A program made the translations under genes and the position numbers. This document shows positions 1 to 64,000 of a stretch of DNA of 64,000 nucleotides, piece after piece (within the stretch, counting starts at the first letter, position 1; each line of letters starts with the position of its first letter). The stretch is from Sphingomonas sp. C3-2 (lineage in GTDB: Bacteria > Pseudomonadota > Alphaproteobacteria > Sphingomonadales > Sphingomonadaceae). The DNA lies in assembly GCF_033025475.1 (NCBI RefSeq), contig NZ_CP130322.1, positions 186,001-250,000 of the forward strand, written 5' to 3'. The notes beneath the pieces were generated by a model. The model saw nothing but the letters and a program-made list of their open reading frames with translations. It had not been told where the DNA came from and did no database searches.

Positions 1-237
1 ATCGGCAAGCTCGACCAGATATTCGACGATTGCGCCGGTTTCGACGATCACGCGCCCACCATGTTCGATCGCCGGGGATTTACCGAGTGCATGCACCCGG
101 CGCAGTTCGGGCGGCGCCAGCATCGATTTGGGATCGCGTGCATAGCGCTTGACGTCATAATCCAGCCCGAGTTCCTCGAGCATCCACAATATCCGCTGCG
201 ACCGCGAATTTTCGAGATGATGAACGACAATCGACAT
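1..237 (-). CDS. Glutathione S-transferase-like protein, N-terminal part (cut by window edge)
   Basis: The first 79 codons of a gene that runs off the left edge on the minus strand. Translation begins MSIVVHHLENSRSQRILWML and continues with a thioredoxin-fold pattern typical of GST N-terminal domains: a serine-arginine-serine region near residues 11-13, the LEELGLDYD helix/strand, and GKSPAIEHGG followed by ETGAIVEYL, matching the cis-Pro and 'E(T/S)xAI' glutathione-binding segment. The ATG at 237 is preceded by a run of five G that can serve as ribosome binding site. The C-terminal helical domain lies outside the window, so substrate class cannot be assigned. Its only neighbour in the window is recA, on the same strand but ended by its own terminator. 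Confidence 0.8.
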   Translation of the reverse strand, partial: MSIVVHHLENSRSQRILWMLEELGLDYDVKRYARDPKSMLAPPELRRVHALGKSPAIEHGGRVIVETGAIVEYLVELAD

Positions 238-445
238 CGGTACCCCCTGCTGTTCCAGCGGATGAGAACCGGCGCATAACCCCCTGATGTTCAAAGGGAG
301 GAGCCGAAACCCGCCACGCAGAGAAGCCAACGCGCGGGCGCGTCGGATCGTTTCATTCAATCAACGGTATAGTGCGGAAGTGAGCGTTGAAATCGAACGA
401 GCCGCGACAAAAGCGACATGAGATTTGGGAATCTGTCTCAGGCAC

Positions 446-475
446 AAAAAAGCCCGCCATCGAAATGGCGGGCCT
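446..475 (-). terminator. Rho-independent terminator of recA
   Basis: Perfect 9-bp stem (452-460 with 465-473) closed by a 4-base loop. On the minus strand it is followed by six T, and on the plus strand by CCTTTT. It lies about 40 bases past the recA stop codon and should end the recA transcript. Confidence 0.9.
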
Positions 476-514
476 TTTCATCGCTTGATGGAAGGGGACG
501 CGAGCCCCCTGCCC

Positions 515-1588
<1,074 letters not shown>

Positions 1589-1652
1589 GGCTTGCTCCCT
1601 CTCGTAGATCGAACCGCGTTGACGTTCAACGTGGCGCAATGCGTACAGCATT

Positions 1653-1677
1653 TGTTCCGACGGAACAAGAGTGGAAC
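1653..1677 (-). promoter_or_regulatory. LexA (SOS) box of recA with overlapping palindrome
   Basis: Positions 1663-1677 read GAAC-N7-GAAC on the plus strand, which is GTTC-N7-GTTC in the direction of recA, the known alphaproteobacterial LexA site. It overlaps a perfect 15-base palindrome TGTTCCGACGGAACA at 1653-1667, so the middle GAAC belongs to both a direct and an inverted repeat. The site lies in the 107-base gap between recR and recA. Confidence 0.9.
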
Positions 1678-1695
1678 AAATAGAGTTTCAGGCCG

Positions 1696-2292
1696 TCACC
1701 CCACGGGTCTGCGCGCCCGAAGTGCCTGTGCGAGCGTCCCGTCGTCGAGATAATCGAGTTCGCCCCCAACGGGCAGCCCATGGGCGAGCTGGGTGATGCG
1801 GATCGGGAAATTTTCCAGACGCTCGGCGATGTAATGCGCGGTCGTCTGCCCCTCGAGCGTGGCGTTCATGGCGAGCACCACCTCGTCAATGCCCCCTGCC
1901 TCCACCCGGCGGATCAAGCTGTCGATCCCCAGATCCTCTGGGCGCACCCCCTCCAGCGCCGAAAGCCGGCCGCCGAGCACATGGAAGCGCCCCGGAAACA
2001 GCCGGGCGCGATCGAGCGCCCAGAGATCGGACACCTCCTCCACCACGCACAGCGCGCGCGGATCGCGGCGCGCATCGGCACAGATGCCGCACGGATCGGA
2101 CGTGTCGACATTGCCGCAAATGCCGCAGGTGGTGAGCTTTTCGTTCACCGCCTCCAGCGCACGGAGCAGCGGCGCCATCGACGTCTCCCGCTTTTTCAGG
2201 AGGTGGAGCACCGCCCTGCGCGCGGAACGCGGGCCAAGCCCGGGCAGCCGCGCAAGGGCCTGTGTCAGCAATTCTATCTCGGGCGATATCAT
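1696..2292 (-). CDS. recR: Recombination mediator RecR
   Basis: RecFOR-pathway protein that forms a DNA clamp and helps load RecA at gaps. The 198-residue product has the family order: helix-hairpin-helix at residues 11-27 ([14 protein letters not shown]), a four-cysteine zinc finger (C56, C59, C68, C71), and a Toprim domain from about residue 80 ([13 protein letters not shown]), ending in the conserved [17 protein letters not shown] segment. It lies upstream of recA on the same strand, but the SOS box between them gives recA its own promoter. Confidence 0.97.
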
Positions 2293-2345
2293 GGCGGCAT
2301 TGATAAGGGGTTGCGCAAGCGTCTGCCAAGCGGTTGAGAGAGATT

Positions 2346-3251
2346 ATGCGCATTGCTTTCATGGGAACCCCCGATTTCGCCGTCCCGACGCTCGACGCCC
2401 TTGTCGGCGCCGGTCATGATGTCGTCGCCGTCTACAGCCAGCCGCCCCGCCGCGCGGGCCGCGGCAAGGCGCTGTCGCCCACGCCCGTCCATCGCCGGGC
2501 GGAAGAGCTTGGCATTCCCGTCATGACGCCGGTTTCGCTGAAAGGTACCGAGGAACAGGCCGCCTTTGCCGCGCTGGATCTCGATGTCGCGATCGTCGCG
2601 GCTTACGGCCTCATCCTGCCGCGCGCCATTCTCGATGCGCCGCGCCATGGCTGCCTCAACGTCCACGCCTCGCTCCTCCCCCGCTGGCGCGGCGCGGCGC
2701 CCATCCACCGCGCCATTCTGGCCGGGGACGAGACGACCGGCGTTACCATCATGGGGATGGAGGCCGGGCTCGACACCGGGCCGATGCTGGCGACGATCAA
2801 AACGCCCGTTGACGCCAAGACGTCGGGCGAACTCACCGCCGAACTCGCCGCCAGCGGCGCGACGCTGATGGTCCGCGTGCTGGCCGATCTTCCCACGTAC
2901 CCGCCCGTCCCCCAGCCCGAGGACGGCGTCACCTATGCCAGCAAGATCGACAAGGCCGAGGCGCGGATTGACTTCACCCACGCCGCCGACGCCATCGAGC
3001 GCCAGATCCGCGCGTTCAACCCGCTGCCCGGCGCCTTTTTCGAACATGGCGGCGAGCGCATCCGCATCCTTGAAGCCAAAGTAGAAGCGGAGAGCGGTGC
3101 CCCCGGGAGCGTGATCGACGACACGCTCGGCATCGCCTGCGGCACGGGGACGCTCCGCCCCGTGCTCGTCCAGCGCGCCGGGCGCGGCGCCATGGCGCCC
3201 GCCGATCTGCTGCGCGGTTATCCGATCCCCAAGGGCACGGTGCTCGCATGA
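2346..3251 (+). CDS. fmt: Methionyl-tRNA formyltransferase
   Basis: Transfers a formyl group from 10-formyl-tetrahydrofolate to initiator Met-tRNA. The 301-residue product starts [16 protein letters not shown] and has the formyltransferase signature SLLPRWRG at residues 109-116, with the catalytic triad N105, H107 and about D143 (GLDTGPML). The C-terminal tRNA-binding domain is present ([10 protein letters not shown]-like [15 protein letters not shown] near residue 200). The ATG at 2346 is preferred over one 12 bases upstream because the protein family starts there. Its stop overlaps the truA start (ATGA), so the two are co-translated. No peptide deformylase gene is next to it in this window. 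Confidence 0.97.
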
Positions 3252-3991
3252 CGCGCTATGCGCTCACGGTTGAATTTGATGGCCGCCCCTTCATGGGCTG
3301 GCAAAGGCAGGCGCACGGCCCCTCGGTGCAACAGACGATCGAGGATGCCGCGCACAAGCTGACTGGCGAGCCGGTTGTCGTCCACGCCGCGGGGCGCACC
3401 GATGCGGGCGTGCACGGCGTGGGCATGCGCGCGCATCTGGAGATCGAAAAGCCGCTGACCGCGTTTCGCCTGATGGAGGCGCTCAATTCGCTGATGCGCC
3501 CCAATCCGGTCGCGATCCTCGACTGCGTGCCCGTGGCCGATGACTGGCATGCGCGCTTTTCTTGCACGGGGCGGCGCTATGAATATGTCATCGTCAACCG
3601 CCGCGCGCCGCTGACGCTCGACAAGGGCCGCGCCTGGCGCGTGATCCACCCGCTTGACGCAGGCGCCATGCACGATGCCGCGCAAAGACTGGTCGGACGC
3701 CATGACTTCACGACCTTTCGCTCGGTGCACTGCCAGTCCGAAAGCCCGCTAAAGTCGCTCGACCGTCTCGATGTCGAACGCGATGGCGATAACGTCGTGA
3801 TCCACGCGGCCGCGCGGTCCTTCCTGCACCACCAGGTGCGCTCGATGGTCGGCTGCCTCGCGCTGGTCGGTCAGGGACGATGGAGCGCGGACGACCTGCA
3901 GGCCGCGCTTGAAGCCTGCGACCGCGCGGCGCTGGGCCTCAACGCGCCGCCCGACGGGCTCTATTTCGTCGAGGCGACCTACCCCGCCTGA
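3248..3991 (+). CDS. truA: tRNA pseudouridine(38-40) synthase TruA
   Basis: Converts uridines 38-40 of the anticodon arm to pseudouridine. The 247-residue product has the catalytic motif GRTDAGVHG at residues 49-57 with nucleophile D52, the [12 protein letters not shown] strand, and the conserved C-terminal [11 protein letters not shown] segment. It begins inside the fmt stop codon (ATGA) and so belongs to an fmt-truA operon. Its 3' end overlaps the oppositely oriented asparagine-synthetase-like gene by 13 bases. Confidence 0.97.
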
Positions 3992-5802
3992 CGGCCCGGG
4001 CCGAACAGCCTTGCAAGGGTTCGGTCGAGGATCAGAAGCTGCCATAGCAGCGCGCCGTGGTCGGCGCGGCCGTCGAGATGCGCGTCGATCAGCGCGGTCA
4101 GTTCGGCCCGGTCGAACCGGCCGCTCTCGATCAACGCCGAGCGGTCCGCCAACCGCCGGATCGCGGGGGCCAAAGGCCCACGCAGCCAGTGCGCCACGGG
4201 CGGCGGCGTTTCGCGTGCCTCTGCACCAATCACCTCTCCGGGCAAATGCCCTGCCATGGCGCGGCGCAACAGCCATTTGCCCTGCCCGCCACGCTGACGC
4301 GCACGTGCGGATTGCGACCGCGCGAAATCCATCATGTCGCGGCTAAGAAAGGGCAGATGCAGCGCGATGCCCGCGGCCTCGGCGCTGCCTTCATGGCGTC
4401 GCAGCACATTGGCGGGGAGTTCGATCACGATGTCGGCATATTGCGCCCGCGCCATCGGATCGCCCGAGGCAGCCTCCATCGCCTCGAAATAGCGCTGCTC
4501 CGCCCGGTAATCGCCCATTTCCTGTTGCGTCCTGGCGCTCAGCAAGCCGCGGCGGGCCTCGAACGACGTCGCGATCCGTGCTTCGACCGCGCGCAGGATG
4601 GCGGCCTCTCTGACGCGAGATGAAATCGAATTTATTCGATTATTTTTAAAAACATTACTGGCAATCTTTAAAATATTTTCGAGAATGTGATTGTTCGGAT
4701 AAAGTCCATGGTCGCCGAAAAACTCGTCGCCCCCCGCCCCCGCCAGAACATCCCCGACATGCTCCGCCGCAATCGCGGTGCGGCAGAAGCGACCAAGCGC
4801 CTCGACATCGCCCTGCGGTTCATCGAACGCGGTGACAAAGGCATCGATCGACGCCAGCATCTGTTCGCTGGGCAGGCCGACTTGCTTATGCGCGGTCGCG
4901 TAGCGTTCGGCGAGCGGCGCGGTCGCGGCATCGCCCTGCGCCTTGCCATCCCAGCCGGGATCGATCGCGAGTGTCGGCACGGCGCGGCTGCTCGCCTCCG
5001 CCATCAGCGCGACGATGGCCGCGCTGTTCACGCCGGTTTCGACCACCGTTCCGGCAGTACCCGAATGTGTGACCTGCGCGATCGATGCGCGCAGTGTTTC
5101 CAGCAAAGCGGGCGCACCTGCCCTGGTGTTGGCCTTCTCATCGATTTTGAACTGCGCATCCCACCAGCGCACGGGCACGGGCAGATCGCGCCCCCGCTCG
5201 ACGATGAGGTAATGACCGGCCGGCAGCTTGTGGACCCCGGCCAACAGGCAATTGTCATCGGGGACGAAGCCAAGCGCCAGATAATCGTCGAGCGCCGTTA
5301 CGTTTATCTGCTTTCGAAACAAGGGGTTGGTAGCAAGCCCGGACAGGCTGGACGAAAAGACAAGCGCGCCGTCCGCCATGGCCGCAAGATGGAGCGTGCG
5401 GACGCCGACGCGGTCCCGCGCCAGAAACAGCCGCTGATTGGCGCCGTCATGGAGCGCAAGGACGAACTTGCCCTCAAGCTGCTGAAGCAGCTTCGGCCCG
5501 CTGTACCGCCAAAGGCGCGCGATCAGTTCGGCGGGGCTGTCCCCGTCGAACCCCTCGCCCGTCTCGGTAAGCATGGTGCGGAGGTCAGCGGCATTATAGA
5601 GCCGCCCGTCGAACGCGACGGCGATCTGGCCGGCATCGTCGGCCCAAATATCGGCGTCCTTGGCCGCGCCCAGCCCCAGCCCGGCGGTACCCCAGCTTCG
5701 GGCGGTCGCATGGGCATGGACATTCGCGCCCAGCGCCATCGCCTCCACCCGCGCGAGCGAAACGGGCTTGGGCGTACCGAGATGAAATGCACCTGAAATC
5801 AT
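3979..5802 (-). CDS. Asparagine synthetase-like protein with degraded active sites
   Basis: 607 residues with the two-domain layout of glutamine-hydrolysing asparagine synthetases. The N-terminal glutaminase domain lacks the catalytic Cys2: the protein begins MISGAFHLG where active members have MCGI. The C-terminal synthetase domain keeps the [16 protein letters not shown] segment (354-369), but the ATP-pyrophosphatase loop SGGxDS reads ETGVNS at 255-260. Both half-reactions therefore look lost, which suggests a scaffold or a changed chemistry. A low-GC patch at 4614-4680 encodes residues about 375-396 ([16 protein letters not shown]), unlike the surrounding codon use, and the upstream gap is also AT-rich. 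The start lacks a clear ribosome binding site. It is the last gene after the decarboxylase and ligase. Fold assignment is firm; function is unknown. Confidence 0.8.
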
Positions 5803-5846
5803 TATATTACAGAATGATAATTTGCATTTATTACACTCAACATGAA

Positions 5847-7076
5847 CTAATCGAGCAGGATTTCAGGCGCCGGGCCATGGCCGAGAAACGCCGAGGGGCT
5901 GGCGCTGGCGCCATATGCCCCGGCCATGAACACCGCGACGATATCGCCCACCGCGCCGCGCGGCAGGAAGACCTGATCGCCCAGCTTGTCGAGCGGGGTG
6001 CACAGGCAGCCGACGACATTCACGACCTCCGTGCCTTCCGCACCGAATTGACTGGCGAGCGCGAGCGGATAGTTGCGCCGCACCACCGTGCCGAAATTGC
6101 CGCTTGCCGCCAGCTGGTGATGGAGGCCGCCATCGGTGACCAGAAAGGTTTCGCCGTGGCTCGATTTGCGGTCGAGGATGCGGGTGAGATAGACGCCCGC
6201 CTCGCCCACCAGCCAGCGGCCAAGCTCGATGGCAAAGCCGGTCGCTTCGAAACCGCTGGGTAGGGCCGCCAGCGCCTCCCCCAGCGCGGTGCCGATCCGT
6301 TCGATATCGAGCGGCTTTTCATTGGGGAAATAGGGGATGCCGAACCCGCCGCCGAGATTGACGTGCGGGGCCGCTGTGCCGATTTCCGCGCTGAGGCGCA
6401 CCGCGAGCGCCAGCGTGGCGGCCTGGGCATCGACCAGCGCCTCCGCATCCAATGCCTGCGAACCGCCATAGATGTGAAAGCCGTGCCATTCGGCCCCCGC
6501 GCCGATAATCCGCTTCGCCAGCGCGGGCACATCGACGGCGTCGACGCCAAAGGCGGTGGGGCGGCCGCCCATCCGCATCCCCGATCCCTTCAATTCGAAA
6601 TCGGGATTGATGCGGATCGCGAGCTTGGGGCGCAGCCCGAGCCCCGCGCCGATCGCGATCGCGCGGTCGATCTGGCGTTCGGATTCGCAATTGAGCGCGA
6701 CGCCCGCACGAATGGCGGCCTCGATCTCGGCATCGCGCTTGCCCGGCCCGGCAAAGGACATGGTTTGTGGCTGCGCCCCGGCATCGAGGGCAATGCGCAT
6801 CTCGCCCACCGACGCCACATCGATCCCGTCGGCGATCTCGACCATCAGCCGGACGAGCGGCGCGAAGGGGTTGGCCTTCATCGCATAATGGAGCGCGAGC
6901 CGTTCGGGCATCGCCTGCCGCAGGCTGTGCATCCGCGCGCGCAGCATGGCGCCGTCATAGACGAAGAGCGGGGTTTCGCCCGCGGCGTCCACGATCGCGC
7001 TTGCCGTCTTGCCGCCAATCAGCAGCTCGCCATCCTGAGCGGTGAATGCGGCGGGAACGGTTCCCATCGGCTTCAT
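5847..7076 (-). CDS. PLP-dependent decarboxylase, exosortase-A-associated type
   Basis: Fold-type III PLP enzyme of the ornithine/diaminopimelate/arginine decarboxylase group, 409 residues. The PLP lysine is K67 in HYAMKANP; GIDVASVGEMRIAL and the glycine-rich HVNLGGGFGIPYF strand follow, with the C-terminal cysteine motif GCLCTPLDKLG at about residue 345. Its close pairing with the AMP-forming ligase (ATGA overlap at 7073-7076) is the pair I know from exosortase A loci (TIGR03098/TIGR03099 families); the substrate is not established. It probably decarboxylates an amino acid, possibly one activated by the ligase and held on the carrier protein encoded at 9659. No lysA-style context is present, so lysine biosynthesis is unlikely. 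Confidence 0.85.
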   Translation of the reverse strand: MKPMGTVPAAFTAQDGELLIGGKTASAIVDAAGETPLFVYDGAMLRARMHSLRQAMPERLALHYAMKANPFAPLVRLMVEIADGIDVASVGEMRIALDAGAQPQTMSFAGPGKRDAEIEAAIRAGVALNCESERQIDRAIAIGAGLGLRPKLAIRINPDFELKGSGMRMGGRPTAFGVDAVDVPALAKRIIGAGAEWHGFHIYGGSQALDAEALVDAQAATLALAVRLSAEIGTAAPHVNLGGGFGIPYFPNEKPLDIERIGTALGEALAALPSGFEATGFAIELGRWLVGEAGVYLTRILDRKSSHGETFLVTDGGLHHQLAASGNFGTVVRRNYPLALASQFGAEGTEVVNVVGCLCTPLDKLGDQVFLPRGAVGDIVAVFMAGAYGASASPSAFLGHGPAPEILLD

Positions 7077-8587
7077 GCGGCATACTCCTGACGGATCGCG
7101 GTGCGATCCAGCTTTCCATTGGGGTTGCGGGGTAAATGATCGACGAAACGGATCTCGCGCGGGAACATATAGCCGGGCAGTTCGGCCTTGATCCAGGCGG
7201 TCAGACGCGCATGGGCGTCCTCTTGCGAAAGCCCCTCCGGCGCGCGCGCGATGAGCAGGATCGCCTGCCCCAGCCGGTCATCGGGCACACCGAGCGCGAC
7301 GGCTTCGGCAACGCCGCCGCTCGCGATCGCGGCTTCCTCGATCTCGGTGGGGCTGACGCGGTTGCCCGCAGCCTTGATCATTTCGTCGGCGCGCCCCGAA
7401 AAGCGGAGCAAGCCTTCGGCATCGCGGACCACGGTGTCGCCCGACCACACGGCCACCCCGCCCAGCTGCGAGGCGGCGGGCGCGGGCTTGAAGCGTTCGG
7501 CGGTCCGTTCGGCATCGTTCCAATAACCTTGGGCGACGAGCGGCCCGGCATGGACAAGCTCACCCGGTTCATCGTCTGCGGTGAGGCTGCCATCGGGGCG
7601 AACGACCAGGATCTCGGCAAAGGGAATGGCCTTGCCGATCGACGAAGGATGCGCGTCCGTCAGGCCCGGATCGAGATAGGTCGAGCGAAAGGCCTCGGTC
7701 AGGCCGTACATGAGGTAGAGCGCGGCATTGGGGAACAGCGCGCGCAGGCGCCGGACCATCGGCACGGGGAGCGCGCCGCCGGTATTGGTGAGGCGCCGGA
7801 TACTGGCGGCGGTTTCGTCGGCCCAGTTCGCCTCGGCGAGCTGCACCCAGAGCGGCGGCACGCCCGCGATGCTGGTGACGCCAAAGCGTTCCACCGCCTT
7901 GATGACGTCACGCGGCGTCAGATAATCGAGGGGCACCGCGCAGGCGCCCGCCGCCCAGGTCGAAAGCAGCTGGTTTTGCCCATAATCGAAGCTGAACGGC
8001 AGCGCGCCCAAAACCTTGTCGTCGGGCTGCACCTTCAGATAATGCGCCACGCTCACCGCGCCGAGCCAGAGATTGGCGTGGCTGAGCATCACCCCCTTGG
8101 GCCGGCCGGTCGACCCCGAGGTGTAGAGGATTTCGACCAGATCGAACGGGTCGTGCGCCGATGGCGGCATGACGGCGTCGCCGGGCAGTGCATCCTCATC
8201 GGTCTCCACCGCGCAATCGCCGAGATCGGCTGCGCTCAGCATCGCGGCGCGCGCGGGCTGGGTGATGAGCAGCCGTGCGCCGCTGTCCGCCAGAATATGC
8301 GCGACCTGCGCGTGCTTCAGCAGCGGATTGACCGGCACATAGACGAGCCCGGCGCGCGCCGCCGCCAGTGGCAGGATCACCGCAGCGCGCGTCTTGGGGA
8401 GCCAGGCCGCGATGCGATCACCGGGCTTCAACCCTTTGGCAAGGAGCCCGCTGGCATAGCGCCCTACCCAGTCGTCCAGATCGCCATAAGTCAGCGTTCC
8501 GAAGCGCGCGTCGACGGCAGTCGCGTCGCGATCGCCACCAAGAACGAGATGATCGAGCGGCTTTGGATCAGGCGATGGGGCTTGCAC
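7073..8587 (-). CDS. AMP-forming acyl/amino-acid ligase, exosortase-A-associated type
   Basis: ANL-superfamily adenylating enzyme, 504 residues. It has the P-loop-like YTSGSTGRPKG motif at about residues 155-165, the MYGLTEAFRSTYLDP aromatic/Thr-Glu motif, the SGDT/SGRADEMIKAAGNRVSPTEIEE hinge and the C-terminal lysine in NPNGKLDRT. The wording around YGLTEAFRSTYL is characteristic of the ligases found with exosortase A. I place the start at GTG 8587 because a perfect AAAGGAG lies six bases upstream; the longer frame adds 13 residues containing that site. It overlaps the decarboxylase by ATGA and is divergent from the acyltransferase-like/ACP pair across only 53 bases, implying shared control. 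The substrate to be activated is unknown. Confidence 0.87.
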   Translation of the reverse strand: MQAPSPDPKPLDHLVLGGDRDATAVDARFGTLTYGDLDDWVGRYASGLLAKGLKPGDRIAAWLPKTRAAVILPLAAARAGLVYVPVNPLLKHAQVAHILADSGARLLITQPARAAMLSAADLGDCAVETDEDALPGDAVMPPSAHDPFDLVEILYTSGSTGRPKGVMLSHANLWLGAVSVAHYLKVQPDDKVLGALPFSFDYGQNQLLSTWAAGACAVPLDYLTPRDVIKAVERFGVTSIAGVPPLWVQLAEANWADETAASIRRLTNTGGALPVPMVRRLRALFPNAALYLMYGLTEAFRSTYLDPGLTDAHPSSIGKAIPFAEILVVRPDGSLTADDEPGELVHAGPLVAQGYWNDAERTAERFKPAPAASQLGGVAVWSGDTVVRDAEGLLRFSGRADEMIKAAGNRVSPTEIEEAAIASGGVAEAVALGVPDDRLGQAILLIARAPEGLSQEDAHARLTAWIKAELPGYMFPREIRFVDHLPRNPNGKLDRTAIRQEYAA

Positions 8588-8640
8588 TGGGGCTCCTTTG
8601 AGGGGCAACGAGAAACAGACTGACATCGGGGGATAGCGAC

Positions 8641-9618
8641 TTGTGGGTTAAGGGGGAATATTTCGACGATTTCGATCGTGCAGAAATTGCAGCGCGCGGC
8701 GTGCTCGATCGCGACGCGCAGCCCCGGCTGTTCGACCGGATCGCGTGGTTTCGCGCGGTCTGGGAAAACGCCCCGGTCGAAACCCGCCCCATGATCCTGC
8801 GCGCTACCGCCGGAAAGGCGCAGGCCTGGCTGTTCCTGACGCGCGGCGCCAACGGCGTCCTGTACGCGCTCACCACGCCCGAAAGCGCGGCGTTCCGCCC
8901 GATCTTCGTGAATGCCGATGACGCGACATGCCCCCGCCTGCTCTTCCCGCTGGTCCGCCGTCTGCGCCAATTGCGCGGGGTCGTCCGCGTCGAGCTGCCC
9001 TCGGTGCCGGTGGATGACGGCAGCGCAGAATTGGTTGCCCAGGCGTTCACCCGCGCCGGATGGGCCGTCCGCCGCCGCCCCGGGCGCGTGGCACTTTCAG
9101 GCGTAGCCGGCGAATTGCGGCCCGTTCCGGACGACACCCCAGCGCCCATCATCACCCAAGTGCCCGATACCCAGAGCTGGAACGCGCTGACGGCAGGCGC
9201 TGGGGGCGAGGCGCTTGCCGCGCTCGACACGCTCAAAGCCATTGCCGAGCAGGAAGGCGCAGCGGGCACGTTGCGTATCGGCCTTCTTCCCGCTTCCGCG
9301 GCCGGGGATGGTTGCATTGCCGCGCAAATCTGGCTGGTCGATCGCGGGCACGCGACGCTGCTTCATACCACATCGCCGTGCGGGGACGTTCAGGCCCAGC
9401 AGCTGTTGGCAGCACAGCTTCACAACCATGTCATCACCCATGACGGCGTGACGTCATTCACCGCCAATGCGCTGTTTTCTGGCCTTTCGCTTCCCTTCCT
9501 CACCAACACGCAGGAAAGCGAAAATCTGTCCGCCTATAATGGGCGCAGATTGGCAAATGCGGGAAATGTGATCGCCGCGAAGATCGAAAATCTTGTGCGC
9601 AGCCATCGCTTGAATTAG
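8641..9618 (+). CDS. Acyltransferase-like protein (possible GNAT/FemAB-CelD type)
   Basis: 325 residues with a TTG start, supported by a GGGGGA ribosome binding site seven bases upstream and no in-frame upstream alternative with a better site. There is no signal peptide and no membrane segment. The N-terminal half (about residues 8-160) has the WFRAVWE...RPMILRAT pattern of FemAB/CelD-like acyltransferases, and the C-terminal half has a GNAT-like strand series around IAAQIWLVDRGHATLLHTTS. The typical C-terminal motif is not clear, so the family call is tentative. It is followed after 40 bases by the acyl carrier protein gene and is divergent from the ligase, so it is the likely transferase that uses the carrier-bound group. 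Confidence 0.5.
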   Translation: MWVKGEYFDDFDRAEIAARGVLDRDAQPRLFDRIAWFRAVWENAPVETRPMILRATAGKAQAWLFLTRGANGVLYALTTPESAAFRPIFVNADDATCPRLLFPLVRRLRQLRGVVRVELPSVPVDDGSAELVAQAFTRAGWAVRRRPGRVALSGVAGELRPVPDDTPAPIITQVPDTQSWNALTAGAGGEALAALDTLKAIAEQEGAAGTLRIGLLPASAAGDGCIAAQIWLVDRGHATLLHTTSPCGDVQAQQLLAAQLHNHVITHDGVTSFTANALFSGLSLPFLTNTQESENLSAYNGRRLANAGNVIAAKIENLVRSHRLN

Positions 9619-9658
9619 GAAGCCCGCCAAATTTTCGGGTCCATTCAGGGGAAATTGC

Positions 9659-9931
9659 GTGACAAGTGCTGCTGCCGTCCAGGTCGAAGAAGCGGTCCGT
9701 GCCGTTCTCACCGAAGTTCTGGGTTTGGACGCCGACCGGGTTGCCGGTTTTGACGCGGATACCCCGCTGTTCGGCGCGCTGCCCGAACTCGATTCCATGG
9801 CCGTGGCCAGCCTGTTGACCGAGTTGGAGGATCAGCTCGACATCATTATCGATGATGATGAGGTGGACGGCGAAATGCTCGAAACCTTCGGCAATCTCAC
9901 CGCCTTTGCGGTCGCCAAGAAGCTGGGCTGA
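9659..9931 (+). CDS. Acyl carrier protein (dedicated, not AcpP)
   Basis: 90-residue acidic helical protein. The phosphopantetheine attachment site is S46 in LPELDSMAVASLL, preceded by the usual DTPLFGAL segment. The GTG start at 9659 follows AGGGGA at a good distance. It differs from the fatty-acid AcpP (no DSLD motif) and resembles the free-standing carrier proteins that sit next to AMP-forming ligases in exosortase A and exopolysaccharide loci. It is downstream of the acyltransferase-like gene and probably carries the group activated by the ligase at 7073-8587. Confidence 0.88.
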   Translation: MTSAAAVQVEEAVRAVLTEVLGLDADRVAGFDADTPLFGALPELDSMAVASLLTELEDQLDIIIDDDEVDGEMLETFGNLTAFAVAKKLG

Positions 9932-9940
9932 CCGAATATG

Positions 9941-9961
9941 CGGCGCGCCACCGGCGCGCCG
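9941..9961. terminator. GC-rich hairpin between convergent acp and trxB
   Basis: Perfect 9-bp stem (9941-9949 with 9953-9961) with a 3-base loop, 10 bases after the carrier-protein stop and 17 before the trxB stop. No strong T tract follows on either strand, so it may be a weak bidirectional terminator or an mRNA 3' end stabiliser. Confidence 0.55.
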
Positions 9962-9977
9962 CCATTCCCTTCGGGGA

Positions 9978-10940
9978 TCAGGCCGGTTCCATCACGAAAT
10001 CGGCTTCCGCCAGAAAGCGTTCGGCGTCCAGCGCCGCCATGCAGCCGGTTCCGGCCGCCGTCACCGCCTGACGATAAACCTTGTCCATGACGTCACCGCA
10101 GGCGAACACGCCGGGAACGCTGGTGCGCGTCGATCCGGTTTCGACGTCAAGATAGCCTTCGCTATCAAGCCGCAGATGTCCGCGGAAAATTTCGGTCGCC
10201 GGCGAGTGGCCGATGGCGACAAAGGCGCCGTCGGTATCGATGGTCGACAGCGCGCCCGTCTCGGTATCGCGCAGCTCGACGCCGACCAGACCTTCGGGAT
10301 CACCGTCACCGACGAAACGCTCGACCGTCTTGTTCCACAGCACCTTGATGTTGGGGTGCGCGAACAGGCGTTCCTGCAGGATCTTTTCCGCACGCAGCGA
10401 ATCGCGGCGATGGATCAGCGTCACATCCTGGCTGTGGTTGGTGAGGTAGAGCGCTTCCTCAACGGCGGTGTTGCCGCCGCCGATGACGACGACCTTCTTG
10501 CCGCGATAGAAAAAGCCATCACAGGTTGCGCAGGCGGACACGCCCTTGCCCTGCAGCAGATTTTCGCTTTCCAGCCCCAGCCAGCGCGCCGACGCGCCGG
10601 TGGCGATCACCAGCACATCGCCGGTATAGACCGTGCCGCCATCGCCGATCAGGCGGAACGGACGCTGGCTCAGATCGACCTCAACGATCGAATCATACAT
10701 CATCCGCGCGCCGACATGCTCGGCCTGCGCCTGCATCTGTTCCATCAGCCACGGGCCCTGGATCACATCCTTGAAGCCCGGATAATTTTCCACATCGGTG
10801 GTGATCGTCAGCTGACCGCCGGGCTGCATGCCCTGCACGACGATCGGCGCCATGCCCGCCCGGGCACCGTAAATGGCGGCGGTCAGTCCGGCCGGTCCGG
10901 AACCAAGGACCAGCATGCGGGTGGAATGGGTGGCGGTCAT
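9978..10940 (-). CDS. trxB: Thioredoxin reductase
   Basis: NADPH-dependent flavoenzyme that reduces thioredoxin. The 320 residues show the FAD-binding GSGPAG at 13-18, the MQPGGQLTITTDVENYPGF segment, the redox-active CATC (C137, C140), the NADPH-binding GGGNTA (154-159) and the C-terminal GDVMDKVYRQAVTAAGTGCMAALDAERFL. It ends convergently to the carrier-protein gene. The 96 bases separating it from the end of the next minus-strand gene upstream presumably carry its promoter; no clear regulator site was seen. Confidence 0.97.
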   Translation of the reverse strand: MTATHSTRMLVLGSGPAGLTAAIYGARAGMAPIVVQGMQPGGQLTITTDVENYPGFKDVIQGPWLMEQMQAQAEHVGARMMYDSIVEVDLSQRPFRLIGDGGTVYTGDVLVIATGASARWLGLESENLLQGKGVSACATCDGFFYRGKKVVVIGGGNTAVEEALYLTNHSQDVTLIHRRDSLRAEKILQERLFAHPNIKVLWNKTVERFVGDGDPEGLVGVELRDTETGALSTIDTDGAFVAIGHSPATEIFRGHLRLDSEGYLDVETGSTRTSVPGVFACGDVMDKVYRQAVTAAGTGCMAALDAERFLAEADFVMEPA

Positions 10941-11036
10941 GCAGCGATTATCCCGTTGAGCAGTGATGCAAAGCAGCCAGATAGGGGTTCAACCCGTCGC
11001 TGCGCAACCGCCAACCCATATTGAAAGCATTGGGGG

Positions 11037-13121
11037 TCAGAAACGAATGCTTGCCCCCACCCGGATGTCGCGGCCCGCGAGCGGCGCATAGTCGCCGATG
11101 ATCGAGGCGTGACGACGCGCCTCGACATCGAAGATGTTGTTCGCGGCGAGGCGCAGCGTCAAAAGCCCCTCCGGCCCCATCGGGCGCCATTCGATCCGCG
11201 CATTGGCCATGGTGTAGCCGGGCGTCGTCGTCTCGAACGCGGCCACGCGGTCTTGCTTGGTCACGCGCTCGACCTCGATCCGGCCGACGATCGGATCGGA
11301 CTGATATTCAAGCCCGCCCAGCATGCGCAGCGGCGGAATGAAGGGCGCCGGGCCGACGCCGTCGATCTTGACGCGGACATAATCGACCAGCGCATCGGCC
11401 ACGATCTTGGCTTCACCGATCCGCATCAGCGTGGCGTTGGCCTCTGCCTCGAAACCATATTGCTTCGCCCCGCCCGCAGCAAAGGCATAGACCGGCAGAT
11501 CATCCTCGATATCGCCCGTCGGCGCCTGATAGATGAAGTTCGAGAAATCATTGTAATAGGCTGAAAGCTCGATCGAGAAATCGCCGACCCGGCCGCGCAG
11601 CGTGGCTTCTGCGCCATTGCTCTTTTCCTTGCTGAAATCGGGATTGCCGACCTCGAACGATTGCGTCGCCAGATGCGGGCCGTTGGCGAACAGTTCCTCG
11701 GCGGTCGGCGCGCGTTCGGTGTGCGAGAGATTGAGCCCGAATTTCCAGTCATGCGCGAATTCGTAAAGCCCGCCGATCGACGCGGTGAAGGCGTTGAAGC
11801 TTTGCTGGGCTTCGGGCGTGCCCAGATCCTCGCTGGCATGCGCGCTGACGCTGCTATGCTCGTAACGCGCGCCGACTTCGGCACGGAAGCGACCGAAATC
11901 GAAATTCTGGACGGTGAACACCCCGCCCTGCTCGGTGCTCGTCGGCGGCAGGAACGCCTCATGGCCGACCACGTTGAAATCGCGCGTGAGATACTGGCCG
12001 CCGATCACGCCGCTCCACACGCCGCGCTGGCGCTGCGACAACTCCAGACGCCCTTCCAGCCCCTCATTGTAAAAGGCGGTAGCGACATGGCCGTCTTCCT
12101 CGATCTCGAAATGGCGATAATCGCCATAGCCGGCGCGCAGCCGGATCGCGTCGAACGGCCCGGTTTCGGGATTGACCTCGGCGCGCAGATCGGCGCGGTA
12201 CTGGCGGACATCGAGCGTCGGTGCCTCGGCTTCGACATCGGGATCGAGCGAGAAGCGGATGGGCACGCCGTAGCGGTTGTCCGAGCGCGCGACCGAGAAA
12301 CCGATCTTGCCCCCCTCCGCCACATAGCCAAGGCCAAGCGCGACTTCGCTGGTTTCGGCGGCGGTGTTCGGGATCTTGCCCTTCAGTTCGGCGAGTTCGC
12401 GAATTTCCGCCGAGGGCGACTGCGCCGCTTCGCCACGCAGCGGCTTGCTGAGAAGATAGCCGCCCGCGCGCAGATCATCCTGTTTGGCATAGCTGCCATC
12501 GGCATGGAGCACGAAGCCACCGCCCAGCGGCACGTCGATGGCCCCGGCGATCCGGCGCTCATCGGCCGCCGAGCCATATTCGGCATCGGCCTGCATATGC
12601 ACCACTTCATCGGGCACGTTGCGCGGGATGCGGTTGTCGATCACGCTCACCACGCCGCCGATTGCCGACGATCCATAGAGAAGCGCGCTGGGGCCGCGCA
12701 GCACCTCGATACGCTCGGCGGTCAGCGGATTGATCGAAACGGCGTGATCCGCGCTCGCGCCCGAGGCGTCGAAGCTACCGATGCCGTCGATCAGCACGCG
12801 AATACGGTCGGCCTGAAGCCCGCGCAAGATCGGCCGCGACGAGGACGGCCCGAACGACGTCGCGCTCACGCCCGGCAGCGCGGCGAGCGTCTCGCCAATC
12901 GTCGTGCGGCGGCTGGCGTCCAGTTCCACCCCGCTCAGCACCGAGGCGCCGCCCAGAAGATCGGCGCGGTCGCGCTGAAGCGCGGTGACGACGATTTCCG
13001 GCCCTTGCGCCTCGTGCATGATGGGCTTTGCACGCGCGGCACCGGCATCGGCGGATTGTGCAAGCGCGGGGACAGAGGTTCCGGTGACAAGTAATGCAAC
13101 GAACGAAATGGCGGACTTCAT
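11037..13121 (-). CDS. znuD: TonB-dependent receptor, ZnuD-like (zinc uptake)
   Basis: Outer-membrane TonB-dependent transporter of 694 residues. It has a signal peptide MKSAISFVALLVTGTSVPALAQ, a TonB-box-like EIVVTA, a plug with RPILRGLQADRIRVLIDG and the LRGPSALLYGSSAIGGVV motif, and a barrel ending in RVGASIRF. Several barrel segments resemble the neisserial zinc receptor ZnuD: LSHTERAPTAEELFANGPH, SFEVGNPDFSKEKSNGAE and AFETTTPGYTMANARIEW. The long, acid-rich His-containing loops are modest here. The start at 13121 follows AAGGGAG; the longer frame runs through an operator-like palindrome. It is a single gene. Zinc as substrate is inferred from family resemblance only. Confidence 0.75.
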   Translation of the reverse strand: MKSAISFVALLVTGTSVPALAQSADAGAARAKPIMHEAQGPEIVVTALQRDRADLLGGASVLSGVELDASRRTTIGETLAALPGVSATSFGPSSSRPILRGLQADRIRVLIDGIGSFDASGASADHAVSINPLTAERIEVLRGPSALLYGSSAIGGVVSVIDNRIPRNVPDEVVHMQADAEYGSAADERRIAGAIDVPLGGGFVLHADGSYAKQDDLRAGGYLLSKPLRGEAAQSPSAEIRELAELKGKIPNTAAETSEVALGLGYVAEGGKIGFSVARSDNRYGVPIRFSLDPDVEAEAPTLDVRQYRADLRAEVNPETGPFDAIRLRAGYGDYRHFEIEEDGHVATAFYNEGLEGRLELSQRQRGVWSGVIGGQYLTRDFNVVGHEAFLPPTSTEQGGVFTVQNFDFGRFRAEVGARYEHSSVSAHASEDLGTPEAQQSFNAFTASIGGLYEFAHDWKFGLNLSHTERAPTAEELFANGPHLATQSFEVGNPDFSKEKSNGAEATLRGRVGDFSIELSAYYNDFSNFIYQAPTGDIEDDLPVYAFAAGGAKQYGFEAEANATLMRIGEAKIVADALVDYVRVKIDGVGPAPFIPPLRMLGGLEYQSDPIVGRIEVERVTKQDRVAAFETTTPGYTMANARIEWRPMGPEGLLTLRLAANNIFDVEARRHASIIGDYAPLAGRDIRVGASIRF

Positions 13122-13140
13122 GGCGACTCCCTTGGTTGCC

Positions 13141-13176
13141 GCCATTGATAAGGTGACTTTATATCATGTCAATGGC
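13141..13176 (-). promoter_or_regulatory. Nested palindromic operator upstream of znuD-like gene
   Basis: Outer arms GCCATTGA (13141-13148) and TCAATGGC (13169-13176) are perfect inverted repeats. Inside lies an imperfect 18-base palindrome at 13154-13171 (TGAC...GTCA arms, TATA-rich centre). It ends 20 bases before the ATG of the receptor. Zur operators are TATA-centred palindromes, so Zur binding is plausible but unproven. Confidence 0.55.
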
Positions 13177-13270
13177 ACACGGTGCGCAATCATCACATCA
13201 CGCCGATGGCTGGCGTGGCCCAGTTCGGTGCATCGACGCTGGGCCACGCCTGTCGCAATCTGCCCGCGCG

Positions 13271-14662
13271 TCAGCCCCAGCCGCCGCCAAGCGCCCTGAA
13301 CAGATCGATGCGCGCCGAGCTGAACTGCTGTTCTGAATTGGACAGTGCAAGCCGGGCATCGATCAGTGTCTGCTGCGCAACAAGGGTGTCGAGCAGCGAG
13401 ATCGATCCCGCCCGGTAGCGCGTCTGCGCCAGTTGGAACGCGTTTTCCGCGCGCGCGCGGGCATCGCGCAAGGCCAGGTTACGGCGGCGTTCGGAATCGA
13501 AGGCGGCAAGCGCCTGTTCGACTTCCTTGAGCGCGCCGATCACCTTGCCGTCAAAGGTGGCAAGCGCAGCTTCGCCTTGCGCCTCGGCCTGACGCACCCG
13601 CGCGCGGGCGACCGCAATATTGGGGAAGCTCCACGACAGAAGCGGCCCGAGGGAAAAGCTGAAACTATCGCTGCCCCTGACCATGTCGTTGCGCAAGAAA
13701 TTTCCTTCACCCCCCAGGCTGATCCTTGGATAGAGATCGGCCATGGCCACGCCGATGCGCGCGGTGTCGGCAGCCAGGCGCCGTTCGGCTTCGCGCAGAT
13801 CGGGGCGACGACGCAACAGCCCCGCCCCATCGCCGATCGGCAAGGCGGCCACAGGGGCAGGCGGCTTGGCGCACCGGCGGGCCTCTTCGGGGATATCGGC
13901 CGGCTGGCCACCGAGCAGTGCCGACAGTTCGAGCAGTGCGATACGGTGGCGGCTTTCGAACGGCGGGATCGCTGCCCGCGCATTGGCCACGGCGGTTGCC
14001 GCGCGTTCGACGTCGAACTGCGACGCCGAGCCGGCCTTGTGCTGGGCCGTGACGATGCGAAGGCTGTTTTCCGCCGTATCAAGCGACAGCTTGGCGATCG
14101 ATGCGGCATCGGCAAATGCACAGGCATCGCCATATGCGCGGGCCGTTTCGGCTGCGACGACGACACGCACCGCGTCGCGCGCGGCGGCAACCGCCTCGGT
14201 ATCCGCGCGCGCCGCAGCGATCGCACGACCGACCCGGCCGAACAGATCGACTTCCCATGAAACGGCCAGATTGCCGCTGTGCGTCCATTGCGTATCCCCG
14301 CCGCCATTGGCGGTGCCAATCATGGCATCGCCATATTGCGAGCCCGCCGTAATGTCGGTGGACGGCAGGCGGCCGGCCCTCGCCTCGCCCAGCACCGCGC
14401 GGGCGCGGGCAAGATTGGCGTTGGCCACGCGCAGATCGGTGTTCGCCGTCAGCGCCCGCGCGATCAGGCCATCAAGCACCGGATCCTCATAGAGCCGCCA
14501 CCAGTGATCGGGCAGATCCGCGTTCGGGTCGGTGCTCTGCGCCGATGTGGTATAGGCCCCCGCCCCGCGCGCCGCGATTTCGGGCGGGCGATAATCGGGG
14601 CCAACGGCGCAGGCCCCCGCCAGCAGCGGGAGAAGGAGCGTAGAATAACGAAACTTATGCAT
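13271..14662 (-). CDS. RND efflux outer-membrane factor (OprM/NodT family lipoprotein)
   Basis: 463-residue outer-membrane channel subunit of an RND tripartite pump. A lipoprotein signal ends LLPLLAGAC at residue about 18, followed by the AVGPDYRPP start typical of OprM/NodT proteins. There are two repeated outer-membrane-factor domains with long heptad-rich helices (VANANLARARAVLGEARAG; DTAENSLRIVTAQHKAGSAS), and the end reads DLFRALGGGW. The ATG at 14662 overlaps the pump gene's stop by 8 bases, so translation is coupled. It is the last gene of the MFP-RND-OMF operon 18874 to 13271. Confidence 0.92.
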   Translation of the reverse strand: MHKFRYSTLLLPLLAGACAVGPDYRPPEIAARGAGAYTTSAQSTDPNADLPDHWWRLYEDPVLDGLIARALTANTDLRVANANLARARAVLGEARAGRLPSTDITAGSQYGDAMIGTANGGGDTQWTHSGNLAVSWEVDLFGRVGRAIAAARADTEAVAAARDAVRVVVAAETARAYGDACAFADAASIAKLSLDTAENSLRIVTAQHKAGSASQFDVERAATAVANARAAIPPFESRHRIALLELSALLGGQPADIPEEARRCAKPPAPVAALPIGDGAGLLRRRPDLREAERRLAADTARIGVAMADLYPRISLGGEGNFLRNDMVRGSDSFSFSLGPLLSWSFPNIAVARARVRQAEAQGEAALATFDGKVIGALKEVEQALAAFDSERRRNLALRDARARAENAFQLAQTRYRAGSISLLDTLVAQQTLIDARLALSNSEQQFSSARIDLFRALGGGWG

Positions 14663-17600
14663 GAGCCGCCTCCGTTTCGGCGATCTGCCTGGCGCGCGCA
14701 CTGCGGCCGGCCGCGCGGTGATCGCGCGCGACGAGGCTGTAGATGGTGGGCAGTACGAAGAGGGTGAACAGCGTGCCGATGAGCATGCCCATCACCACCA
14801 CAATGCCAATGGCGAAGCGGCTTGCCGCCCCCGCCCCGCTGGCAAAGAGCAGCGGAATGAGCCCCGCCACCATTGCGGCGGTGGTCATCAGCACCGGGCG
14901 CATCCGCACTGCGGCCGCCTTGCGGATTGCGGCGACACGATCAAGGCCCTCGCTATGCTGCATCTCATTGGCGAACGACACCATCAGGATGCCGTGTTTC
15001 GAGATCAGCCCGATCAACGTCACCAGCCCGATCTGGGTGTAGATGTTGAGCGTGGCAAAGCCGAGATAGAGCGGCACGAGCGCACCGCACACCGCCAGCG
15101 GCACCGTCACAAGGATGACAATGGGATCGCGGAAGCTTTCAAACTGCGCCGCCAGAACAAGGAAGATCACGATCAGCGCAAAACCGAAGGATATCGTCAA
15201 CCGATCCCCCTCGGTGACATATTGCCTGCTGTCGGACAGCCAGTCGACCGTCATCCCCGCAGGCAGTTCCTGCGCGCTCAGGAATTCGACCGCCTGCCCC
15301 ATGGTGACGCCGGGCGCGAGCACCGCCGAAAGCGTGGCGGAGTTCATCTGGTTGAATTGCGGCAGGCGATTGGCTTGCGGATGCATGTCGATCTTGACCA
15401 CCGTGGAAAGCGGGATGAGCGTTCCCGACTGGGCCTTCACATAGAACCGGCCCAGATTGTCGGGCGTCAGCCGCCGATCGCGCGGGACCTGCGCGATGAC
15501 GTCATAGGAACGGTCGTGCCAGTTGAAGCGGTTGACGTAGTTTTCGCCGACCAGCGTGGCGAGCGTGCCCGCGATATTATCCATGGTGACACCCAGTTCA
15601 CCGGCTTTCGCGCGGTCGATGGTGATGCGTGCTTCGGGGCTGTCAAAGGCAAGGTCGCTGTCGACGAAAACGAACAGCCCACTGCCCCAGGCCGCCCCCT
15701 TGATGCGTTCCAGCGTCCGGTAGATCACGGGGAAATCCTCAGGCGAACGGATGACCATCTGTACCGGCAAGCCGCCGCTGCCCGCCGGAAGCGGGGGCGG
15801 TTGAAACGCCGTCGCATACACCCCGGTAATCCCCGATCCATCGGCGTTGAGTTGCGCCTGAATGTCATCGGCGCTGCGATCGCGATCCGCCCATTCCTTC
15901 AGGATCACGCCGCCAAAGCCGTTATTGGCGCCGTCCGTGCCATTGCTGAACCATGAGCTGACATATTCGGGCAGCGTCTTGAACATCGCCTCGACCTCTC
16001 GCCCGAAGCGCGCGGTATAGTCGATATTCGCATATTGCGGGCCCTTGGTCTGGACGAAGACATAGCCCTGATCCTCTTGCGGCGCGAGTTCGCGCTGCGC
16101 GCCCGAAAAAAGGATCACGATCCCGCCGAGCACGCCAATGCCGACAAGCAGGACGACCCCGCGCGCGGCGAGCGTGCGGCCAAGAATCCGGTCATACCCC
16201 GCCGTCATCCGCGCCATATTGTGCTCGATCGCCTGCGACAGCCGGCCTTCGGACAATTTGTCGTTGAGCAGGAAGCTGCTCATCATCGGCGACAAGGTAA
16301 GCGCGATCACCCCGGACACGATCACCGCGCCCGCCAGCGTGAAGGCGAATTCGCGGAAGAGCGCCCCCGTAAGCCCGCCCATCAGGCCGATGGGGGTGTA
16401 GACCGCAGCAAGCGTGATCGTCATCGCGATCACCGGGCCGACGATTTCGCGCGCGCCCAGCAAGGCCGCCTGAACCGGCGACAGCCCTTCTTCGATATGG
16501 CGATGGATATTCTCGACCACGACGATCGCGTCGTCGACGACCAGCCCGATCGCCAGCACCATTGCCAGCAGCGTCAAAAGGTTCAGCGAAAAGCCGAAGG
16601 CAAGCATCAATGCCGCCGCGCCGACCAGCGAAAGCGGGATGGTGACGATCGGGATGATGACGGCGCGCAGCGAGCCGAGGAACAGGAAGATCACGATCAC
16701 CACGATCACGATCGCTTCGATCAGGGTATGGGTGACCTCATCGATCGACGCATGCACGAAATGGGCGACGTCGAACTGGCTGGTGACCTTCAACCCCGGC
16801 GGCGCAACGCGCTGGATACCGGGCAACAGATCCTTTACCGCAGCCACGATTTCCAGCGGGTTGCCGTCGGGCGTCGGCGAGATGGCGATGAACACGCCGG
16901 TCCGGCCGCTGCTGCTGGCGCTGCTGTCGTAATTCTGGCCACCAATCTCGATCGTCGCGACATCGCGCAGCCGGACGATGCCGTCAGAACCCGTTTTCAC
17001 GACCATGTCGCGAAAATCGTCGATATTGGTGAGGTCGGTCGCGGCCGTGATGTTGATCGCGGTCAAGGCGCCTTTGAGCTGGCCGGGGGCGGCCTGGACG
17101 TTATTGGCGCGCAGCGCGGCGGCGACTTCGCCTGCCGACAGGCCCCGTGCTGCAAGCTTGTCCGGATCGAGCCAGACGCGCATCGCCAAAGTCTGGCCAC
17201 CGCCCATATCGGCCGAGGCGACGCCCGGCACCGCAGTGATCAGCGGCTGGGCGACGCGGGTCGCGAAATCGGTGATTTGCGGAACCGAGAGCGTGTCGCT
17301 GACAAAGGCGACATATTGCACCGCCGAGGCACCATCGGTGATCTTGGTGATGACGGGATCGGTGGCACCGGGCGGCAGGCGGAACTTGACCTGCTGCACC
17401 TTGGCAAGCACCTCGGTCATCGACCGATCGGCATCGGCGTTGAGCACGAGCTTCGCCTTCACCTGGCTTCGGCCCTGGCTTGAGGTGGAGGTGAGATATT
17501 CAATGCCGTTCGCCGTCGCGATCGCCTGTGCGATCGGGGTGGTGACGAAACCCTGCATCACATCCTGCGTGGCACCGGGATAGCTGGTATCGACGACGAT

Positions 17601-17732
17601 CGTCGCGCTTTCCATATTGGGATATTCGCGGACCTGCAGCAGGAACATCGACGCGCCGCCAACGAGCAGGATGAGCAGGCTGACGACGACCGCCAATATG
17701 GGCCGGCGGATGAAGAGATCGGTGAACTTCAT
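14655..17732 (-). CDS. RND efflux transporter, HAE1 family inner-membrane pump
   Basis: 1025-residue inner-membrane proton/drug antiporter of the AcrB/MexB superfamily. It begins MKFTDLFIRRPILAVVVSLL and has the proton-relay [20 protein letters not shown] in TM4, twelve predicted membrane segments in the 1+5 / 1+5 pattern and two large periplasmic loops. The porter-loop sequence (ANGIEYLTSTSSQGRSQ) resembles the MexF/multidrug type rather than metal pumps. The ATG at 17732 has GGGGAG nine bases upstream and lies two bases after the stop of the fusion protein gene. The substrate cannot be read from sequence; the neighbouring TetR and SoxR genes suggest induction by a toxic or redox-active compound. 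Confidence 0.94.
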   Translation of the reverse strand: MKFTDLFIRRPILAVVVSLLILLVGGASMFLLQVREYPNMESATIVVDTSYPGATQDVMQGFVTTPIAQAIATANGIEYLTSTSSQGRSQVKAKLVLNADADRSMTEVLAKVQQVKFRLPPGATDPVITKITDGASAVQYVAFVSDTLSVPQITDFATRVAQPLITAVPGVASADMGGGQTLAMRVWLDPDKLAARGLSAGEVAAALRANNVQAAPGQLKGALTAINITAATDLTNIDDFRDMVVKTGSDGIVRLRDVATIEIGGQNYDSSASSSGRTGVFIAISPTPDGNPLEIVAAVKDLLPGIQRVAPPGLKVTSQFDVAHFVHASIDEVTHTLIEAIVIVVIVIFLFLGSLRAVIIPIVTIPLSLVGAAALMLAFGFSLNLLTLLAMVLAIGLVVDDAIVVVENIHRHIEEGLSPVQAALLGAREIVGPVIAMTITLAAVYTPIGLMGGLTGALFREFAFTLAGAVIVSGVIALTLSPMMSSFLLNDKLSEGRLSQAIEHNMARMTAGYDRILGRTLAARGVVLLVGIGVLGGIVILFSGAQRELAPQEDQGYVFVQTKGPQYANIDYTARFGREVEAMFKTLPEYVSSWFSNGTDGANNGFGGVILKEWADRDRSADDIQAQLNADGSGITGVYATAFQPPPLPAGSGGLPVQMVIRSPEDFPVIYRTLERIKGAAWGSGLFVFVDSDLAFDSPEARITIDRAKAGELGVTMDNIAGTLATLVGENYVNRFNWHDRSYDVIAQVPRDRRLTPDNLGRFYVKAQSGTLIPLSTVVKIDMHPQANRLPQFNQMNSATLSAVLAPGVTMGQAVEFLSAQELPAGMTVDWLSDSRQYVTEGDRLTISFGFALIVIFLVLAAQFESFRDPIVILVTVPLAVCGALVPLYLGFATLNIYTQIGLVTLIGLISKHGILMVSFANEMQHSEGLDRVAAIRKAAAVRMRPVLMTTAAMVAGLIPLLFASGAGAASRFAIGIVVVMGMLIGTLFTLFVLPTIYSLVARDHRAAGRSARARQIAETEAAHA

Positions 17733-17734
17733 CG

Positions 17735-18874
17735 TCAACGCTCCCCAGCCGTTATCAGGCGGGCCACGCGGACTTCGGCACCGGGTTGGACACGCAACTG
17801 GCCTTCCGCGACGACGACGTCACCGGGCTTCAGCCCCCGCGTCACCGCCACATGATTTCCAACGCGCCGTCCGGTCGTCACCGAAACCGCTTCCGCCTTG
17901 CCGCCCTGCCGCGCCTTCGCGCCGCGCACGACGGTGACGCTGTCCCCCGAAGCCGAGGTCTGGATGGCCGTTGCCGGAAGCACCAGCGCGCCCTGTTCGG
18001 GCGGCAGATCGAGCGCGGCGGTCACATACATGCCCGGGCGAAGCGCGCGGTCAGGATTGGCGAGCAAGGCCTGAACCATGATGTTCCGGCTTTCTTCGCC
18101 GATGCGCGGTTCGACCGTGGTGACGCGCGCGGTGAAGGCGCGGCCGGGCCAGGCATCGGCCGAAACACGGACGCTGCCGCCCATGCGAATGCGGGACAAT
18201 TCCTGCTGCGGCACCGTGAAATCGATATAAAGCTGATCGAGGCTGGTGAGCGAGACAACCGGATCGCCGGGGTTCAGATATTGCCCCGGATTGACCCGCC
18301 TGATGCCCAGATCGCCCGAAAACGGCGCCGAGATGCGTTTTTGCGCGATCCGCGCATCGATCTGTCGAACGGCGGCCATCGCCTGATCATATTCGGCCTG
18401 GCGTTGCTGGAGCACTTCGCGCGGCTCGGCGCCGGTGGGCGCCAATTCGCGCGACCGCGCCAGCTGCGTCCGGGCCAGTTCCGCCCGCGCAGCCGCGGCG
18501 GCCCGGTCGGCGCGCTCGGGCGCATCGTATAGCTGAACGAGCGCCGCCCCCTGCCCGACGCGGCTCCCCGCTTCAAAGCGGATCGCGGTGACACGCCCGG
18601 CGACTTCGGGCGCGAGCATCACCTCTCGCACCGCGCGCAGCGACCCCACCGCTTCAAGCGCGGCCGGCAGGTCGGTCGGTTCAACGACGGTCGCGATCAC
18701 CGGCGTGGGCGGTATGGCGGGCTGGGCCGGCGCGGCATTGCGCCAGCTGCGCCATCCGAACAGCAATGCGAACACAAGGCCAAGCGCAACCAGCGCAATT
18801 ACCGCCTGGCGTGTACCAACCCAGCGCGTCGGCTTGTCCCGCATATCCGGCGCGGCATCCTCATCGGCGATCAT
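17735..18874 (-). CDS. RND efflux periplasmic adaptor (membrane fusion protein)
   Basis: 379-residue HlyD/MexE-type adaptor. A single N-terminal membrane anchor (VIALVALGLVFALLFGW) is followed by the lipoyl-like half-motif (LRAVREVMLAPEVAGRVTAI), the coiled hairpin (RAAAAARAELARTQLARSREL), the second lipoyl half (ISAPFSGDLGIRRVNPGQYL), the beta-barrel and the membrane-proximal domain. It is the first gene of a three-gene pump operon (adaptor, pump, channel) divergent from the tetR gene across 122 bases that contain two palindromes and a putative iron-box. Confidence 0.93.
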   Translation of the reverse strand: MIADEDAAPDMRDKPTRWVGTRQAVIALVALGLVFALLFGWRSWRNAAPAQPAIPPTPVIATVVEPTDLPAALEAVGSLRAVREVMLAPEVAGRVTAIRFEAGSRVGQGAALVQLYDAPERADRAAAAARAELARTQLARSRELAPTGAEPREVLQQRQAEYDQAMAAVRQIDARIAQKRISAPFSGDLGIRRVNPGQYLNPGDPVVSLTSLDQLYIDFTVPQQELSRIRMGGSVRVSADAWPGRAFTARVTTVEPRIGEESRNIMVQALLANPDRALRPGMYVTAALDLPPEQGALVLPATAIQTSASGDSVTVVRGAKARQGGKAEAVSVTTGRRVGNHVAVTRGLKPGDVVVAEGQLRVQPGAEVRVARLITAGER

Positions 18875-18898
18875 CTTCGTCCTTCCTGAACATCAAAA

Positions 18899-18950
18899 TC
18901 GACTCTTAGTCGAATTTATTGCGAATCAATATTATTAACGCCCGATCGGG
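18899..18950. promoter_or_regulatory. Operator region between RND operon and tetR
   Basis: The 122-base divergent region contains an inverted repeat TCGACT-CTT-AGTCGA (18899-18913), the sequence ATTGCGAATCAATATTATTA (18918-18937), which is similar at 16 of 20 positions to one at 20246-20265, and a perfect palindrome CCCGATCGGG (18941-18950). One of the palindromes is the probable TetR operator; which one cannot be told from sequence. Confidence 0.5.
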
Positions 18951-18996
18951 TCAATCGGGTCGCGTGTTGCAAAATTTGCAGCTAGGATAAGGTTCG

Positions 18997-19635
18997 ATGG
19001 CATCGACCCGCAGACCCTCTCTTCCCGCGCGCATCCGGCGCGAGCGCCTCGCCGGCGCGCCGCGCGGCCCCCGCAAGCACGATGTACGGCGCGATGCCTT
19101 GCTCGACGCCGCCGCCCTGCTGTTTGTCGAACGGGGCCAGGCGTCGACGACGATCGACGACATCGCAACGCAAGCCGGGGTCGCGAAGGGCACTTTCTAC
19201 CATTATTTCAAGGATCGCGCTGCCATGCTGGAGGCGCTGCGCGACCAATATTCGCGGCATTTTCTGGAGCATGTCGACGCAGCGATTGCGCCGTGCCCGG
19301 ACAATGCGTGGGACGCGCGGCTCGGCATCTGGATCGAAACCACTATCGCCTATTATCTCGCGACCTATGCGCTGCACGATGTGCTGTTTCATGAACCGGC
19401 GATCGCGCACCGCCATCCGATGGGAAATGAGCCGATTGTCCAAAGCCTCGCCGCGCTGATTGGCGGGGGCGCTGCGGCCGGGACCTGGGCCGTGGACGAA
19501 CCCGTCGCCGTGGCCGTCATCATGTTTTACGGGCTTCACGGCGCGGTCGACGAAGCCATCGTCACCAGCGGCGATACCGAGGCGATCGCCCCCCGCATGA
19601 CACGACTGTATCGCAACATGATCCGCCCCGGCTGA
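18997..19635 (+). CDS. TetR/AcrR-family transcriptional regulator
   Basis: 212-residue repressor. The N-terminal helix-turn-helix (about residues 28-75) includes [36 protein letters not shown], the standard TetR signature. The C-terminal ligand domain is helical and rich in alanine. An unusually long, basic N-terminal arm ([19 protein letters not shown]...GPRKHDVRR) precedes the HTH and may add DNA contacts. It is divergent from the RND pump operon, the usual arrangement for a local repressor of efflux; the ligand is unknown. Confidence 0.9.
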
Positions 19636-19715
19636 ACCGGGCAGACATGCCTTTGCGATCGGGCAAACACTCAAATCCTGCTCCCTTGTTCGAATCGGGG
19701 AGCCACTCCATAGAA

Positions 19716-19733
19716 CCTCAACCAATGTTGAGG
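19716..19733. promoter_or_regulatory. SoxR box
   Basis: CCTCAACCAATGTTGAGG is an 18-base palindrome with 7-base arms that matches the known SoxR site (CCTCAAG-N4-CTTGAGG) except at the innermost base of each arm. It lies 17 bases before the soxR ATG. Read on the minus strand, TTTACC overlaps the left arm just as in the soxS promoter. Confidence 0.88.
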
Positions 19734-19750
19734 TAAAGCGATATTTGACG

Positions 19751-20215
19751 ATGGCCCGACTTACCAGCGAGCAAGCACACCGCGCACTGAGCGTGGGCGA
19801 GGTCGCGGCGCGCGCCGGCGTTCCCGTTTCCACGCTGCATTTCTATGAGCGCAACGGATTGATCGAAAGCACGCGCAACAACGGCAATCAGAGGCGTTAT
19901 GGCCGGGGCGTGTTGCGCGCGATCGCCATCATCAAGGTCGCACAGCGCGCGGGCATTCCGCTTGCCGTCATCAGGGACCGGCTGAACAGCCTTCCCGCCG
20001 ACCGCGCGACGATCACTGCCGCCGACTGGCGCAGGCTGTCTACCGAATGGCGCGACGAACTCGACGATCGGATCGCCCGCCTTATCCGGCTGCGCGACCA
20101 GATGGCGTCGTGCATCGGTTGCGGCTGCCTGTCGATCGACGATTGCCCGCTTCGCAACCCCGGGGACGAGCTCTCCGAAATGGGAAGCGGCCCGCGCCTG
20201 CTGGACCCCGAATGA
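19751..20215 (+). CDS. soxR: Redox-sensing transcriptional activator SoxR
   Basis: 154-residue MerR-family regulator. The N-terminal winged helix reads [25 protein letters not shown] and [11 protein letters not shown], followed by a dimerisation helix. The [2Fe-2S] cysteine cluster is C121-x2-C124-x-C126-x5-C132 ([12 protein letters not shown]), the SoxR hallmark. I chose ATG 19751; a TTG two codons earlier (19745) is better spaced from the GAGG inside the SoxR box and is a real alternative. In non-enteric bacteria SoxR usually responds to redox-cycling compounds and activates efflux and oxidoreductase genes; the RND pump next door is a candidate target. Confidence 0.95.
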
Positions 20216-20245
20216 GCGCGCGCATAGCATCGCCCCAAGCTCGCT

Positions 20246-20265
20246 ATTGCGACTCGTTACTATTA
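20246..20265. promoter_or_regulatory. Putative iron-responsive box upstream of DUF4198 gene
   Basis: ATTGCGACTCGTTACTATTA agrees at 16 of 20 positions with 18918-18937 and contains (in reverse complement) GAGTCGCAAT, a motif repeated before other iron genes in this window. Partial match to the Fur consensus. The regulator is inferred. Confidence 0.45.
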
Positions 20266-20400
20266 TCGTTAACCTCCTGAAATCCGCTGGACCGGGACGG
20301 AAAGATGCGTGCCAAGCACTTTTCCGGCTGTGCTGCGCACGCCATGCGCAGCCCTGCCCCAACCGACTGGATCTTTCGGCAAACTCATAGGGGGAATTAC

Positions 20401-21045
20401 ATGCTCAAGCCTCTTCTCACGAGCGCGATGCTGTTCGCCGCGACCGCCCCGGCCGCCGCGCACGAAATCTGGATCGAGCGCGACGCAACCGGCCCGGCAC
20501 GAATATATTTCGGCGAACCCGCAGCGGACGTCGCCGAGCCGGGCGAACCCGATGCGGCGCAACTGAAAAAGCCGCTTATTTTCCTGAGCGACCGGACCAA
20601 GCCGATCGCCGCCCGGCTGGTGGGCGATCATCTCGACGCGGAAGCGCCCGGCTCGGCAGACCTCCGGCTATACGACACCTCCGCCTTCGATCCATGGGAC
20701 CATGACGGCGTAAAGAATGCCGCGATCTTCCATGCGCGCGAGGGGCGCCGGGAAACGGTGGCAAAGCTTGATTTCGAGATCGTGCCCCTTGCGGCCGATG
20801 CCGACCGGTTCAGGGTTCAGTTCCAAGGCAAGCCGATGCCCAGCACCGCTGTCACCGTGATCGCCCCCGGCAAGTGGCAAAAGACCCTGCGCACCGATGA
20901 TCAGGGCATCGTCGCCGTCCCCAACAAGGGTGCAGGACGCTATATCATCGTCGCCAGTCACGGTGAGGATGCGAAGATGGATGTCGGCGGCGTAACGGCC
21001 GAAAAGCTCCACCATGTCACCACGCTGAGCTACCGCACCAACTGA
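20401..21045 (+). CDS. DUF4198-family periplasmic protein
   Basis: 214 residues with a Sec signal peptide (MLKPLLTSAMLFAATAPAAA) and a mature protein starting HEIWIERD, the usual DUF4198 opening (AHxxWIxP-like). It is predicted all-beta, ending in an Ig-like repeat with TAVTVIAPGKWQKTLRTDDQGIVAVPNKGAGRYIIVAS. AGGGGG precedes the ATG at 20401. DUF4198 proteins are commonly found beside metal transporters and TonB receptors, though the role is unproven. The iron-type box upstream and the island downstream suggest a part in iron acquisition. It ends in a strong hairpin. Confidence 0.8.
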   Translation: MLKPLLTSAMLFAATAPAAAHEIWIERDATGPARIYFGEPAADVAEPGEPDAAQLKKPLIFLSDRTKPIAARLVGDHLDAEAPGSADLRLYDTSAFDPWDHDGVKNAAIFHAREGRRETVAKLDFEIVPLAADADRFRVQFQGKPMPSTAVTVIAPGKWQKTLRTDDQGIVAVPNKGAGRYIIVASHGEDAKMDVGGVTAEKLHHVTTLSYRTN

Positions 21046-21064
21046 CCTTTCCCGCCATATTCAA

Positions 21065-21091
21065 CCCTGCGCCGCCCGTGGCGGCGCAGGG
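21065..21091 (+). terminator. Terminator-like hairpin after DUF4198 gene
   Basis: Perfect 12-bp GC-rich stem (21065-21076 with 21080-21091) with a 3-base loop, starting 20 bases after the stop codon and followed by CGTTTGG. The T tract is weak. Confidence 0.65.
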
Positions 21092-21154
21092 CGTTTGGAA
21101 ACGACCAGAGCCAGCCCTTCGCAACGCACAAGCGGTTCATTACAAGCGGACGCT

Positions 21155-21686
21155 ATGGACCGATATGTTGTTATCTCTGGGTGTTCGGGTGGTGGCAAAT
21201 CGACGCTGCTGGCTGAATTGAAAAGGCGGGGCTACGCGGTCTTTGAAGAGCCGGGCCGCAAGATCATTGCCGAAGAGAGGCTGGGATCGGGACGCGCATT
21301 GCCCTGGGTCAACCTTATGGCATTTGCAGAGCGGGCGATCGAAATGTCGCTTGAGGACCGAGAGCGGGCAAAAAATCTGCCCGGGATGGTTTTTTTTTGA
21401 TCGCGGCCTCATCGATGCAGCCGCCACGCTCGAATATGCTACGGGCAAACCGGTCCTGAAGTCCTACGCAACAGCGCGTTACAATAAGCTGGTTTTCATG
21501 ACGCCACCTTGGCCGGAAATTTACGTTGGTGACGACGATCGTCAGCACGGCCTGGAAGAAGCGGTGAACGAGTATGAGCGGTTGCTGACGGCATTTTTGT
21601 CGCTTGGCTACGACATCCAGTTACTGCCAAGGGTGGCGGTGAACAGCCGAGCAGACTTCATTATGGAGCGCCTTGGATTGGCTTGA
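21155..21686 (+). pseudogene. AAA-family ATPase (AAA_28 type), frameshifted at a T9 run
   Basis: Two reading frames together encode one protein of about 176 residues. The first part starts MDRYVVISGCSGGGKSTLLA with Walker A GCSGGGKS and runs to NLPGMVFF; the second continues FDRGLIDAAATLEYATGKP through YVGDDDRQHGLEEAVNEYERLL to the end. The break is in a run of nine T at 21390-21398: eight T would join GMVFF to DRGLID in frame. The protein resembles small predicted ATPase/kinase-like AAA_28 proteins. Possible explanations are a sequencing error in the homopolymer, a recent inactivation, or slippage-based expression. The upstream hairpin separates it from the DUF4198 gene. Confidence 0.8.
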
Positions 21687-21737
21687 ACCTCGCCCAAAGC
21701 GGGTTGCCCCACCTCGGTCATCTGACAGCCTGGCGCC

Positions 21738-23123
21738 CTATCGCGCGGAGGGGGATTCCGGAGCGATCCAGCCGCCGCCCAGCGTCTGATGAAGCGAGAT
21801 TGAGGCGGCCAGCCGGTTGCCGCGCGCCTGGGCCAGCCGGTCGCGCGCGGCGTAGAGCGTGCGCTGGGCATCGAGGCTGGCGGTGATTTCCTCCACCCCC
21901 GCACGGTAGCGCGCCTCGCTCGCGGCAGCCGCACGCGCCGCTTCGTTCGCCTGCACCTCCAGCGCGGCAACCGCGCGGTCGAGGCTGGAGATCGCGGTCA
22001 GATCGCGCTCGACTTCGGAAAAAGCCTGCAGCACGGCCTTGCGATAGGCGGCTTCGCGTTCGCTGCGGACACCGCGCGCCGTATCGCGTGCGCCCGCGAG
22101 GCGGCCATGATCGAGCAGAGGCTGGGTCAGCCCGGCGACGAGATTGTAGAAGGCCGCGCTTGGCCCTGCCCCGCCTTCGACCCCACGCGCGGCGGTCAGG
22201 GTGATACTGGGGAGCATCGCGGTGCGGGCCGCCTCGGCATCCGCCACCGCCGCCGCGAGCGCGGCGTGCACAGAGGCGATATCGGGCCGACGCCGGAGCA
22301 GATCCGACGACAGACCCGGCACCACAGCCGGCATATGCGCGATCGCCGCCAGCCCCTGCCCCGCAACGTCGAACCCCTGCGCCTGCCGTCCGACCAGCAG
22401 CGCGAGCGCGGCGCGAAACTCGCCTTCGGCCTGATCGAGCGCGGCAAGGTCGGCCTCCTCCCCCGCAACCAGCGCATGTTGCGCCGCGACATCGCCCGCA
22501 AGCGCAACGCCGACCCGGCTCATCGCCTCTACCCGCGCCAGCAGCGTGCGCGCCGCGCGCAGGTTCAGCCGGCCGATCGCCTGCCGATCGCGCACCGTCA
22601 TCAACCCGGCATAGTTGCGAACGACGTCGCCCGTCACCATCAGCCGAACGGTATCCTGATCGAAGCGCGAGGCAAGCAGGCTGAAGCGGGCGGCGTTGCG
22701 CCCCGCGCGGTAACGTCCCCACAGATCGACTTCATATGCGGCGGTAAGTTGGGCGCCCCAGCGCTCGGCAACCACCGATGCTGCACCGTCGCTGCGCGCC
22801 GCCGATCCCTCGACCTGCACGCCGGGCAAAAGCAGCGCCCCCGCGCTTCGCGCACGCCCCCGGGCCTGTTCGACACGGCCCAGCGCCATGCCGATATCGG
22901 CATTGACGGCGTGCGCCTCGGCAATGAGCGCGTCGATTTCGGGACTGCCATAGCCGCTCCACCAATTCGGCTGCGGCCAGCGTGCCTCCCCCGACGCCAG
23001 ATCGCCCCGGGCAAGCGGCAGCGCGGCCGGGGCCACCGCATGATCGGTTGCAGCACAACCGGTCAGCAACAATCCCGTGACTGCCGCGACAGCGGATATG
23101 AATTGAGGCGAATATCGCGACAT
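21738..23123 (-). CDS. Outer-membrane factor of the MdtABC-type pump (NodT/OprM lipoprotein)
   Basis: 461 residues. The lipoprotein signal ends LLLTGC, and the mature part begins with WWSGYGSPEIDALIAEA, typical of NodT-type channels. The two repeat domains and the terminal SLHQTLGGGW match the family. The start is ambiguous: ATG 23123, or TTG 23132 which is ten bases after AAGGAG. It is divergent from the adaptor and two-pump operon across a Fur-type box, so the four genes together form a complete tripartite system, transcribed as two units from one control region. Confidence 0.9.
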   Translation of the reverse strand: MSRYSPQFISAVAAVTGLLLTGCAATDHAVAPAALPLARGDLASGEARWPQPNWWSGYGSPEIDALIAEAHAVNADIGMALGRVEQARGRARSAGALLLPGVQVEGSAARSDGAASVVAERWGAQLTAAYEVDLWGRYRAGRNAARFSLLASRFDQDTVRLMVTGDVVRNYAGLMTVRDRQAIGRLNLRAARTLLARVEAMSRVGVALAGDVAAQHALVAGEEADLAALDQAEGEFRAALALLVGRQAQGFDVAGQGLAAIAHMPAVVPGLSSDLLRRRPDIASVHAALAAAVADAEAARTAMLPSITLTAARGVEGGAGPSAAFYNLVAGLTQPLLDHGRLAGARDTARGVRSEREAAYRKAVLQAFSEVERDLTAISSLDRAVAALEVQANEAARAAAASEARYRAGVEEITASLDAQRTLYAARDRLAQARGNRLAASISLHQTLGGGWIAPESPSAR

Positions 23124-23163
23124 TGTGCGCAACCCTATGAAACTCCTTGCCCGATCTGGCTGA

Positions 23164-23192
23164 TGTCATTATTGATAATGACAATCAATTAG
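23164..23192. promoter_or_regulatory. Fur box between outer-membrane factor and mdtABC-like operon
   Basis: TGTCATTATTGATAATGACA (23164-23183) is a palindrome broken only at the two central bases. The overlapping 19-mer at 23174-23192 matches the Fur consensus GATAATGATAATCATTATC at 14 of 19 positions. It lies 41 bases before the outer-membrane-factor start and 26 bases before the adaptor start, so it can repress both directions. Confidence 0.8.
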
Positions 23193-23217
23193 AAAAAGAC
23201 TCAGTGGAGTGATTGGT

Positions 23218-24384
23218 TTGGATCGGGAAGCTTTGCCGGCTGCGCGGCGGGTGCGTGGGCGGATATTGTCGGGGGTGGCCGGACTATTTGTCCTGGCAGG
23301 GGGTTTCTGGTGGTTGGGCAACACAGCCGCGCCCGAAGAAACCAAAGCGGATTCCCCCGCCATCGTCCGCATTGCACAGGCGCAGTCAGGCCCATTCGAT
23401 GTCGAGATCAAGGCGCTTGGCACCGTGACCCCGCTCGCCAGCGTAACGGTGCGCAGCCGGGTGGACGGCGAATTGGTACGCGTCCATTTTCGCGAGGGCC
23501 AGCATGTAGCCAAGGGCCAGCTTCTCGCCGAGATCGACCCGCGCCCTTACCGCGCAAACCTGGCGCAGGCCGTGGGCGAACGGCAGCAAAGCGAGGCGCA
23601 ACTGACACAGGCCCGGCGCGAGCTGGCCCAGCATCGCACGCTCGCGCGTGACGGCTATACCACGCAGACCAAGCTCGATCAGCAGCAGGCGTTGATCGGC
23701 CAGTTCAGCGGCGCCGTCGCGGCCAACGATGCGCGGATCGCCGATGCCCGGCTGCAGCTTGAATTTGCCGCGATCCGCGCGCCCATTACGGGCCGGATCG
23801 GGCTGCGCGGGATCGATGCCGGCAATCTGGTGCGCGCGGGCGACACCGCCGAGATCGCCACGATCACCCAGATGCAGCCGATATCGGTGATCTTCACCAT
23901 CCCCGAAGCGCAGATTGACGCGGTGCGCGCGGCGATGCAGGCCGGTGCCCTCAAGGTCAAAGCCTGGGATCGCGGCGAACGCGCCGAGCTGGCAGAAGGC
24001 CGGCTGGAAACGATCGACAACCGCATCGATCCCGGTTCGGGCACATTGCGGCTGCGCGGAACATTTTCAAATGCCGACGAACAGCTTTTCCCCAACCAGT
24101 TCGTCAATATAAGGCTGGGGCTGCAGACCGTTGCGAATGCGGTGACCGTGCCTGCGGCGGCCGTGCAGCAAGGCAATACGGGGCCGTTCGTCTATATCGT
24201 CGACAAGGCCGGCCTTGCCCGGCGCCGCGAGATCGCCCCCGGGCCGAGCGACGGGGAGCGGATGCAGATCTTGCGCGGCGTGGTTCCGGGCGAGCGCGTC
24301 GTGCTGGAAGGTTTCGACCGCGTGAAGGACGGGGGAAAGGTGGAAATCGTCGCCCGTTCGGCGGGCGTTCCCGCCGCGAAATGA
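23218..24384 (+). CDS. RND adaptor protein, MdtA-like
   Basis: 388-residue membrane fusion protein. A single anchor ([19 protein letters not shown]) is followed by the MdtA-type sequence [40 protein letters not shown], the hairpin, and the second lipoyl half [19 protein letters not shown] chose TTG 23218 because GTGGAG lies eight bases upstream; the GTG at 23209 overlaps that site. It is the first gene of an adaptor-pump-pump operon, with the second gene starting 10 bases after the stop. Regulation by Fur is indicated by the box upstream. Confidence 0.92.
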
Positions 24385-24394
24385 CCGCCCGGCC

Positions 24395-27300
24395 ATGAAT
24401 ATTTCGCGCGGTTTCATCCTGCGCCCGGTTGCCACCGGGCTGCTCATGGCGGCTTTGCTGCTGTCCGGGCTGATCGCCTATCGGTTGCTGCCGGTCGCGG
24501 CGCTGCCCCAGGTCGATTATCCGGTCATCCAGATATTCACCTTTTATCCCGGCGCCAGCCCGGACGTGTCCTCGAGCGCGGTCAGCGCCCCGCTGGAACG
24601 TCGTTTCGGCCAGATCCCGGGGCTGCGCCAAATGTCTTCGAGCAGTTCGGGGGGCGCGTCGGTCATCACGCTGCAATTCGCGCTGGAAGTGCCGATGAGC
24701 GTGGCCGAACAGGAAGTGCAGGCGGCAATCGCCGCCTCCGCCACGTTGCTGCCCGATGATCTGCCGACCCCCCCGGTCTATCGCAAGGTCAATCCGGCCG
24801 ATACGCCGATCATGACATTGGCGATCAGCTCGCCCGCGCTGCCATTGCCCGAAATCTACGACATGGTCGACACGCGCATGGCGCAGAAATTGTCGCAAAC
24901 GCCGGGCGTGGGCATGGTCAGCCTGGCCGGCGGGCAGCGCCCTGCGGTGCGCCTGCAGATCGACCCCGCCGCACTGGCGGCCCGCGGCCTTGATATGGAG
25001 GATGTACGCGAAGCGATTAACACCGCATCGGTAAACCAGCCCAAGGGCAGTTTCGACAGCCCGACCCGATCGATCATGATGGACGCCAATGACCAGCTTT
25101 CCTCGGCCGAGGAATATCGGTCGCTGGTGATTGGCTGGTCGAATGGCGCACCGCTGACATTGGGTGAGGTTGCGCGCGTGGAAAGCGGCGCCGAAGACCG
25201 CCGCCTTGCCGCCTGGTCGGGCCCGGTTCCGGCGGTTCTGGTGAACATCCAGCGTCAGCCGGGTGCCAATGTGATCGACGTGGTCGACCGCGTTCGCGCC
25301 AGCCTGCCCGCGCTTACCGCCGGACTGCCCGCGTCGGTCAAGGTGGATGTGCTGACCGACCGCACCGAGACGATCCGCGCCTCGGTCCACGGTGTGCAGG
25401 TGGAGATGGTCTTCGCCATCGCGCTGGTGGTGTTGGTGACCTTTCTGTTCCTGCGCAACCTGCCGGCGACGGTGATCCCGGGCATCGCCGTGCCGTTGTC
25501 GCTCGTCGGCACGTTCGGGGTGATGTATCTGCTCGGTTTCAGCCTCAACAACCTGACGCTGATGGCGCTGACGATCGCCACCGGCTTCGTCGTCGACGAT
25601 GCCATCGTCATGCTCGAAAACATCGCCCGCCATCTCGAAAAGGGTGAAAGCCCGATGCAGGCGGCGTTGAAGGGCGCGGGCGAGATCGGTTTCACGCTGG
25701 TATCGCTGACCGTCAGCCTGATCGCGGTGCTGATCCCGCTCCTGTTCATGGGCGATGTCGTCGGCCGGCTGTTCCGCGAGTTCGCGGTCACGCTGGCGGT
25801 GGCGATCGCGCTATCGCTGGTGATCTCGCTGACGCTGACGCCGATGATGTGCGCGCGCATGCTGAAGCCGCACGCGCCCGCCACGCGCGAAGGCCTGCTC
25901 GACCGCGTGATCGCGCGCTACGAAGCGCTGCTGGACAAGGCGCTGGATCGGCAACCGCTGATGCTGGGGCTGATGCTGGGCACGTTGCTGCTCACGGCTT
26001 TGCTCTATTTGGTCGTCCCCAAGGGCTTTTTCCCCGTGCAGGATGCCGGTGCCGTTCAGGTGGTTACGCAGGCGCCCGAGGATATTTCGTTCGCCGCCAT
26101 GGCCGAACGACAACAGAAACTGGTCGATGCGATCCGCACCGACCCGGCGGTGGCCACCGTCTCGTCGTTCATCGGGGTCGATGCCAACAACCCCACGCTC
26201 AACAGCGGGCGCATGCTGGTGAACCTGAAACCCCATGCTGACCGTGACGGCGCGCTGACGGTGATCGACCGGCTCGGCATCGCCACGGACAGGATACCCG
26301 GCATCCGCGCCTATATGCAGCCGGTGCAGGAACTGAACGTCGACGACCAGACGAGCCGCACGCAGTACCGCCTCAGCCTTTCCTCCCCGGATGCAAAGCA
26401 GTTGGCGGAGTGGACGCCCAAATTCATCGAGCGCCTGCGCGCGCGGGGCGCACTGGCCGATGTTGCCGACGATCTGCACGCGGGGGGCCTGCAGGCCCAT
26501 GTCGAGATCGACCGCGCGGCCGCCAGCCGGCTGGGCATCAACGCGAGCGATATCAACGCCGCGCTCTACAACGCCTTCGGCCAGCGCCAGATCACGACGC
26601 TGTTCACCCAGGCCAATCAATATCGCGTCGTGATCGAAGCCGATCCGCGCCTGCAACAGGGGCCGGACGATCTGGGCCGAATTTTCGTCAAGGCAGCGGA
26701 CGGAACGCCCGTCCCGCTGGCGGGTCTGGTCCGTGTCGAGATGCGTTCGGCACCGCTGATGCTGAGCCGTATCGGCCAGTTCCCCGCCGCGACGATCGCG
26801 TTCAACCTTGCCCCCGATACATCGCTGAGCGGTGCGGTGGCGGCGATCGACGCGGCCTGGGCCGAACTGGGCGCACCGCCATCGGTGACGATGGCCTATC
26901 AGGGCGCTGCGAGCGCGTTTCAAGCGTCGCTGGACAGCACGTTGTGGCTGATCCTGGCAGCCGTGGTGGTGATGTATCTGGTGCTGGGCATGCTGTATGA
27001 AAGCACGGTCCACCCGATCACGATCCTTTCGACGCTGCCCTCGGCGGCGGTGGGTGCGTTGCTGGCGTTGCTGATCGCGCAGGAGCCGCTCGACCTGATT
27101 GCGGTGATCGGGATCATCCTGCTGATCGGCCTCGTCAAGAAAAACGGGATCATGATGGTCGATTTCGCGCTGGAGGCCGAACGGCGCGAAGGCCTGTCCC
27201 CGCGCGAAGCGATCCGCCGCGCCGCGCTGCTCCGCTTCCGCCCGATCCTCATGACGACGCTCGCCGCCCTGTTCGGTGCGCTGCCGCTGATGTTCGCGCA

Positions 27301-27478
27301 GGGCGCCGGGGCCGAGCTGCGCCATCCGCTCGGGCTTGTCATGGTCGGTGGGCTGATCGTCAGCCAGGTGCTGACCCTGTTCACCACGCCGGTCGTCTAT
27401 CTCTGGTTCGATGGCCTGGCCCGGCGGCTGCGCGCCCGGCGGAGCGGCGACGACGCCGAGGCGCTGCGCGCGACATGA
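24395..27478 (+). CDS. RND pump inner-membrane subunit, MdtB-like
   Basis: 1027 residues, starting [23 protein letters not shown]. It carries the proton-relay pair in [17 protein letters not shown], twelve membrane spans, and porter domains with [17 protein letters not shown] and FAMVFAI-like TM2. Pairs of MdtB/MdtC-type subunits form heteromeric RND pumps; the next gene is the partner and overlaps it by ATGA, which fits equal production. Known MdtABC pumps export bile salts and novobiocin, and in Pseudomonas they take part in siderophore export; here the substrate is inferred from the Fur box and the neighbouring iron genes only. Confidence 0.92.
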
Positions 27479-30400
27479 TTGCCCGTTTCTTCATTATGCG
27501 ACCGGTGGCGAGCGCCCTGCTTGCGCTGGCGATGATGCTGACGGGCCTGCTGGCCTGGCGCATGCTGCCGACCGCACCGCTGCCCGAGGTCGACTTCCCC
27601 GCCATCGCGGTGGAGGCCAGCCTGCCCGGCGCCAATCCACGGACCATGGCAGCGGCGGTGGCGGTGCCGCTGCAGCGCGCGCTGGGCAGCATTGCCGGGA
27701 TCCGCATCCTCGAGGCGACCAGCGGCCAGGGCACGGTCGAGATCGTCATGATTTTCGAGCTTGGGCGCGATATCAACGACGCCGCGCGCGACGTTCAGGC
27801 CGCGATCAACGCCGCACGGGGCCAATTGCCCTCAGGAATGCCGTCCGAGCCGGTCTATCGCAAGCTCAACCCCAGTCAGGCGCCGATCATGGCGCTGGCG
27901 CTGTCATCGGACAGCTTGCCGCCTGAACGGCTATATGACGAGGCTTCGGCCATCCTTGCGCAAAAGCTGTCGCAGGTGCCGGGCGTCGGCGAGGTATCGA
28001 TCGGCGGTGCCTCCCTGCCCGCGGTGCGTGTCCAGCTCAACCCGCATGCGCTTGCCGCGCAGGGCATTGCGCTTGACGAAGTGCGCGAGGCGATCGCCCG
28101 GTCCAATGCGCTGACCCCGCTCGGCATGACCGAGCAGGGCGATCGCAGCTGGACCATCGGCAGCAACGCGCAGCTGCGCGCCGTCAGCGATTATGAGATG
28201 CTGGTGGTCGCGCGCCGCCCCAATGGGCTGGTCCGCCTTGCCGATGTGGCGACGGTGACCGAGGCGACCGAAAACCGCTATGCCATGGGCTTTCACAATG
28301 ATCGCCCCGCCGTCTTGCTGACGGTGCGCCGCCAGCCGGGCGCCAATATCGTCGCCACCACCGACGCCATTCAGGCGAGCCTGCCCGGATTGCGCGCGCT
28401 GTTGCCCGCGCAGACCAAGCTGGAGGTCGTGCTCGATCGTTCGCCGGGCATCCGCGCGACCATTCGCGAAGCGCAGCTTGCGCTTGCGCTGTCGGTTGGG
28501 CTGGTCATTCTCGTCGTCGGGCTGTTCCTGCGGCGCTGGCACGCGGCGGTGATCCCGAGCCTTGCGATCCCGGTGGCGCTCGTCACCAGCTTTGCCGCCA
28601 TGTGGGCGCTTGGGTTCAGCCTCAACAATCTGTCGCTGACAGCGCTGATCGTCGCCGCGGGGCTGGTGGTTGACGACGCGATCGTGGTGCTGGAGAATAT
28701 TTCACGTCATATCGAGGCGGGCCTTTCGCCGCGTCGCGCCGCGCTGCGCGGAACGCGCGAAGTTGGCTTCACGCTCATTGCCATGAACCTGTCGCTGCTC
28801 GTCGTCTTCATCGCGATCCTGTTCATGGGCGGGGTCATCACGCTGCTGTTCCGCGAATTCTCGCTGACGCTGGCGGCGGCGATGCTGATTTCGCTCATCG
28901 TTTCACTTACACTGACCCCCGCGCTCTGCGCGCGCTTGCTGAAGCCGACGCCAGCCAAGACCCGGCGTGCCGGCTGGCCCGCGCGCATCGCCGCCTTTTA
29001 CGAACGCACGCTGGATATCGCGCTGCGCCACCGGCGGATGACGCTGGCGCTGCTTGCGGGCGTCATGGCGATCAATGTCGGGCTCTACATCGTCATCCCG
29101 AAGGGGTTCCTACCCGAACAGGACACCGGCCAGCTCACCGCGTTCGCGCGCGGCGACGACGGCATGTCTTTCCAGCTGATGCAGCCCAAGATCGAGACTT
29201 ATCGCCATTACCTGCTCGCCGATCCGGCGGTTGCCGATGTCGTCGGCCAGGCAGGCGGGGAGACCGGGATCAACAATGCCAGCATGATGATCCGCCTGAA
29301 GCCGATGTCCGAACGGCGCGAAACCGCCGGCGCGGTGGTTGAACGGCTGCGCGCGGGCATGCCCAAGGTGCCGGGCGGCGTGCTCTGGGTGAATGTCGAT
29401 CAGGATATCCAGCTGGAGCCCCCCGGCCAGCAGGGTCAGGATTTTCACCTGCGGTTGCTCTCTCCTAAGCTCGAGGGCCTCAAGGACTGGCAGCGCAAGG
29501 CCGCCGCCGCGCTTGAGGCATTGCCCGAGCTGACCGATGTCGACGGCCGCGCCGATGGCGGCAATCTGCAGATCAACCTCGACATCGATCGCGATGCGGC
29601 GGCCCGGCTGGGTGTCGACATGCGCACGATCACCGGCGTGCTCAACAACAGTTTCAGCCAGCGGCAGGTGGCCACGCTCTACGGCGATCTCAACCAGTAT
29701 CGCGTGATCCTGGAACTGGAGCCGCGCTACACCACCGATCCCGGTGTGCTTGATCTCGTCCACGTCATTGCCGCCGATGGGCGGCGCGTGCCGCTAACCG
29801 CATTTACCACGCGGACACAGGGGCTGGCGGATGACTGGATTCCCCACCGCGACCAGTTTGCCGCGCGCCGTGTCAGCTTTTCGCTCGCCCCCGGCGTCGC
29901 CCCCGAACAGGCGGCAGCGGCGATCGACCGCGCGGTGGCCGGACTGATGCTGCCCAATGACGTACAGGCGAAAATGGCTGGCGAACTCGATATCGCCGGG
30001 GCCAGCGCGCAAAGCCAGCCACTGCTGTTGCTGGGCGTGATCCTCGCGGTGTTCATCGTGCTTGGCATATTGTACGAAAGCCTGCTGCACCCGCTGACGA
30101 TCTTGTCCACCCTGCCTTCGGCCGGGGTCGGTGCGTTTCTGGCGCTTTGGCTGACGGGGTTCGAATTCTCCCTGATCGCGCTGCTCGGCCTGTTCCTGTT
30201 GATCGGCATGGTGATGAAGAACGCGATCCTGATGATCGATTTCGCACTCGCCCGGCAACGCCGTGACGGGCTGGATCCGCTGGAGGCGATTCGCGAAGCC
30301 GCGCGGCTGCGGCTGCGGCCGATCCTGATGACCAACATGGCGGCAATGCTGGGCGCCCTGCCGCTGGTGCTGGGCATGGGCGAAGGCGCGGAAATGCGCC

Positions 30401-30561
30401 AGCCGCTGGGCATTTGCATCGTCGGCGGATTGCTGGTGAGCCAGTTGCTGACGCTCTACACGACGCCGGTGGTCTATCTCGTCGTCGAACATCTTGGCGC
30501 GAAATTCCGCAACCGTGCCGGGCGCGTGCCGGCACAGGAAACGCCGATAGCGCCCCGGTGA
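27475..30561 (+). CDS. RND pump inner-membrane subunit, MdtC-like
   Basis: 1028 residues, starting [24 protein letters not shown] and overlapping the mdtB-like stop by ATGA. The proton-relay motif [21 protein letters not shown] and the twelve-span RND topology are intact. It is similar in length and motif order to the preceding gene, but clearly a diverged paralogue rather than a recent duplicate, as expected for an MdtB/MdtC pair. Its stop codon lies inside an 11-bp stem hairpin shared with the convergent DUF3649 gene. Confidence 0.92.
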
Positions 30562-30578
30562 AGGGAGGCTATCGGCGT
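30541..30578. terminator. Hairpin at the convergent end of the pump and siderophore operons
   Basis: Perfect 11-bp inverted repeat (30541-30551 with 30568-30578) with a 16-base loop. The left arm is inside the last codons of the mdtC-like gene. It probably acts as terminator for the plus-strand pump operon (TAGATTTC follows) and limits antisense reading from the DUF3649 side. Confidence 0.6.
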
Positions 30579-30593
30579 TAGATTTCAAACGCT

Positions 30594-30860
30594 TTAAACC
30601 AGACCCGCGACAAGCGCGAACAGCCCGCCCCCGAGAAGGAGCCAGAGCCATGCCCGGCTGAGCCGGGGCGCATGGAAGACGGCGATCGAGATGCCGGAAA
30701 ATACCGCGAAGGAGGCAATAGTGGGTCCAAGCGTGGCCTCTACCGGATCGCTGCCGGCGACGATCAGCAGGCGCGAGAGGGCGATGGTGAATAGCAGCGC
30801 AACGGCATAGGCGCCGACCGTGCCGGCAACCACGCGGAAGAAGACGGAAAGACGGGTCAT
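30594..30860 (-). CDS. DUF3649-family small membrane protein
   Basis: 88 residues and three predicted membrane helices: VFFRVVAGTVGAYAVALLFTI, PTIASFAVFSGISIAVFHA and AWLWLLLGGGLFALVAG. The family is found with PepSY reductases in ferrisiderophore operons. The true start is ATG 30860 (GGAAGGG before it), overlapping the DUF3325 stop by ATGA; the longer frame in the same phase is not coding. It is the last gene of a four-gene operon (receptor, PepSY, DUF3325, DUF3649). The role is probably in assembly or stability of the PepSY reductase; this is inference from context and from the FpvGH-type systems of Pseudomonas. Confidence 0.8.
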   Translation of the reverse strand: MTRLSVFFRVVAGTVGAYAVALLFTIALSRLLIVAGSDPVEATLGPTIASFAVFSGISIAVFHAPRLSRAWLWLLLGGGLFALVAGLV

Positions 30861-31168
30861 CGGCCCTTCCCCCCGATATGAGCAAGGATGCGGGGGCGAT
30901 TGCAATTGGCCGCAACGACCAGCCCGGCCGCAACCGTCCACCAGCCGAATATTGCGACAAGGCCGTAGTCCCAGCCATGCCCGGCAAGCGCCACGACAAG
31001 GCTGATTACAAGCGCGCCATATCCGCAGATACGGCCCGCCCTGGCCCTGTGTTCGGGCAATTTGCGGCCGAACCAGTCGGACTGGTGCCGCGCCATGGTC
31101 AGCATGAGGGCCGCAAACCCGCCTGTCGCGCACAAGAACGTAAGGCTATCGATCAGGATCGGTTTCAT
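30857..31168 (-). CDS. DUF3325-family small membrane protein
   Basis: 103 residues with three membrane helices (FLCATGGFAALMLTM; YGALVISLVVALAG; GLVAIFGWWTVAAGLVVAA) and the motif ARHQSDWFG after helix 1. ATG 31168 overlaps the PepSY gene's stop by ATGA, and its own stop overlaps the DUF3649 start. It is part of the ferrisiderophore-reduction set in the siderophore receptor operon. A related, shorter protein of the same architecture is encoded at 36120-36392. Confidence 0.8.
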   Translation of the reverse strand: MKPILIDSLTFLCATGGFAALMLTMARHQSDWFGRKLPEHRARAGRICGYGALVISLVVALAGHGWDYGLVAIFGWWTVAAGLVVAANCNRPRILAHIGGKGR

Positions 31169-32715
31169 GACAGGACCTCTGCAATCTTGCCCGTCCGGCG
31201 CGCGGGGCGATGGGAACGATGAGTTGCGGCCTTGCGGGCGGCCAGCGCGAAGGAAAACGCCATGCAAAGCGCGATCAGGTCGAACCCGGCAAACACCCAG
31301 TCGTCGGTTGCAAGGCTTGGAAAAAGGCCGCGTTCGGTGACCATGGCACTAACGACCGGGACCGCGAGCCATAGCAACGCGCAGGCCCCGAGCGCCTCGA
31401 TCCAGGCCGCGCGCATGCGCCGCGCCGCACCCCAGACGAGCACCGCCCCCCACACCGCGAACAGGATATTGATCTCCCAATCGGCGCGGTGCGCCATGCC
31501 AAGGGGCAACAGCCGATTGGCCAGGAAATAGGCAGCGATACCCGCAGGCGCGCCGACGATCACGCCCAGATTGAGGCGCCCGGTCAAGGCAAAGCCGAAA
31601 TGGGGAGCCGATGGATCGGGCAGTTTTGCACGGCGCTTGACGGTCCACAACACCATGCCGGTGGCGATCATGACGGTGCCAGCCACCCCCGACAGGAAAT
31701 AGAGCCAGCGCAGCGCCGGTGCCGCGAAATCGCCCCGATGCAGCGCGATCATCACCCGCTGCGTGGCGCTGGCGGCGCCATCATGATGGGGCGCGGGCGC
31801 GAGCGGAAGCCCGGTAACAGCGTTCAGTTCCCGCTTTTCATGGCTGCTGCTTATGGCGTCGACCACCGGATAGAACATGGCATGGGCCGCCGCATCGCCG
31901 GGCAGATCGATCGAGATATAGCTGGTTTCAGCAACACCCCAGCCGGATCGCTCGACAAGCTGCGACAAGGGCAGAACCGGCGCCCTGGTTCCGCTCGCGA
32001 CGATCGTCTCGCGTGCGGGAAAAGCGGCCTCATAATAGGCGTCGAAATCCTTGAAGTTCGCGCTGATCGCCCAGGGCATCAGCGTAAAGACAAGCGTTAC
32101 CAGACCGGTATAGGTGATCATCAGGTGAAATGGCAGCGCGAGAACCGCGGTGACATTATGCGCATCCAGCCAGCTTCGCTGCCCTTTGCTGAAACGCAGC
32201 ATGAAGAAATCGGCGAAGATTTTCTTGTGCGTTACAATTCCCGAAATAATCGCGAGCAACATGGCGAGCGCCGCAAGACTGACAATGATGCGCGCCCAGG
32301 AAACCGGCATCGCATGAAGATCGAAATGAAAGCGGTAGAGAAAATACCCGCCTTCGGTGTCGCGCACCGCGAGTTCACGGCCGGTGGCCGGATCCAGCCT
32401 GATTTCCTGTCGGTCGCGCCAGGATGCGCCGGGCATGATCCATGACGCGACAAGCGCATCGCCGCCGCGCACGCCGGGTATCCGGACGCTCCAATTTTCG
32501 GCCCCCGCAGCGCGCTCGGCAAGGATCTGGCTCGCGGCATCAAGCGCGGTTGCGCTGACCGGCGCAGCGCGCACTTCCGGGCGCATCCACGCATTGATCT
32601 CCTGCTCGAAATAGGCCGTCGTTCCGAACAGGAAGATGACGAAGACAATCCAGGCGGGGATCAACCCCGCCCAGGTGTGCAGCCACGCCATGGACTGGCG
32701 GAACGATGCCTTCAT
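31165..32715 (-). CDS. PepSY-associated TM protein, probable ferrisiderophore reductase
   Basis: 516-residue inner-membrane protein with about eight membrane spans. Conserved histidines in or near helices could bind heme or iron: MAWLHTWAGL, FHFDLHAMP, WLDAHNVTA, LPFHLMITYTG and MIALHRGDF. PepSY-domain segments lie in the periplasmic loops. The family includes FpvG and FoxB, which reduce ferric siderophores at the inner membrane to free the iron. It starts one base inside the receptor stop (TGATG), so receptor and reductase are translationally coupled. Confidence 0.87.
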   Translation of the reverse strand: MKASFRQSMAWLHTWAGLIPAWIVFVIFLFGTTAYFEQEINAWMRPEVRAAPVSATALDAASQILAERAAGAENWSVRIPGVRGGDALVASWIMPGASWRDRQEIRLDPATGRELAVRDTEGGYFLYRFHFDLHAMPVSWARIIVSLAALAMLLAIISGIVTHKKIFADFFMLRFSKGQRSWLDAHNVTAVLALPFHLMITYTGLVTLVFTLMPWAISANFKDFDAYYEAAFPARETIVASGTRAPVLPLSQLVERSGWGVAETSYISIDLPGDAAAHAMFYPVVDAISSSHEKRELNAVTGLPLAPAPHHDGAASATQRVMIALHRGDFAAPALRWLYFLSGVAGTVMIATGMVLWTVKRRAKLPDPSAPHFGFALTGRLNLGVIVGAPAGIAAYFLANRLLPLGMAHRADWEINILFAVWGAVLVWGAARRMRAAWIEALGACALLWLAVPVVSAMVTERGLFPSLATDDWVFAGFDLIALCMAFSFALAARKAATHRSHRPARRTGKIAEVLS

Positions 32716-35000
32716 CAGAATTTTCCGCGCAACGAGACGAGGAAGTTGCGGGGATCGCCATAGAAATTGCCGTAACCAGGGCTTCCAATGGTGACGTAAT
32801 AGTTCTTGTCGAAGACGTTGTTGAGATTGGCGCTGATCGAGAATTGTTCGCTGACGGCATATTCGGCACGCAGCGACCAGACCGAATAGCCCGGAACCTT
32901 GAACTGATATTCATAATAGGGGCCGTCATACAGCCCGGTTGCCGGATTAAGCTCCTGCACCCAGCCCGACCGGAAATTCGCGCTTTGCGCGGTAACGCCC
33001 CCGCCGATGCTCAACCCCTTCAAGCGGCCTTCCTTGAAGGCATAATCGGTGAACAGCTTGAACAGATGCTTTGGGGTGATCTCGGCGAACTGCGCGTCAT
33101 TCTTGCGCGTATTCTTGTTGTCGTTGAACGTGTAGCCGAGCGAAACCTGCCAGCCGGGCAGGATTTCCCCATTAACCTCGGCTTCGAAGCCCTGGCTCTT
33201 GAGATTGCCGTCGCGGATATAGCAGCAATTATCGGTCCAGCCCGCGGGCGGATTGCTGGGATCTGCGGCCGAGGCGCCCTTTTTGCGGACACGGTAGACA
33301 GCGAGCGAGCCGGTCAGCTTGCCCCCGAACAAATCCCCCTTGATGCCCGCTTCATAATTCGTCCCGGTGACCGGATCGAGCGGCGTGCCGGGGCGCGGCC
33401 CGGACATGAGATTGGCCTGCGATTGGTATATTTCGGCATAGCTGGCGTAGAGGCTGACATGTTTGGTGACGTCGAGAACCATGCCGGCATAGGGAACGAA
33501 CTTGGTTTTCTGGTCGGTCAGCGAGCTGATTTGGCCGGTGACGAGGTTGCGGGTCGCGGTGCGATCCTTCACCACGAGACGGCCGCCGCCGATAAGCGAT
33601 AGCGGCGCAATCGGCCGAATGCGCAGCGAGCCATAGAAACCGACGCGCTCGACATTGGTGCGCCCCTGATACCCCCAGGCGGGCGGATAGGCGATTTCCG
33701 GCGGATAGTCCGGATCAAAGACATTGCCCGGACCATAATAGGTCCACAGGCTGCGATTGTCCGTGCGGTTGCGCGTATAATCGACGCCGAAAACGATATC
33801 ATGCTTCTGGCCAAAGGCCTGGAAACTGCCGGTCGTGTTGAAATCGAGCGCCAGTTCGCGCACCTTGGCCGCCGCCTGATAATACCACCAATCGGTGCCC
33901 GAGAAGTCGACAGGGTCGACCGCATTTTCCATTTCCGCCGCATTGGTCCGATCGTTCGAACGGCTGTGATTGGCGTTGAGGGTCAGCGTCCAATCCTTGC
34001 CGATCGACTGTTCGATCCGGCCATAGGCGACGTCGATGTCGCGCGTGATCGTGCTCCACGGCGCGCCCATGTTCGTGCTGCGTGGAAAGCCGATATCTTC
34101 GCCGTTGCGATACCGCGCCAAGCTGACGTTAAAACCCTTATGCTTGTCGAACTGGTGCGTGTAGCCCGCAACGATCAGCGTGTCGGGCGCCGGATTATAT
34201 TCGATCGAACCATGCGCCAGCCAGCGATCGTCCGACTTGAAATCCTGAAACGCGGCGCCGATGTCGTACACCCCGATCGCGCGCGCGCGCAGGCTGCCAT
34301 CGCTGGTCAGCGCGCCGGTGACATCGGCTTCCGCCCGCGCACGATCCCAACTACCAAAGGTCATCGCCGCGCGGGCCTGCGGATCGGCAAGCGCGCGCTT
34401 GCGGGTGAAATTGATCACCCCGCCCGCTTCCCCGGCACCGAACAGGCCATCGGCGCCGCGGATCAGCGCGATTGAATCGAATATCGTGGTATCGAGATCG
34501 CCGGTGATGCTGGACGTCTGGCCGCTCGCACCGCCATCGAAGCGCATATTGGTGATCGTAAGCCCGCGCGATGTATAGGCCGACGACAACCAGGCGCGGT
34601 CCACGGTCACCCCGGTCATCTGCTGCATGACATCCTCGACGGTGAGCAGATTTTGATCCTCGATCCGCGCCCGCGTCATCACGGTAACCGACTGCGGGAT
34701 CTCTCGCAGGGTCTGCTTGGCCTTGCCGATATTGGTTGCGGCGGCGGCATAGCCATCGCTCCCCTCGGTCAGCGTCGGATCGGCTTCGACCCGGTGCCCG
34801 GTAACGGTGATGTTCGAAACGCCGTCGGCCGCGCCTCGTCCCGGTGCTGCGCTGTTACTGGCCAGCAGCAACGGCCCGCCACTGCCGTCACCCTGCTGCG
34901 CCATTGCAACTTGCGGCAAGGCGCACCCCGCCATCAACACGACCAGCGACCGCGCCAAGACCAGCGACCTGTGGTTTCGAAACTCGATTCGCGCGGTCAT
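32715..35000 (-). CDS. TonB-dependent siderophore receptor (FpvA/FhuE/FoxA group)
   Basis: 761-residue outer-membrane transporter. The signal peptide is MTARIEFRNHRSLVLARSLV and following, and a plug with PQSVTVMTRARIEDQNLLTVEDVMQQMTGV is characteristic of the siderophore-receptor branch. The plug motif IRGADGLFGAGEAGGVINFTRKR and the C-terminal PRNFLVSLRGKF end are intact. AAAGGGGGC precedes the ATG at 35000. The group commonly takes hydroxamate or mixed siderophores. First gene of an operon with PepSY, DUF3325 and DUF3649 proteins, divergent from the esterase operon. The FecA-like N-terminal signalling domain is absent, so no surface signalling is expected. Confidence 0.92.
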   Translation of the reverse strand: MTARIEFRNHRSLVLARSLVVLMAGCALPQVAMAQQGDGSGGPLLLASNSAAPGRGAADGVSNITVTGHRVEADPTLTEGSDGYAAAATNIGKAKQTLREIPQSVTVMTRARIEDQNLLTVEDVMQQMTGVTVDRAWLSSAYTSRGLTITNMRFDGGASGQTSSITGDLDTTIFDSIALIRGADGLFGAGEAGGVINFTRKRALADPQARAAMTFGSWDRARAEADVTGALTSDGSLRARAIGVYDIGAAFQDFKSDDRWLAHGSIEYNPAPDTLIVAGYTHQFDKHKGFNVSLARYRNGEDIGFPRSTNMGAPWSTITRDIDVAYGRIEQSIGKDWTLTLNANHSRSNDRTNAAEMENAVDPVDFSGTDWWYYQAAAKVRELALDFNTTGSFQAFGQKHDIVFGVDYTRNRTDNRSLWTYYGPGNVFDPDYPPEIAYPPAWGYQGRTNVERVGFYGSLRIRPIAPLSLIGGGRLVVKDRTATRNLVTGQISSLTDQKTKFVPYAGMVLDVTKHVSLYASYAEIYQSQANLMSGPRPGTPLDPVTGTNYEAGIKGDLFGGKLTGSLAVYRVRKKGASAADPSNPPAGWTDNCCYIRDGNLKSQGFEAEVNGEILPGWQVSLGYTFNDNKNTRKNDAQFAEITPKHLFKLFTDYAFKEGRLKGLSIGGGVTAQSANFRSGWVQELNPATGLYDGPYYEYQFKVPGYSVWSLRAEYAVSEQFSISANLNNVFDKNYYVTIGSPGYGNFYGDPRNFLVSLRGKF

Positions 35001-35094
35001 TACGCCCCCTTTACCGTTGTCATCATTGCGAAATTTCCTCGTTGAAACGGAATGCTTTCGGCTTGTTCACCCCGCCGCTAATGCAAATGCGATC

Positions 35095-35190
35095 GAGTCG
35101 CAATATCATATCTGAATGACAGATGAGCGAAATATTGCCGACGCCCATGCCCGTTCCGAACCGCCCTTGCAGTCGCGATCGATTCGCATT
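35095..35190. promoter_or_regulatory. Divergent control region of the two siderophore operons
   Basis: The 295-base gap 35001-35295 carries GAGTCGCAAT at 35095-35104 and GATTCGCATT at 35181-35190, both fitting the GANTCGCAWT motif also found at 18918, 20246 and 38292. Each copy lies about 100 bases before one operon. No other ORF is supported in this gap. Confidence 0.5.
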
Positions 35191-35295
35191 AGCGAGCAAA
35201 CCTTGTGCTGAAGGATGCCCGATGAAGACAAGTTTGTTGCGCTCAGAACGGCTTTCGCCGCAAAGCAGTGCCCCGCCATATTTGCAGGCCCGGCC

Positions 35296-36123
35296 ATGAA
35301 ACGGCTGATCGCGCTTGCCATGGCCCTTGCCTTGCCTGCTGCGTCCCCTGCGGTTGCGGCCCCCTGGCAATTGTCCGGATCGGATGTCGTGTCGCTCAGC
35401 GCGCCCGATGGGCACAGTTATCAGATCATGATCGCATGGCCCGAGGGCGCGCCGCCCGCCACTGGCTGGCCGGTGCTCTGGATGCTAGACGGCGCCGACA
35501 ATTTCGCGACCGCAGCGCTCACCGCGCGCCGGCTCTCACGCGTCAGCGAGCGATCGGGCGTGGGGCCCGGTGTGATCGTTGCGATTGATTCCGGGCCATT
35601 GGCGCGCCGCGTCCTCGATTACACCCCTCATGTCCCGGGCTATCGCATCCCCGAGGGCGCGCCCGCCTCCGGACTGCCCATTGGCGGTGCCGATGCGTTT
35701 CTGGGCTTCATCGCCAAACAGGCCCGGCCCTATGTCGCCCAGCGGCTGAAGATCGATCCCGCGCGCGAAACGCTGATGGGACATAGCCTTGGCGGGCTGG
35801 TCGCGCTTCACGCCCTTGCCTCGGGCGCTGAATTTTCACGCTATGTCGCGATCAGCCCTTCGCTCTGGTACGGCAATGGCGCGCTGGCACAGAGCATCGC
35901 GCGCGCGCCCTTGACCGCAGGCCGCCAGCTTCTGATCGCGCATGGGGATCGCGAGGGCGGCCCATCGGGGGGCGCTTCCGCCGAAACCATCGTGACCGCG
36001 CTCAAGCACCGCGGTGTCGATGCGCGCCACAGCGTTCTTGCCGGCCAGGCCCATGGATCGACCATGCTCGCATCGATGGCGCAGGGCGTGACCATCGCCT
36101 TCGCCACGGAGGCAAAGCCATGA
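35296..36123 (+). CDS. Periplasmic alpha/beta-hydrolase, putative siderophore esterase
   Basis: 275 residues. A signal peptide (MKRLIALAMALALPAASPAVA) precedes an esterase domain of the IroE/BesA type. The nucleophile elbow MGHSLGG places S164; the probable catalytic His is H253 in GQAHGS, and ISPSLWYGN follows the elbow as in that group. Such enzymes open trilactone (enterobactin-like) siderophores or relatives. The ATG at 35296 is chosen because a signal peptide begins there; the longer frame adds an odd 27-residue extension. The next gene starts within its stop (ATGA). Substrate inferred from family and from the FepA-like receptor downstream. Confidence 0.8.
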   Translation: MKRLIALAMALALPAASPAVAAPWQLSGSDVVSLSAPDGHSYQIMIAWPEGAPPATGWPVLWMLDGADNFATAALTARRLSRVSERSGVGPGVIVAIDSGPLARRVLDYTPHVPGYRIPEGAPASGLPIGGADAFLGFIAKQARPYVAQRLKIDPARETLMGHSLGGLVALHALASGAEFSRYVAISPSLWYGNGALAQSIARAPLTAGRQLLIAHGDREGGPSGGASAETIVTALKHRGVDARHSVLAGQAHGSTMLASMAQGVTIAFATEAKP

Positions 36124-36392
36124 TGGCCGTTGCCGGTGGGATCGTCATATTGGCGGCCGCCATTGCGCTTTATCTCGCCTCGGCACACCAACAACTTGCC
36201 CCCGGTCTGCGCGGTGGGCGGCGACTTGGCTGGGGCGGGCTTGTGGCTCTGGTAATCGGCACCGTGCTCATCCTGCGCTGGTCGGGCCCGGCCACCGCCC
36301 TCTTCATCGCGGTGACGCTGGCGATGCTGGTCTGGTCGGTTTTGCCGCCCGTCATCGCATGGTGGCGCGGCGCGCCGGAGAGCCGCCGATGA
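36120..36392 (+). CDS. Small membrane protein, DUF3325-like
   Basis: 90 residues with three predicted helices. The layout matches the DUF3325 protein at 30857-31168: helix, a short AxxHQ motif (SAHQQLAPG versus ARHQSDWFG), then GLVALVIGTVLIL and TALFIAVTLAMLVWSV. Coupled by ATGA on both sides to the esterase and to the next small membrane protein. I judge it a diverged DUF3325 relative; the homology is by eye only. Confidence 0.65.
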   Translation: MMAVAGGIVILAAAIALYLASAHQQLAPGLRGGRRLGWGGLVALVIGTVLILRWSGPATALFIAVTLAMLVWSVLPPVIAWWRGAPESRR

Positions 36393-36682
36393 AGCCACCT
36401 CTCACCAGTCGGAACTGGTTCGGCAAGGCAAGCGCCGGGGTGATCCTGGGCTTTCTCCTCGCGCTGGGATGCGCCGGACTGGTCAAGCTTTCAATGGGCA
36501 TTGGCGAAGCCTTTTTCTCGACCAAGGGGCAGTTCGCGATGTGGCTGATGTCCCCCGTCTGGGCGCTCACGATCAGCCTGTGCTTCCTGTTTCGATCCGG
36601 CCTGCGCGCCTGGACCTGGCTTGCGCTTGGCAACTTTGTCGTCTGGCTGCCGATCATCATCTCCGGAGGCCTTGTGCGATGA
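36389..36682 (+). CDS. Small membrane protein, DUF3649-like
   Basis: 97 residues, three helices. It shares the order of the DUF3649 protein at 30594-30860: an AGVILGFLLALGCAGL helix, SPVWALTISLCFLF, and RAWTWLALGNFVVWL (compare RAWLWLLLGGGLFALV). ATGA overlaps join it to the genes on both sides. It therefore appears that the second siderophore operon has its own DUF3325/DUF3649-like pair. Confidence 0.65.
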   Translation: MKPPLTSRNWFGKASAGVILGFLLALGCAGLVKLSMGIGEAFFSTKGQFAMWLMSPVWALTISLCFLFRSGLRAWTWLALGNFVVWLPIIISGGLVR

Positions 36683-38268
36683 AACTGCCCACCGACCTTG
36701 TGAAGATGTACAAGGAAATCCACGGCTGGGTGGGCATCATTTCCGGGCTGGCGCTGTTCATCGCATTTTACGCCGGCGCGATCACCATGTTCGAAACGCC
36801 GCTTCAGCGCTGGGCGTCCCCGCCGTCCCGCCTCGCCCCGGCACCCAGCCTCGAACGGACGCCCGAGCTTGTCGCCAAGGTTCTCGCCGCGCATCCCGAA
36901 GCCGCCAAGGGCTATGAACTCCATCTGCAAACCGATTCAGCGAACCCGGCCCGGATGAGCTGGACCGTGCGCGGCGAAGGCGGTGACCACGACGCCGGTA
37001 CGACCCATTATGCAGCGCTCACCCCCGATGGCGGGTTGCAGGTTGAAAGCCGGGGCCCGTCCGAGGTTGCCGAGCTGATCGATGTGCTGCACCAGCAGGT
37101 TGGCCTGCCCTTTGCGCACGAAGTGTCGATGCCGATCATGGGGGCGATCGCGCTGCTTTACATGGTCGCCATCGTTTCCGGCCTGATCGTGCTGCTGCCC
37201 AGCCTTGTCAGCGACCTGTTTGCATTGCGACTGGGGCGCAACGTCAAGCGTATGTGGCTCGACATGCACAATGTCGTCGGGCTGTTCAGCCTGCCTTTCC
37301 ATATCATCATGGCGCTGACCGCGATCGTCTTTGCCTTTCACGATCAATTCTACGACGCGCAGGATGCAGCCTTTGGCCGTGGCGAACGCCCCGCCGTGAC
37401 GCAAAGCATCCCGGTTACCGCTTCCCCCCTGCCCCCCGCGCAGATCGTCGCGCGCCTGAGGCAGCAGGCGCCGGGCTTCACGCCGCTGCGGCTCGATTAT
37501 CATCAGGACCCCGGCGAACCGGCGACGCTGCGTGTCGAGGGGCATGACGCGCGCTACGGCCACCGTGCGCCGACCTACGGCATTGCCGGGGTCGATCCCT
37601 ATGACGGCACCATCATCGGCACCGATTACATGCCCGGTCATCAGGATGGCTGGTCGGCGACGGTCACCAGTTTCTTTGCCCTGCATTTCGGCAATTTCGG
37701 CGGCAATCCGATCCGGTGGTCCTATTTCCTTCTGGGAATTGCGGGCGCCTTCCTCTTCTACACCGGCAATCTGCTCTGGGTGGAATCGCGCCGCAAACGC
37801 GAGCGCAAGGCCGGTGCCGTTGTTCAAAGCCGCTCTACCCGCATCCTCGGTGCACTGACCGTGGGCGTTCCCATCGGTTGCATCGCGGGCATCTCGGTGA
37901 CGCTGGCCGCCGCCAAATTGCTTGGTGAGGCGGCGCGCTACGATGCGCACAGCGCCATTTATTATGTGGTGTTCGTGCTTGCCGTCGCATGGGCGCTGCT
38001 GCGCGGGGCCGCGCGCGCCGGGATCGAACTGCCACTGCTGGCAGCCGCCACGATGCTGACCATCCCCGCCGCCAGCCTCATCGCCGGTGCAGGCTGGTAT
38101 GACGGCCCCGCACTGCTTGTGGTGGATATTATCGCCATCGTCGCGGCCGGCGCGCTGGTGGTGATGGCGCGGGCCGCGCGAAACCGCGCGAAGGATGGCC
38201 CGCGCGACAGCATCTGGGCGGGAAAATCCGACGCCGGGCTGGCCGAGGCAACATCAAATCCGTGCTGA
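36679..38268 (+). CDS. PepSY-associated TM protein, second ferrisiderophore reductase
   Basis: 529-residue inner-membrane protein. It starts MKLPTDLVKMYKEIHGWVGII, and GGAGG lies nine bases upstream of the ATG. Histidine-bearing segments match those of the first copy: EIHGWVG, MWLDMHNVVG, LPFHIIMA and FALHFGNFGGNP. Two large periplasmic PepSY regions are present (about residues 40-140 and 240-330). Last gene of the esterase operon, followed by the FepA-like receptor after a gap with an iron-type box. Probably frees iron from the siderophore taken up by that receptor. Confidence 0.87.
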   Translation: MKLPTDLVKMYKEIHGWVGIISGLALFIAFYAGAITMFETPLQRWASPPSRLAPAPSLERTPELVAKVLAAHPEAAKGYELHLQTDSANPARMSWTVRGEGGDHDAGTTHYAALTPDGGLQVESRGPSEVAELIDVLHQQVGLPFAHEVSMPIMGAIALLYMVAIVSGLIVLLPSLVSDLFALRLGRNVKRMWLDMHNVVGLFSLPFHIIMALTAIVFAFHDQFYDAQDAAFGRGERPAVTQSIPVTASPLPPAQIVARLRQQAPGFTPLRLDYHQDPGEPATLRVEGHDARYGHRAPTYGIAGVDPYDGTIIGTDYMPGHQDGWSATVTSFFALHFGNFGGNPIRWSYFLLGIAGAFLFYTGNLLWVESRRKRERKAGAVVQSRSTRILGALTVGVPIGCIAGISVTLAAAKLLGEAARYDAHSAIYYVVFVLAVAWALLRGAARAGIELPLLAAATMLTIPAASLIAGAGWYDGPALLVVDIIAIVAAGALVVMARAARNRAKDGPRDSIWAGKSDAGLAEATSNPC

Positions 38269-38280
38269 AGCACATTTCCA

Positions 38281-38304
38281 TTTGTAATAATGACTCGCAT
38301 TAGC
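38281..38304 (+). promoter_or_regulatory. Fur-like box upstream of FepA/CirA-like receptor
   Basis: AATAATGACTCGCATTAGC at 38286-38304 matches the Fur consensus at 13 of 19 positions and includes GACTCGCATT, the GANTCGCAWT motif. It lies 36 bases before the receptor ATG. Confidence 0.6.
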
Positions 38305-38339
38305 TAGTCGACCCGCAAAAGGATCATCAGGGGACATTC

Positions 38340-40397
38340 ATGATCGCTCGTACCGCCAAAGTCGTCATTGCCGGATTGCTGGGAAGCGCCAGCTGGACCG
38401 CCGTCATCGCGCAAACGCCCGCCAATGACGGTTCCGGCCAGGATATTGTCGTGACCGCCGCCGGCTATGAACAGCGCATCGCCGAGGCCCCTGCCAGCAT
38501 TTCCGTTCTGACGCGGGAGCAGTTGGAAACGCGGCCCTTCACCTCGCTGGAAGATGCCGTCCGCAATATCGAGGGCGTGAGCGTCGTCGGCGACAGCCCC
38601 AACAGCACCGATATCGTCATCCGCGGCATGCCGGGCGAATATACGCTGATCATGCTCGACGGCCGTCGACAGACCACGCGCGAGACGATGAACCGGGGCA
38701 CGGGCGGCGTGCAGGCCAACCTGATCCCGCCGCTTGCCGCGATCGAGCGGATCGAGGTCGTGCGCGGCCCGATGTCGTCGCTCTATGGTTCGGACGCCAT
38801 GGGCGGCGTCGTCAACATCATCACGCGCAAAGTGCCCGAAAAGCTGAGCGGTTCGGTGACGCTGGGCGGTATCGCCCAGGAAGACGGACGCTATGGCAAC
38901 ACGACGCTCGGCAATTTCTGGATCGGGGCGCCCATCGTCTCGGATACGGTGGGTTTCCAGATTTACGGCGGCGTGAACGACCGCGCCGAAGATGATATCT
39001 TCTTCCCGAATTCCTTTACCACCGGGGCCAACCGCGTCCGCGATCGCAACATCAACGGCAAGTTCACAGCCATTGTCGCGCCCGGTCATGATATCTCGCT
39101 GGAGGGCGGCTATAACCGCCTGTCCTATACCGAGACGCCCGGCCGTTCGACCGATATCGACAGCACCCGCTTCGTCGAGCACCATCGCCGCAATTATCAG
39201 GCACTGACCTATAATGGCGACTTTGGCGCCGCGATCGCGCGCGTTGCCGCGTTCCGCGAACAGGAAAAGAATGAAACCATCGACGATGGCGAGACGCTCA
39301 ACGAGCCCAATCTCGTCAACTGGACCGTGGATTCGACCGTAACCCTGCCGATGGGGACCTGGAACACCATGACGATCGGTGGCCAGTATATTCACACCAA
39401 GGTGAAGGGCATTGCCGGCCAGGACAATGTAAGCGGCTATGTGAACACCAATGTGGCGACCCGTGAATCATGGGCGCTGTTCATCGAAGACCAGTTGAAG
39501 CCGGTCGACGGGCTGATCATCACCGGCGGCGCGCGCGTCGATCATTATGATCAGTTCGGTTCCCACTTCACGCCGCGCGCCTATGTGAACTACACCTTCC
39601 AGCCCGGCTGGACGGTACGCGGCGGCATTGCCCGCGGCTTCAAGGCGCCCACATTGCGGCAGAGCATCGCGGATTACTGCATGAGCACAGGCGGCGGATC
39701 GCTGGTGCGCGGCCCGCTGTGCGGCAATCCAGACCTGGAGCCGGAAGTGAGCACGACCAAGGAAGTGGGCTTGCGCTATGATGGCGCGGGCAAGCTCGGC
39801 TTCGGCGCGACGCTGTTCCACACCAATTTCAAGAACAAGGTGGTCAGCTTCGATTCCGGTCTGGACGACCCCGTCAACCCTGCGCGCCCGCTCTATGTGT
39901 ACGACAATATCGACCGGGTGGTCATCAAGGGGGTCGAGCTCAACGGCACGCTGCCGATCGGTCCGTCCGTGTTGCTGACTGCAAACTACACCTACACGGA
40001 TTCGGAACGCCGCGGCGGTGGCGAACCGGCCTTCGACGGCAGTTCGCTCGACGGCAAGCCGCTCGACAAGACGCCTGAGCACATGGCCAATATCCGCCTC
40101 GACTGGCAGGCCACGGACAAGATCTCCGCCTATGCCCTCGCTTATTATACCGGGCGCCAATATTATTCCGGTTTCCGCAACGGCGCCGTCCGTACCCGTG
40201 AACGGGAAGCCAGCACCACCTTCGATTTCGGCGTGAACTTCACCGTTACCGAGAATTTCTCGCTCAAGGCGGCCGTCCTCAACCTTACCGACAAGATCGT
40301 CCCCATCGACGATCGTGGCCGTTTCGACGGACTGGACGGCAACTGGATGGTCGATGAAGGCCGTCGCTTCTGGGGCACCGCGACGTTCACTTTCTAA
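38340..40397 (+). CDS. TonB-dependent receptor, FepA/CirA-like (catecholate siderophore type)
   Basis: 685 residues: signal peptide MIARTAKVVIAGLLGSASW..., TonB-box-like DIVVTA, plug with IERIEVVRGPMSSLYGSDAMGGVVNIITRKVPE, a motif close to those of CirA and FepA-type catecholate receptors, and a barrel ending RRFWGTATFTF. The gene follows the second PepSY operon after 71 bases with a Fur-like box and has a strong terminator. Together with the esterase it suggests use of a catecholate siderophore, but the ligand is inferred. Confidence 0.87.
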   Translation: MIARTAKVVIAGLLGSASWTAVIAQTPANDGSGQDIVVTAAGYEQRIAEAPASISVLTREQLETRPFTSLEDAVRNIEGVSVVGDSPNSTDIVIRGMPGEYTLIMLDGRRQTTRETMNRGTGGVQANLIPPLAAIERIEVVRGPMSSLYGSDAMGGVVNIITRKVPEKLSGSVTLGGIAQEDGRYGNTTLGNFWIGAPIVSDTVGFQIYGGVNDRAEDDIFFPNSFTTGANRVRDRNINGKFTAIVAPGHDISLEGGYNRLSYTETPGRSTDIDSTRFVEHHRRNYQALTYNGDFGAAIARVAAFREQEKNETIDDGETLNEPNLVNWTVDSTVTLPMGTWNTMTIGGQYIHTKVKGIAGQDNVSGYVNTNVATRESWALFIEDQLKPVDGLIITGGARVDHYDQFGSHFTPRAYVNYTFQPGWTVRGGIARGFKAPTLRQSIADYCMSTGGGSLVRGPLCGNPDLEPEVSTTKEVGLRYDGAGKLGFGATLFHTNFKNKVVSFDSGLDDPVNPARPLYVYDNIDRVVIKGVELNGTLPIGPSVLLTANYTYTDSERRGGGEPAFDGSSLDGKPLDKTPEHMANIRLDWQATDKISAYALAYYTGRQYYSGFRNGAVRTREREASTTFDFGVNFTVTENFSLKAAVLNLTDKIVPIDDRGRFDGLDGNWMVDEGRRFWGTATFTF

Positions 40398-40457
40398 AGC
40401 GTCGTACCGCCAGTACTGCGCGTAACCGGCGGTGTTCGCAAAATTCGTCAGGTACAA

Positions 40458-40496
40458 ATGAGGCGACGGTTCACCGGAACCGTCGCCTCATATTTT
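40458..40496 (+). terminator. Rho-independent terminator after the FepA-like receptor
   Basis: 15-bp perfect stem (40458-40472 with 40477-40491), 4-base loop, followed by a T-rich ATTTT. About 60 bases past the stop codon. It marks the right end of the iron island. Confidence 0.9.
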
Positions 40497-40591
40497 AGCC
40501 GATCCCAGACGGTTGCGCGTTGGCGTTGATCAAGGCGCTTCAAGCACGCTGAAGTTGCGCCATCACCCGCACACTTGCTTTGATCGCACGG

Positions 40592-41365
40592 TCAGGAAAG
40601 ATATTCGGCTCCGCCTTCAACGCCGAGCACCTTACCTGTCACCCAACGCGATGCGTCGGATGCAAAGAACAGGCAGGCGGCGGCGATATCCTCGGGTTGC
40701 CCAAAGGTGCCGAGCGGAATGAATTTGAGCATGTTCTGGGCTACGTCGGGAGCACTTTCGAAATAGCCCGCAAGGGAATCGGTCAGAATAGGCCCCGGTT
40801 CAATTACATTGACTCGAACATGGGGTGCGTAATCCTGGGCAAGATTGCGCGACATCTGATTTAATGCCGCCTTTGCCGCACCATAAGCGCTGAAATTCTT
40901 CTGCGCAAAGCGCGCCGCAGCAGACGAAATATTGATGACGGAACCACCACCGGCGTCACGCATCGCGCCGGCAACTTTCTGCGTCAGCAGGAAAGCCGGG
41001 GTCACGTTCCAGATGAGTGCTTCATTGAACTGTTTGGCGCTGGTCTTGTCGGGGTCATTCGGGCCCGATCCCCCGGCATTGTTCACAAGAATGTTGATTT
41101 TCCCGAATTCAGACAATGCGCGCGCGACCATGGCATCAAGAGATGCTTCATCATTCACATCGCAAACAACTGCGAGCGCACGACGACCCAAGCCCTCTAT
41201 TTCACGCGCGACGACATCTATGTCCTTCTGCTGGCGCGCGGCCAGAACGACATCGGCTCCAGCCTGCGCCAGGGCTATCGCGCACGCACGACCGATACCT
41301 CGGCTCGCACCGGTCACGATCGCAACCTTGTCCGTTAACGCAAACATGGCAGGAACGTTGGTCAT
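40592..41365 (-). CDS. Short-chain dehydrogenase/reductase
   Basis: 257-residue NAD(P)-dependent oxidoreductase of the SDR family. The cofactor motif is GASRGIG (19-25), NNAG is at 95-98, and the catalytic Ser 147/148, Tyr161 and Lys165 lie in INISSAA and SAYGAAKAAL. C-terminal GVEGGAEYL is usual for classical SDRs. It resembles the 7-alpha-hydroxysteroid-dehydrogenase-like branch; the substrate cannot be read from sequence. Start at ATG 41365 because GAGGTGG precedes it; the longer frame runs through this site. No neighbour on the same strand suggests a pathway. Confidence 0.88.
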   Translation of the reverse strand: MTNVPAMFALTDKVAIVTGASRGIGRACAIALAQAGADVVLAARQQKDIDVVAREIEGLGRRALAVVCDVNDEASLDAMVARALSEFGKINILVNNAGGSGPNDPDKTSAKQFNEALIWNVTPAFLLTQKVAGAMRDAGGGSVINISSAAARFAQKNFSAYGAAKAALNQMSRNLAQDYAPHVRVNVIEPGPILTDSLAGYFESAPDVAQNMLKFIPLGTFGQPEDIAAACLFFASDASRWVTGKVLGVEGGAEYLS

Positions 41366-41588
41366 AGGCCAATCCACCTCAGAAAAATCGCAAGACACTT
41401 GAAGGCACCGCTAGGCGCTTCCCCCAAAGGGGTAACGGCCTCCGTCAATGGAGCCAAGCAGTTAGGTCCGATTTTACGAGAGGCGGCGACATGCTCGCAT
41501 ACTCTATCGAGGGACAGTACCTCGATCGCCGCGCCCCTGAAGGTCGCGGGGGGCCAAACCCCATCATTTCCGAAAGTGATTGTAACGA

Positions 41589-41665
41589 TGGTAGCGGAGG
41601 AGGGACTTGAACCCCCGACACGCGGATTATGATTCCGCTGCTCTAACCAGCTGAGCTACTCCGCC
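41589..41665 (-). tRNA. tRNA-Met (CAT), elongator type
   Basis: 77 bases including encoded CCA. The acceptor arm pairs GGCGGAG with CTCCGCT, the last pair being G-T. The anticodon stem GCGGA/TCCGC encloses loop ATCATAA with anticodon CAT, and the T-arm has GGTTCAAGTCC. The closed first pair and overall sequence fit an elongator methionine tRNA; a CAT tRNA read as isoleucine after lysidine modification is the alternative. Confidence 0.93.
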
Positions 41666-41737
41666 CCATGGGCAACGCGCTAACGGCGTGGAGGGGCCTA
41701 TAAGGGGCAGATTTCCGTCGGTCAACCAGCTTTTCAA

Positions 41738-42271
41738 TCATTTGAACATGTGTCGTGAAATTGGTGCCCAGGCGCCCATATCATAGGCCCAGCAGGCAAG
41801 CCCCTTGATCGCAACGGCGCGCCCGATCAGCTCTGGCGGCAGCTGTTTTTGCGTGGCGCGGGCAACCTCGGGCGCGACCTTGTTCTCGATCGTGACATGC
41901 GGCGTCCAGCGCGCCTGATCCTGCGGGACGAGCAAGCCGAAGAACGAATCGCCAAGTTCTGCACGAATCGCCTCGAGCCCCGGGCTTTCGATTCGCAGCG
42001 CCGTCCCCTGCCCCAGGTTCATGACGCCGCTCACCCGCGCGCGCGGCGCCGGGCCACGCACGGCGTCCGCCAGACGGTGGCGCAGTTCGCCCGCGATCGA
42101 CGGCGGCAGATGATGGAAGAGGGTGAGGTGTGCCGGCAGCCGGTTGCGCGCGGCGGGATAATGGCGGCGCCGCAACGCATCGAGCCAGGCAAGGTCGTCG
42201 GCCCCGATCACCGCCGAAACGATGAGCGGGGCCGCGATGTCAGATCTCCACCTGACTGCCCAGTTCGACAA
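41738..42271 (-). CDS. 2H phosphoesterase / 2'-5' RNA ligase-like protein
   Basis: 177 residues with the two His-x-Thr/Ser-x motifs of the 2H family: HLTLFH (from about residue 48) and HVTIEN (near residue 124). Members act as RNA 2',3'-cyclic phosphodiesterases or ligases on tRNA ends (ThpR-like). The start is uncertain: TTG 42271 overlaps the 3' end of kup by 32 bases with no good binding site, while GTG 42211 would remove the first strand ([10 protein letters not shown]). Lies between kup and tRNA-Met. Confidence 0.8.
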
Positions 42272-44159
42272 CCCGGTTGGTGGGCAGGCGGAAGAATTCC
42301 ATGGCGCTTTCCGCGTTGCGCAGCATCCATGCGAACAGCTTTTCGCGCCACACCGCCATGCCGGGACGGGAGGATGGCAACAGCGTCTGCCGCGCGAGGA
42401 AGAAGCTGGTATCCATCATCTTGAATTCCGGGCCACAGCCCGTGACCAGCTTCAGCGCCGCGGGCACATCGGGCTCTTCCATGAAGCCGTAGCGGATGAC
42501 GACGCGGTGGAAGCCGTGACCAAGATCCTTGAGCCCGCAGCGCTCCCCGGTCTTCACAAAGGGCACATCCTCGATCTTTACGGTCAGGAGGATCACGCGT
42601 TCGTGCAGCACCTTGTTGTGCTTGAGGTTGTGCAGCAGCGCGTGGGGCACGCCGTCGGCGGTTGAGGTCATGAAGACCGCCGTGCCGGGCACGCGCGTCG
42701 CCGAATTGGCGGCCGAGTTGACGAACACCGCCACCGGCATCGCCGCCTCGCGCATCCGATCGAGCATCAGTTCGCGCCCCTTGGCCCAGGTCGTCAGCAG
42801 CGTGAACGCGACCAGACCGATGAGCAGCGGGAACCAGCCACCATCTGGCACCTTGGTGAGGTTGGCCGCGAAATAGGTGATGTCGACGATGAAGAAGATC
42901 GCGAGCACCAGCGCCGCAACGAACTTGTTCCAGCGCCACAGGCTGAACAGGACGACCGCGAGCAGGCAGGTGTCGATGAACATCGCGCCGGTGACCGCGA
43001 TGCCGTACGCTGCCGCCAGATTGCTCGACGAACCGAAGAACAGGACGAGCAGCAGCACCATCACCATCAGGAACCAGTTGATGACGGGAATGTAGATCTG
43101 GCCCGCCGCGCTCGCGCTGGTGTGGAGGATGCGCAGACGCGGAATGAAGCCGAGCTGGATCGCCTGATGCGTCAGCGAGAACGCGCCCGAGATCACCGCC
43201 TGGCTGGCGATGACGGTTGCGAGCATCGCGAGGATGACGAGCGGGAAGCGCAGCGCTTCGGGCGCGAGCAGGAAGAACGGGTTCTTGATCGCTTCCAGCG
43301 CCTCGGCGGGGCTGAGCGACAGGATCATCGCACCCTGCCCCAGATAGTTGAGCATCAGCCCGGGCAGGACGAAATAGAGCCAGGACAGGCGGATCGGGTT
43401 ACGCCCAAAATGCCCCATATCGGCATAGAGCGCCTCGGCTCCCGTCACCGCCAGCACGACAGACCCGAGCGCGAGGAACGCGGTGAACTTGTCGATCCTG
43501 AAAAATTCGATCGCGTAATAGGGGTTGAGCGCCATCAGGATCGTCGGGTTCTTGACGATATGCATCACCCCGAACACCGCGAGCGTGACGAAATAGGTCA
43601 TCATGATCGGGCCGAAAAGTTGCCCCACCTTGGCCGTGCCGTGCGCCTGGATCCAGAATAGGCCGATCAGGATGGTGACGGCGATCGGGATGACCCAGGG
43701 CCCAAAACGCGGATCGACGGTCACCAGCCCTTCGGATGCCGAAAGCACCGACATGGCCGGGGTGATCATGCTGTCGCCATAGAAAAGCGCGGTCGCGAAC
43801 ACGCCGAGCATCACGATGGGCGCGCTCCAGCGCGTCCCCTTGGATTGCCGGTTGATGAGCGCGAGCAGGGCAAGGCTTCCGCCCTCCCCCTTATTGTCCG
43901 CGCGCATGATGATCGACACATATTTGATCGTGACGACGATCGTCATCGACCAGAAGATAAGGCTCAACACCCCATAGATGTGCATCTGATCGGGGGTGAG
44001 CGGGTGGTGCCCCGCAAATGTTTCACGGAATGCATAGATCGGGCTGGTCCCGATATCGCCGAACACGATCCCGATAGCCGCCACGGCCAGCTTGGCCAGA
44101 GGCTGGTCGTTTCGGGCTTCGGAGTGCGGATTCTCCACGGCCGTTGCTGTAGTGCTCAT
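42240..44159 (-). CDS. kup: Potassium uptake protein Kup
   Basis: 639 residues, proton-coupled K+ importer of the KUP/HAK family. The N-terminal [19 protein letters not shown] is the family's signature, followed by about twelve membrane helices in the first 440 residues and a cytosolic C-terminal domain ending QVEI. In low osmolarity or low pH it takes up K+ at moderate affinity. A single gene upstream of the 2H phosphoesterase; its promoter should lie in the 251-base gap 44160-44410, divergent from ald. Confidence 0.95.
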
Positions 44160-44410
44160 GGAGCGTTCAGTTCGCTCGGGCGAGAATGACGAAGGTCATG
44201 GAATGAACAACTCACATTGCCAATAGGCGAGAGGGCGCCCTAGCATTTCGTTCCGCCTCCATCAACATGGTGTAAGTTATCTGAACTTGGGCGCTTTTTA
44301 TCGCATGCCGCGCCTTGCCCGCCGCTTGGCGATGGGCAATCGCCGCTTTCGGCATTACGAATCGGATAAACTGCGCTGAGGCAGCCGTTCCGCGGTTCAG
44401 GAGAAACACT

Positions 44411-45514
44411 ATGAAGATCGGCGTCCCCCGCGAAATCAAGAATCACGAATATCGGGTTGGGCTGACCCCGCCCTCCGTCGCGGAACTCGTGGCCGCAGGG
44501 CACAGCCTGTTCGTCGAGACCGGCGCGGGCGCGGGGATCGATTTTTCGGATGCGGATTATATCGCGGCGGGCGCCACCGTGCTGCCGAGCGCGACCGAGA
44601 TATTTGCCGCGGCGGACATGATCGTGAAGGTGAAGGAGCCGCAGCCGCAGGAAATTGCGATGCTGCGCCCCGATCATATTCTTTTCACCTATCTCCACCT
44701 CGCCGCCGACAAGGCACAGGCCGAGGGGCTGATGCAATCGGGCGCGACCTGCATCGCCTATGAAACCGTTACCTCACGCACGGGTTCATTGCCGCTGCTC
44801 AAGCCGATGTCCGAAGTGGCCGGGCGCATGGCGATCCAGGTCGGCGCGCATTATCTGGAAAAGGAACAGGGCGGCCGCGGCGTCCTCCTAGGCGGCGTAC
44901 CGGGCGTCGCACCCGCGCGCGTCGCCATTCTGGGCGGCGGTGTCGCGGGCGTGAACGCCGCGCAGATCGCGGTGGGCATGCGCGCCGACGTCACCATCTA
45001 CGATATTTCCAATGAGCGGCTGGCCGAACTCGACATGTTCTTCGGCAGCCAGATCAAGACCGCCTTTGCCTCGAAATCGGCGATCGCAGCCGCCGTGCGC
45101 AATGCCCATCTCGTCATCGGCGCGGTGCTCGTCCCCGGCGCGGCGGCGCCCAAGCTGGTGACGCGCGAGATGCTGAAGACGATGAAGCGCGGATCGGTGA
45201 TCGTCGATATCGCAATCGATCAGGGCGGCTGCTTCGAAACCTCGCGCCCGACCACCCATGCCGACCCGGTGTTCGAGGTCGAGGGCGTGACCCATTATTG
45301 CGTGGCCAACATGCCCGGTGCGGTTGCCCGCACATCGGCCTTCGCGCTCAACAACGCGACGCTGCCCTTTGCGCTAAAGCTCGCCAATCTGGGCGCCGAA
45401 GCGGCGATGCGTGCGGATGCGCATCTGGCGGCCGGTTTGAATGTAGCGGGCGGCCAGATCCGCCACCCCGCCGTGGCCCAGGCGCTGGACCTGCCCTATT
45501 CGCCCTGGGGCTGA
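44411..45514 (+). CDS. ald: Alanine dehydrogenase
   Basis: 367-residue NAD-dependent enzyme that interconverts alanine and pyruvate plus ammonia. It starts MKIGVPREIKNHEYRVGLTP. K75 (in IVKVKEPQ) and H96 (in LHLAAD) are the usual catalytic residues, GGGVAGVNAA is the dinucleotide-binding loop, and PYSPWG is the usual end. ATG 44411 has AGGAGA six bases upstream. Its 3' end overlaps the convergent ccmI-like gene by 19 bases. Confidence 0.95.
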   Translation: MKIGVPREIKNHEYRVGLTPPSVAELVAAGHSLFVETGAGAGIDFSDADYIAAGATVLPSATEIFAAADMIVKVKEPQPQEIAMLRPDHILFTYLHLAADKAQAEGLMQSGATCIAYETVTSRTGSLPLLKPMSEVAGRMAIQVGAHYLEKEQGGRGVLLGGVPGVAPARVAILGGGVAGVNAAQIAVGMRADVTIYDISNERLAELDMFFGSQIKTAFASKSAIAAAVRNAHLVIGAVLVPGAAAPKLVTREMLKTMKRGSVIVDIAIDQGGCFETSRPTTHADPVFEVEGVTHYCVANMPGAVARTSAFALNNATLPFALKLANLGAEAAMRADAHLAAGLNVAGGQIRHPAVAQALDLPYSPWG

Positions 45515-46188
45515 GCAGGCGCCGCGCCTTCGGGCGCGGGCATTGCGGGGGGCATGCCCCCCATCTGCATCTGGCCCATCTGCATCTGGAGCGCGCCAAG
45601 GCGTGCCTCCAGATCGGCGCGCCACGGCGCTTCCTTGGGCGTCTCTGCGAGCAGTTCGCTCCATAGCGCCGCCGCCTTGTCGAACTGCCCCGATTGCGCC
45701 AGCGCCAGCCCCATGAAAAAGGGCGGACCGGGATGCTTGGGTGAGAGCGTTGCGGCCTTCTGAAACGCGAACTGCGCGGCGGGCGAAATCATGCCGTCGC
45801 CGTGGTTTACCAGCGCATTGCCGAGCCCAACCCACAGATCCGGGCTGTTCGGCGCCGCCTTGACGGCACCACGCATCACATTGACCGCCGCGCGCGTCGA
45901 GCCCAGCTTGCCATAGGTATCGGCAGTGTCGAGCCACTGCGCCTCACCGCCGAAACGGCCCATCATCGCCTTGCGCTGTTCCACCAGCGCGGGATCGATA
46001 TTTGCCGTGTGTTCGCGCGCGCGAATGGGGGTTCCGGGCGTGCCGGGGTGCCCTTGCCAGGCATAGCCCGCCAGCCCGAGCAGCAGCGCCGCGCCGATAA
46101 GCTCATAGGTCATGCGCGGCGCACCGCCGAACTTGACGAGCAGGCCGAAGACGATGGCCGCCATCCCGATGACGATAAGCCAGCCCAT
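45496..46188 (-). CDS. ccmI: TPR-repeat cytochrome c biogenesis protein (CcmI/CycH-like)
   Basis: 230 residues. Two N-terminal membrane helices (GWLIVIGMAAIVFGLLVKF; LIGAALLLGLAGYAW) and TPR-like repeats (VNVMRGAVKAAPNSPDLWVGLGNAL; QFAFQKAATLSPKHPG) are followed by a proline/methionine-rich tail. Such proteins hold apocytochrome c for heme attachment together with CcmH. It starts one base inside the ccmH stop (TGATG). Last gene of the ccm operon. The sequence is shorter than full-length CycH, so the call rests on context and topology. Confidence 0.8.
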   Translation of the reverse strand: MGWLIVIGMAAIVFGLLVKFGGAPRMTYELIGAALLLGLAGYAWQGHPGTPGTPIRAREHTANIDPALVEQRKAMMGRFGGEAQWLDTADTYGKLGSTRAAVNVMRGAVKAAPNSPDLWVGLGNALVNHGDGMISPAAQFAFQKAATLSPKHPGPPFFMGLALAQSGQFDKAAALWSELLAETPKEAPWRADLEARLGALQMQMGQMQMGGMPPAMPAPEGAAPAQPQGE

Positions 46189-46601
46189 CAGTTCTTCTTT
46201 CCTTTCCGGATCCGGCCGCGCGCCAGCCATGCCCCGCCTGCGAGCAACAGGATCGGCGCGATCCAGAGCGGTGCCGTCTCTCCGCTAAGCACGGGCTTGT
46301 AGCTGACCCACTGGCCATAGCGCTCGATCATCCAGCGCCGGATGTCTTCGGGCTCTTCGCCCTTCTGGATGCGTTCGCGCACCAGCGCGCGCATGTCGCC
46401 CGCCATTTCGGCATCGCTGTCGGCGATCGACTGGCCCTGGCAGACGATGCAGCGCAGCGTTTCCATCAGCGCAACGGCCTTCGCCTCCTGCGCCGGATCA
46501 GCGAGCTGGGTGTCCGCCAGTTCGGCGGCGGGCATGATCGAATCCGCATGGGCGATGCCCGTGGACGCGGCGAGCAGGCAAAGGGCGAGGATCGTTCTCA
46601 T
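46188..46601 (-). CDS. ccmH: Cytochrome c maturation protein CcmH (CycL)
   Basis: 137 residues: signal peptide, thiol motif LRCIVCQGQ with C51 and C54, the DMRALVRERIQKGEEPEDIRRWMIERYGQWV helix bundle and a C-terminal membrane anchor (LWIAPILLLAGGAWLA). It keeps apocytochrome c thiols reduced with CcmG before heme ligation. Overlaps ccmG by ATGA and the ccmI-like gene by one base. Confidence 0.95.
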   Translation of the reverse strand: MRTILALCLLAASTGIAHADSIMPAAELADTQLADPAQEAKAVALMETLRCIVCQGQSIADSDAEMAGDMRALVRERIQKGEEPEDIRRWMIERYGQWVSYKPVLSGETAPLWIAPILLLAGGAWLARGRIRKGKKN

Positions 46602-47125
46602 CGCGCCTTCCGCAATTCTTCCATCAGCTTGGGCACATCATCGGCGCGCACATCGCCGATATGCTGATAGCGGATGATCCCCTTGGCATCGACGACGAAG
46701 GTTTCGGGCACGCCCGACGACCCCATCGCCAGCTGGACGCCGCTTTTCATGTCGGCGCCGATCGCGGCATAGGGATTGCCGTTGCGCGCCAGAAATGCGC
46801 CCAGATCGGCCGGATTGTCGCGGATGGCGATGCCGTGGATCGTCACCCCCTGCTTCGCCATCGCCTCCAATATCGGGGCCTCGGCGATGCAGGGCAGGCA
46901 CCAGCTGGCGAAGATGTTCAAAAGCTTGGGCTCGCCGCCGACGAAATTCTTCGAACTCAGCCCCGCGCGCCCGTCATAGGCCGCGGGCAGCGTGAATTCG
47001 GGCACGGGCTTGCCCACCATCTTGGACGTGATGGTCCGGTCTCCCGGGTTGATCAGGCCATAAGCCACGACGCCGAAAAACAGGCTGAACAATGCCAGCG
47101 GAACCCAAAGAATAGCGCGCTTCAT
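46598..47125 (-). CDS. ccmG: Thiol:disulfide interchange protein CcmG/DsbE
   Basis: 175-residue membrane-anchored thioredoxin-like protein. N-terminal anchor (AILWVPLALFSLFFGVVAYGLI), active site WCLPC with C76 and C79, the cis-Pro GVPETFVVD strand and the usual GxGxxRYQHIGDV end. ATG 47125 follows GGGAGCAGG; upstream codons in the frame are not part of the family. It reduces apocytochrome c thiols in the periplasm, with CcmH. Confidence 0.96.
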   Translation of the reverse strand: MKRAILWVPLALFSLFFGVVAYGLINPGDRTITSKMVGKPVPEFTLPAAYDGRAGLSSKNFVGGEPKLLNIFASWCLPCIAEAPILEAMAKQGVTIHGIAIRDNPADLGAFLARNGNPYAAIGADMKSGVQLAMGSSGVPETFVVDAKGIIRYQHIGDVRADDVPKLMEELRKAR

Positions 47126-47138
47126 CCTGCTCCCTGCC

Positions 47139-49064
47139 TTACGCATAAGCCTTGCGTTGATAGGCGATCCGCTCACGGCGCGTGCGGCCGATCAGCGACA
47201 GCAATCCGCCCAGTGCGATGAGGCCGCCGCCGATCCAGATCAGCGTTACCCAGGGCTTCCACCACAGCCGCAGCTGCCAGCGGCCCTGAGCATCCTCTTT
47301 GCCGAGCACGGTGTAAAGCTGCCCGTCCACCCGCGTGGCGATCGCCGCCTCGTTGGTTTCGGTGGGCGGGCTCGAGAACATCCGTGCCTGCGGCTTCATT
47401 TCAAACGGCTTGCCGTCGCCTCGCTGGGCGACAAGCGTCGCCTCGATCGCGGTCCAGTTGGCACCGGCCACCGGCTCGATCTTGTCAAGGCGCACGCTGA
47501 ACGGGCCGACATGCTGGGTTTCGCCGAGGCGAACTGCCGCCAGCGTTTCCTTCGAGAATGCGGTTTCGGCCGCCATCCCCGCCATGCTCACCGCGACGCC
47601 CAGATGCGCGATCACCATGCCCCAGGTGAAAAGCGGCGTACGACGCAGATTGCGCTTCCAGAGCGGCGCGATGCTGGCCACCGCGACGCCGCCGGCAAGC
47701 ACCAGCGCGGCAAGCGGCATGATCGCCGTGCCGGGTGCGAGAATCACGAGCGCGAGCAAGCTGGCCGCGCTCACCAGCAACGGCACCGCCAGACGCACGA
47801 GCAATTTCTTCGCATCGTCGCGGCGCCAGTTGAGGAGCGGCCCCGCCGCCATCACCGCCACCAGAACCAGCGCGATCGGGCCCGTCGCCGTGTTGAAATA
47901 GGGCGGGCCAACGGACAGCTTTTCGCCCGATACGGCCTCTGCCGCGAGCGGATAGAGCGTGCCAATGAGGACGATGCCGAGGATGGCGGAGAGCAGCAGG
48001 TTGTTGGCCACCAGCGAGCCTTCGCGGCTCACCAGTTCGAACTGCGATCCTTCGCGCACCGTGCCGACGCGCAAGCCATAGAGCGCGAGCGCGCCGCCGA
48101 TATAGATGACCAGCAGCGCGAGGATGAAGCTGCCGCGCGTCGGATCAACGGCAAAGGCATGGACCGAGGTGAGGATGCCCGAGCGGACGAGGAAAGTGCC
48201 CACCATCGACATCGAAAAGGCAACGACCGCGAGCATCACCGTCCAGGCGCGAAGGCCATCGCGGGTTGCCAGCACGGTCACCGAATGGAGGAGTGCGGTT
48301 GCCGCGAGCCAGGGCATGAGCGAGGCGTTTTCGACCGGGTCCCAGAACCACCAGCCGCCCCAGCCCAGTTCGTAATAGGCCCAATAGGAACCGGCAGTGA
48401 TGCCGATCGTCAGGAACACCCAGCTGATCAGCACCCAGGGGCGCATCGCCCGCGCGAAATCCGCGCCGACATCGCGCGTCACCAGCGCGCCGACCGCAAA
48501 GGAAAACGCGATCGAAAGCCCGACATAGCCGAAATAAAGCGTCGGCGGATGGAAGGCGAGGCCGGGGTCCTGCAACAGCGGGTTGAGCCCCTGCCCTTCG
48601 GCAGCGGCGGGCACCAAGCGCGCAAACGGGTTCGAGGCAAAGAGCAGAAAGGCGTAGAACCCCATGGCGATGAACGCCTGCGCCGCCAGCGTCGCCATCA
48701 GCGTGCGCAATTGCAGGCGATATTCGAAGATCGCAACCAGCGCGCCCGATACCGCGAGCACCGACACCCACAGCAGCATCGAGCCTTCGTGATTGCCCCA
48801 GGTTCCCGCGAATTTATAGAGCCAAGGCTTGGCCGAATGGCTGTTCGCCGCGACCAGCGCGACCGACATATCGGAGCGCAGGAACAGCCAGATCAGCAGC
48901 CCGAAGGCCATGGCGGCAAGCGCGCCCTGGATGACAGCCACGGGGCGCACCGCCTGCAACAGCGGATCGCGCCCGCCGGTCAACCCGATAACGCCCAGCG
49001 CGAACTGGAGAGCGGCCAGCGCAAAGGCCAGCCAGAGTGCGGCCAGGCCGGCTTCTGCGATCAT
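47139..49064 (-). CDS. ccmF: Heme lyase subunit CcmF
   Basis: 641 residues, polytopic, with the tryptophan-rich heme-handling motif GWGGWWFWDPVENASLMPWL, the LVRSGILTSVHAFAVDPTRG segment, and a final VTLIWIGGGLIALGGLLSL helix. It attaches heme from CcmE to apocytochrome c. It starts within the ccmE stop (ATGA). The C-terminal region also contains a long periplasmic domain near residues 500-600. Confidence 0.97.
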   Translation of the reverse strand: MIAEAGLAALWLAFALAALQFALGVIGLTGGRDPLLQAVRPVAVIQGALAAMAFGLLIWLFLRSDMSVALVAANSHSAKPWLYKFAGTWGNHEGSMLLWVSVLAVSGALVAIFEYRLQLRTLMATLAAQAFIAMGFYAFLLFASNPFARLVPAAAEGQGLNPLLQDPGLAFHPPTLYFGYVGLSIAFSFAVGALVTRDVGADFARAMRPWVLISWVFLTIGITAGSYWAYYELGWGGWWFWDPVENASLMPWLAATALLHSVTVLATRDGLRAWTVMLAVVAFSMSMVGTFLVRSGILTSVHAFAVDPTRGSFILALLVIYIGGALALYGLRVGTVREGSQFELVSREGSLVANNLLLSAILGIVLIGTLYPLAAEAVSGEKLSVGPPYFNTATGPIALVLVAVMAAGPLLNWRRDDAKKLLVRLAVPLLVSAASLLALVILAPGTAIMPLAALVLAGGVAVASIAPLWKRNLRRTPLFTWGMVIAHLGVAVSMAGMAAETAFSKETLAAVRLGETQHVGPFSVRLDKIEPVAGANWTAIEATLVAQRGDGKPFEMKPQARMFSSPPTETNEAAIATRVDGQLYTVLGKEDAQGRWQLRLWWKPWVTLIWIGGGLIALGGLLSLIGRTRRERIAYQRKAYA

Positions 49065-49492
49065 TCCACCTTGCCCGTCTTGTGCTGATTGCCCTCAAGC
49101 TGCGGCGGCATGTAGCGCTCGTCATGCTTGGCAAGAATATTGTCGGCCACGAACGTGCCGTCATCGGCAAAGCGTCCTTCGGCGACGACGCCCGAATTTT
49201 CCTTGAACAGATCGGGCACGATGCCCTTGAAGCGCACCGGCACCGTCGCGTCGCCGTCGCGCACGACAAAACTGATCGTCACGCCGTCGGCTTCATGCTT
49301 GATCGATTTATCGGCCACCATGCCGCCAAGGCGGATCGCTTGCCCCACCGGAACGCCCGCGCGCTGGACGTCTGCGGGCGAATAGAAATAGGCCGCCTCG
49401 TCCTTGAGCGCCGACATGGCGAGCAGCGCCGCGCCAATCAGCGCCACGACCGCAACGATGCCCAGCGTCAGCCTTTGATGCTTGGCCTTCAC
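49061..49492 (-). CDS. ccmE: Heme chaperone CcmE
   Basis: 143 residues: one N-terminal anchor, an OB-fold beta barrel (YYSPADVQRAGVPVGQAIRLGGMVAD region), and the heme-binding H123 in LAKHDERYMPP with Y127, the HxxxY form of the motif. It carries heme from CcmC to CcmF. Coupled by ATGA overlaps to ccmD and ccmF. Confidence 0.96.
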   Translation of the reverse strand: MKAKHQRLTLGIVAVVALIGAALLAMSALKDEAAYFYSPADVQRAGVPVGQAIRLGGMVADKSIKHEADGVTISFVVRDGDATVPVRFKGIVPDLFKENSGVVAEGRFADDGTFVADNILAKHDERYMPPQLEGNQHKTGKVE

Positions 49493-49620
49493 CGGTCGCG
49501 CCTCAGGCTATCGGCAAGGACTTCGGCCTTGCGCATGGCGGCAAACGCCCAGACTGAAACCCCGATCGTGGCGGCGATGGTGCAGCCATAGGCCGCGATG
49601 ATGAAAGGCCAGTGATTCAT
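49489..49620 (-). CDS. ccmD: CcmD, small heme-exporter accessory protein
   Basis: 43 residues with one membrane helix (FIIAAYGCTIAATIGVSVWAF) and a charged tail RKAEVLADSLRRDR. Present between ccmC and ccmE as in other ccm operons. The start ATG 49620 is preceded by GAGAAGAAG; its stop overlaps the ccmE start by ATGA. Too short to be found by length alone, but the length, helix and position fit CcmD well. Confidence 0.85.
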   Translation of the reverse strand: MNHWPFIIAAYGCTIAATIGVSVWAFAAMRKAEVLADSLRRDR

Positions 49621-49628
49621 TCTTCTTC

Positions 49629-50345
49629 TCAGCCCTGCGCCATCCGCCGCAACCGGGCGTCGACGCGGATTTCGGCCAGTTGCGCGCGCATCCGCATCAG
49701 CGTGATCGCGCCAAACAACAGGGTGAAACCCAGCATGGTAAGGCCCAGGGGCCACAGGATGGTGCCGTCGATCGACGAGCCCTTGAGCGTGATGCTCGGG
49801 CCCTGGTGAAGCGAATTCCACCAGACGACGGACCGGTTGATGATCGGGATGTTGACCGCGCCCACCAGCCCGAAAATGGCGGTGACGCGGTTCACGCTGC
49901 CGCGTTCCTCGCTGGCATTGGCAAGCGCGATATAGCCGAAATAGAGGAACAGCAGGACGAGCATCGAGGTCATCCGCCCATCCCATTCCCACCAGGTACC
50001 CCAGGTCGGGCGCCCCCAGATCGATCCTGTGACGAGGCACAGCGCGGTGAAAAGCGCGCCCGGCACCGCCACGGCACGCGCGGCGACCCCCGCCAGCGGG
50101 TGGCGCCAGACAAGCTGCATCAGGCTGGCGATCGCGATGCCGGTCCAACCGCCCGTACCCAGCCAGGCGGCGGGCACGTGCACATACATGATGCGGACGC
50201 TTTCCCCCTGCAGATAGTCTGGCGGCGTGAGGAAGAGGCCGCACGCCATCCCGATCGCGATCAGGAACGCCCCGCCCCAGCCAAGCCAGGGGGTAAGCGG
50301 CCGCGCGATCTTCAGGAAACGAGCCGGATTTGCGAAACCGTGCAT
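49629..50345 (-). CDS. ccmC: Heme-handling protein CcmC
   Basis: 238 residues, six membrane helices, with the tryptophan motif GRPTWGTWWEWDGRMTSMLVL and conserved VHVPAAW and SLHQGPS histidines. It loads heme onto CcmE. First gene of this ccm operon (C-D-E-F-G-H-I). ccmA and ccmB, the ABC part, are not in the window. Confidence 0.96.
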   Translation of the reverse strand: MHGFANPARFLKIARPLTPWLGWGGAFLIAIGMACGLFLTPPDYLQGESVRIMYVHVPAAWLGTGGWTGIAIASLMQLVWRHPLAGVAARAVAVPGALFTALCLVTGSIWGRPTWGTWWEWDGRMTSMLVLLFLYFGYIALANASEERGSVNRVTAIFGLVGAVNIPIINRSVVWWNSLHQGPSITLKGSSIDGTILWPLGLTMLGFTLLFGAITLMRMRAQLAEIRVDARLRRMAQG

Positions 50346-50512
50346 CGGAGAAGCGACGAAACCTCAATTAGTTCGCGACTGAAACAAGCCGCATTGCAAT
50401 CGCGCGGCCTTCTGCCATCAACGCGACTGCTAACGCAAGCATTTCGGTCGCGCATCCGTGCTATCCCGGATTGCGCGACCGATGTTTCAGGGACTTCCGA
50501 TGGCAGGGCGGA

Positions 50513-51562
50513 TCAGGCCCGGCCGATCAGCCGCATCGCGATCCGATCGGCAACGTCGGACGCCGGATCACCGGTCGCTTCGCTCTCGTCCCAGATCTGG
50601 TGCAGGCGCCCGGCGATCCGGTGGATGCGCGCCTCTACCTCGGCCTGATCGCCATGCTTCAGATATTCAAGGCCGACATTGATGATGCCGCCGGCGTTGA
50701 TCACATAATCGGGCGCATAGAGGATGCCGCGTGCCTTGAGGCGGTGGCCGTCCGCGGGCGTCGCCAGCTGGTTGTTCGCGCCGCCCGCGACGACGGTGGT
50801 GCGCAGCGCCGCGATCGACTGTTCAGTGAGCACCGCGCCCAGCGCGTTGGGGCTGATGATATCGGCTTCGACGGTGAGGATCTCGTCGGGAGCGATGGCG
50901 GTCGCGCCCAGCTCCGCCGCCATGGCCTTGGCCCGCTCGGCATTGACGTCGGCGATGGTGAGGCGCGCGCCTTCGGCCGCCAGCAGCCGCGCCACGCGCC
51001 CGCCGACGCTGCCCAGCCCCTGCACCGCGACATGCACGCCGGCCATATCGGTCTTGCCAAGCCCGCGCTCGGCCGCCGCCTTCACGCCAAGGAACACGCC
51101 CAGCGCCGTAAATGGCCCCGGATCGCCACCGGCGCTGCCCTTTTCAACCGGCAGGCCCGCGACATGGCGGGTTGCGGTCGCGATCTGGATCATATCGGCA
51201 TCGTTGATCCCGACATCTTCGGCCGTGACATAGCGCCCGGCGAGCGATTCGACGGCCCGGCCAAAGGCCGCGAGCAGTTCGGGGGTTTTCTGGACGCCGT
51301 CATTGGCGAGGATCACGCCCTTGCCGCCGCCCAGCGGCAGATCGGCCATCGCGTTCTTGAAGCTCATCCCGCGCGACAGGCGCAGCGCATCGGTGATCGC
51401 CTTGTTCTTGTCGGCGTAGTTCCAGAAGCGCGCGCCGCCCATGGCGGGGCCAAGGTGGCTGCTATGGACGCAAATGACCGCGGTTAGCCCGCTCGCAACG
51501 TCGCGAAACAGGTGCACACCTTCGTGATCGTCGAAATCCGGATATTCCCAAACCGAAACCAT
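50513..51562 (-). CDS. Leucine dehydrogenase-family amino acid dehydrogenase
   Basis: 349 residues. The sequence has the leucine/phenylalanine/valine dehydrogenase pattern HLGPAMGGARFWNY, LRLSRGMSFKNAMADLPLGGGKGVI with catalytic K69 and K81, and the Rossmann segment VQGLGSVGGRVARLL. It deaminates a branched-chain or aromatic L-amino acid with NAD+; which one is not readable. The chosen start ATG 51562 gives the family's N-terminus (VWEYPDFDDHEGV); upstream frame codons are extra. It is the last gene before the ccm operon in the minus direction and is separated from it by 167 bases. Confidence 0.88.
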   Translation of the reverse strand: MVSVWEYPDFDDHEGVHLFRDVASGLTAVICVHSSHLGPAMGGARFWNYADKNKAITDALRLSRGMSFKNAMADLPLGGGKGVILANDGVQKTPELLAAFGRAVESLAGRYVTAEDVGINDADMIQIATATRHVAGLPVEKGSAGGDPGPFTALGVFLGVKAAAERGLGKTDMAGVHVAVQGLGSVGGRVARLLAAEGARLTIADVNAERAKAMAAELGATAIAPDEILTVEADIISPNALGAVLTEQSIAALRTTVVAGGANNQLATPADGHRLKARGILYAPDYVINAGGIINVGLEYLKHGDQAEVEARIHRIAGRLHQIWDESEATGDPASDVADRIAMRLIGRA

Positions 51563-51787
51563 TGGCCCATCCAATCGCAGAATTAAAATTACGCAATGAC
51601 GTAATAATATTCGCCAAGCCTCTGCGCCAGCCGTTTCTTCAACTATCGGAAAAATGGTTCGGCCAGCGGGAGTTGCCGTCAAATCCTAGCACGAGCGCCG
51701 AACAGAATCAGCAGTCGACGACATAAGCCGGGGCCAGAAAATATTATCAATGTCGCTGTGCTGAATAACCACTTCCTCTTGGGAAAG

Positions 51788-51865
51788 TGGGGCGATCGAG
51801 GGGACTTGAACCCCCGACCCCCGGTACCACAAACCGGTGCTCTAACCAACTGAGCTACGATCGCC
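51788..51865 (-). tRNA. tRNA-His (GTG), with encoded G-1 and C73
   Basis: 78 bases including encoded CCA. The anticodon stem CCGGT/ACCGG encloses TTGTGGT with anticodon GTG. The acceptor stem pairs GCGATCG with CGATCGC, with an extra G at the 5' end opposite the discriminator C73 (the G-1:C73 pair typical of bacterial tRNA-His). Confidence 0.94.
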
Positions 51866-51929
51866 ATATGCCCGTGTGGGCCGGTCGCGCTCATAAGTGG
51901 ATGCTATCCCAGCGTCAAGCGGCCCTGCG

Positions 51930-52637
51930 TCAGAAATGGCCGTTTTCCGAAAAAATATATCCATTCCCCACCTGCTTGAAGCCGACGCCCAGCAGCGCGG
52001 CACCCAGCGCGGGCGATGCTTCGGGGATTGCGAAGCTCAACCGATAGGTGGCGTCCCCCCGAATTATCAGGGTCAGCCTTTCCATCCCCGACTGGCTTTG
52101 CAGCGGAACCGACAGCGCGTCGCCATCACAGCGCAGGTTGCCGCTCAGCGCTTGCGGCAAGATCACACCGGCAAGGGGGGACGGATCAACGCTGGCATGC
52201 GCCCTGCCCGTCGCCTCGACACAGGCGCCATCCGAGAAGCGCGCGGTCACGCCTTCCAGCTGGAGCGATTCGACCGGCAAGGGCGCGAACATCTTCCGCA
52301 CGGGCACGGTCAGATCGACATTCTCGACGCCAGACCCACGAAAGGATGACACCAGATCGATGCGGCGCGAATCGCTTTCGTCGCGAAAGGCGAATCGCGC
52401 CTCCCCCTTCAGCAGCGAGAGGGGCGAGAGCCAGGCGTGCAGATCCCCGACCGTTTCATCGCCCAGCCGCGTGTCTACGAAGCGCCCAGCCCAGACGCTT
52501 CCGCGCACCTCGCGCGCGGCAAAGCCGAATGCGCCAAGCGTGTTCGACGGCACCGCCAGCCGCATCGGAAAAAAGACGAGCAACATCGCCGCAAGCGCCC
52601 CGGCGAAGATGCCGGCCTCAAATTTGGTCGGCCGCAT
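51930..52637 (-). CDS. gspN: Type II secretion system protein GspN
   Basis: 235 residues: one N-terminal membrane helix (GIFAGALAAMLLVFFPM) and a periplasmic beta domain with LSPLSLLKGEARFAF and LSGNLRCDGDALSV, as in GspN. Non-essential accessory of the type II secretion apparatus. ATG 52637 shares one base with the gspM stop (TGATG). Last gene of the operon, about 65 bases from the tRNA-His gene. Confidence 0.85.
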   Translation of the reverse strand: MRPTKFEAGIFAGALAAMLLVFFPMRLAVPSNTLGAFGFAAREVRGSVWAGRFVDTRLGDETVGDLHAWLSPLSLLKGEARFAFRDESDSRRIDLVSSFRGSGVENVDLTVPVRKMFAPLPVESLQLEGVTARFSDGACVEATGRAHASVDPSPLAGVILPQALSGNLRCDGDALSVPLQSQSGMERLTLIIRGDATYRLSFAIPEASPALGAALLGVGFKQVGNGYIFSENGHF

Positions 52638-53113
52638 CACCGAGCCCGGCTCCGAAAATCGACCTGGACGTTGAGCGTCCGGTCGCTATTGGCGCGCGCC
52701 ACCAGCCGCTGCGGTACGATGCCATGGCGTTCGAGCGAGGCGACCCATTGGAACAGCGCAATCGGGCGCGCCGAGGCGATGGTGATATTGGCCTGATCGG
52801 CGCCCGAGGGCTGCGACGGGCCCGGCACGAAGCCTGTTTCGGATGCCGATCGGCTGACAAAATCGGAAAGCGGCATGCCAAGGGCTGCTGGCTTGGCCTT
52901 GCGGAAGGCGGCAAGCGCATCCGCCTGCTCGGCAAGCCGGGCATGATCGCCCAGCGCGGTTTCATAGCGCAACCTGGCATTGCTCTGCGCGCTCAGCATG
53001 CCGATCACGGCCAGCCAGATCGCCACCAGCGCCATCAACGCGAACATCACGCCGAGCATCCGCTGTTCGCGCGGGCTGCGCTCGCCCCACCACATCTTCC
53101 AGCGCGCGTTCAT
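52637..53113 (-). CDS. gspM: Type II secretion system protein GspM
   Basis: 158 residues: cytosolic start MNARWKMWWGERSPREQRML, one membrane helix (MALVAIWLAVIGML), a coiled segment (RYETALGDHARLAEQADALAAF) and a ferredoxin-like periplasmic domain. It supports GspL in the inner-membrane platform. Overlaps gspL by ATGA. Confidence 0.88.
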   Translation of the reverse strand: MNARWKMWWGERSPREQRMLGVMFALMALVAIWLAVIGMLSAQSNARLRYETALGDHARLAEQADALAAFRKAKPAALGMPLSDFVSRSASETGFVPGPSQPSGADQANITIASARPIALFQWVASLERHGIVPQRLVARANSDRTLNVQVDFRSRAR

Positions 53114-54207
53114 TTCGCCCTCACACTATATTCGGCGACGAACCGCCCGGCCACTTGCTGGGGGGCAGAGCCCTGCCCGCTGAACCCGAATTTCTGGAGG
53201 CTGGCGACAAAGGCCGCCTGATCGTCTGCCGCCTGCGTCGCCACGCTGATGCGCACGGTTCCATCCAATCCGAAATCATAGGCCGTCAATTCGGCGTTGG
53301 GGACGCTGCGTACCGCCGCAAACACCGCCGCAGTGCTGGGCGCAAAGCCCGCCCCGCCCCCGCGCGCGGCCGTCAGTTCATCCTGAAGGGTGGCGATTGC
53401 CCCCGCATCGCTCGCGGCGCCCGGGACAAGGCTGCGGGCAAGCGCCGCTGTATCCGCCTCAACCTTGGCCGCCGCGTGGTTGTAGCGCAGGATCTGCACG
53501 ACCGGCACCAGTGCCGATATGCCGATGATCGCGGCTATCAGCACACCGATCCGCCGGAATGCCGCGCGATCGGGCTTCCATTTGGTGCTGCGCGCATAGT
53601 CCCCCTGGCGCAGGTTTATAAGCGGCCGATCGATGAGAGCGGGCAGCGCACGCGCCACATCCTCCTCGCTCAGGCGCTGCGGAATTTCGCCGCCCAGGAT
53701 CGCCTGTGTCAGCACCGGCTCATCGGCAAAGGCACTGCTGCCGCCGACGATCATGTCCTGACCAAAGATGCTGGCCACGGCAAAGCCCTGATCAGGCCGC
53801 GCGACCAGCACCGAGGCGGGAATGATCGCCTCGGGATCGAGCCCGTGCGCCTGCACCGCGCCCAGCCAGCGGTCCATCAGATGCCGTGCAACCGTCGCCA
53901 CCGCACGGGTGCCGTCAGCCCCTTCGTCCGCGCCCACGGCAATGTGCAGCGTCTCGATCGGCGAAATGCTGTTTTCCGCCGCGAGCAGGCGCGCGGCGCC
54001 CCGTGCCTGCGCCTGGGTAAGGCCGGGCAGCTCGGCCCAGTTCATCGTCACGTCCTGCGCGGGGACGACGGCGATCACGCGCCCCTCGCGGTGGGTGAGC
54101 GTTGCCACATCATCGCCCTGCGCGCTCGCGGCCGCGCCGGATATCTTTTGCCACCCTATCCGGTCGTCATGGCCCAGTGTCAAAATCAGGAAGTCTTGGT
54201 CGTTCAT
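53110..54207 (-). CDS. gspL: Type II secretion system protein GspL
   Basis: 365 residues. A cytosolic actin-like domain (VTMNWAELPGLTQAQARGAARLLAAENS region) recruits the ATPase GspE; one membrane helix (IGVLIAAIIGISALVPVVQI) is followed by a periplasmic domain. ATG 54207 overlaps the gspK stop by ATGA; the upstream frame codons overlap gspK and are discarded. Confidence 0.9.
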   Translation of the reverse strand: MNDQDFLILTLGHDDRIGWQKISGAAASAQGDDVATLTHREGRVIAVVPAQDVTMNWAELPGLTQAQARGAARLLAAENSISPIETLHIAVGADEGADGTRAVATVARHLMDRWLGAVQAHGLDPEAIIPASVLVARPDQGFAVASIFGQDMIVGGSSAFADEPVLTQAILGGEIPQRLSEEDVARALPALIDRPLINLRQGDYARSTKWKPDRAAFRRIGVLIAAIIGISALVPVVQILRYNHAAAKVEADTAALARSLVPGAASDAGAIATLQDELTAARGGGAGFAPSTAAVFAAVRSVPNAELTAYDFGLDGTVRISVATQAADDQAAFVASLQKFGFSGQGSAPQQVAGRFVAEYSVRAK

Positions 54208-55187
54208 TCGGGATAGCCCCATTGGCGCCTTACCAGTCGTGCAGGGCGAAGGCCGCCATCCACAAGTGCTGTTTCGTGCAGTTCGGTGCGGCCGAGCCCG
54301 ATCGTGATGTCGAGCGTGAACCACCGCGTCTTCAATTTGGTCTGTTCGGTCACCTGCTGCCCCGGATTAAGCGCTTCCAACGCAGGAACTGCCCAGAAAC
54401 GAACAAGGCTTTCATAGCCTTGCGCGGGCCTCTGCGCGAGCATCTTGCGCGCGGTGACAAGGTCGAGCCGCCCGGGCAGCAGCATCGCGAACAGGGGCGC
54501 CTGTTCGGGCGACAGCGTGTTGACGTTGATCGGCGACAGCTCGTGATCGGGCAAGGCGCACACCCATGGCCGCAACCGTTCATATATTTCGGGCGTGACC
54601 CCCGCCATCACGCGCAGTTCGCTGACGTCCTGAACCGGGACATTGGCCGCCAGATAGGGCGATGCCAGATCGCCATAATATTCGTCTTCGGCGCCGCCCG
54701 GCTGCGCCACCTGATCGCTGTCGATCCAGTCGTTCGCCGCCGCGGCGATACGCTGCGCGACGGCGGGCGGGATTTCAATCAATTCCATCAACGCCTTGAA
54801 CTGCGCGGCGGCGACCGGATTGGCCTGGGTCCGTCCCTCCGCCGATCCACTCACCAGACTGTTCAGGTTGAAACAATTGCCGCCGTCGGTGACGCGCAGT
54901 TGCGCCCGCCCGCCGGGAAGCGGGAGATCGACCGTGCGGCCATGCCAGCCGCCCGCCAGCGTCGTCACCGCCGCGTCGTTTTCCAACAGGCTTTCGATCC
55001 GCACCAGCGCAATCGCCTCGGCCGCCTGCGAATAGGCGCGCGCCTGATCGATCGCGGCGCCATTGGCGGCCAGATGCGTCGACAGGCGGAGCTTTTCCAG
55101 CCCCGCCGCCGCCAGCACCGCCATGACGGCGACGAGCAGCAGCACGCTGAGCAGGGCCGCGCCCCGTTCTTCAGGCCGCCCGTTCAA
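54204..55187 (-). CDS. gspK: Minor pseudopilin GspK
   Basis: 327 residues, the largest minor pseudopilin. Prepilin-like start ERGAALLSVLLLVAVMAVLA, lacking E5 as in other GspK, followed by the helical KAYSQAAEAIALVRIESLL region and the large insert domain with NCFNLNSLVSG. It caps the tip complex with GspI and GspJ. Overlaps gspJ by ATGA. Confidence 0.92.
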   Translation of the reverse strand: MNGRPEERGAALLSVLLLVAVMAVLAAAGLEKLRLSTHLAANGAAIDQARAYSQAAEAIALVRIESLLENDAAVTTLAGGWHGRTVDLPLPGGRAQLRVTDGGNCFNLNSLVSGSAEGRTQANPVAAAQFKALMELIEIPPAVAQRIAAAANDWIDSDQVAQPGGAEDEYYGDLASPYLAANVPVQDVSELRVMAGVTPEIYERLRPWVCALPDHELSPINVNTLSPEQAPLFAMLLPGRLDLVTARKMLAQRPAQGYESLVRFWAVPALEALNPGQQVTEQTKLKTRWFTLDITIGLGRTELHETALVDGGLRPARLVRRQWGYPE

Positions 55188-55774
55188 TTGCCCGATCCGA
55201 CCAGAAAGAGCTGGCGGATCTCGGCGCCGTCTGTGCGCGCGACGACGAGTTCAAGCGCCTGCGGCAGCGCATCGGCGCGGGCGGATTCCCAGCGATCGAA
55301 CCATTCGCCCTTCACCCGGAAGCGCAGCCGCGCGGCCGTCACATTTTCCATCAGCACCGCGGGTTCGAGCGCGGCCGCGCCGTCCGCCATCGCATAGGCA
55401 GTGCGTTCGATCCGCCCGTCCACCAGCCGGTATTCGACCTTCTGGAGCGCCGAGCGATTGCTTCCGGAAGGATTGCTCCACCCCCCGCGGACCAACGCGA
55501 TGCGGAAATCATCGGCCGAAGCCTCGAACGCCGGAACCCGGTCCCCTGCCTCGTTGCGGCTGGTACGCGGCAAGGCCTGCCCCAGATCGACGCTGAGCGC
55601 GGTATCCATTCGCCGCAGTTCGGCCATTTCGTCCAGCCGCTTTCCGGCGGCCTCCTGCCCGCGCACACTGGCGCCGAGCAGCGCCACCCCGGCTGCGGCG
55701 AGCATGCTGAAAATCAGCAACGCCACCATCAGTTCGACGAGCGTGAAGCCGCGTTCAGCCCCCCGCGCCGTCAT
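55184..55774 (-). CDS. gspJ: Minor pseudopilin GspJ
   Basis: 196 residues. Short leader cleaved at G^FTLVELMVALLIF by prepilin peptidase, with E5 present. The C-terminal beta domain has the FEASADDFRIALVRGG region. Part of the GspI-J-K tip complex. Overlaps gspI by ATGA. Confidence 0.92.
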   Translation of the reverse strand: MTARGAERGFTLVELMVALLIFSMLAAAGVALLGASVRGQEAAGKRLDEMAELRRMDTALSVDLGQALPRTSRNEAGDRVPAFEASADDFRIALVRGGWSNPSGSNRSALQKVEYRLVDGRIERTAYAMADGAAALEPAVLMENVTAARLRFRVKGEWFDRWESARADALPQALELVVARTDGAEIRQLFLVGSGN

Positions 55775-56133
55775 GACACCCGCCGCACGACGACAAGCCC
55801 GGCAAGATTGCGCCCGGCCTCATCCTTCACCGAAATGTTGATGCGCAGCAAACGGGCATCGCCGGGGCGCAGCGTCTCGCGTTCCCACAACCAGCGGCGG
55901 CCGCCATTCACCGTCTCGCCACTGAGTTTGCCAAGCGTCGGCGCCACCGGATCGGCCTGGGCCTCCACCGCGATGTTCCGGGCGACGATCTGCGCAATCG
56001 TCTTTTCCTCGAGATCACCGGTGTTCGACAGGATCGTACTGTCGAGCCGCAGCAGCGCGAGCGCCGCGAGGCTGAAGATCGCGAGCGCCACGAGCATCTC
56101 GATCAGCGTGAAGCCGCGCTCATTCGCCGACAC
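55771..56133 (-). CDS. gspI: Minor pseudopilin GspI
   Basis: 120 residues, prepilin leader SANERG^FTLIEMLVALAIFSLAALA with E5, then a short beta domain. Forms the tip complex with GspJ and GspK. Overlaps gspH by 14 bases and gspJ by ATGA. Confidence 0.92.
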   Translation of the reverse strand: MSANERGFTLIEMLVALAIFSLAALALLRLDSTILSNTGDLEEKTIAQIVARNIAVEAQADPVAPTLGKLSGETVNGGRRWLWERETLRPGDARLLRINISVKDEAGRNLAGLVVVRRVS

Positions 56134-56569
56134 GGACGGCTCCGTTCTGCCCGATGCGGACGGTGACGGCCTCGCCGGACCGAAACAGCCGCACCGCCAT
56201 CGCCTCGCTGGCCAGCCCCGTGCTGTCGAACGTCACGCTGCCGCGCGCATCGCGGCCGATGGCCAGCCGGGTGCCCTCCGCCCATTCGGTCCGCCCCAGC
56301 GCGCGCTGATCCAGCGGCGCCCATGCGCCGCCCGAGCGCGCCTCGAAGCTGTAGCCAAGCGGATCGAGCAGCACGCGCATGTCGCGCCCCTCGATCATCG
56401 CCTCGTCCCGTACGGTGAGGATGCGCGCGGCCAGCCGTTCGGCATCGGTGCGCAGCCGCCCGCGCGGATCGGGCATCGCGACGACGACGATGGCGGACAT
56501 CAGCCCGAACAGGGCAAGCACGATCATCAGCTCAACGAGCGTGAAACCCTTTTCGTGCGAACCCTGCAT
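56120..56569 (-). CDS. gspH: Minor pseudopilin GspH
   Basis: 149 residues: leader MQGSHEKG^FTLVELMIVLALFGLM with E5, then a domain with VVVAMPDPRGRLRTDAERLAARILTVRDEAMIEGRD and a beta C-terminus ending RIGQNGAVRVGE. Joins the pseudopilus to the tip complex. Sits 23 bases after gspG. Confidence 0.9.
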   Translation of the reverse strand: MQGSHEKGFTLVELMIVLALFGLMSAIVVVAMPDPRGRLRTDAERLAARILTVRDEAMIEGRDMRVLLDPLGYSFEARSGGAWAPLDQRALGRTEWAEGTRLAIGRDARGSVTFDSTGLASEAMAVRLFRSGEAVTVRIGQNGAVRVGE

Positions 56570-56592
56570 GGCGGCGTCAGTCTATCGGCCAA

Positions 56593-57099
56593 TCAGCGCC
56601 AGTTGCCGATATCGGCATTCTCGCCCTCGCCGCCTTCCTGGCCGTCTGCGCCGAAGGAATAGACGTCGAACGTGCCGTTGCGGCCCGGATTGGCATAAAG
56701 ATAGGGGCGGCCCCAGGGATCGTCGGGCAGGCGCTTCACATAGCCGCCGGGGCGATAGCGATCGGGCTGGGCAAGCCCCGCCGGCGGCTGAACCAGCGCG
56801 CGCAAACCGTCGGCCTGTGCGGGGTAGACGAGGTTGTCGAGCCGGTACATTTCAAGCGCCTGTTCGAGCAGCGCGATATCCGCTTCGGCCTTTTTGGACA
56901 TCGCCTTTTGCTGGCTGGGCATCACGTTGATGACGACGATCGTCGTCAACAGGCCGATGATCACGATCACCACCATCAGTTCGACGAGCGTGAAGCCGCG
57001 TTCGCGCTTCTTGCCCACGCGCGCGGGCGTCTCGGTCGATACCGCCTGCATGGCAGGATCATTGCCCGGCGCGGGCGCGGTTTGATTGAATTGGGTCAT
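56593..57099 (-). CDS. gspG: Major pseudopilin GspG, with an unusually long leader
   Basis: 168 residues. Prepilin cleavage site RERG^FTLVELMVVIVIIGLL with E5, followed by the GspG-type PQADGLRALVQPP-like segment and the calcium-binding C-terminal PDDPWGRPYLYANPGRNGTFDVYSFGADGQEGG. The start ATG 57099 follows GAGGACGTC, but it gives a leader of 35 residues, far longer than the usual 5-10. An internal ATG at 57051 would give 19 residues and has no clear binding site. Main subunit of the pseudopilus. Confidence 0.93.
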   Translation of the reverse strand: MTQFNQTAPAPGNDPAMQAVSTETPARVGKKRERGFTLVELMVVIVIIGLLTTIVVINVMPSQQKAMSKKAEADIALLEQALEMYRLDNLVYPAQADGLRALVQPPAGLAQPDRYRPGGYVKRLPDDPWGRPYLYANPGRNGTFDVYSFGADGQEGGEGENADIGNWR

Positions 57100-57106
57100 G
57101 ACGTCC

Positions 57107-58333
57107 TCAAATGCCGGCAAGCGACTGAAGTTGCAGGATGGGAAGAAGGATGGAAAGAACGATCAGCGCCACCAGCCCGCCCATCACGACGATGATAGCC
57201 GGTTCGAGCAGCGACAGCGCAGTCGCGGTAAACCCGTCGAATTCGCGTTCCAGATAATCGGCCGCGCGTTCGAGCATGATGTCGAGCTTGCCCGCCGCCT
57301 CGCCGCTCGCGGCGAGATAGACGAGCAGCGGCGGAAAAACCTTGGCGCGGCGCAGCGCCGCCGAAAGGCTACCGCCGCCGCGAATGGCCTCGACGATGTC
57401 TTCCGATGCCGCACGCAGCGCGTGGTTGTGCACGGTCTGCGTCGTCAGGATCAGCCCTTCGAGCAGCGGCAGGCGGCTCGCCACCATCGTCGACAGCGTC
57501 CGCGCCATGCGCGCCGCGTGCAGATCGCGCGTCAGCCGCCCGATCAACGGCAGCCCCAGCAGTCCGCGATCGAAACGCAGCCGCAGGCCCGGATCCTGCA
57601 GCAACCGCCACGCCCCGACGCCGAATAGCGCCAGCCCCAGCAGCAGCGCCCACCACCAGTTCACCAGAAATTCGGAAAGGCCGATCACCAGGCGCGTGAG
57701 CAAGGGAAGCTGCTGCCCGACCGAATCGAACTGCTCCACCACCTTGGGCACGACGAACATCATCAGCGCGATGACGACGAACATCGCGACGATCGCAAGC
57801 ACCACCGGATAGGCGAGCGCGCTCATCACCTTGCCGCGCACCTGCGCCTGCCGTTCCATCAGGTCGGACAGCCGCTCGAGGATGACGGGCAAGGTGCCCG
57901 AGCTTTCGCCCGCCGATATCATCGCGCGGTACAGCGGCGGAAAGCTCTTCGGTTCGCGCCCCATCGCCTCGGACAGGCGGCGTCCCTCAACCACGCCGCC
58001 ATGGACCGCACCCAATATGCGGGCGACATGCGGTTTTTCGGTCTGCCGCGAAATCGTGCGGAGCGCTTCCTCGAGCGGGCTCACCTGCGCCAGCGTGGCG
58101 AGCTGGCGGGTAAAGAGCGTCAGATCCTTGCTGCCCAGACGGCGGCGCGCCACACGCTGCGACGACAGGAGCGCCGCACCGCGCGCCGCCCGCCCGCTGC
58201 CAGGTTCCAGCTGCACGACATAAAGCCGTCGTCCTTCAAGCCGGCCCCGGGCCTCGTCCAGCGAGGGCGCGGCGATGCTGCCGCGTTTCTCTCTGCCCGC
58301 CGGATCGAGGACCCGATAATCGAAATCAGGCAT
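57107..58333 (-). CDS. gspF: Type II secretion system inner-membrane protein GspF
   Basis: 408 residues, with three membrane helices and two homologous cytosolic domains: GSKDLTLFTRQLATLAQVSPLEEAL and LARTLSTMVASRLPLLEGLI. Anchors the ATPase GspE to the membrane platform. Overlaps gspE by 8 bases and ends seven bases before gspG. Confidence 0.95.
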   Translation of the reverse strand: MPDFDYRVLDPAGREKRGSIAAPSLDEARGRLEGRRLYVVQLEPGSGRAARGAALLSSQRVARRRLGSKDLTLFTRQLATLAQVSPLEEALRTISRQTEKPHVARILGAVHGGVVEGRRLSEAMGREPKSFPPLYRAMISAGESSGTLPVILERLSDLMERQAQVRGKVMSALAYPVVLAIVAMFVVIALMMFVVPKVVEQFDSVGQQLPLLTRLVIGLSEFLVNWWWALLLGLALFGVGAWRLLQDPGLRLRFDRGLLGLPLIGRLTRDLHAARMARTLSTMVASRLPLLEGLILTTQTVHNHALRAASEDIVEAIRGGGSLSAALRRAKVFPPLLVYLAASGEAAGKLDIMLERAADYLEREFDGFTATALSLLEPAIIVVMGGLVALIVLSILLPILQLQSLAGI

Positions 58334-59891
58334 CCACCGCGTCCCGGCGCGAAATCCGCACGGCCTCTTCGGGCGTGGTCAGCCCCTCGCGCACCAGCTT
58401 GCGCGCCGCTGCACCCAGATTGGGCGCGCGCAGGAAGGCATGGCGCGCGATGATCGCCTCGTCGCCGCCATCGTTGATCAGCCGGCGGATCGTCTCGTCG
58501 ACGCGCACTGCTTCGAACACGCCGATCCGGCCCTTGAAGCCGGTATGGTTGCAGCTCGCGCAGCCCACCGGCTCGTAGATGACCGTGCCCGGATCGAAAC
58601 CAAGCAGCGAGCCGACCGAGCCCGATGCCTGCACCGGGCGCCGGCAATCGCCGCACAGCCGCCGCACAAGGCGCTGCGCGATCACCGCGCGCAGCGTCGA
58701 AGCCAGCAGGAACGGCTCGATCTTCATGTCGCGCATGCGGGTGATGGCGCCCACCGCGTCGTTGGTGTGGACGGTCGAAAGCACGAGGTGCCCGGTGAGC
58801 GACGCCTGAACCGCGATCTCGGCGGTCTCGCGGTCGCGGATTTCGCCGACCATCACGACATCGGGGTCCTGCCGCAGGATTGCACGCAGGCCCGCGGCAA
58901 AGCTGAGACCGACCTTGGCGTTCACCTGGGTCTGACCGACGCCTTCGATGGCATATTCCACCGGGTCCTCGACCGTCAGGATATTGCGCGTCCCGTCGTT
59001 CAAAAGACGCAGGCTGGCATAAAGCGTCGTGGTCTTGCCCGAACCGGTCGGCCCGGTGACGAGGATGATGCCGTTGGGCTCGCTCAGCGCGCTTTTCAGA
59101 ACCGCGTGGGTTTCCGCGCTCATGCCCAGCACATCGAGGTCGATGCCCGAATTTTCCTTGTCGAGGATACGCAGCACCACGCGCTCGCCCGCGCGGCTGG
59201 GAAGCGTGGAGACACGCACGTCGAGCAGCTTGCCGCCCAGCGACAGCCCGATGCGGCCATCCTGCGGCACGCGACGTTCGGCGATGTCGAGGCGCGCCAT
59301 CACCTTGATGCGGCTGACCACCACGGGCGCCACATGCGCCGGCATGCGCAGCGTCTCGCGCAGCACGCCGTCGATGCGCATGCGCACGACAAGCCCGGTT
59401 TCATAGGGCTCGATATGGATGTCGGACACGCCCTGCCGAGCGGCATCGGCGATGATGCCGTTGATCAGCCGGATCGCGGGCGCATCGTCGGCGGTGTCGA
59501 GCAGATCGTCCGCCGTGGGCAGATCGGTCGCCAGCAGGTCGAGATCCTCGCCCAGCCCCAGCGAACCCGCGGCGGCCGCCGCCGCCTTGCCGTCCATGGC
59601 ATAGCGTTCGGACAACAGCCGATCGAAATCACCGGGATCGACGAAGCGCACGTCAAAGGGCTGGCCGACATAGCGCCGCACTTCAAGCAGCGCGCGGGGA
59701 TCCGCCCCCTGCCGCACGGCGACGTCGAAGCGGCCCCCCTCGCCCTCATTGAGGATGATGCCGAACTTGCGCGCAAAGCCGTAGGGGATATGGAGCAAAA
59801 GGCTCGGCGCCGTCGGCTCGATAGCCTCGACGGCGCTCGCCTCGGGTGGCTTGCCGTCCTCGTTCGACGAAGCCCCGCGCCGGATTTTCAT
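58326..59891 (-). CDS. gspE: Type II secretion ATPase GspE
   Basis: 521 residues. Walker A GPTGSGKT at about 280-287, Asp box and Walker B region (VMVGEIRDRETAEIAVQASLTGHLV), His box (STVHTNDA), and a tetracysteine zinc motif CGDCRRP...CASCNHTG. The N-terminal domain that binds GspL is shorter than in many members. It powers pseudopilus extension. Overlaps gspD by ATGA. Confidence 0.96.
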   Translation of the reverse strand: MKIRRGASSNEDGKPPEASAVEAIEPTAPSLLLHIPYGFARKFGIILNEGEGGRFDVAVRQGADPRALLEVRRYVGQPFDVRFVDPGDFDRLLSERYAMDGKAAAAAAGSLGLGEDLDLLATDLPTADDLLDTADDAPAIRLINGIIADAARQGVSDIHIEPYETGLVVRMRIDGVLRETLRMPAHVAPVVVSRIKVMARLDIAERRVPQDGRIGLSLGGKLLDVRVSTLPSRAGERVVLRILDKENSGIDLDVLGMSAETHAVLKSALSEPNGIILVTGPTGSGKTTTLYASLRLLNDGTRNILTVEDPVEYAIEGVGQTQVNAKVGLSFAAGLRAILRQDPDVVMVGEIRDRETAEIAVQASLTGHLVLSTVHTNDAVGAITRMRDMKIEPFLLASTLRAVIAQRLVRRLCGDCRRPVQASGSVGSLLGFDPGTVIYEPVGCASCNHTGFKGRIGVFEAVRVDETIRRLINDGGDEAIIARHAFLRAPNLGAAARKLVREGLTTPEEAVRISRRDAVDA

Positions 59892-62083
59892 TTCCGCCCC
59901 CCGCTCTGCTCGCGTGCGTCGACACGGATCGACTGGCTCGAATTATTCTGGCGGATCACCGGATCGGCCGATGCCGCCGGGTCGACGCCGGCCGGTGCCG
60001 GTTGCGGCAATTGTTCGGCCGGGATCGGCGGCGCCATGTTCATATAATCGCGCACCAGTTCGTCGAGCGTCGGTTCGCGGTCGGGCCGCGCCAGCAACTG
60101 ATCGCGGCGGGCATAGCCATAACGCTGTTCGGCGATCGCGCGGGCATCGCTCGAATCGCGGACGATCGTCGGGCGGATGAAGACCATGAGATTGGTCTTG
60201 TTGCGCTGACGCGATTTCGAACGGAACAGCGCGCCCAACCCGGGCAGATCACCGAGAAACGGGATCTTCTCGATCGTTCGGCGTTCATTGTCGTCAAGCA
60301 GACCGCCCAGCGCGACGATCTGGCCGTCGTCGACCGTGATCGTCGTCTCGATCTCGCGCTTGTTGAGGATCAGTTCGCTGAAATCGGACGAGACCGGCCC
60401 GGCGATCGAGCTTACTTCCTGCCTGAGGAACAGCTTGATCGCGCCGCCCGCGTTGATCTGCGGCTTCACCTCGAGCTGGATGCCGACATTCTGGCGCTGC
60501 ACCGTGCGAAAGGCATTGTCGAAATTGTTGGACAAGGCCTCACCGGTCGTCACCGGGATTTCCTGGCCGACCAGGATCTTCGCTTCCTGATTGTCGAGCG
60601 TATAGATCCACGGCGTCGACAAAATATTCGATTTATTGTCTGATTTCACCGCATTGATGATCGCACCGAAGATCGCGTTCGAACCGATGTTGAACGCCAT
60701 CCCGCCAATGCCGCCGCTGGCGTTCAGGAGTTCCTCAACCGCCGCCTTGTCGAGCGCGTCGCTGATCGCGGAGCCTTCGCTCGTCGTCACGACGTCGCCG
60801 TTGATGACCGTGGTGGTGCGGTCGAGTTCGCGCGCGCCGATGGCGCCCGCAATCACGCCGATGCGCGGCGCGACGTTGGAATAGTTGGTGATGCCATAGG
60901 GCATCCCGCTGCCGGGCTTGCCGCCGAAGAGGAACTGGACACCCAGCTGGCGCGCCGCGATGTCGGACATTTCGACGATGATCGCCTCGACGAGCACCTG
61001 CTCGCGCCGCGTGTCGAGCTGCCGCACCACCTCCCCCAGCTGGCGCTGCATGTCGGCAGGCGCGGAAATGACGATGGCGTTCGCCCCTTCGAACCGCGTC
61101 ACGATCGCAGGCCCCCGCCCCGGCACGCCGCCAAGCGCCGCAACGCCGCCGCCATTCGACGTCGCCACGGCAGATGCAGCCGCAGGAAGCACCCCGCCAG
61201 CGGCCGACTGGGCCGGGGCTGATGCCGCCTGCGTAACGGGCTGCCCAACGAGTTGCTGGAGCACCGGGAGCAGATGCCCCGCATCGGCATGTTCCAGCCA
61301 GATCACGCGGATTTCGGTGCCGCTTGCGGCGCGCTTGTCGAGATCGCGGGCAATGTCCGCAAGCCTCGAAACCGTGCCAGTATCGCCGCGCAAGGCAATG
61401 GAATTGCTGCTGTCTATCGGCACGATCATCGCCGCAGGGCCGCGCGCATTTTCACCCCCGCCGCCAGCGCCCACCAGTTGCTGCAGCGAGGTCGCGATTT
61501 CGCGCGCGCCGGCATTGCGCAGCGCGATCACCGTGGTCGACGAGCCATCGCGGTCGATCCGTTCGATCAGTGCACGGATCCGGCGGATATTATCAGCATA
61601 GTCCGCGACGACGATCGAATTGCCACCGCGATTGGCGGTGACCGATCCCTCCTTGCTCACCAGCGGCCTGAGCGTTTCGACCGCCGAGGGCGCCTCGATC
61701 GAGCGGAGGCGGAAAACCTCGGTCACGAAGCTGTTCTGCGCGCTGCCGCGCGTGCCCACCCGCCCCGGCTGCGCGGCGGCAGAATCCGCGGGCTGGATGC
61801 GAAAATTGCCGCCGCCGGTAGGGATCGCCACCAGCCCGTTCGCCCGGAGAGTGGAGAGGAAAACCTCGAAATATTCGGATTTGCTGAGTGGCCGGTCGGT
61901 CACGACCGAAACCTTGCCCTGCACCCGCTGGTCGATGATGAAGGTCCGTCCGGTTACCCGTGCGGCATCCTGGATGAAGGCGCGGATGTCCGCGTCACGC
62001 ACATTGAGCGTCTGCTGCGCGGCCAACGGCTGGGCGAACGCGATGGCAAGGGCCGTTGCCGCACCGACAAGAAATCTGTTCAT
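59888..62083 (-). CDS. gspD: Type II secretion outer-membrane secretin GspD
   Basis: 731 residues: signal peptide, N0 domain (LNVRDADIRAFIQDAARVTGRTFIID), N1-N3 repeats, then the secretin C-domain with SNILSTPWIYTLDNQEAKILVGQEIPV and GGLLDDNERRTIEKIPFLGDLPGLGALF. The alanine-rich region around 280-330 is a linker. Forms the outer-membrane channel. The single base overlap with gspC (TGATG-like) couples them. No pilotin gspS is nearby. Confidence 0.96.
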   Translation of the reverse strand: MNRFLVGAATALAIAFAQPLAAQQTLNVRDADIRAFIQDAARVTGRTFIIDQRVQGKVSVVTDRPLSKSEYFEVFLSTLRANGLVAIPTGGGNFRIQPADSAAAQPGRVGTRGSAQNSFVTEVFRLRSIEAPSAVETLRPLVSKEGSVTANRGGNSIVVADYADNIRRIRALIERIDRDGSSTTVIALRNAGAREIATSLQQLVGAGGGGENARGPAAMIVPIDSSNSIALRGDTGTVSRLADIARDLDKRAASGTEIRVIWLEHADAGHLLPVLQQLVGQPVTQAASAPAQSAAGGVLPAAASAVATSNGGGVAALGGVPGRGPAIVTRFEGANAIVISAPADMQRQLGEVVRQLDTRREQVLVEAIIVEMSDIAARQLGVQFLFGGKPGSGMPYGITNYSNVAPRIGVIAGAIGARELDRTTTVINGDVVTTSEGSAISDALDKAAVEELLNASGGIGGMAFNIGSNAIFGAIINAVKSDNKSNILSTPWIYTLDNQEAKILVGQEIPVTTGEALSNNFDNAFRTVQRQNVGIQLEVKPQINAGGAIKLFLRQEVSSIAGPVSSDFSELILNKREIETTITVDDGQIVALGGLLDDNERRTIEKIPFLGDLPGLGALFRSKSRQRNKTNLMVFIRPTIVRDSSDARAIAEQRYGYARRDQLLARPDREPTLDELVRDYMNMAPPIPAEQLPQPAPAGVDPAASADPVIRQNNSSQSIRVDAREQSGGRK

Positions 62084-62907
62084 TAGCTCGCAATCGAAAT
62101 GGAAATGGGAAGGACATTGCCGCCGCGCTCGACGGATACCGAAATGTTGAAACCGGGCGCCGCCGTCGCGAAGACGCGCTGGACATCCGCGACATTGCTC
62201 ACCGGCTTTCCGTTGATCTCGACGATGATGTCGCCTTCGCGGAAACCAGCAGCCTGATACGCCGAACCATCACCCGCCGCGCGGACGACCAGCCCCGAAA
62301 TCCGGCCGCCTTCGCGGCGTGGCAGGAACTGAAGCCCGGCCTTGATCTGATCGGCGGTGATCCCGCCGCCGGGGGCCATATCGGCGGCAGTGGGAGGGGC
62401 CGCGCCCTCGCCCGCTTCGCCGGTGCCCGCACCGTTCGACTGGTCGAGGAAAATCTGCTCGGCCGCACCGCCGCGATCGATCGTCACACTGTCGAACGCG
62501 ACCGCCTTCAGCGTAACGCCGGGCAGGATTTCATCGCCGACGCCGTAGCTGTTCTGCTGGCCATCCGGCCCCGCGATGATCGCCGAGCCCTGCCCCGACA
62601 CCTCGTCTAGGCGCGTGCCGAACAGCGTCAGCTGCAGCGAGGTGACCACGCCACCGGCATCGGGCGCGACGCGGAAAAACGGATCGAAGCTGCGGAACAG
62701 TTCGGGCGCCTCGGCGGCGATCGCTGCGGCGCGGCTATCGGGCCGCCACTCGCCGACCGGGCCGATCGGCGTCACGGCGATATAGATCAGGCGGGCGCAC
62801 TGTGCGGCGAGCGCGCACAGCAGCACGGCCTCGGCGAGGCGATATCCGTTCTGTTGCGGCAGGCGCCGAAGCAGGCTTCGGGCACGATGATCGAGACTTA
62901 GACGCAT
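62083..62907 (-). CDS. gspC: Type II secretion protein GspC
   Basis: 274 residues: one N-terminal membrane helix (YRLAEAVLLCALAAQCARLIYIAV), a homology region with GVGDEILPGVTLKAVAFDSVTIDRGG that contacts the secretin, and a C-terminal PDZ domain (GGRISGLVVRAAGDGSAYQAAG...DIIVEINGKPV). Links the inner-membrane platform to GspD. First gene of the operon gspC-D-E-F-G-H-I-J-K-L-M-N; the prepilin peptidase GspO is elsewhere. Confidence 0.93.
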   Translation of the reverse strand: MRLSLDHRARSLLRRLPQQNGYRLAEAVLLCALAAQCARLIYIAVTPIGPVGEWRPDSRAAAIAAEAPELFRSFDPFFRVAPDAGGVVTSLQLTLFGTRLDEVSGQGSAIIAGPDGQQNSYGVGDEILPGVTLKAVAFDSVTIDRGGAAEQIFLDQSNGAGTGEAGEGAAPPTAADMAPGGGITADQIKAGLQFLPRREGGRISGLVVRAAGDGSAYQAAGFREGDIIVEINGKPVSNVADVQRVFATAAPGFNISVSVERGGNVLPISISIAS

Positions 62908-63031
62908 TGTGCTCCCCCAAGAGACCGCTGCGCTAGACCGACATTGTTACAGGCAGATGTCGGTCATATTGCCGTCCGATGACTATGGGGCGCCATGCCC
63001 CAAGGCAAGCAGCACCGTTAACGCGACGCAA

Positions 63032-63069
63032 GAAAAACCACGCGGAAACACCCTAGGCCTCCGCGTGGT
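63032..63069 (-). terminator. Rho-independent terminator after the TonB-dependent receptor
   Basis: 9-bp stem (63037-63045 with 63061-63069) with a 15-base loop. Read on the minus strand it is followed by TTTTTC. It ends the receptor transcript and separates it from gspC. Confidence 0.85.
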
Positions 63070-63092
63070 CAGAGTTCTGGTTTTGGAAAGGC

Positions 63093-64000
63093 TCAGAGCT
63101 TCATTTCGATGCCCAGCGACAGCGAGGTGCCGACGTCGTAGCGGTTCACATCGATGCGATTATCGCCGGCCTGCTGGAATTCGCGGTAGCGTTGCCCAGT
63201 CAGATTGCGCGCCTGAAACTTCAGCTCGAATTCGCGCCCCGCGATGTCCAGCGCTTCGCGCGCCACGAAATCGAGGCGGATGCCGGGGCGCTCGATGATG
63301 TCGGGCTGCACCGCCTGCCCCTGAATGGGGCCGCGATTGGTGATGCGGTCGCTGGCATAGGTCAGCATCAGCGTCTGCTGCGAAAGCCCGCCATCCTTTT
63401 CGAGCCCGATCTGGATGTTGGCGATATGATCGGACTGGCCGGTAAGCGGCCGCGCCCGGTTCGCGGCAAAGAAGTTCGATGCCAGGATGGTGTTGCCGAA
63501 CGAGTCGGTCACCGTGTCATCCGCGCCGAATTTGATCTTCGACTGGGTGTAGGTGTAGTTTCCGACCAGCACCAGCTTGCGATCCGCGAAGAATGCGCCG
63601 CCGAATACATTGTCCAGCGGGACGAACTTCTGAAGCTCCAACTCGGCGCCGTAAAGCTGCGCCTCGGGCACGTTGATGAAGCTGGTCTGGAGCGTGTTGC
63701 CGCCGGCAAGGAAGCCATAAGCCTCGATCGGGTTCTTGATCTTCTTGTAGAAACCGGCGGTGCTCAGCCGCTGATTTTCCCCGAAATACCATTCGAACCG
63801 CGCCTCGGCGTTGAACAGCGTGCTGTCCTTCAGGAAGGGGTTGCCGAAATATTGGCGGTCGCTTTCGGGGTCCTGATAGATCTGGAGCGCAAGCTCGCGG
63901 AACTGCGGGCGGGCGATCGTCTTGGACGCCGCGACGCGCAACTGCATGTCTTCGGCAAAGTTCCAGGTGATCGTGCCGCTCGGCAGCCAGTAGGAATTGT
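63093..64000 (-). CDS. TonB-dependent receptor, C-terminal barrel part (cut by window edge)
   Basis: The last about 302 residues of an outer-membrane receptor whose N-terminus lies beyond the right edge. The reading frame stays open to the end of the window (NSYWLPSGTITWNFAEDMQL opens it), so the ATG at 63947 is internal. Barrel strands such as RVAASKTIARPQFRELA, WYFGENQRLSTAGFYKKIKNPIE and RYDVGTSLSLGIEMKL show the TonB-dependent receptor end with terminal aromatic/basic residues. The ligand cannot be deduced. Same strand as the gsp operon but with its own terminator in between. Confidence 0.88.
   Translation of the reverse strand, partial: NSYWLPSGTITWNFAEDMQLRVAASKTIARPQFRELALQIYQDPESDRQYFGNPFLKDSTLFNAEARFEWYFGENQRLSTAGFYKKIKNPIEAYGFLAGGNTLQTSFINVPEAQLYGAELELQKFVPLDNVFGGAFFADRKLVLVGNYTYTQSKIKFGADDTVTDSFGNTILASNFFAANRARPLTGQSDHIANIQIGLEKDGGLSQQTLMLTYASDRITNRGPIQGQAVQPDIIERPGIRLDFVAREALDIAGREFELKFQARNLTGQRYREFQQAGDNRIDVNRYDVGTSLSLGIEMKL

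Follow-up and report, generated by a model that had tools for sequence, protein, structure and literature searches.

An acyl carrier protein gene trio in a Sphingomonas locus without its exosortase looks like a route to beta-alanine

The locus lies in a window of 64,000 nucleotides, the whole stretch of DNA analysed, from the complete 3.53 Mb genome of Sphingomonas sp. C3-2, and according to the open reading frame list and the sequence all five of its genes are present and intact. Beyond truA on the left flank (3248..3991, plus strand, PF01416), the minus strand encodes a 607-aa amidotransferase-like pseudoenzyme related to the XrtA-system amidotransferase TIGR03108 (3979..5802), a PLP decarboxylase of the BtrK type (5847..7076, TIGR03099) and an AMP-forming ligase (7073..8626, TIGR03098), the latter two proposed here to be an aspartyl-ACP alpha-decarboxylase and an aspartate:ACP ligase. 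The plus strand carries a 325-aa GNAT-like pseudoenzyme with a TTG start (8641..9618), whose homologues are PF13480 acetyltransferases, and a dedicated acyl carrier protein (ACP; 9659..9931, PF00550) with a putative phosphopantetheine site at Ser46 in the motif ELDSM. A Pyr_redox_2 gene on the minus strand (9978..10940), which we take to be trxB, forms the right flank. The two divergent units share an intergenic region of 53 bp (8588..8640), as the original prediction had it, when measured between the TTG at 8641 and a GTG at 8587 that stands behind AAAGGAG and appears a likelier ligase start than 8626; a consensus promoter scan gave no promoter-like match inside this gap.

Both the ligase and the decarboxylase score above the curated NCBIfam cut-offs (637.7 against 592.35 for TIGR03098 and 543.5 against 478.45 for TIGR03099), which bears out their earlier assignment to the exosortase A kind and makes them members, by curated cut-off, of the families of XrtA/PEP-CTERM loci (TIGR03098, TIGR03099, TIGR03108, TIGR03100). 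The best PDB match of the decarboxylase is BtrK, the L-glutamyl-[BtrI ACP] decarboxylase of butirosin biosynthesis (245 bits, with the next family at 138), and a profile comparison also favours BtrK (335 vs 210 bits). This nearest solved decarboxylase acts on an amino-acyl carrier protein, as is proposed for the window enzyme, although the butirosin substrate is glutamate, and the butirosin ligase, BtrJ, is an ADP-forming ATP-grasp enzyme rather than an AMP-forming ligase.

The full-length ligase also matches many acyl-CoA ligases, and we considered a fatty acyl-CoA ligase but rejected it on the matches of the pocket. The pocket segment has only four PDB matches at E<=1e-8, namely VinN (two sequences), 5jjp and 7dq5, all presumably stand-alone beta-amino acid adenylating enzymes. 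Among the ligase residues of note (D214, T282, R314 and K505 in the 517-aa numbering), the first three align with the VinN chain letters D246, S315 and R347, so that the pocket Asp, Ser/Thr and Arg are common to both enzymes, whereas VinN Lys 346 is replaced by Phe; acid-binding roles for the VinN residues are our assumption, and the aligned letters alone come from this analysis. D214 and R314 are found in 77/77 family and 16/16 other aligned ligases (93/93). The position equivalent to R314 is Ala in 5jjp and 7dq5, and enzymes of this Ala type, in the part of the source available, take beta-amino acids with a methyl, alkyl or phenyl group in place of the second carboxyl (PMC11284099). Judged by these residues, the pocket matches VinN-type enzymes, whose (3-methyl)aspartate substrate is attached to a carrier and only then decarboxylated. 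Together with BtrK as the nearest solved decarboxylase, this makes the loading of an amino acid on the carrier and its subsequent decarboxylation, as originally predicted, probably the best reading of the module.

The vicenistatin and fluvirucin systems, as far as the available portion of PMC11284099 describes them, offer a close parallel: they pair a stand-alone adenylating enzyme with a stand-alone ACP, as in the window, and with an aspartate-type acid, as proposed here (VinN/VinL/VinO and FlvN), VinN loading 3-methylaspartate on VinL before VinO decarboxylates it, and FlvN taking aspartate. VinO, which we liken to the window enzyme by its description there, is a PLP decarboxylase that acts on the thioester, as the window enzyme is predicted to do. 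The same text places the Vin system in antibiotic biosynthesis, where VinM and VinK link it to a polyketide synthase, whereas the ligase, decarboxylase and ACP (hereafter the trio) come without such partners; the truA-trxB interval of the window holds no second adenylating enzyme and acyltransferase of the VinM/VinK type.

No exosortase was found by TIGR03109 and PF09721 searches of the complete genome, so that an exosortase-A-type carrier-protein module that lacks its exosortase, first noted for the window, is now supported for the genome as a whole. Exosortases matching PF09721 occur in four of five members of the genus and in 124 of 149 family genomes. No XrtA locus adjoins the module outside the window, yet such proximity is the arrangement of the other species of the genus: in 4/4 examined, the same decarboxylase has an exosortase some 10 kb away, truA adjoins the amidotransferase gene and this in turn adjoins the exosortase. 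The gene trxB adjoins the module in many relatives, including three of these four sister species. The window module thus occupies the same position as the intact XrtA locus of its sister species but, unlike XrtA loci, its interval has neither exosortase nor exopolysaccharide genes, and its amidotransferase and GNAT lack conserved residues. The five genes are the remnant of an XrtA exopolysaccharide locus whose exosortase was lost.

Two of the five have decayed. The amidotransferase-like protein was rightly called dead, since it reads MISGAF for MCGIAG (Cys2 lost) and ETGVNSA for SGGVDSS (ATP motif lost), and it scores 337.9 against TIGR03108, below the cut-off of 816.9 (936.9 for the sister protein L086), with a divergence ratio of 3.5 against the sisters. 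The GNAT-like protein matches nothing in Pfam, including PF13480, or NCBIfam, whereas all five homologues tested score 64-75 bits against PF13480, and it has lost 18 positions kept by at least 95% of 42 homologues. As a working acyltransferase in this genome it was therefore rejected, and the final transfer by this protein to an acceptor, which the original prediction had proposed, is unlikely here because of these lost residues. The trio, by contrast, departs from family-invariant positions once in the ligase, twice in the decarboxylase and not at all in the ACP, in which S46 is invariant, and it diverges at close to housekeeping pace (ratios of 0.99, 1.18 and 1.33, respectively, vs 1.01-1.16 for truA, fmt and trxB).

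The same division appears across the family. The decarboxylase lies less than 40 kb from an exosortase in 87/124 family genomes; the 37 loci without an exosortase within that distance retain the ligase and decarboxylase in every case and the ACP in 32, four exosortase-distant loci having no ACP match within 20 kb, but the GNAT in only seven. Counted by genome, a GNAT match is present in 72/87 with a nearby exosortase vs 8/37 without, a count for which the query was the window's own degenerate GNAT and in which diverged copies can be missed. A set of 40 loci picked by a GNAT match is uninformative on how often the GNAT is absent, and a contig scan with a single decarboxylase sequence yielded four loci, a thin comparison of named organisms. 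The ligase, decarboxylase and ACP are thus conserved, the GNAT and amidotransferase decay, and we rejected the five as one functional unit, the GNAT not being found at 30/37 loci without a nearby exosortase.

Vitamin B5 and coenzyme A both contain beta-alanine as a building block, and its usual source is the aspartate decarboxylase encoded by panD. The window genome has panC, but panD was not found in it, and across genomes panD and the trio are complementary. Within the family, panD occurs in 0/124 decarboxylase-positive vs 6/25 other genomes (Fisher p=1.3e-5, phylogeny ignored, most of the 124 sharing ancestry), and none of another 18 genomes with the decarboxylase, including 11 from outside the family, has it, which brings the total to 0/142 tested genomes with a decarboxylase over the cut-off. 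Outside the window's class, the counts are 0/9 decarboxylase-positive genomes vs 6/8 with a sub-threshold homologue only (p=0.0023, again ignoring phylogeny). Five genomes, none less than 96% complete, lack panC and have neither the trio nor panD, and a combined panD/panC comparison gives 1/124 vs 11/21 (p=3.9e-10, phylogeny ignored); it leaves out four genomes with a fragmentary decarboxylase (G007, G018, G135 and G143), which the plain panD comparison counts among its 25. The one genome of the 124 is G082, which is 66% complete. In G127 only a degenerate GNAT stands beside trxB, the trio being absent from that 20 kb; this genome has panD and no decarboxylase over the cut-off, and the opposite holds for its congener G050 (trio present, panD absent).

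The correlation has its limits. Ten of the 21 trio-negative family genomes (one of them, G022, 67% complete) possess panC despite lacking both panD and the trio, so either beta-alanine has a further source or chance accounts for part of the correlation, and panD is missing in 15/20 decarboxylase-negative genomes of the order and class, so that its absence alone says little in the window's class. Neither panB nor panC was found among the trio neighbours tested. In the part of a published table available to us, ADC (panD) is 0 in the sphingomonad rows shown and PYD3 is 0 in most, so that the origin of beta-alanine in sphingomonads appears unsettled; many sphingomonad rows of that table hold aminotransferases and PYD1/PYD2, which we count against the trio as its source (PMC7142369).

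From the gene content and alignments, the trio looks like a previously unassigned carrier-protein route to beta-alanine in bacteria without PanD, and we think it rather probable that it converts L-aspartate to beta-alanine in carrier-bound form, replaces PanD and was kept on this account after the exosortase was lost. The substrate, product, release step and metabolic role that we infer are as follows. The ligase would adenylate aspartate and load its side-chain carboxyl onto holo-ACP, the BtrK-type decarboxylase would strip the free alpha-carboxyl to leave beta-alanyl-S-ACP, and beta-alanine would be set free to feed PanC in place of the missing PanD. The trio includes no thioesterase, which counts against release. 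In relatives that retain XrtA, the GNAT may put part of the beta-alanyl group on exopolysaccharide; the window genome lost its XrtA/EPS block, and its GNAT and amidotransferase lost their conserved residues, but the trio would have been kept as the proposed beta-alanine source of the cell. The end product would be that of PanD and of its known stand-ins, PanP-like DVU0867 and the beta-alanine synthase of uracil degradation, but these, in the available portions of the sources, use free aspartate or ureidopropionate, whereas the trio would need a carrier protein and ATP (PMC10102598, PMC7142369).

NCBIfam curates both TIGR03098 and TIGR03099 as hypothetical equivalogs, with names taken from their neighbourhood; the proposal would give them a role, and sphingomonads a source of beta-alanine. 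If true, it would extend carrier-protein decarboxylation from antibiotic starter units to coenzyme A supply, and would account for the retention of the trio genes at loci that no longer have an exosortase. More tentatively, and with slightly less than even confidence, one could speculate that the trio serves Pseudomonadota generally as a carrier-bound pathway from aspartate to beta-alanine, and sphingomonads as their main route to this vitamin B5 precursor. Such a pathway would have begun as a module for decorating polysaccharides or been recruited to one, rendered PanD dispensable and repeatedly outlived the exosortase while its neighbours became maintained pseudoenzymes. Direct pantoylation of beta-alanyl-ACP, in place of release, might even be part of it. 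In the open-licence literature, this route is absent from the titles and abstract starts among the matches listed, and nothing ties an exosortase to pantothenate. The sole match there for exosortase with beta-alanine, in the portion seen, is a Geobacter transcriptome.

The foremost alternative, which we regard as unlikely though a serious contender, is that the omega-amino-acyl-ACP formed by the trio, with a beta-alanyl or a gamma-aminobutyryl group, serves solely to decorate a surface glycan or lipid, that another transferase took over after exosortase loss and that the absence of panD is a coincidence of lineage. The proximity to an exosortase in 87/124 family genomes and the GNAT match in 72 of these 87 speak for it, as do the XrtA-associated hydrolases at four of the six loci outside the family whose neighbours were tested, so that the decoration of polysaccharides may have come first. 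The absence of a GNAT match at 30/37 loci without a nearby exosortase, where no substitute was identified among neighbours that were not systematically annotated, argues the other way, and so does the distribution of panD (0/142 trio genomes; 0/9 vs 6/8 outside the class, p=0.0023). A substrate of glutamate, giving GABA-ACP as in butirosin biosynthesis (BtrI/BtrK), would suit a decarboxylase whose nearest solved relative is BtrK, but we consider it improbable, as the ligase pocket resembles that of VinN, a 3-methylaspartate enzyme in the accessible text, and panD complementarity points to beta-alanine. That the locus is in decay throughout, a relic that no longer functions in the window genome, is suggested by the residues lost from the GNAT and amidotransferase, but is very improbable given the one, two and zero departures of the trio, for which a relic was rejected on its near-housekeeping divergence ratios, and given that even the decayed pair retains open frames, which stayed open in 0/300 neutral simulations for each gene at a GC content of 0.65 (without indels). 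At a GC content of 0.70, likewise without indels, the GNAT frame stayed open in 2/300.

The five open reading frames of the original prediction, which had described a carrier-protein module of exosortase A (XrtA) type lacking an exosortase, are present in the window: an amidotransferase-like gene (3979-5802), a PLP decarboxylase (5847-7076) and an AMP ligase (7073-8626) on the minus strand, and a GNAT-like gene (8641-9618) and an acyl carrier protein (ACP, 9659-9931) on the plus strand. In a profile search of the window proteins, the ligase and the decarboxylase score above the curated cut-offs of the XrtA-system families TIGR03098 and TIGR03099, the ACP matches PF00550, the amidotransferase-like protein falls far under the TIGR03108 cut-off, and the GNAT-like protein has no family match of its own. 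The whole-genome search for an exosortase suggested at the time, run with two models on a genome of a single 3.53 Mb contig that is 99.98% complete, found none. The description is confirmed. Named relatives from Sphingomonas mark the source as a probable sphingomonad. The surviving core of this locus is, in our judgement, probably a carrier-bound aspartate-to-beta-alanine module that replaces PanD, the aspartate decarboxylase (ADC). The chemistry and the protein families are known, and the assignment to primary metabolism is what we propose as new.

The origin of the locus was approached through five genomes of the genus, the window genome included (family, class and phylum being kinship labels of the genome set). 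All five have the decarboxylase above cut-off, and in four an exosortase lies about 10 kb from it with an amidotransferase beside the exosortase, the window genome being the sole member of the five without one. In these four sister species the locus runs from truA through amidotransferase, exosortase and further genes to decarboxylase and ligase, followed by GNAT and ACP; trxB comes after the ACP in three of them, and none was seen for G149 within the stretch examined. When ten proteins of the XrtA locus of genome G107 were scored against families, an XrtA fused to EpsI (TIGR03109, 340.5 bits), the XrtA-system glycosyltransferase, FemAB, ATPase, chain-length and export proteins, and a hydrolase 1 located past the ACP all exceeded their cut-offs, the tyrosine kinase stayed under its own (200.2 vs 230.65), and two of the ten matched no family. 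None of these XrtA/EPS-locus genes was found in the truA-trxB interval of the window, so that the window locus is an XrtA locus that has kept its home position but has been trimmed.

The trimming has not touched all remaining genes equally. At positions common to at least 95% of relatives, the ligase departs once, the decarboxylase twice and the ACP not at all (53 relatives each), against 18 departures for the GNAT (42 relatives), whose SWK and GTGDDxYKxDWM stretches are among the positions gone; the amidotransferase-like protein lacks Cys2 and SGGVDSS. Divergence of the window from its sisters, relative to that among the sisters, is 0.99 for the ligase, 1.18 for the decarboxylase and 1.33 for the ACP, with truA, fmt and trxB at 1.02, 1.01 and 1.16, and rises to 1.79 for the GNAT and 3.5 for the amidotransferase. 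Both decayed frames are nevertheless open with coding-like third positions; in a crude neutral simulation without indels at GC 0.65, neither stayed open (0/300 each), and at GC 0.70 the GNAT frame did so in 2 of 300 runs. The two proteins may be maintained pseudoenzymes. Inside the G+C-rich amidotransferase-like gene, some 70 bases (4630-4700) are rich in A+T and carry promoter-like matches at 4645-4674, possibly through local insertion or drift in a decayed protein. The only other full-length amidotransferase-like proteins found at exosortase-less loci, L094 (7438-9315) and L104 (4809-6632), score 511.7 and 526.1 against the TIGR03108 cut-off of 816.9; Cys2 is gone from both, and the ATP motif reads SGGVNSS in one and DGSADTA in the other. 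Among other GNATs, only those of L035 and L041 looked degenerate by eye, both without a nearby exosortase.

Among solved structures, the window decarboxylase is closest to BtrK, an enzyme working on glutamyl-ACP. Over its full length the ligase resembles many adenylating enzymes, but with the pocket segment (residues 190-340) alone the PDB matches at E<=1e-8 are down to four: 5jjp, VinN twice and 7dq5. We take these to be loaders of beta-amino acids on stand-alone ACPs, the codes standing for VinN, IdnL1/CmiS6 and HitB. The VinN residues D230, S299, K330 and R331, which bind 3-methylaspartate, correspond at a constant offset of 16 to the printed chain letters D246, S315, K346 and R347, and these align with D214, T282, F313 and R314 of the window ligase. 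D214 and R314 recur in 77/77 family ligases and 16/16 other aligned ligases, and Ser or Thr occupies position 282 in 77/77 and 15/16; the pocket differs from that of VinN in having F313 in place of the Lys (K346). The sections of PMC11284099 drawn on here describe families of beta-amino acid adenylating enzymes for stand-alone ACPs, give Asp as the substrate of FlvN, and supply the vicenistatin-type precedent, in which VinN puts 3-MeAsp on VinL and VinO then decarboxylates the thioester. The original prediction also held that an amino acid is activated on the carrier, decarboxylated and passed to an acceptor by the GNAT-like protein; BtrK kinship and the VinN-like pocket support the first two steps, while the loss of 18 conserved positions speaks against the GNAT step. 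Loci L175, L176 and L177, possibly natural-product clusters, carry sub-threshold BtrK-like decarboxylases alongside several ligase homologues, with pocket letters (YGLTECHRC) that look still closer to VinN's YGQTECKR.

If the product of the ligase, decarboxylase and ACP trio is beta-alanyl-ACP, it could substitute for PanD. In a search with PF02261, panD turned up in 6 of the family's 149 genomes, and each of the six belongs to the 25 lacking a decarboxylase above cut-off (p=1.3e-5, uncorrected for kinship); panC, the next pantothenate-pathway gene, is in 142. The seven panC-less genomes comprise five that are at least 96% complete and have neither trio nor panD, plus two incomplete assemblies at 85% and 66%. 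Once four genomes with a fragmentary decarboxylase are set apart, the 21 decarboxylase-less family genomes divide into six with panD, five with neither panD nor panC, and ten with panC and no panD. These ten are G012, G020, G022, G024, G063, G093, G106, G118, G134 and G137. In genome G127 a degenerate GNAT alone remains at the trxB-adjacent position (L041, 8836-10832); ligase, decarboxylase and ACP were not found in the 20 kb at trxB, nor any decarboxylase above cut-off in the genome, and panD lies elsewhere in it. G127 looks like a case of natural replacement. In G050, a member of the same genus, the trio is present and panD absent.

Across the phylum, the decarboxylase exceeds its cut-off in 30 of 398 genomes, 11 of them outside the family. 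We measured panD in 54 chosen genomes: it was found in none of these 11 and none of 7 further family members, in 6 of the 16 whose only homologue is sub-threshold (6/8 outside the window's class, 0/8 inside), and in 5 of 20 decarboxylase-negative genomes of the window's order and class. Outside the class, the contrast is 0/9 decarboxylase genomes vs 6/8 with sub-threshold homologues (p=0.0023). Over all sets, panD is found in 0/142 genomes with a decarboxylase above cut-off. The portion consulted of a survey of 204 alphaproteobacteria reports ADC in 37 and proposes uracil degradation as the alternative (PMC7142369); its rows seen for Novosphingobium, Sphingobium, Sphingomonas and Sphingopyxis give ADC 0 and, except in two rows, PYD3 0, with PYD1, PYD2 and aminotransferases often listed. 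Stand-ins for PanD exist in Desulfovibrio, according to an excerpt of PMC10102598. In the open-licence literature we found no published link between exosortase genes and pantothenate; the text seen of a Sphingomonas LM7 EPS study lists an exosortase-associated amidotransferase within the polysaccharide cluster and does not contain the terms 'decarboxylase' or 'acyl carrier' (PMC11340318).

Within the family, a decarboxylase above cut-off and an exosortase are each found in 124 of 149 genomes. Among the 124 with the decarboxylase, the exosortase lies within 40 kb of it in 87, farther away or on another contig in 24 and nowhere in 13, the last two counts being inflated by contig breaks. Inspection of all 37 loci without a nearby exosortase revealed ligase and decarboxylase in every one, the ACP in 32 (missing from L111, L115, L116, L117 and L121) and the GNAT in seven (the window, L035, L055, L057, L105, L121 and L124). 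L121, where the GNAT is partial, is interrupted by a contig end; at L111, L115, L116 and L117 ligase and decarboxylase score lower, no ACP matches within 20 kb, and the carrier may be elsewhere or divergent. The GNAT of L105 (7848-8870; genome G070, without exosortase) is split between two frames, which reflects either a broken gene or a fault in the assembly. Counted per genome, the window GNAT has a match in 72/87 with a nearby exosortase vs 8/37 without (p=1.4e-10, uncorrected for kinship), the match in G034 sitting apart from the trio. Of 40 loci picked by GNAT match, 37 hold ligase, decarboxylase, ACP and GNAT, the exceptions being L041, L049 and L050. Outside the family, decarboxylase, ligase and ACP lie within 20 kb in 9 of 11 loci, with no ligase seen at L166 and no ACP at L167 in that span. 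A weak model built from two sequences found no exosortase in these 11 stretches, and XrtA-associated hydrolases 1 or 2 are present in four of the six loci whose neighbours were tested.
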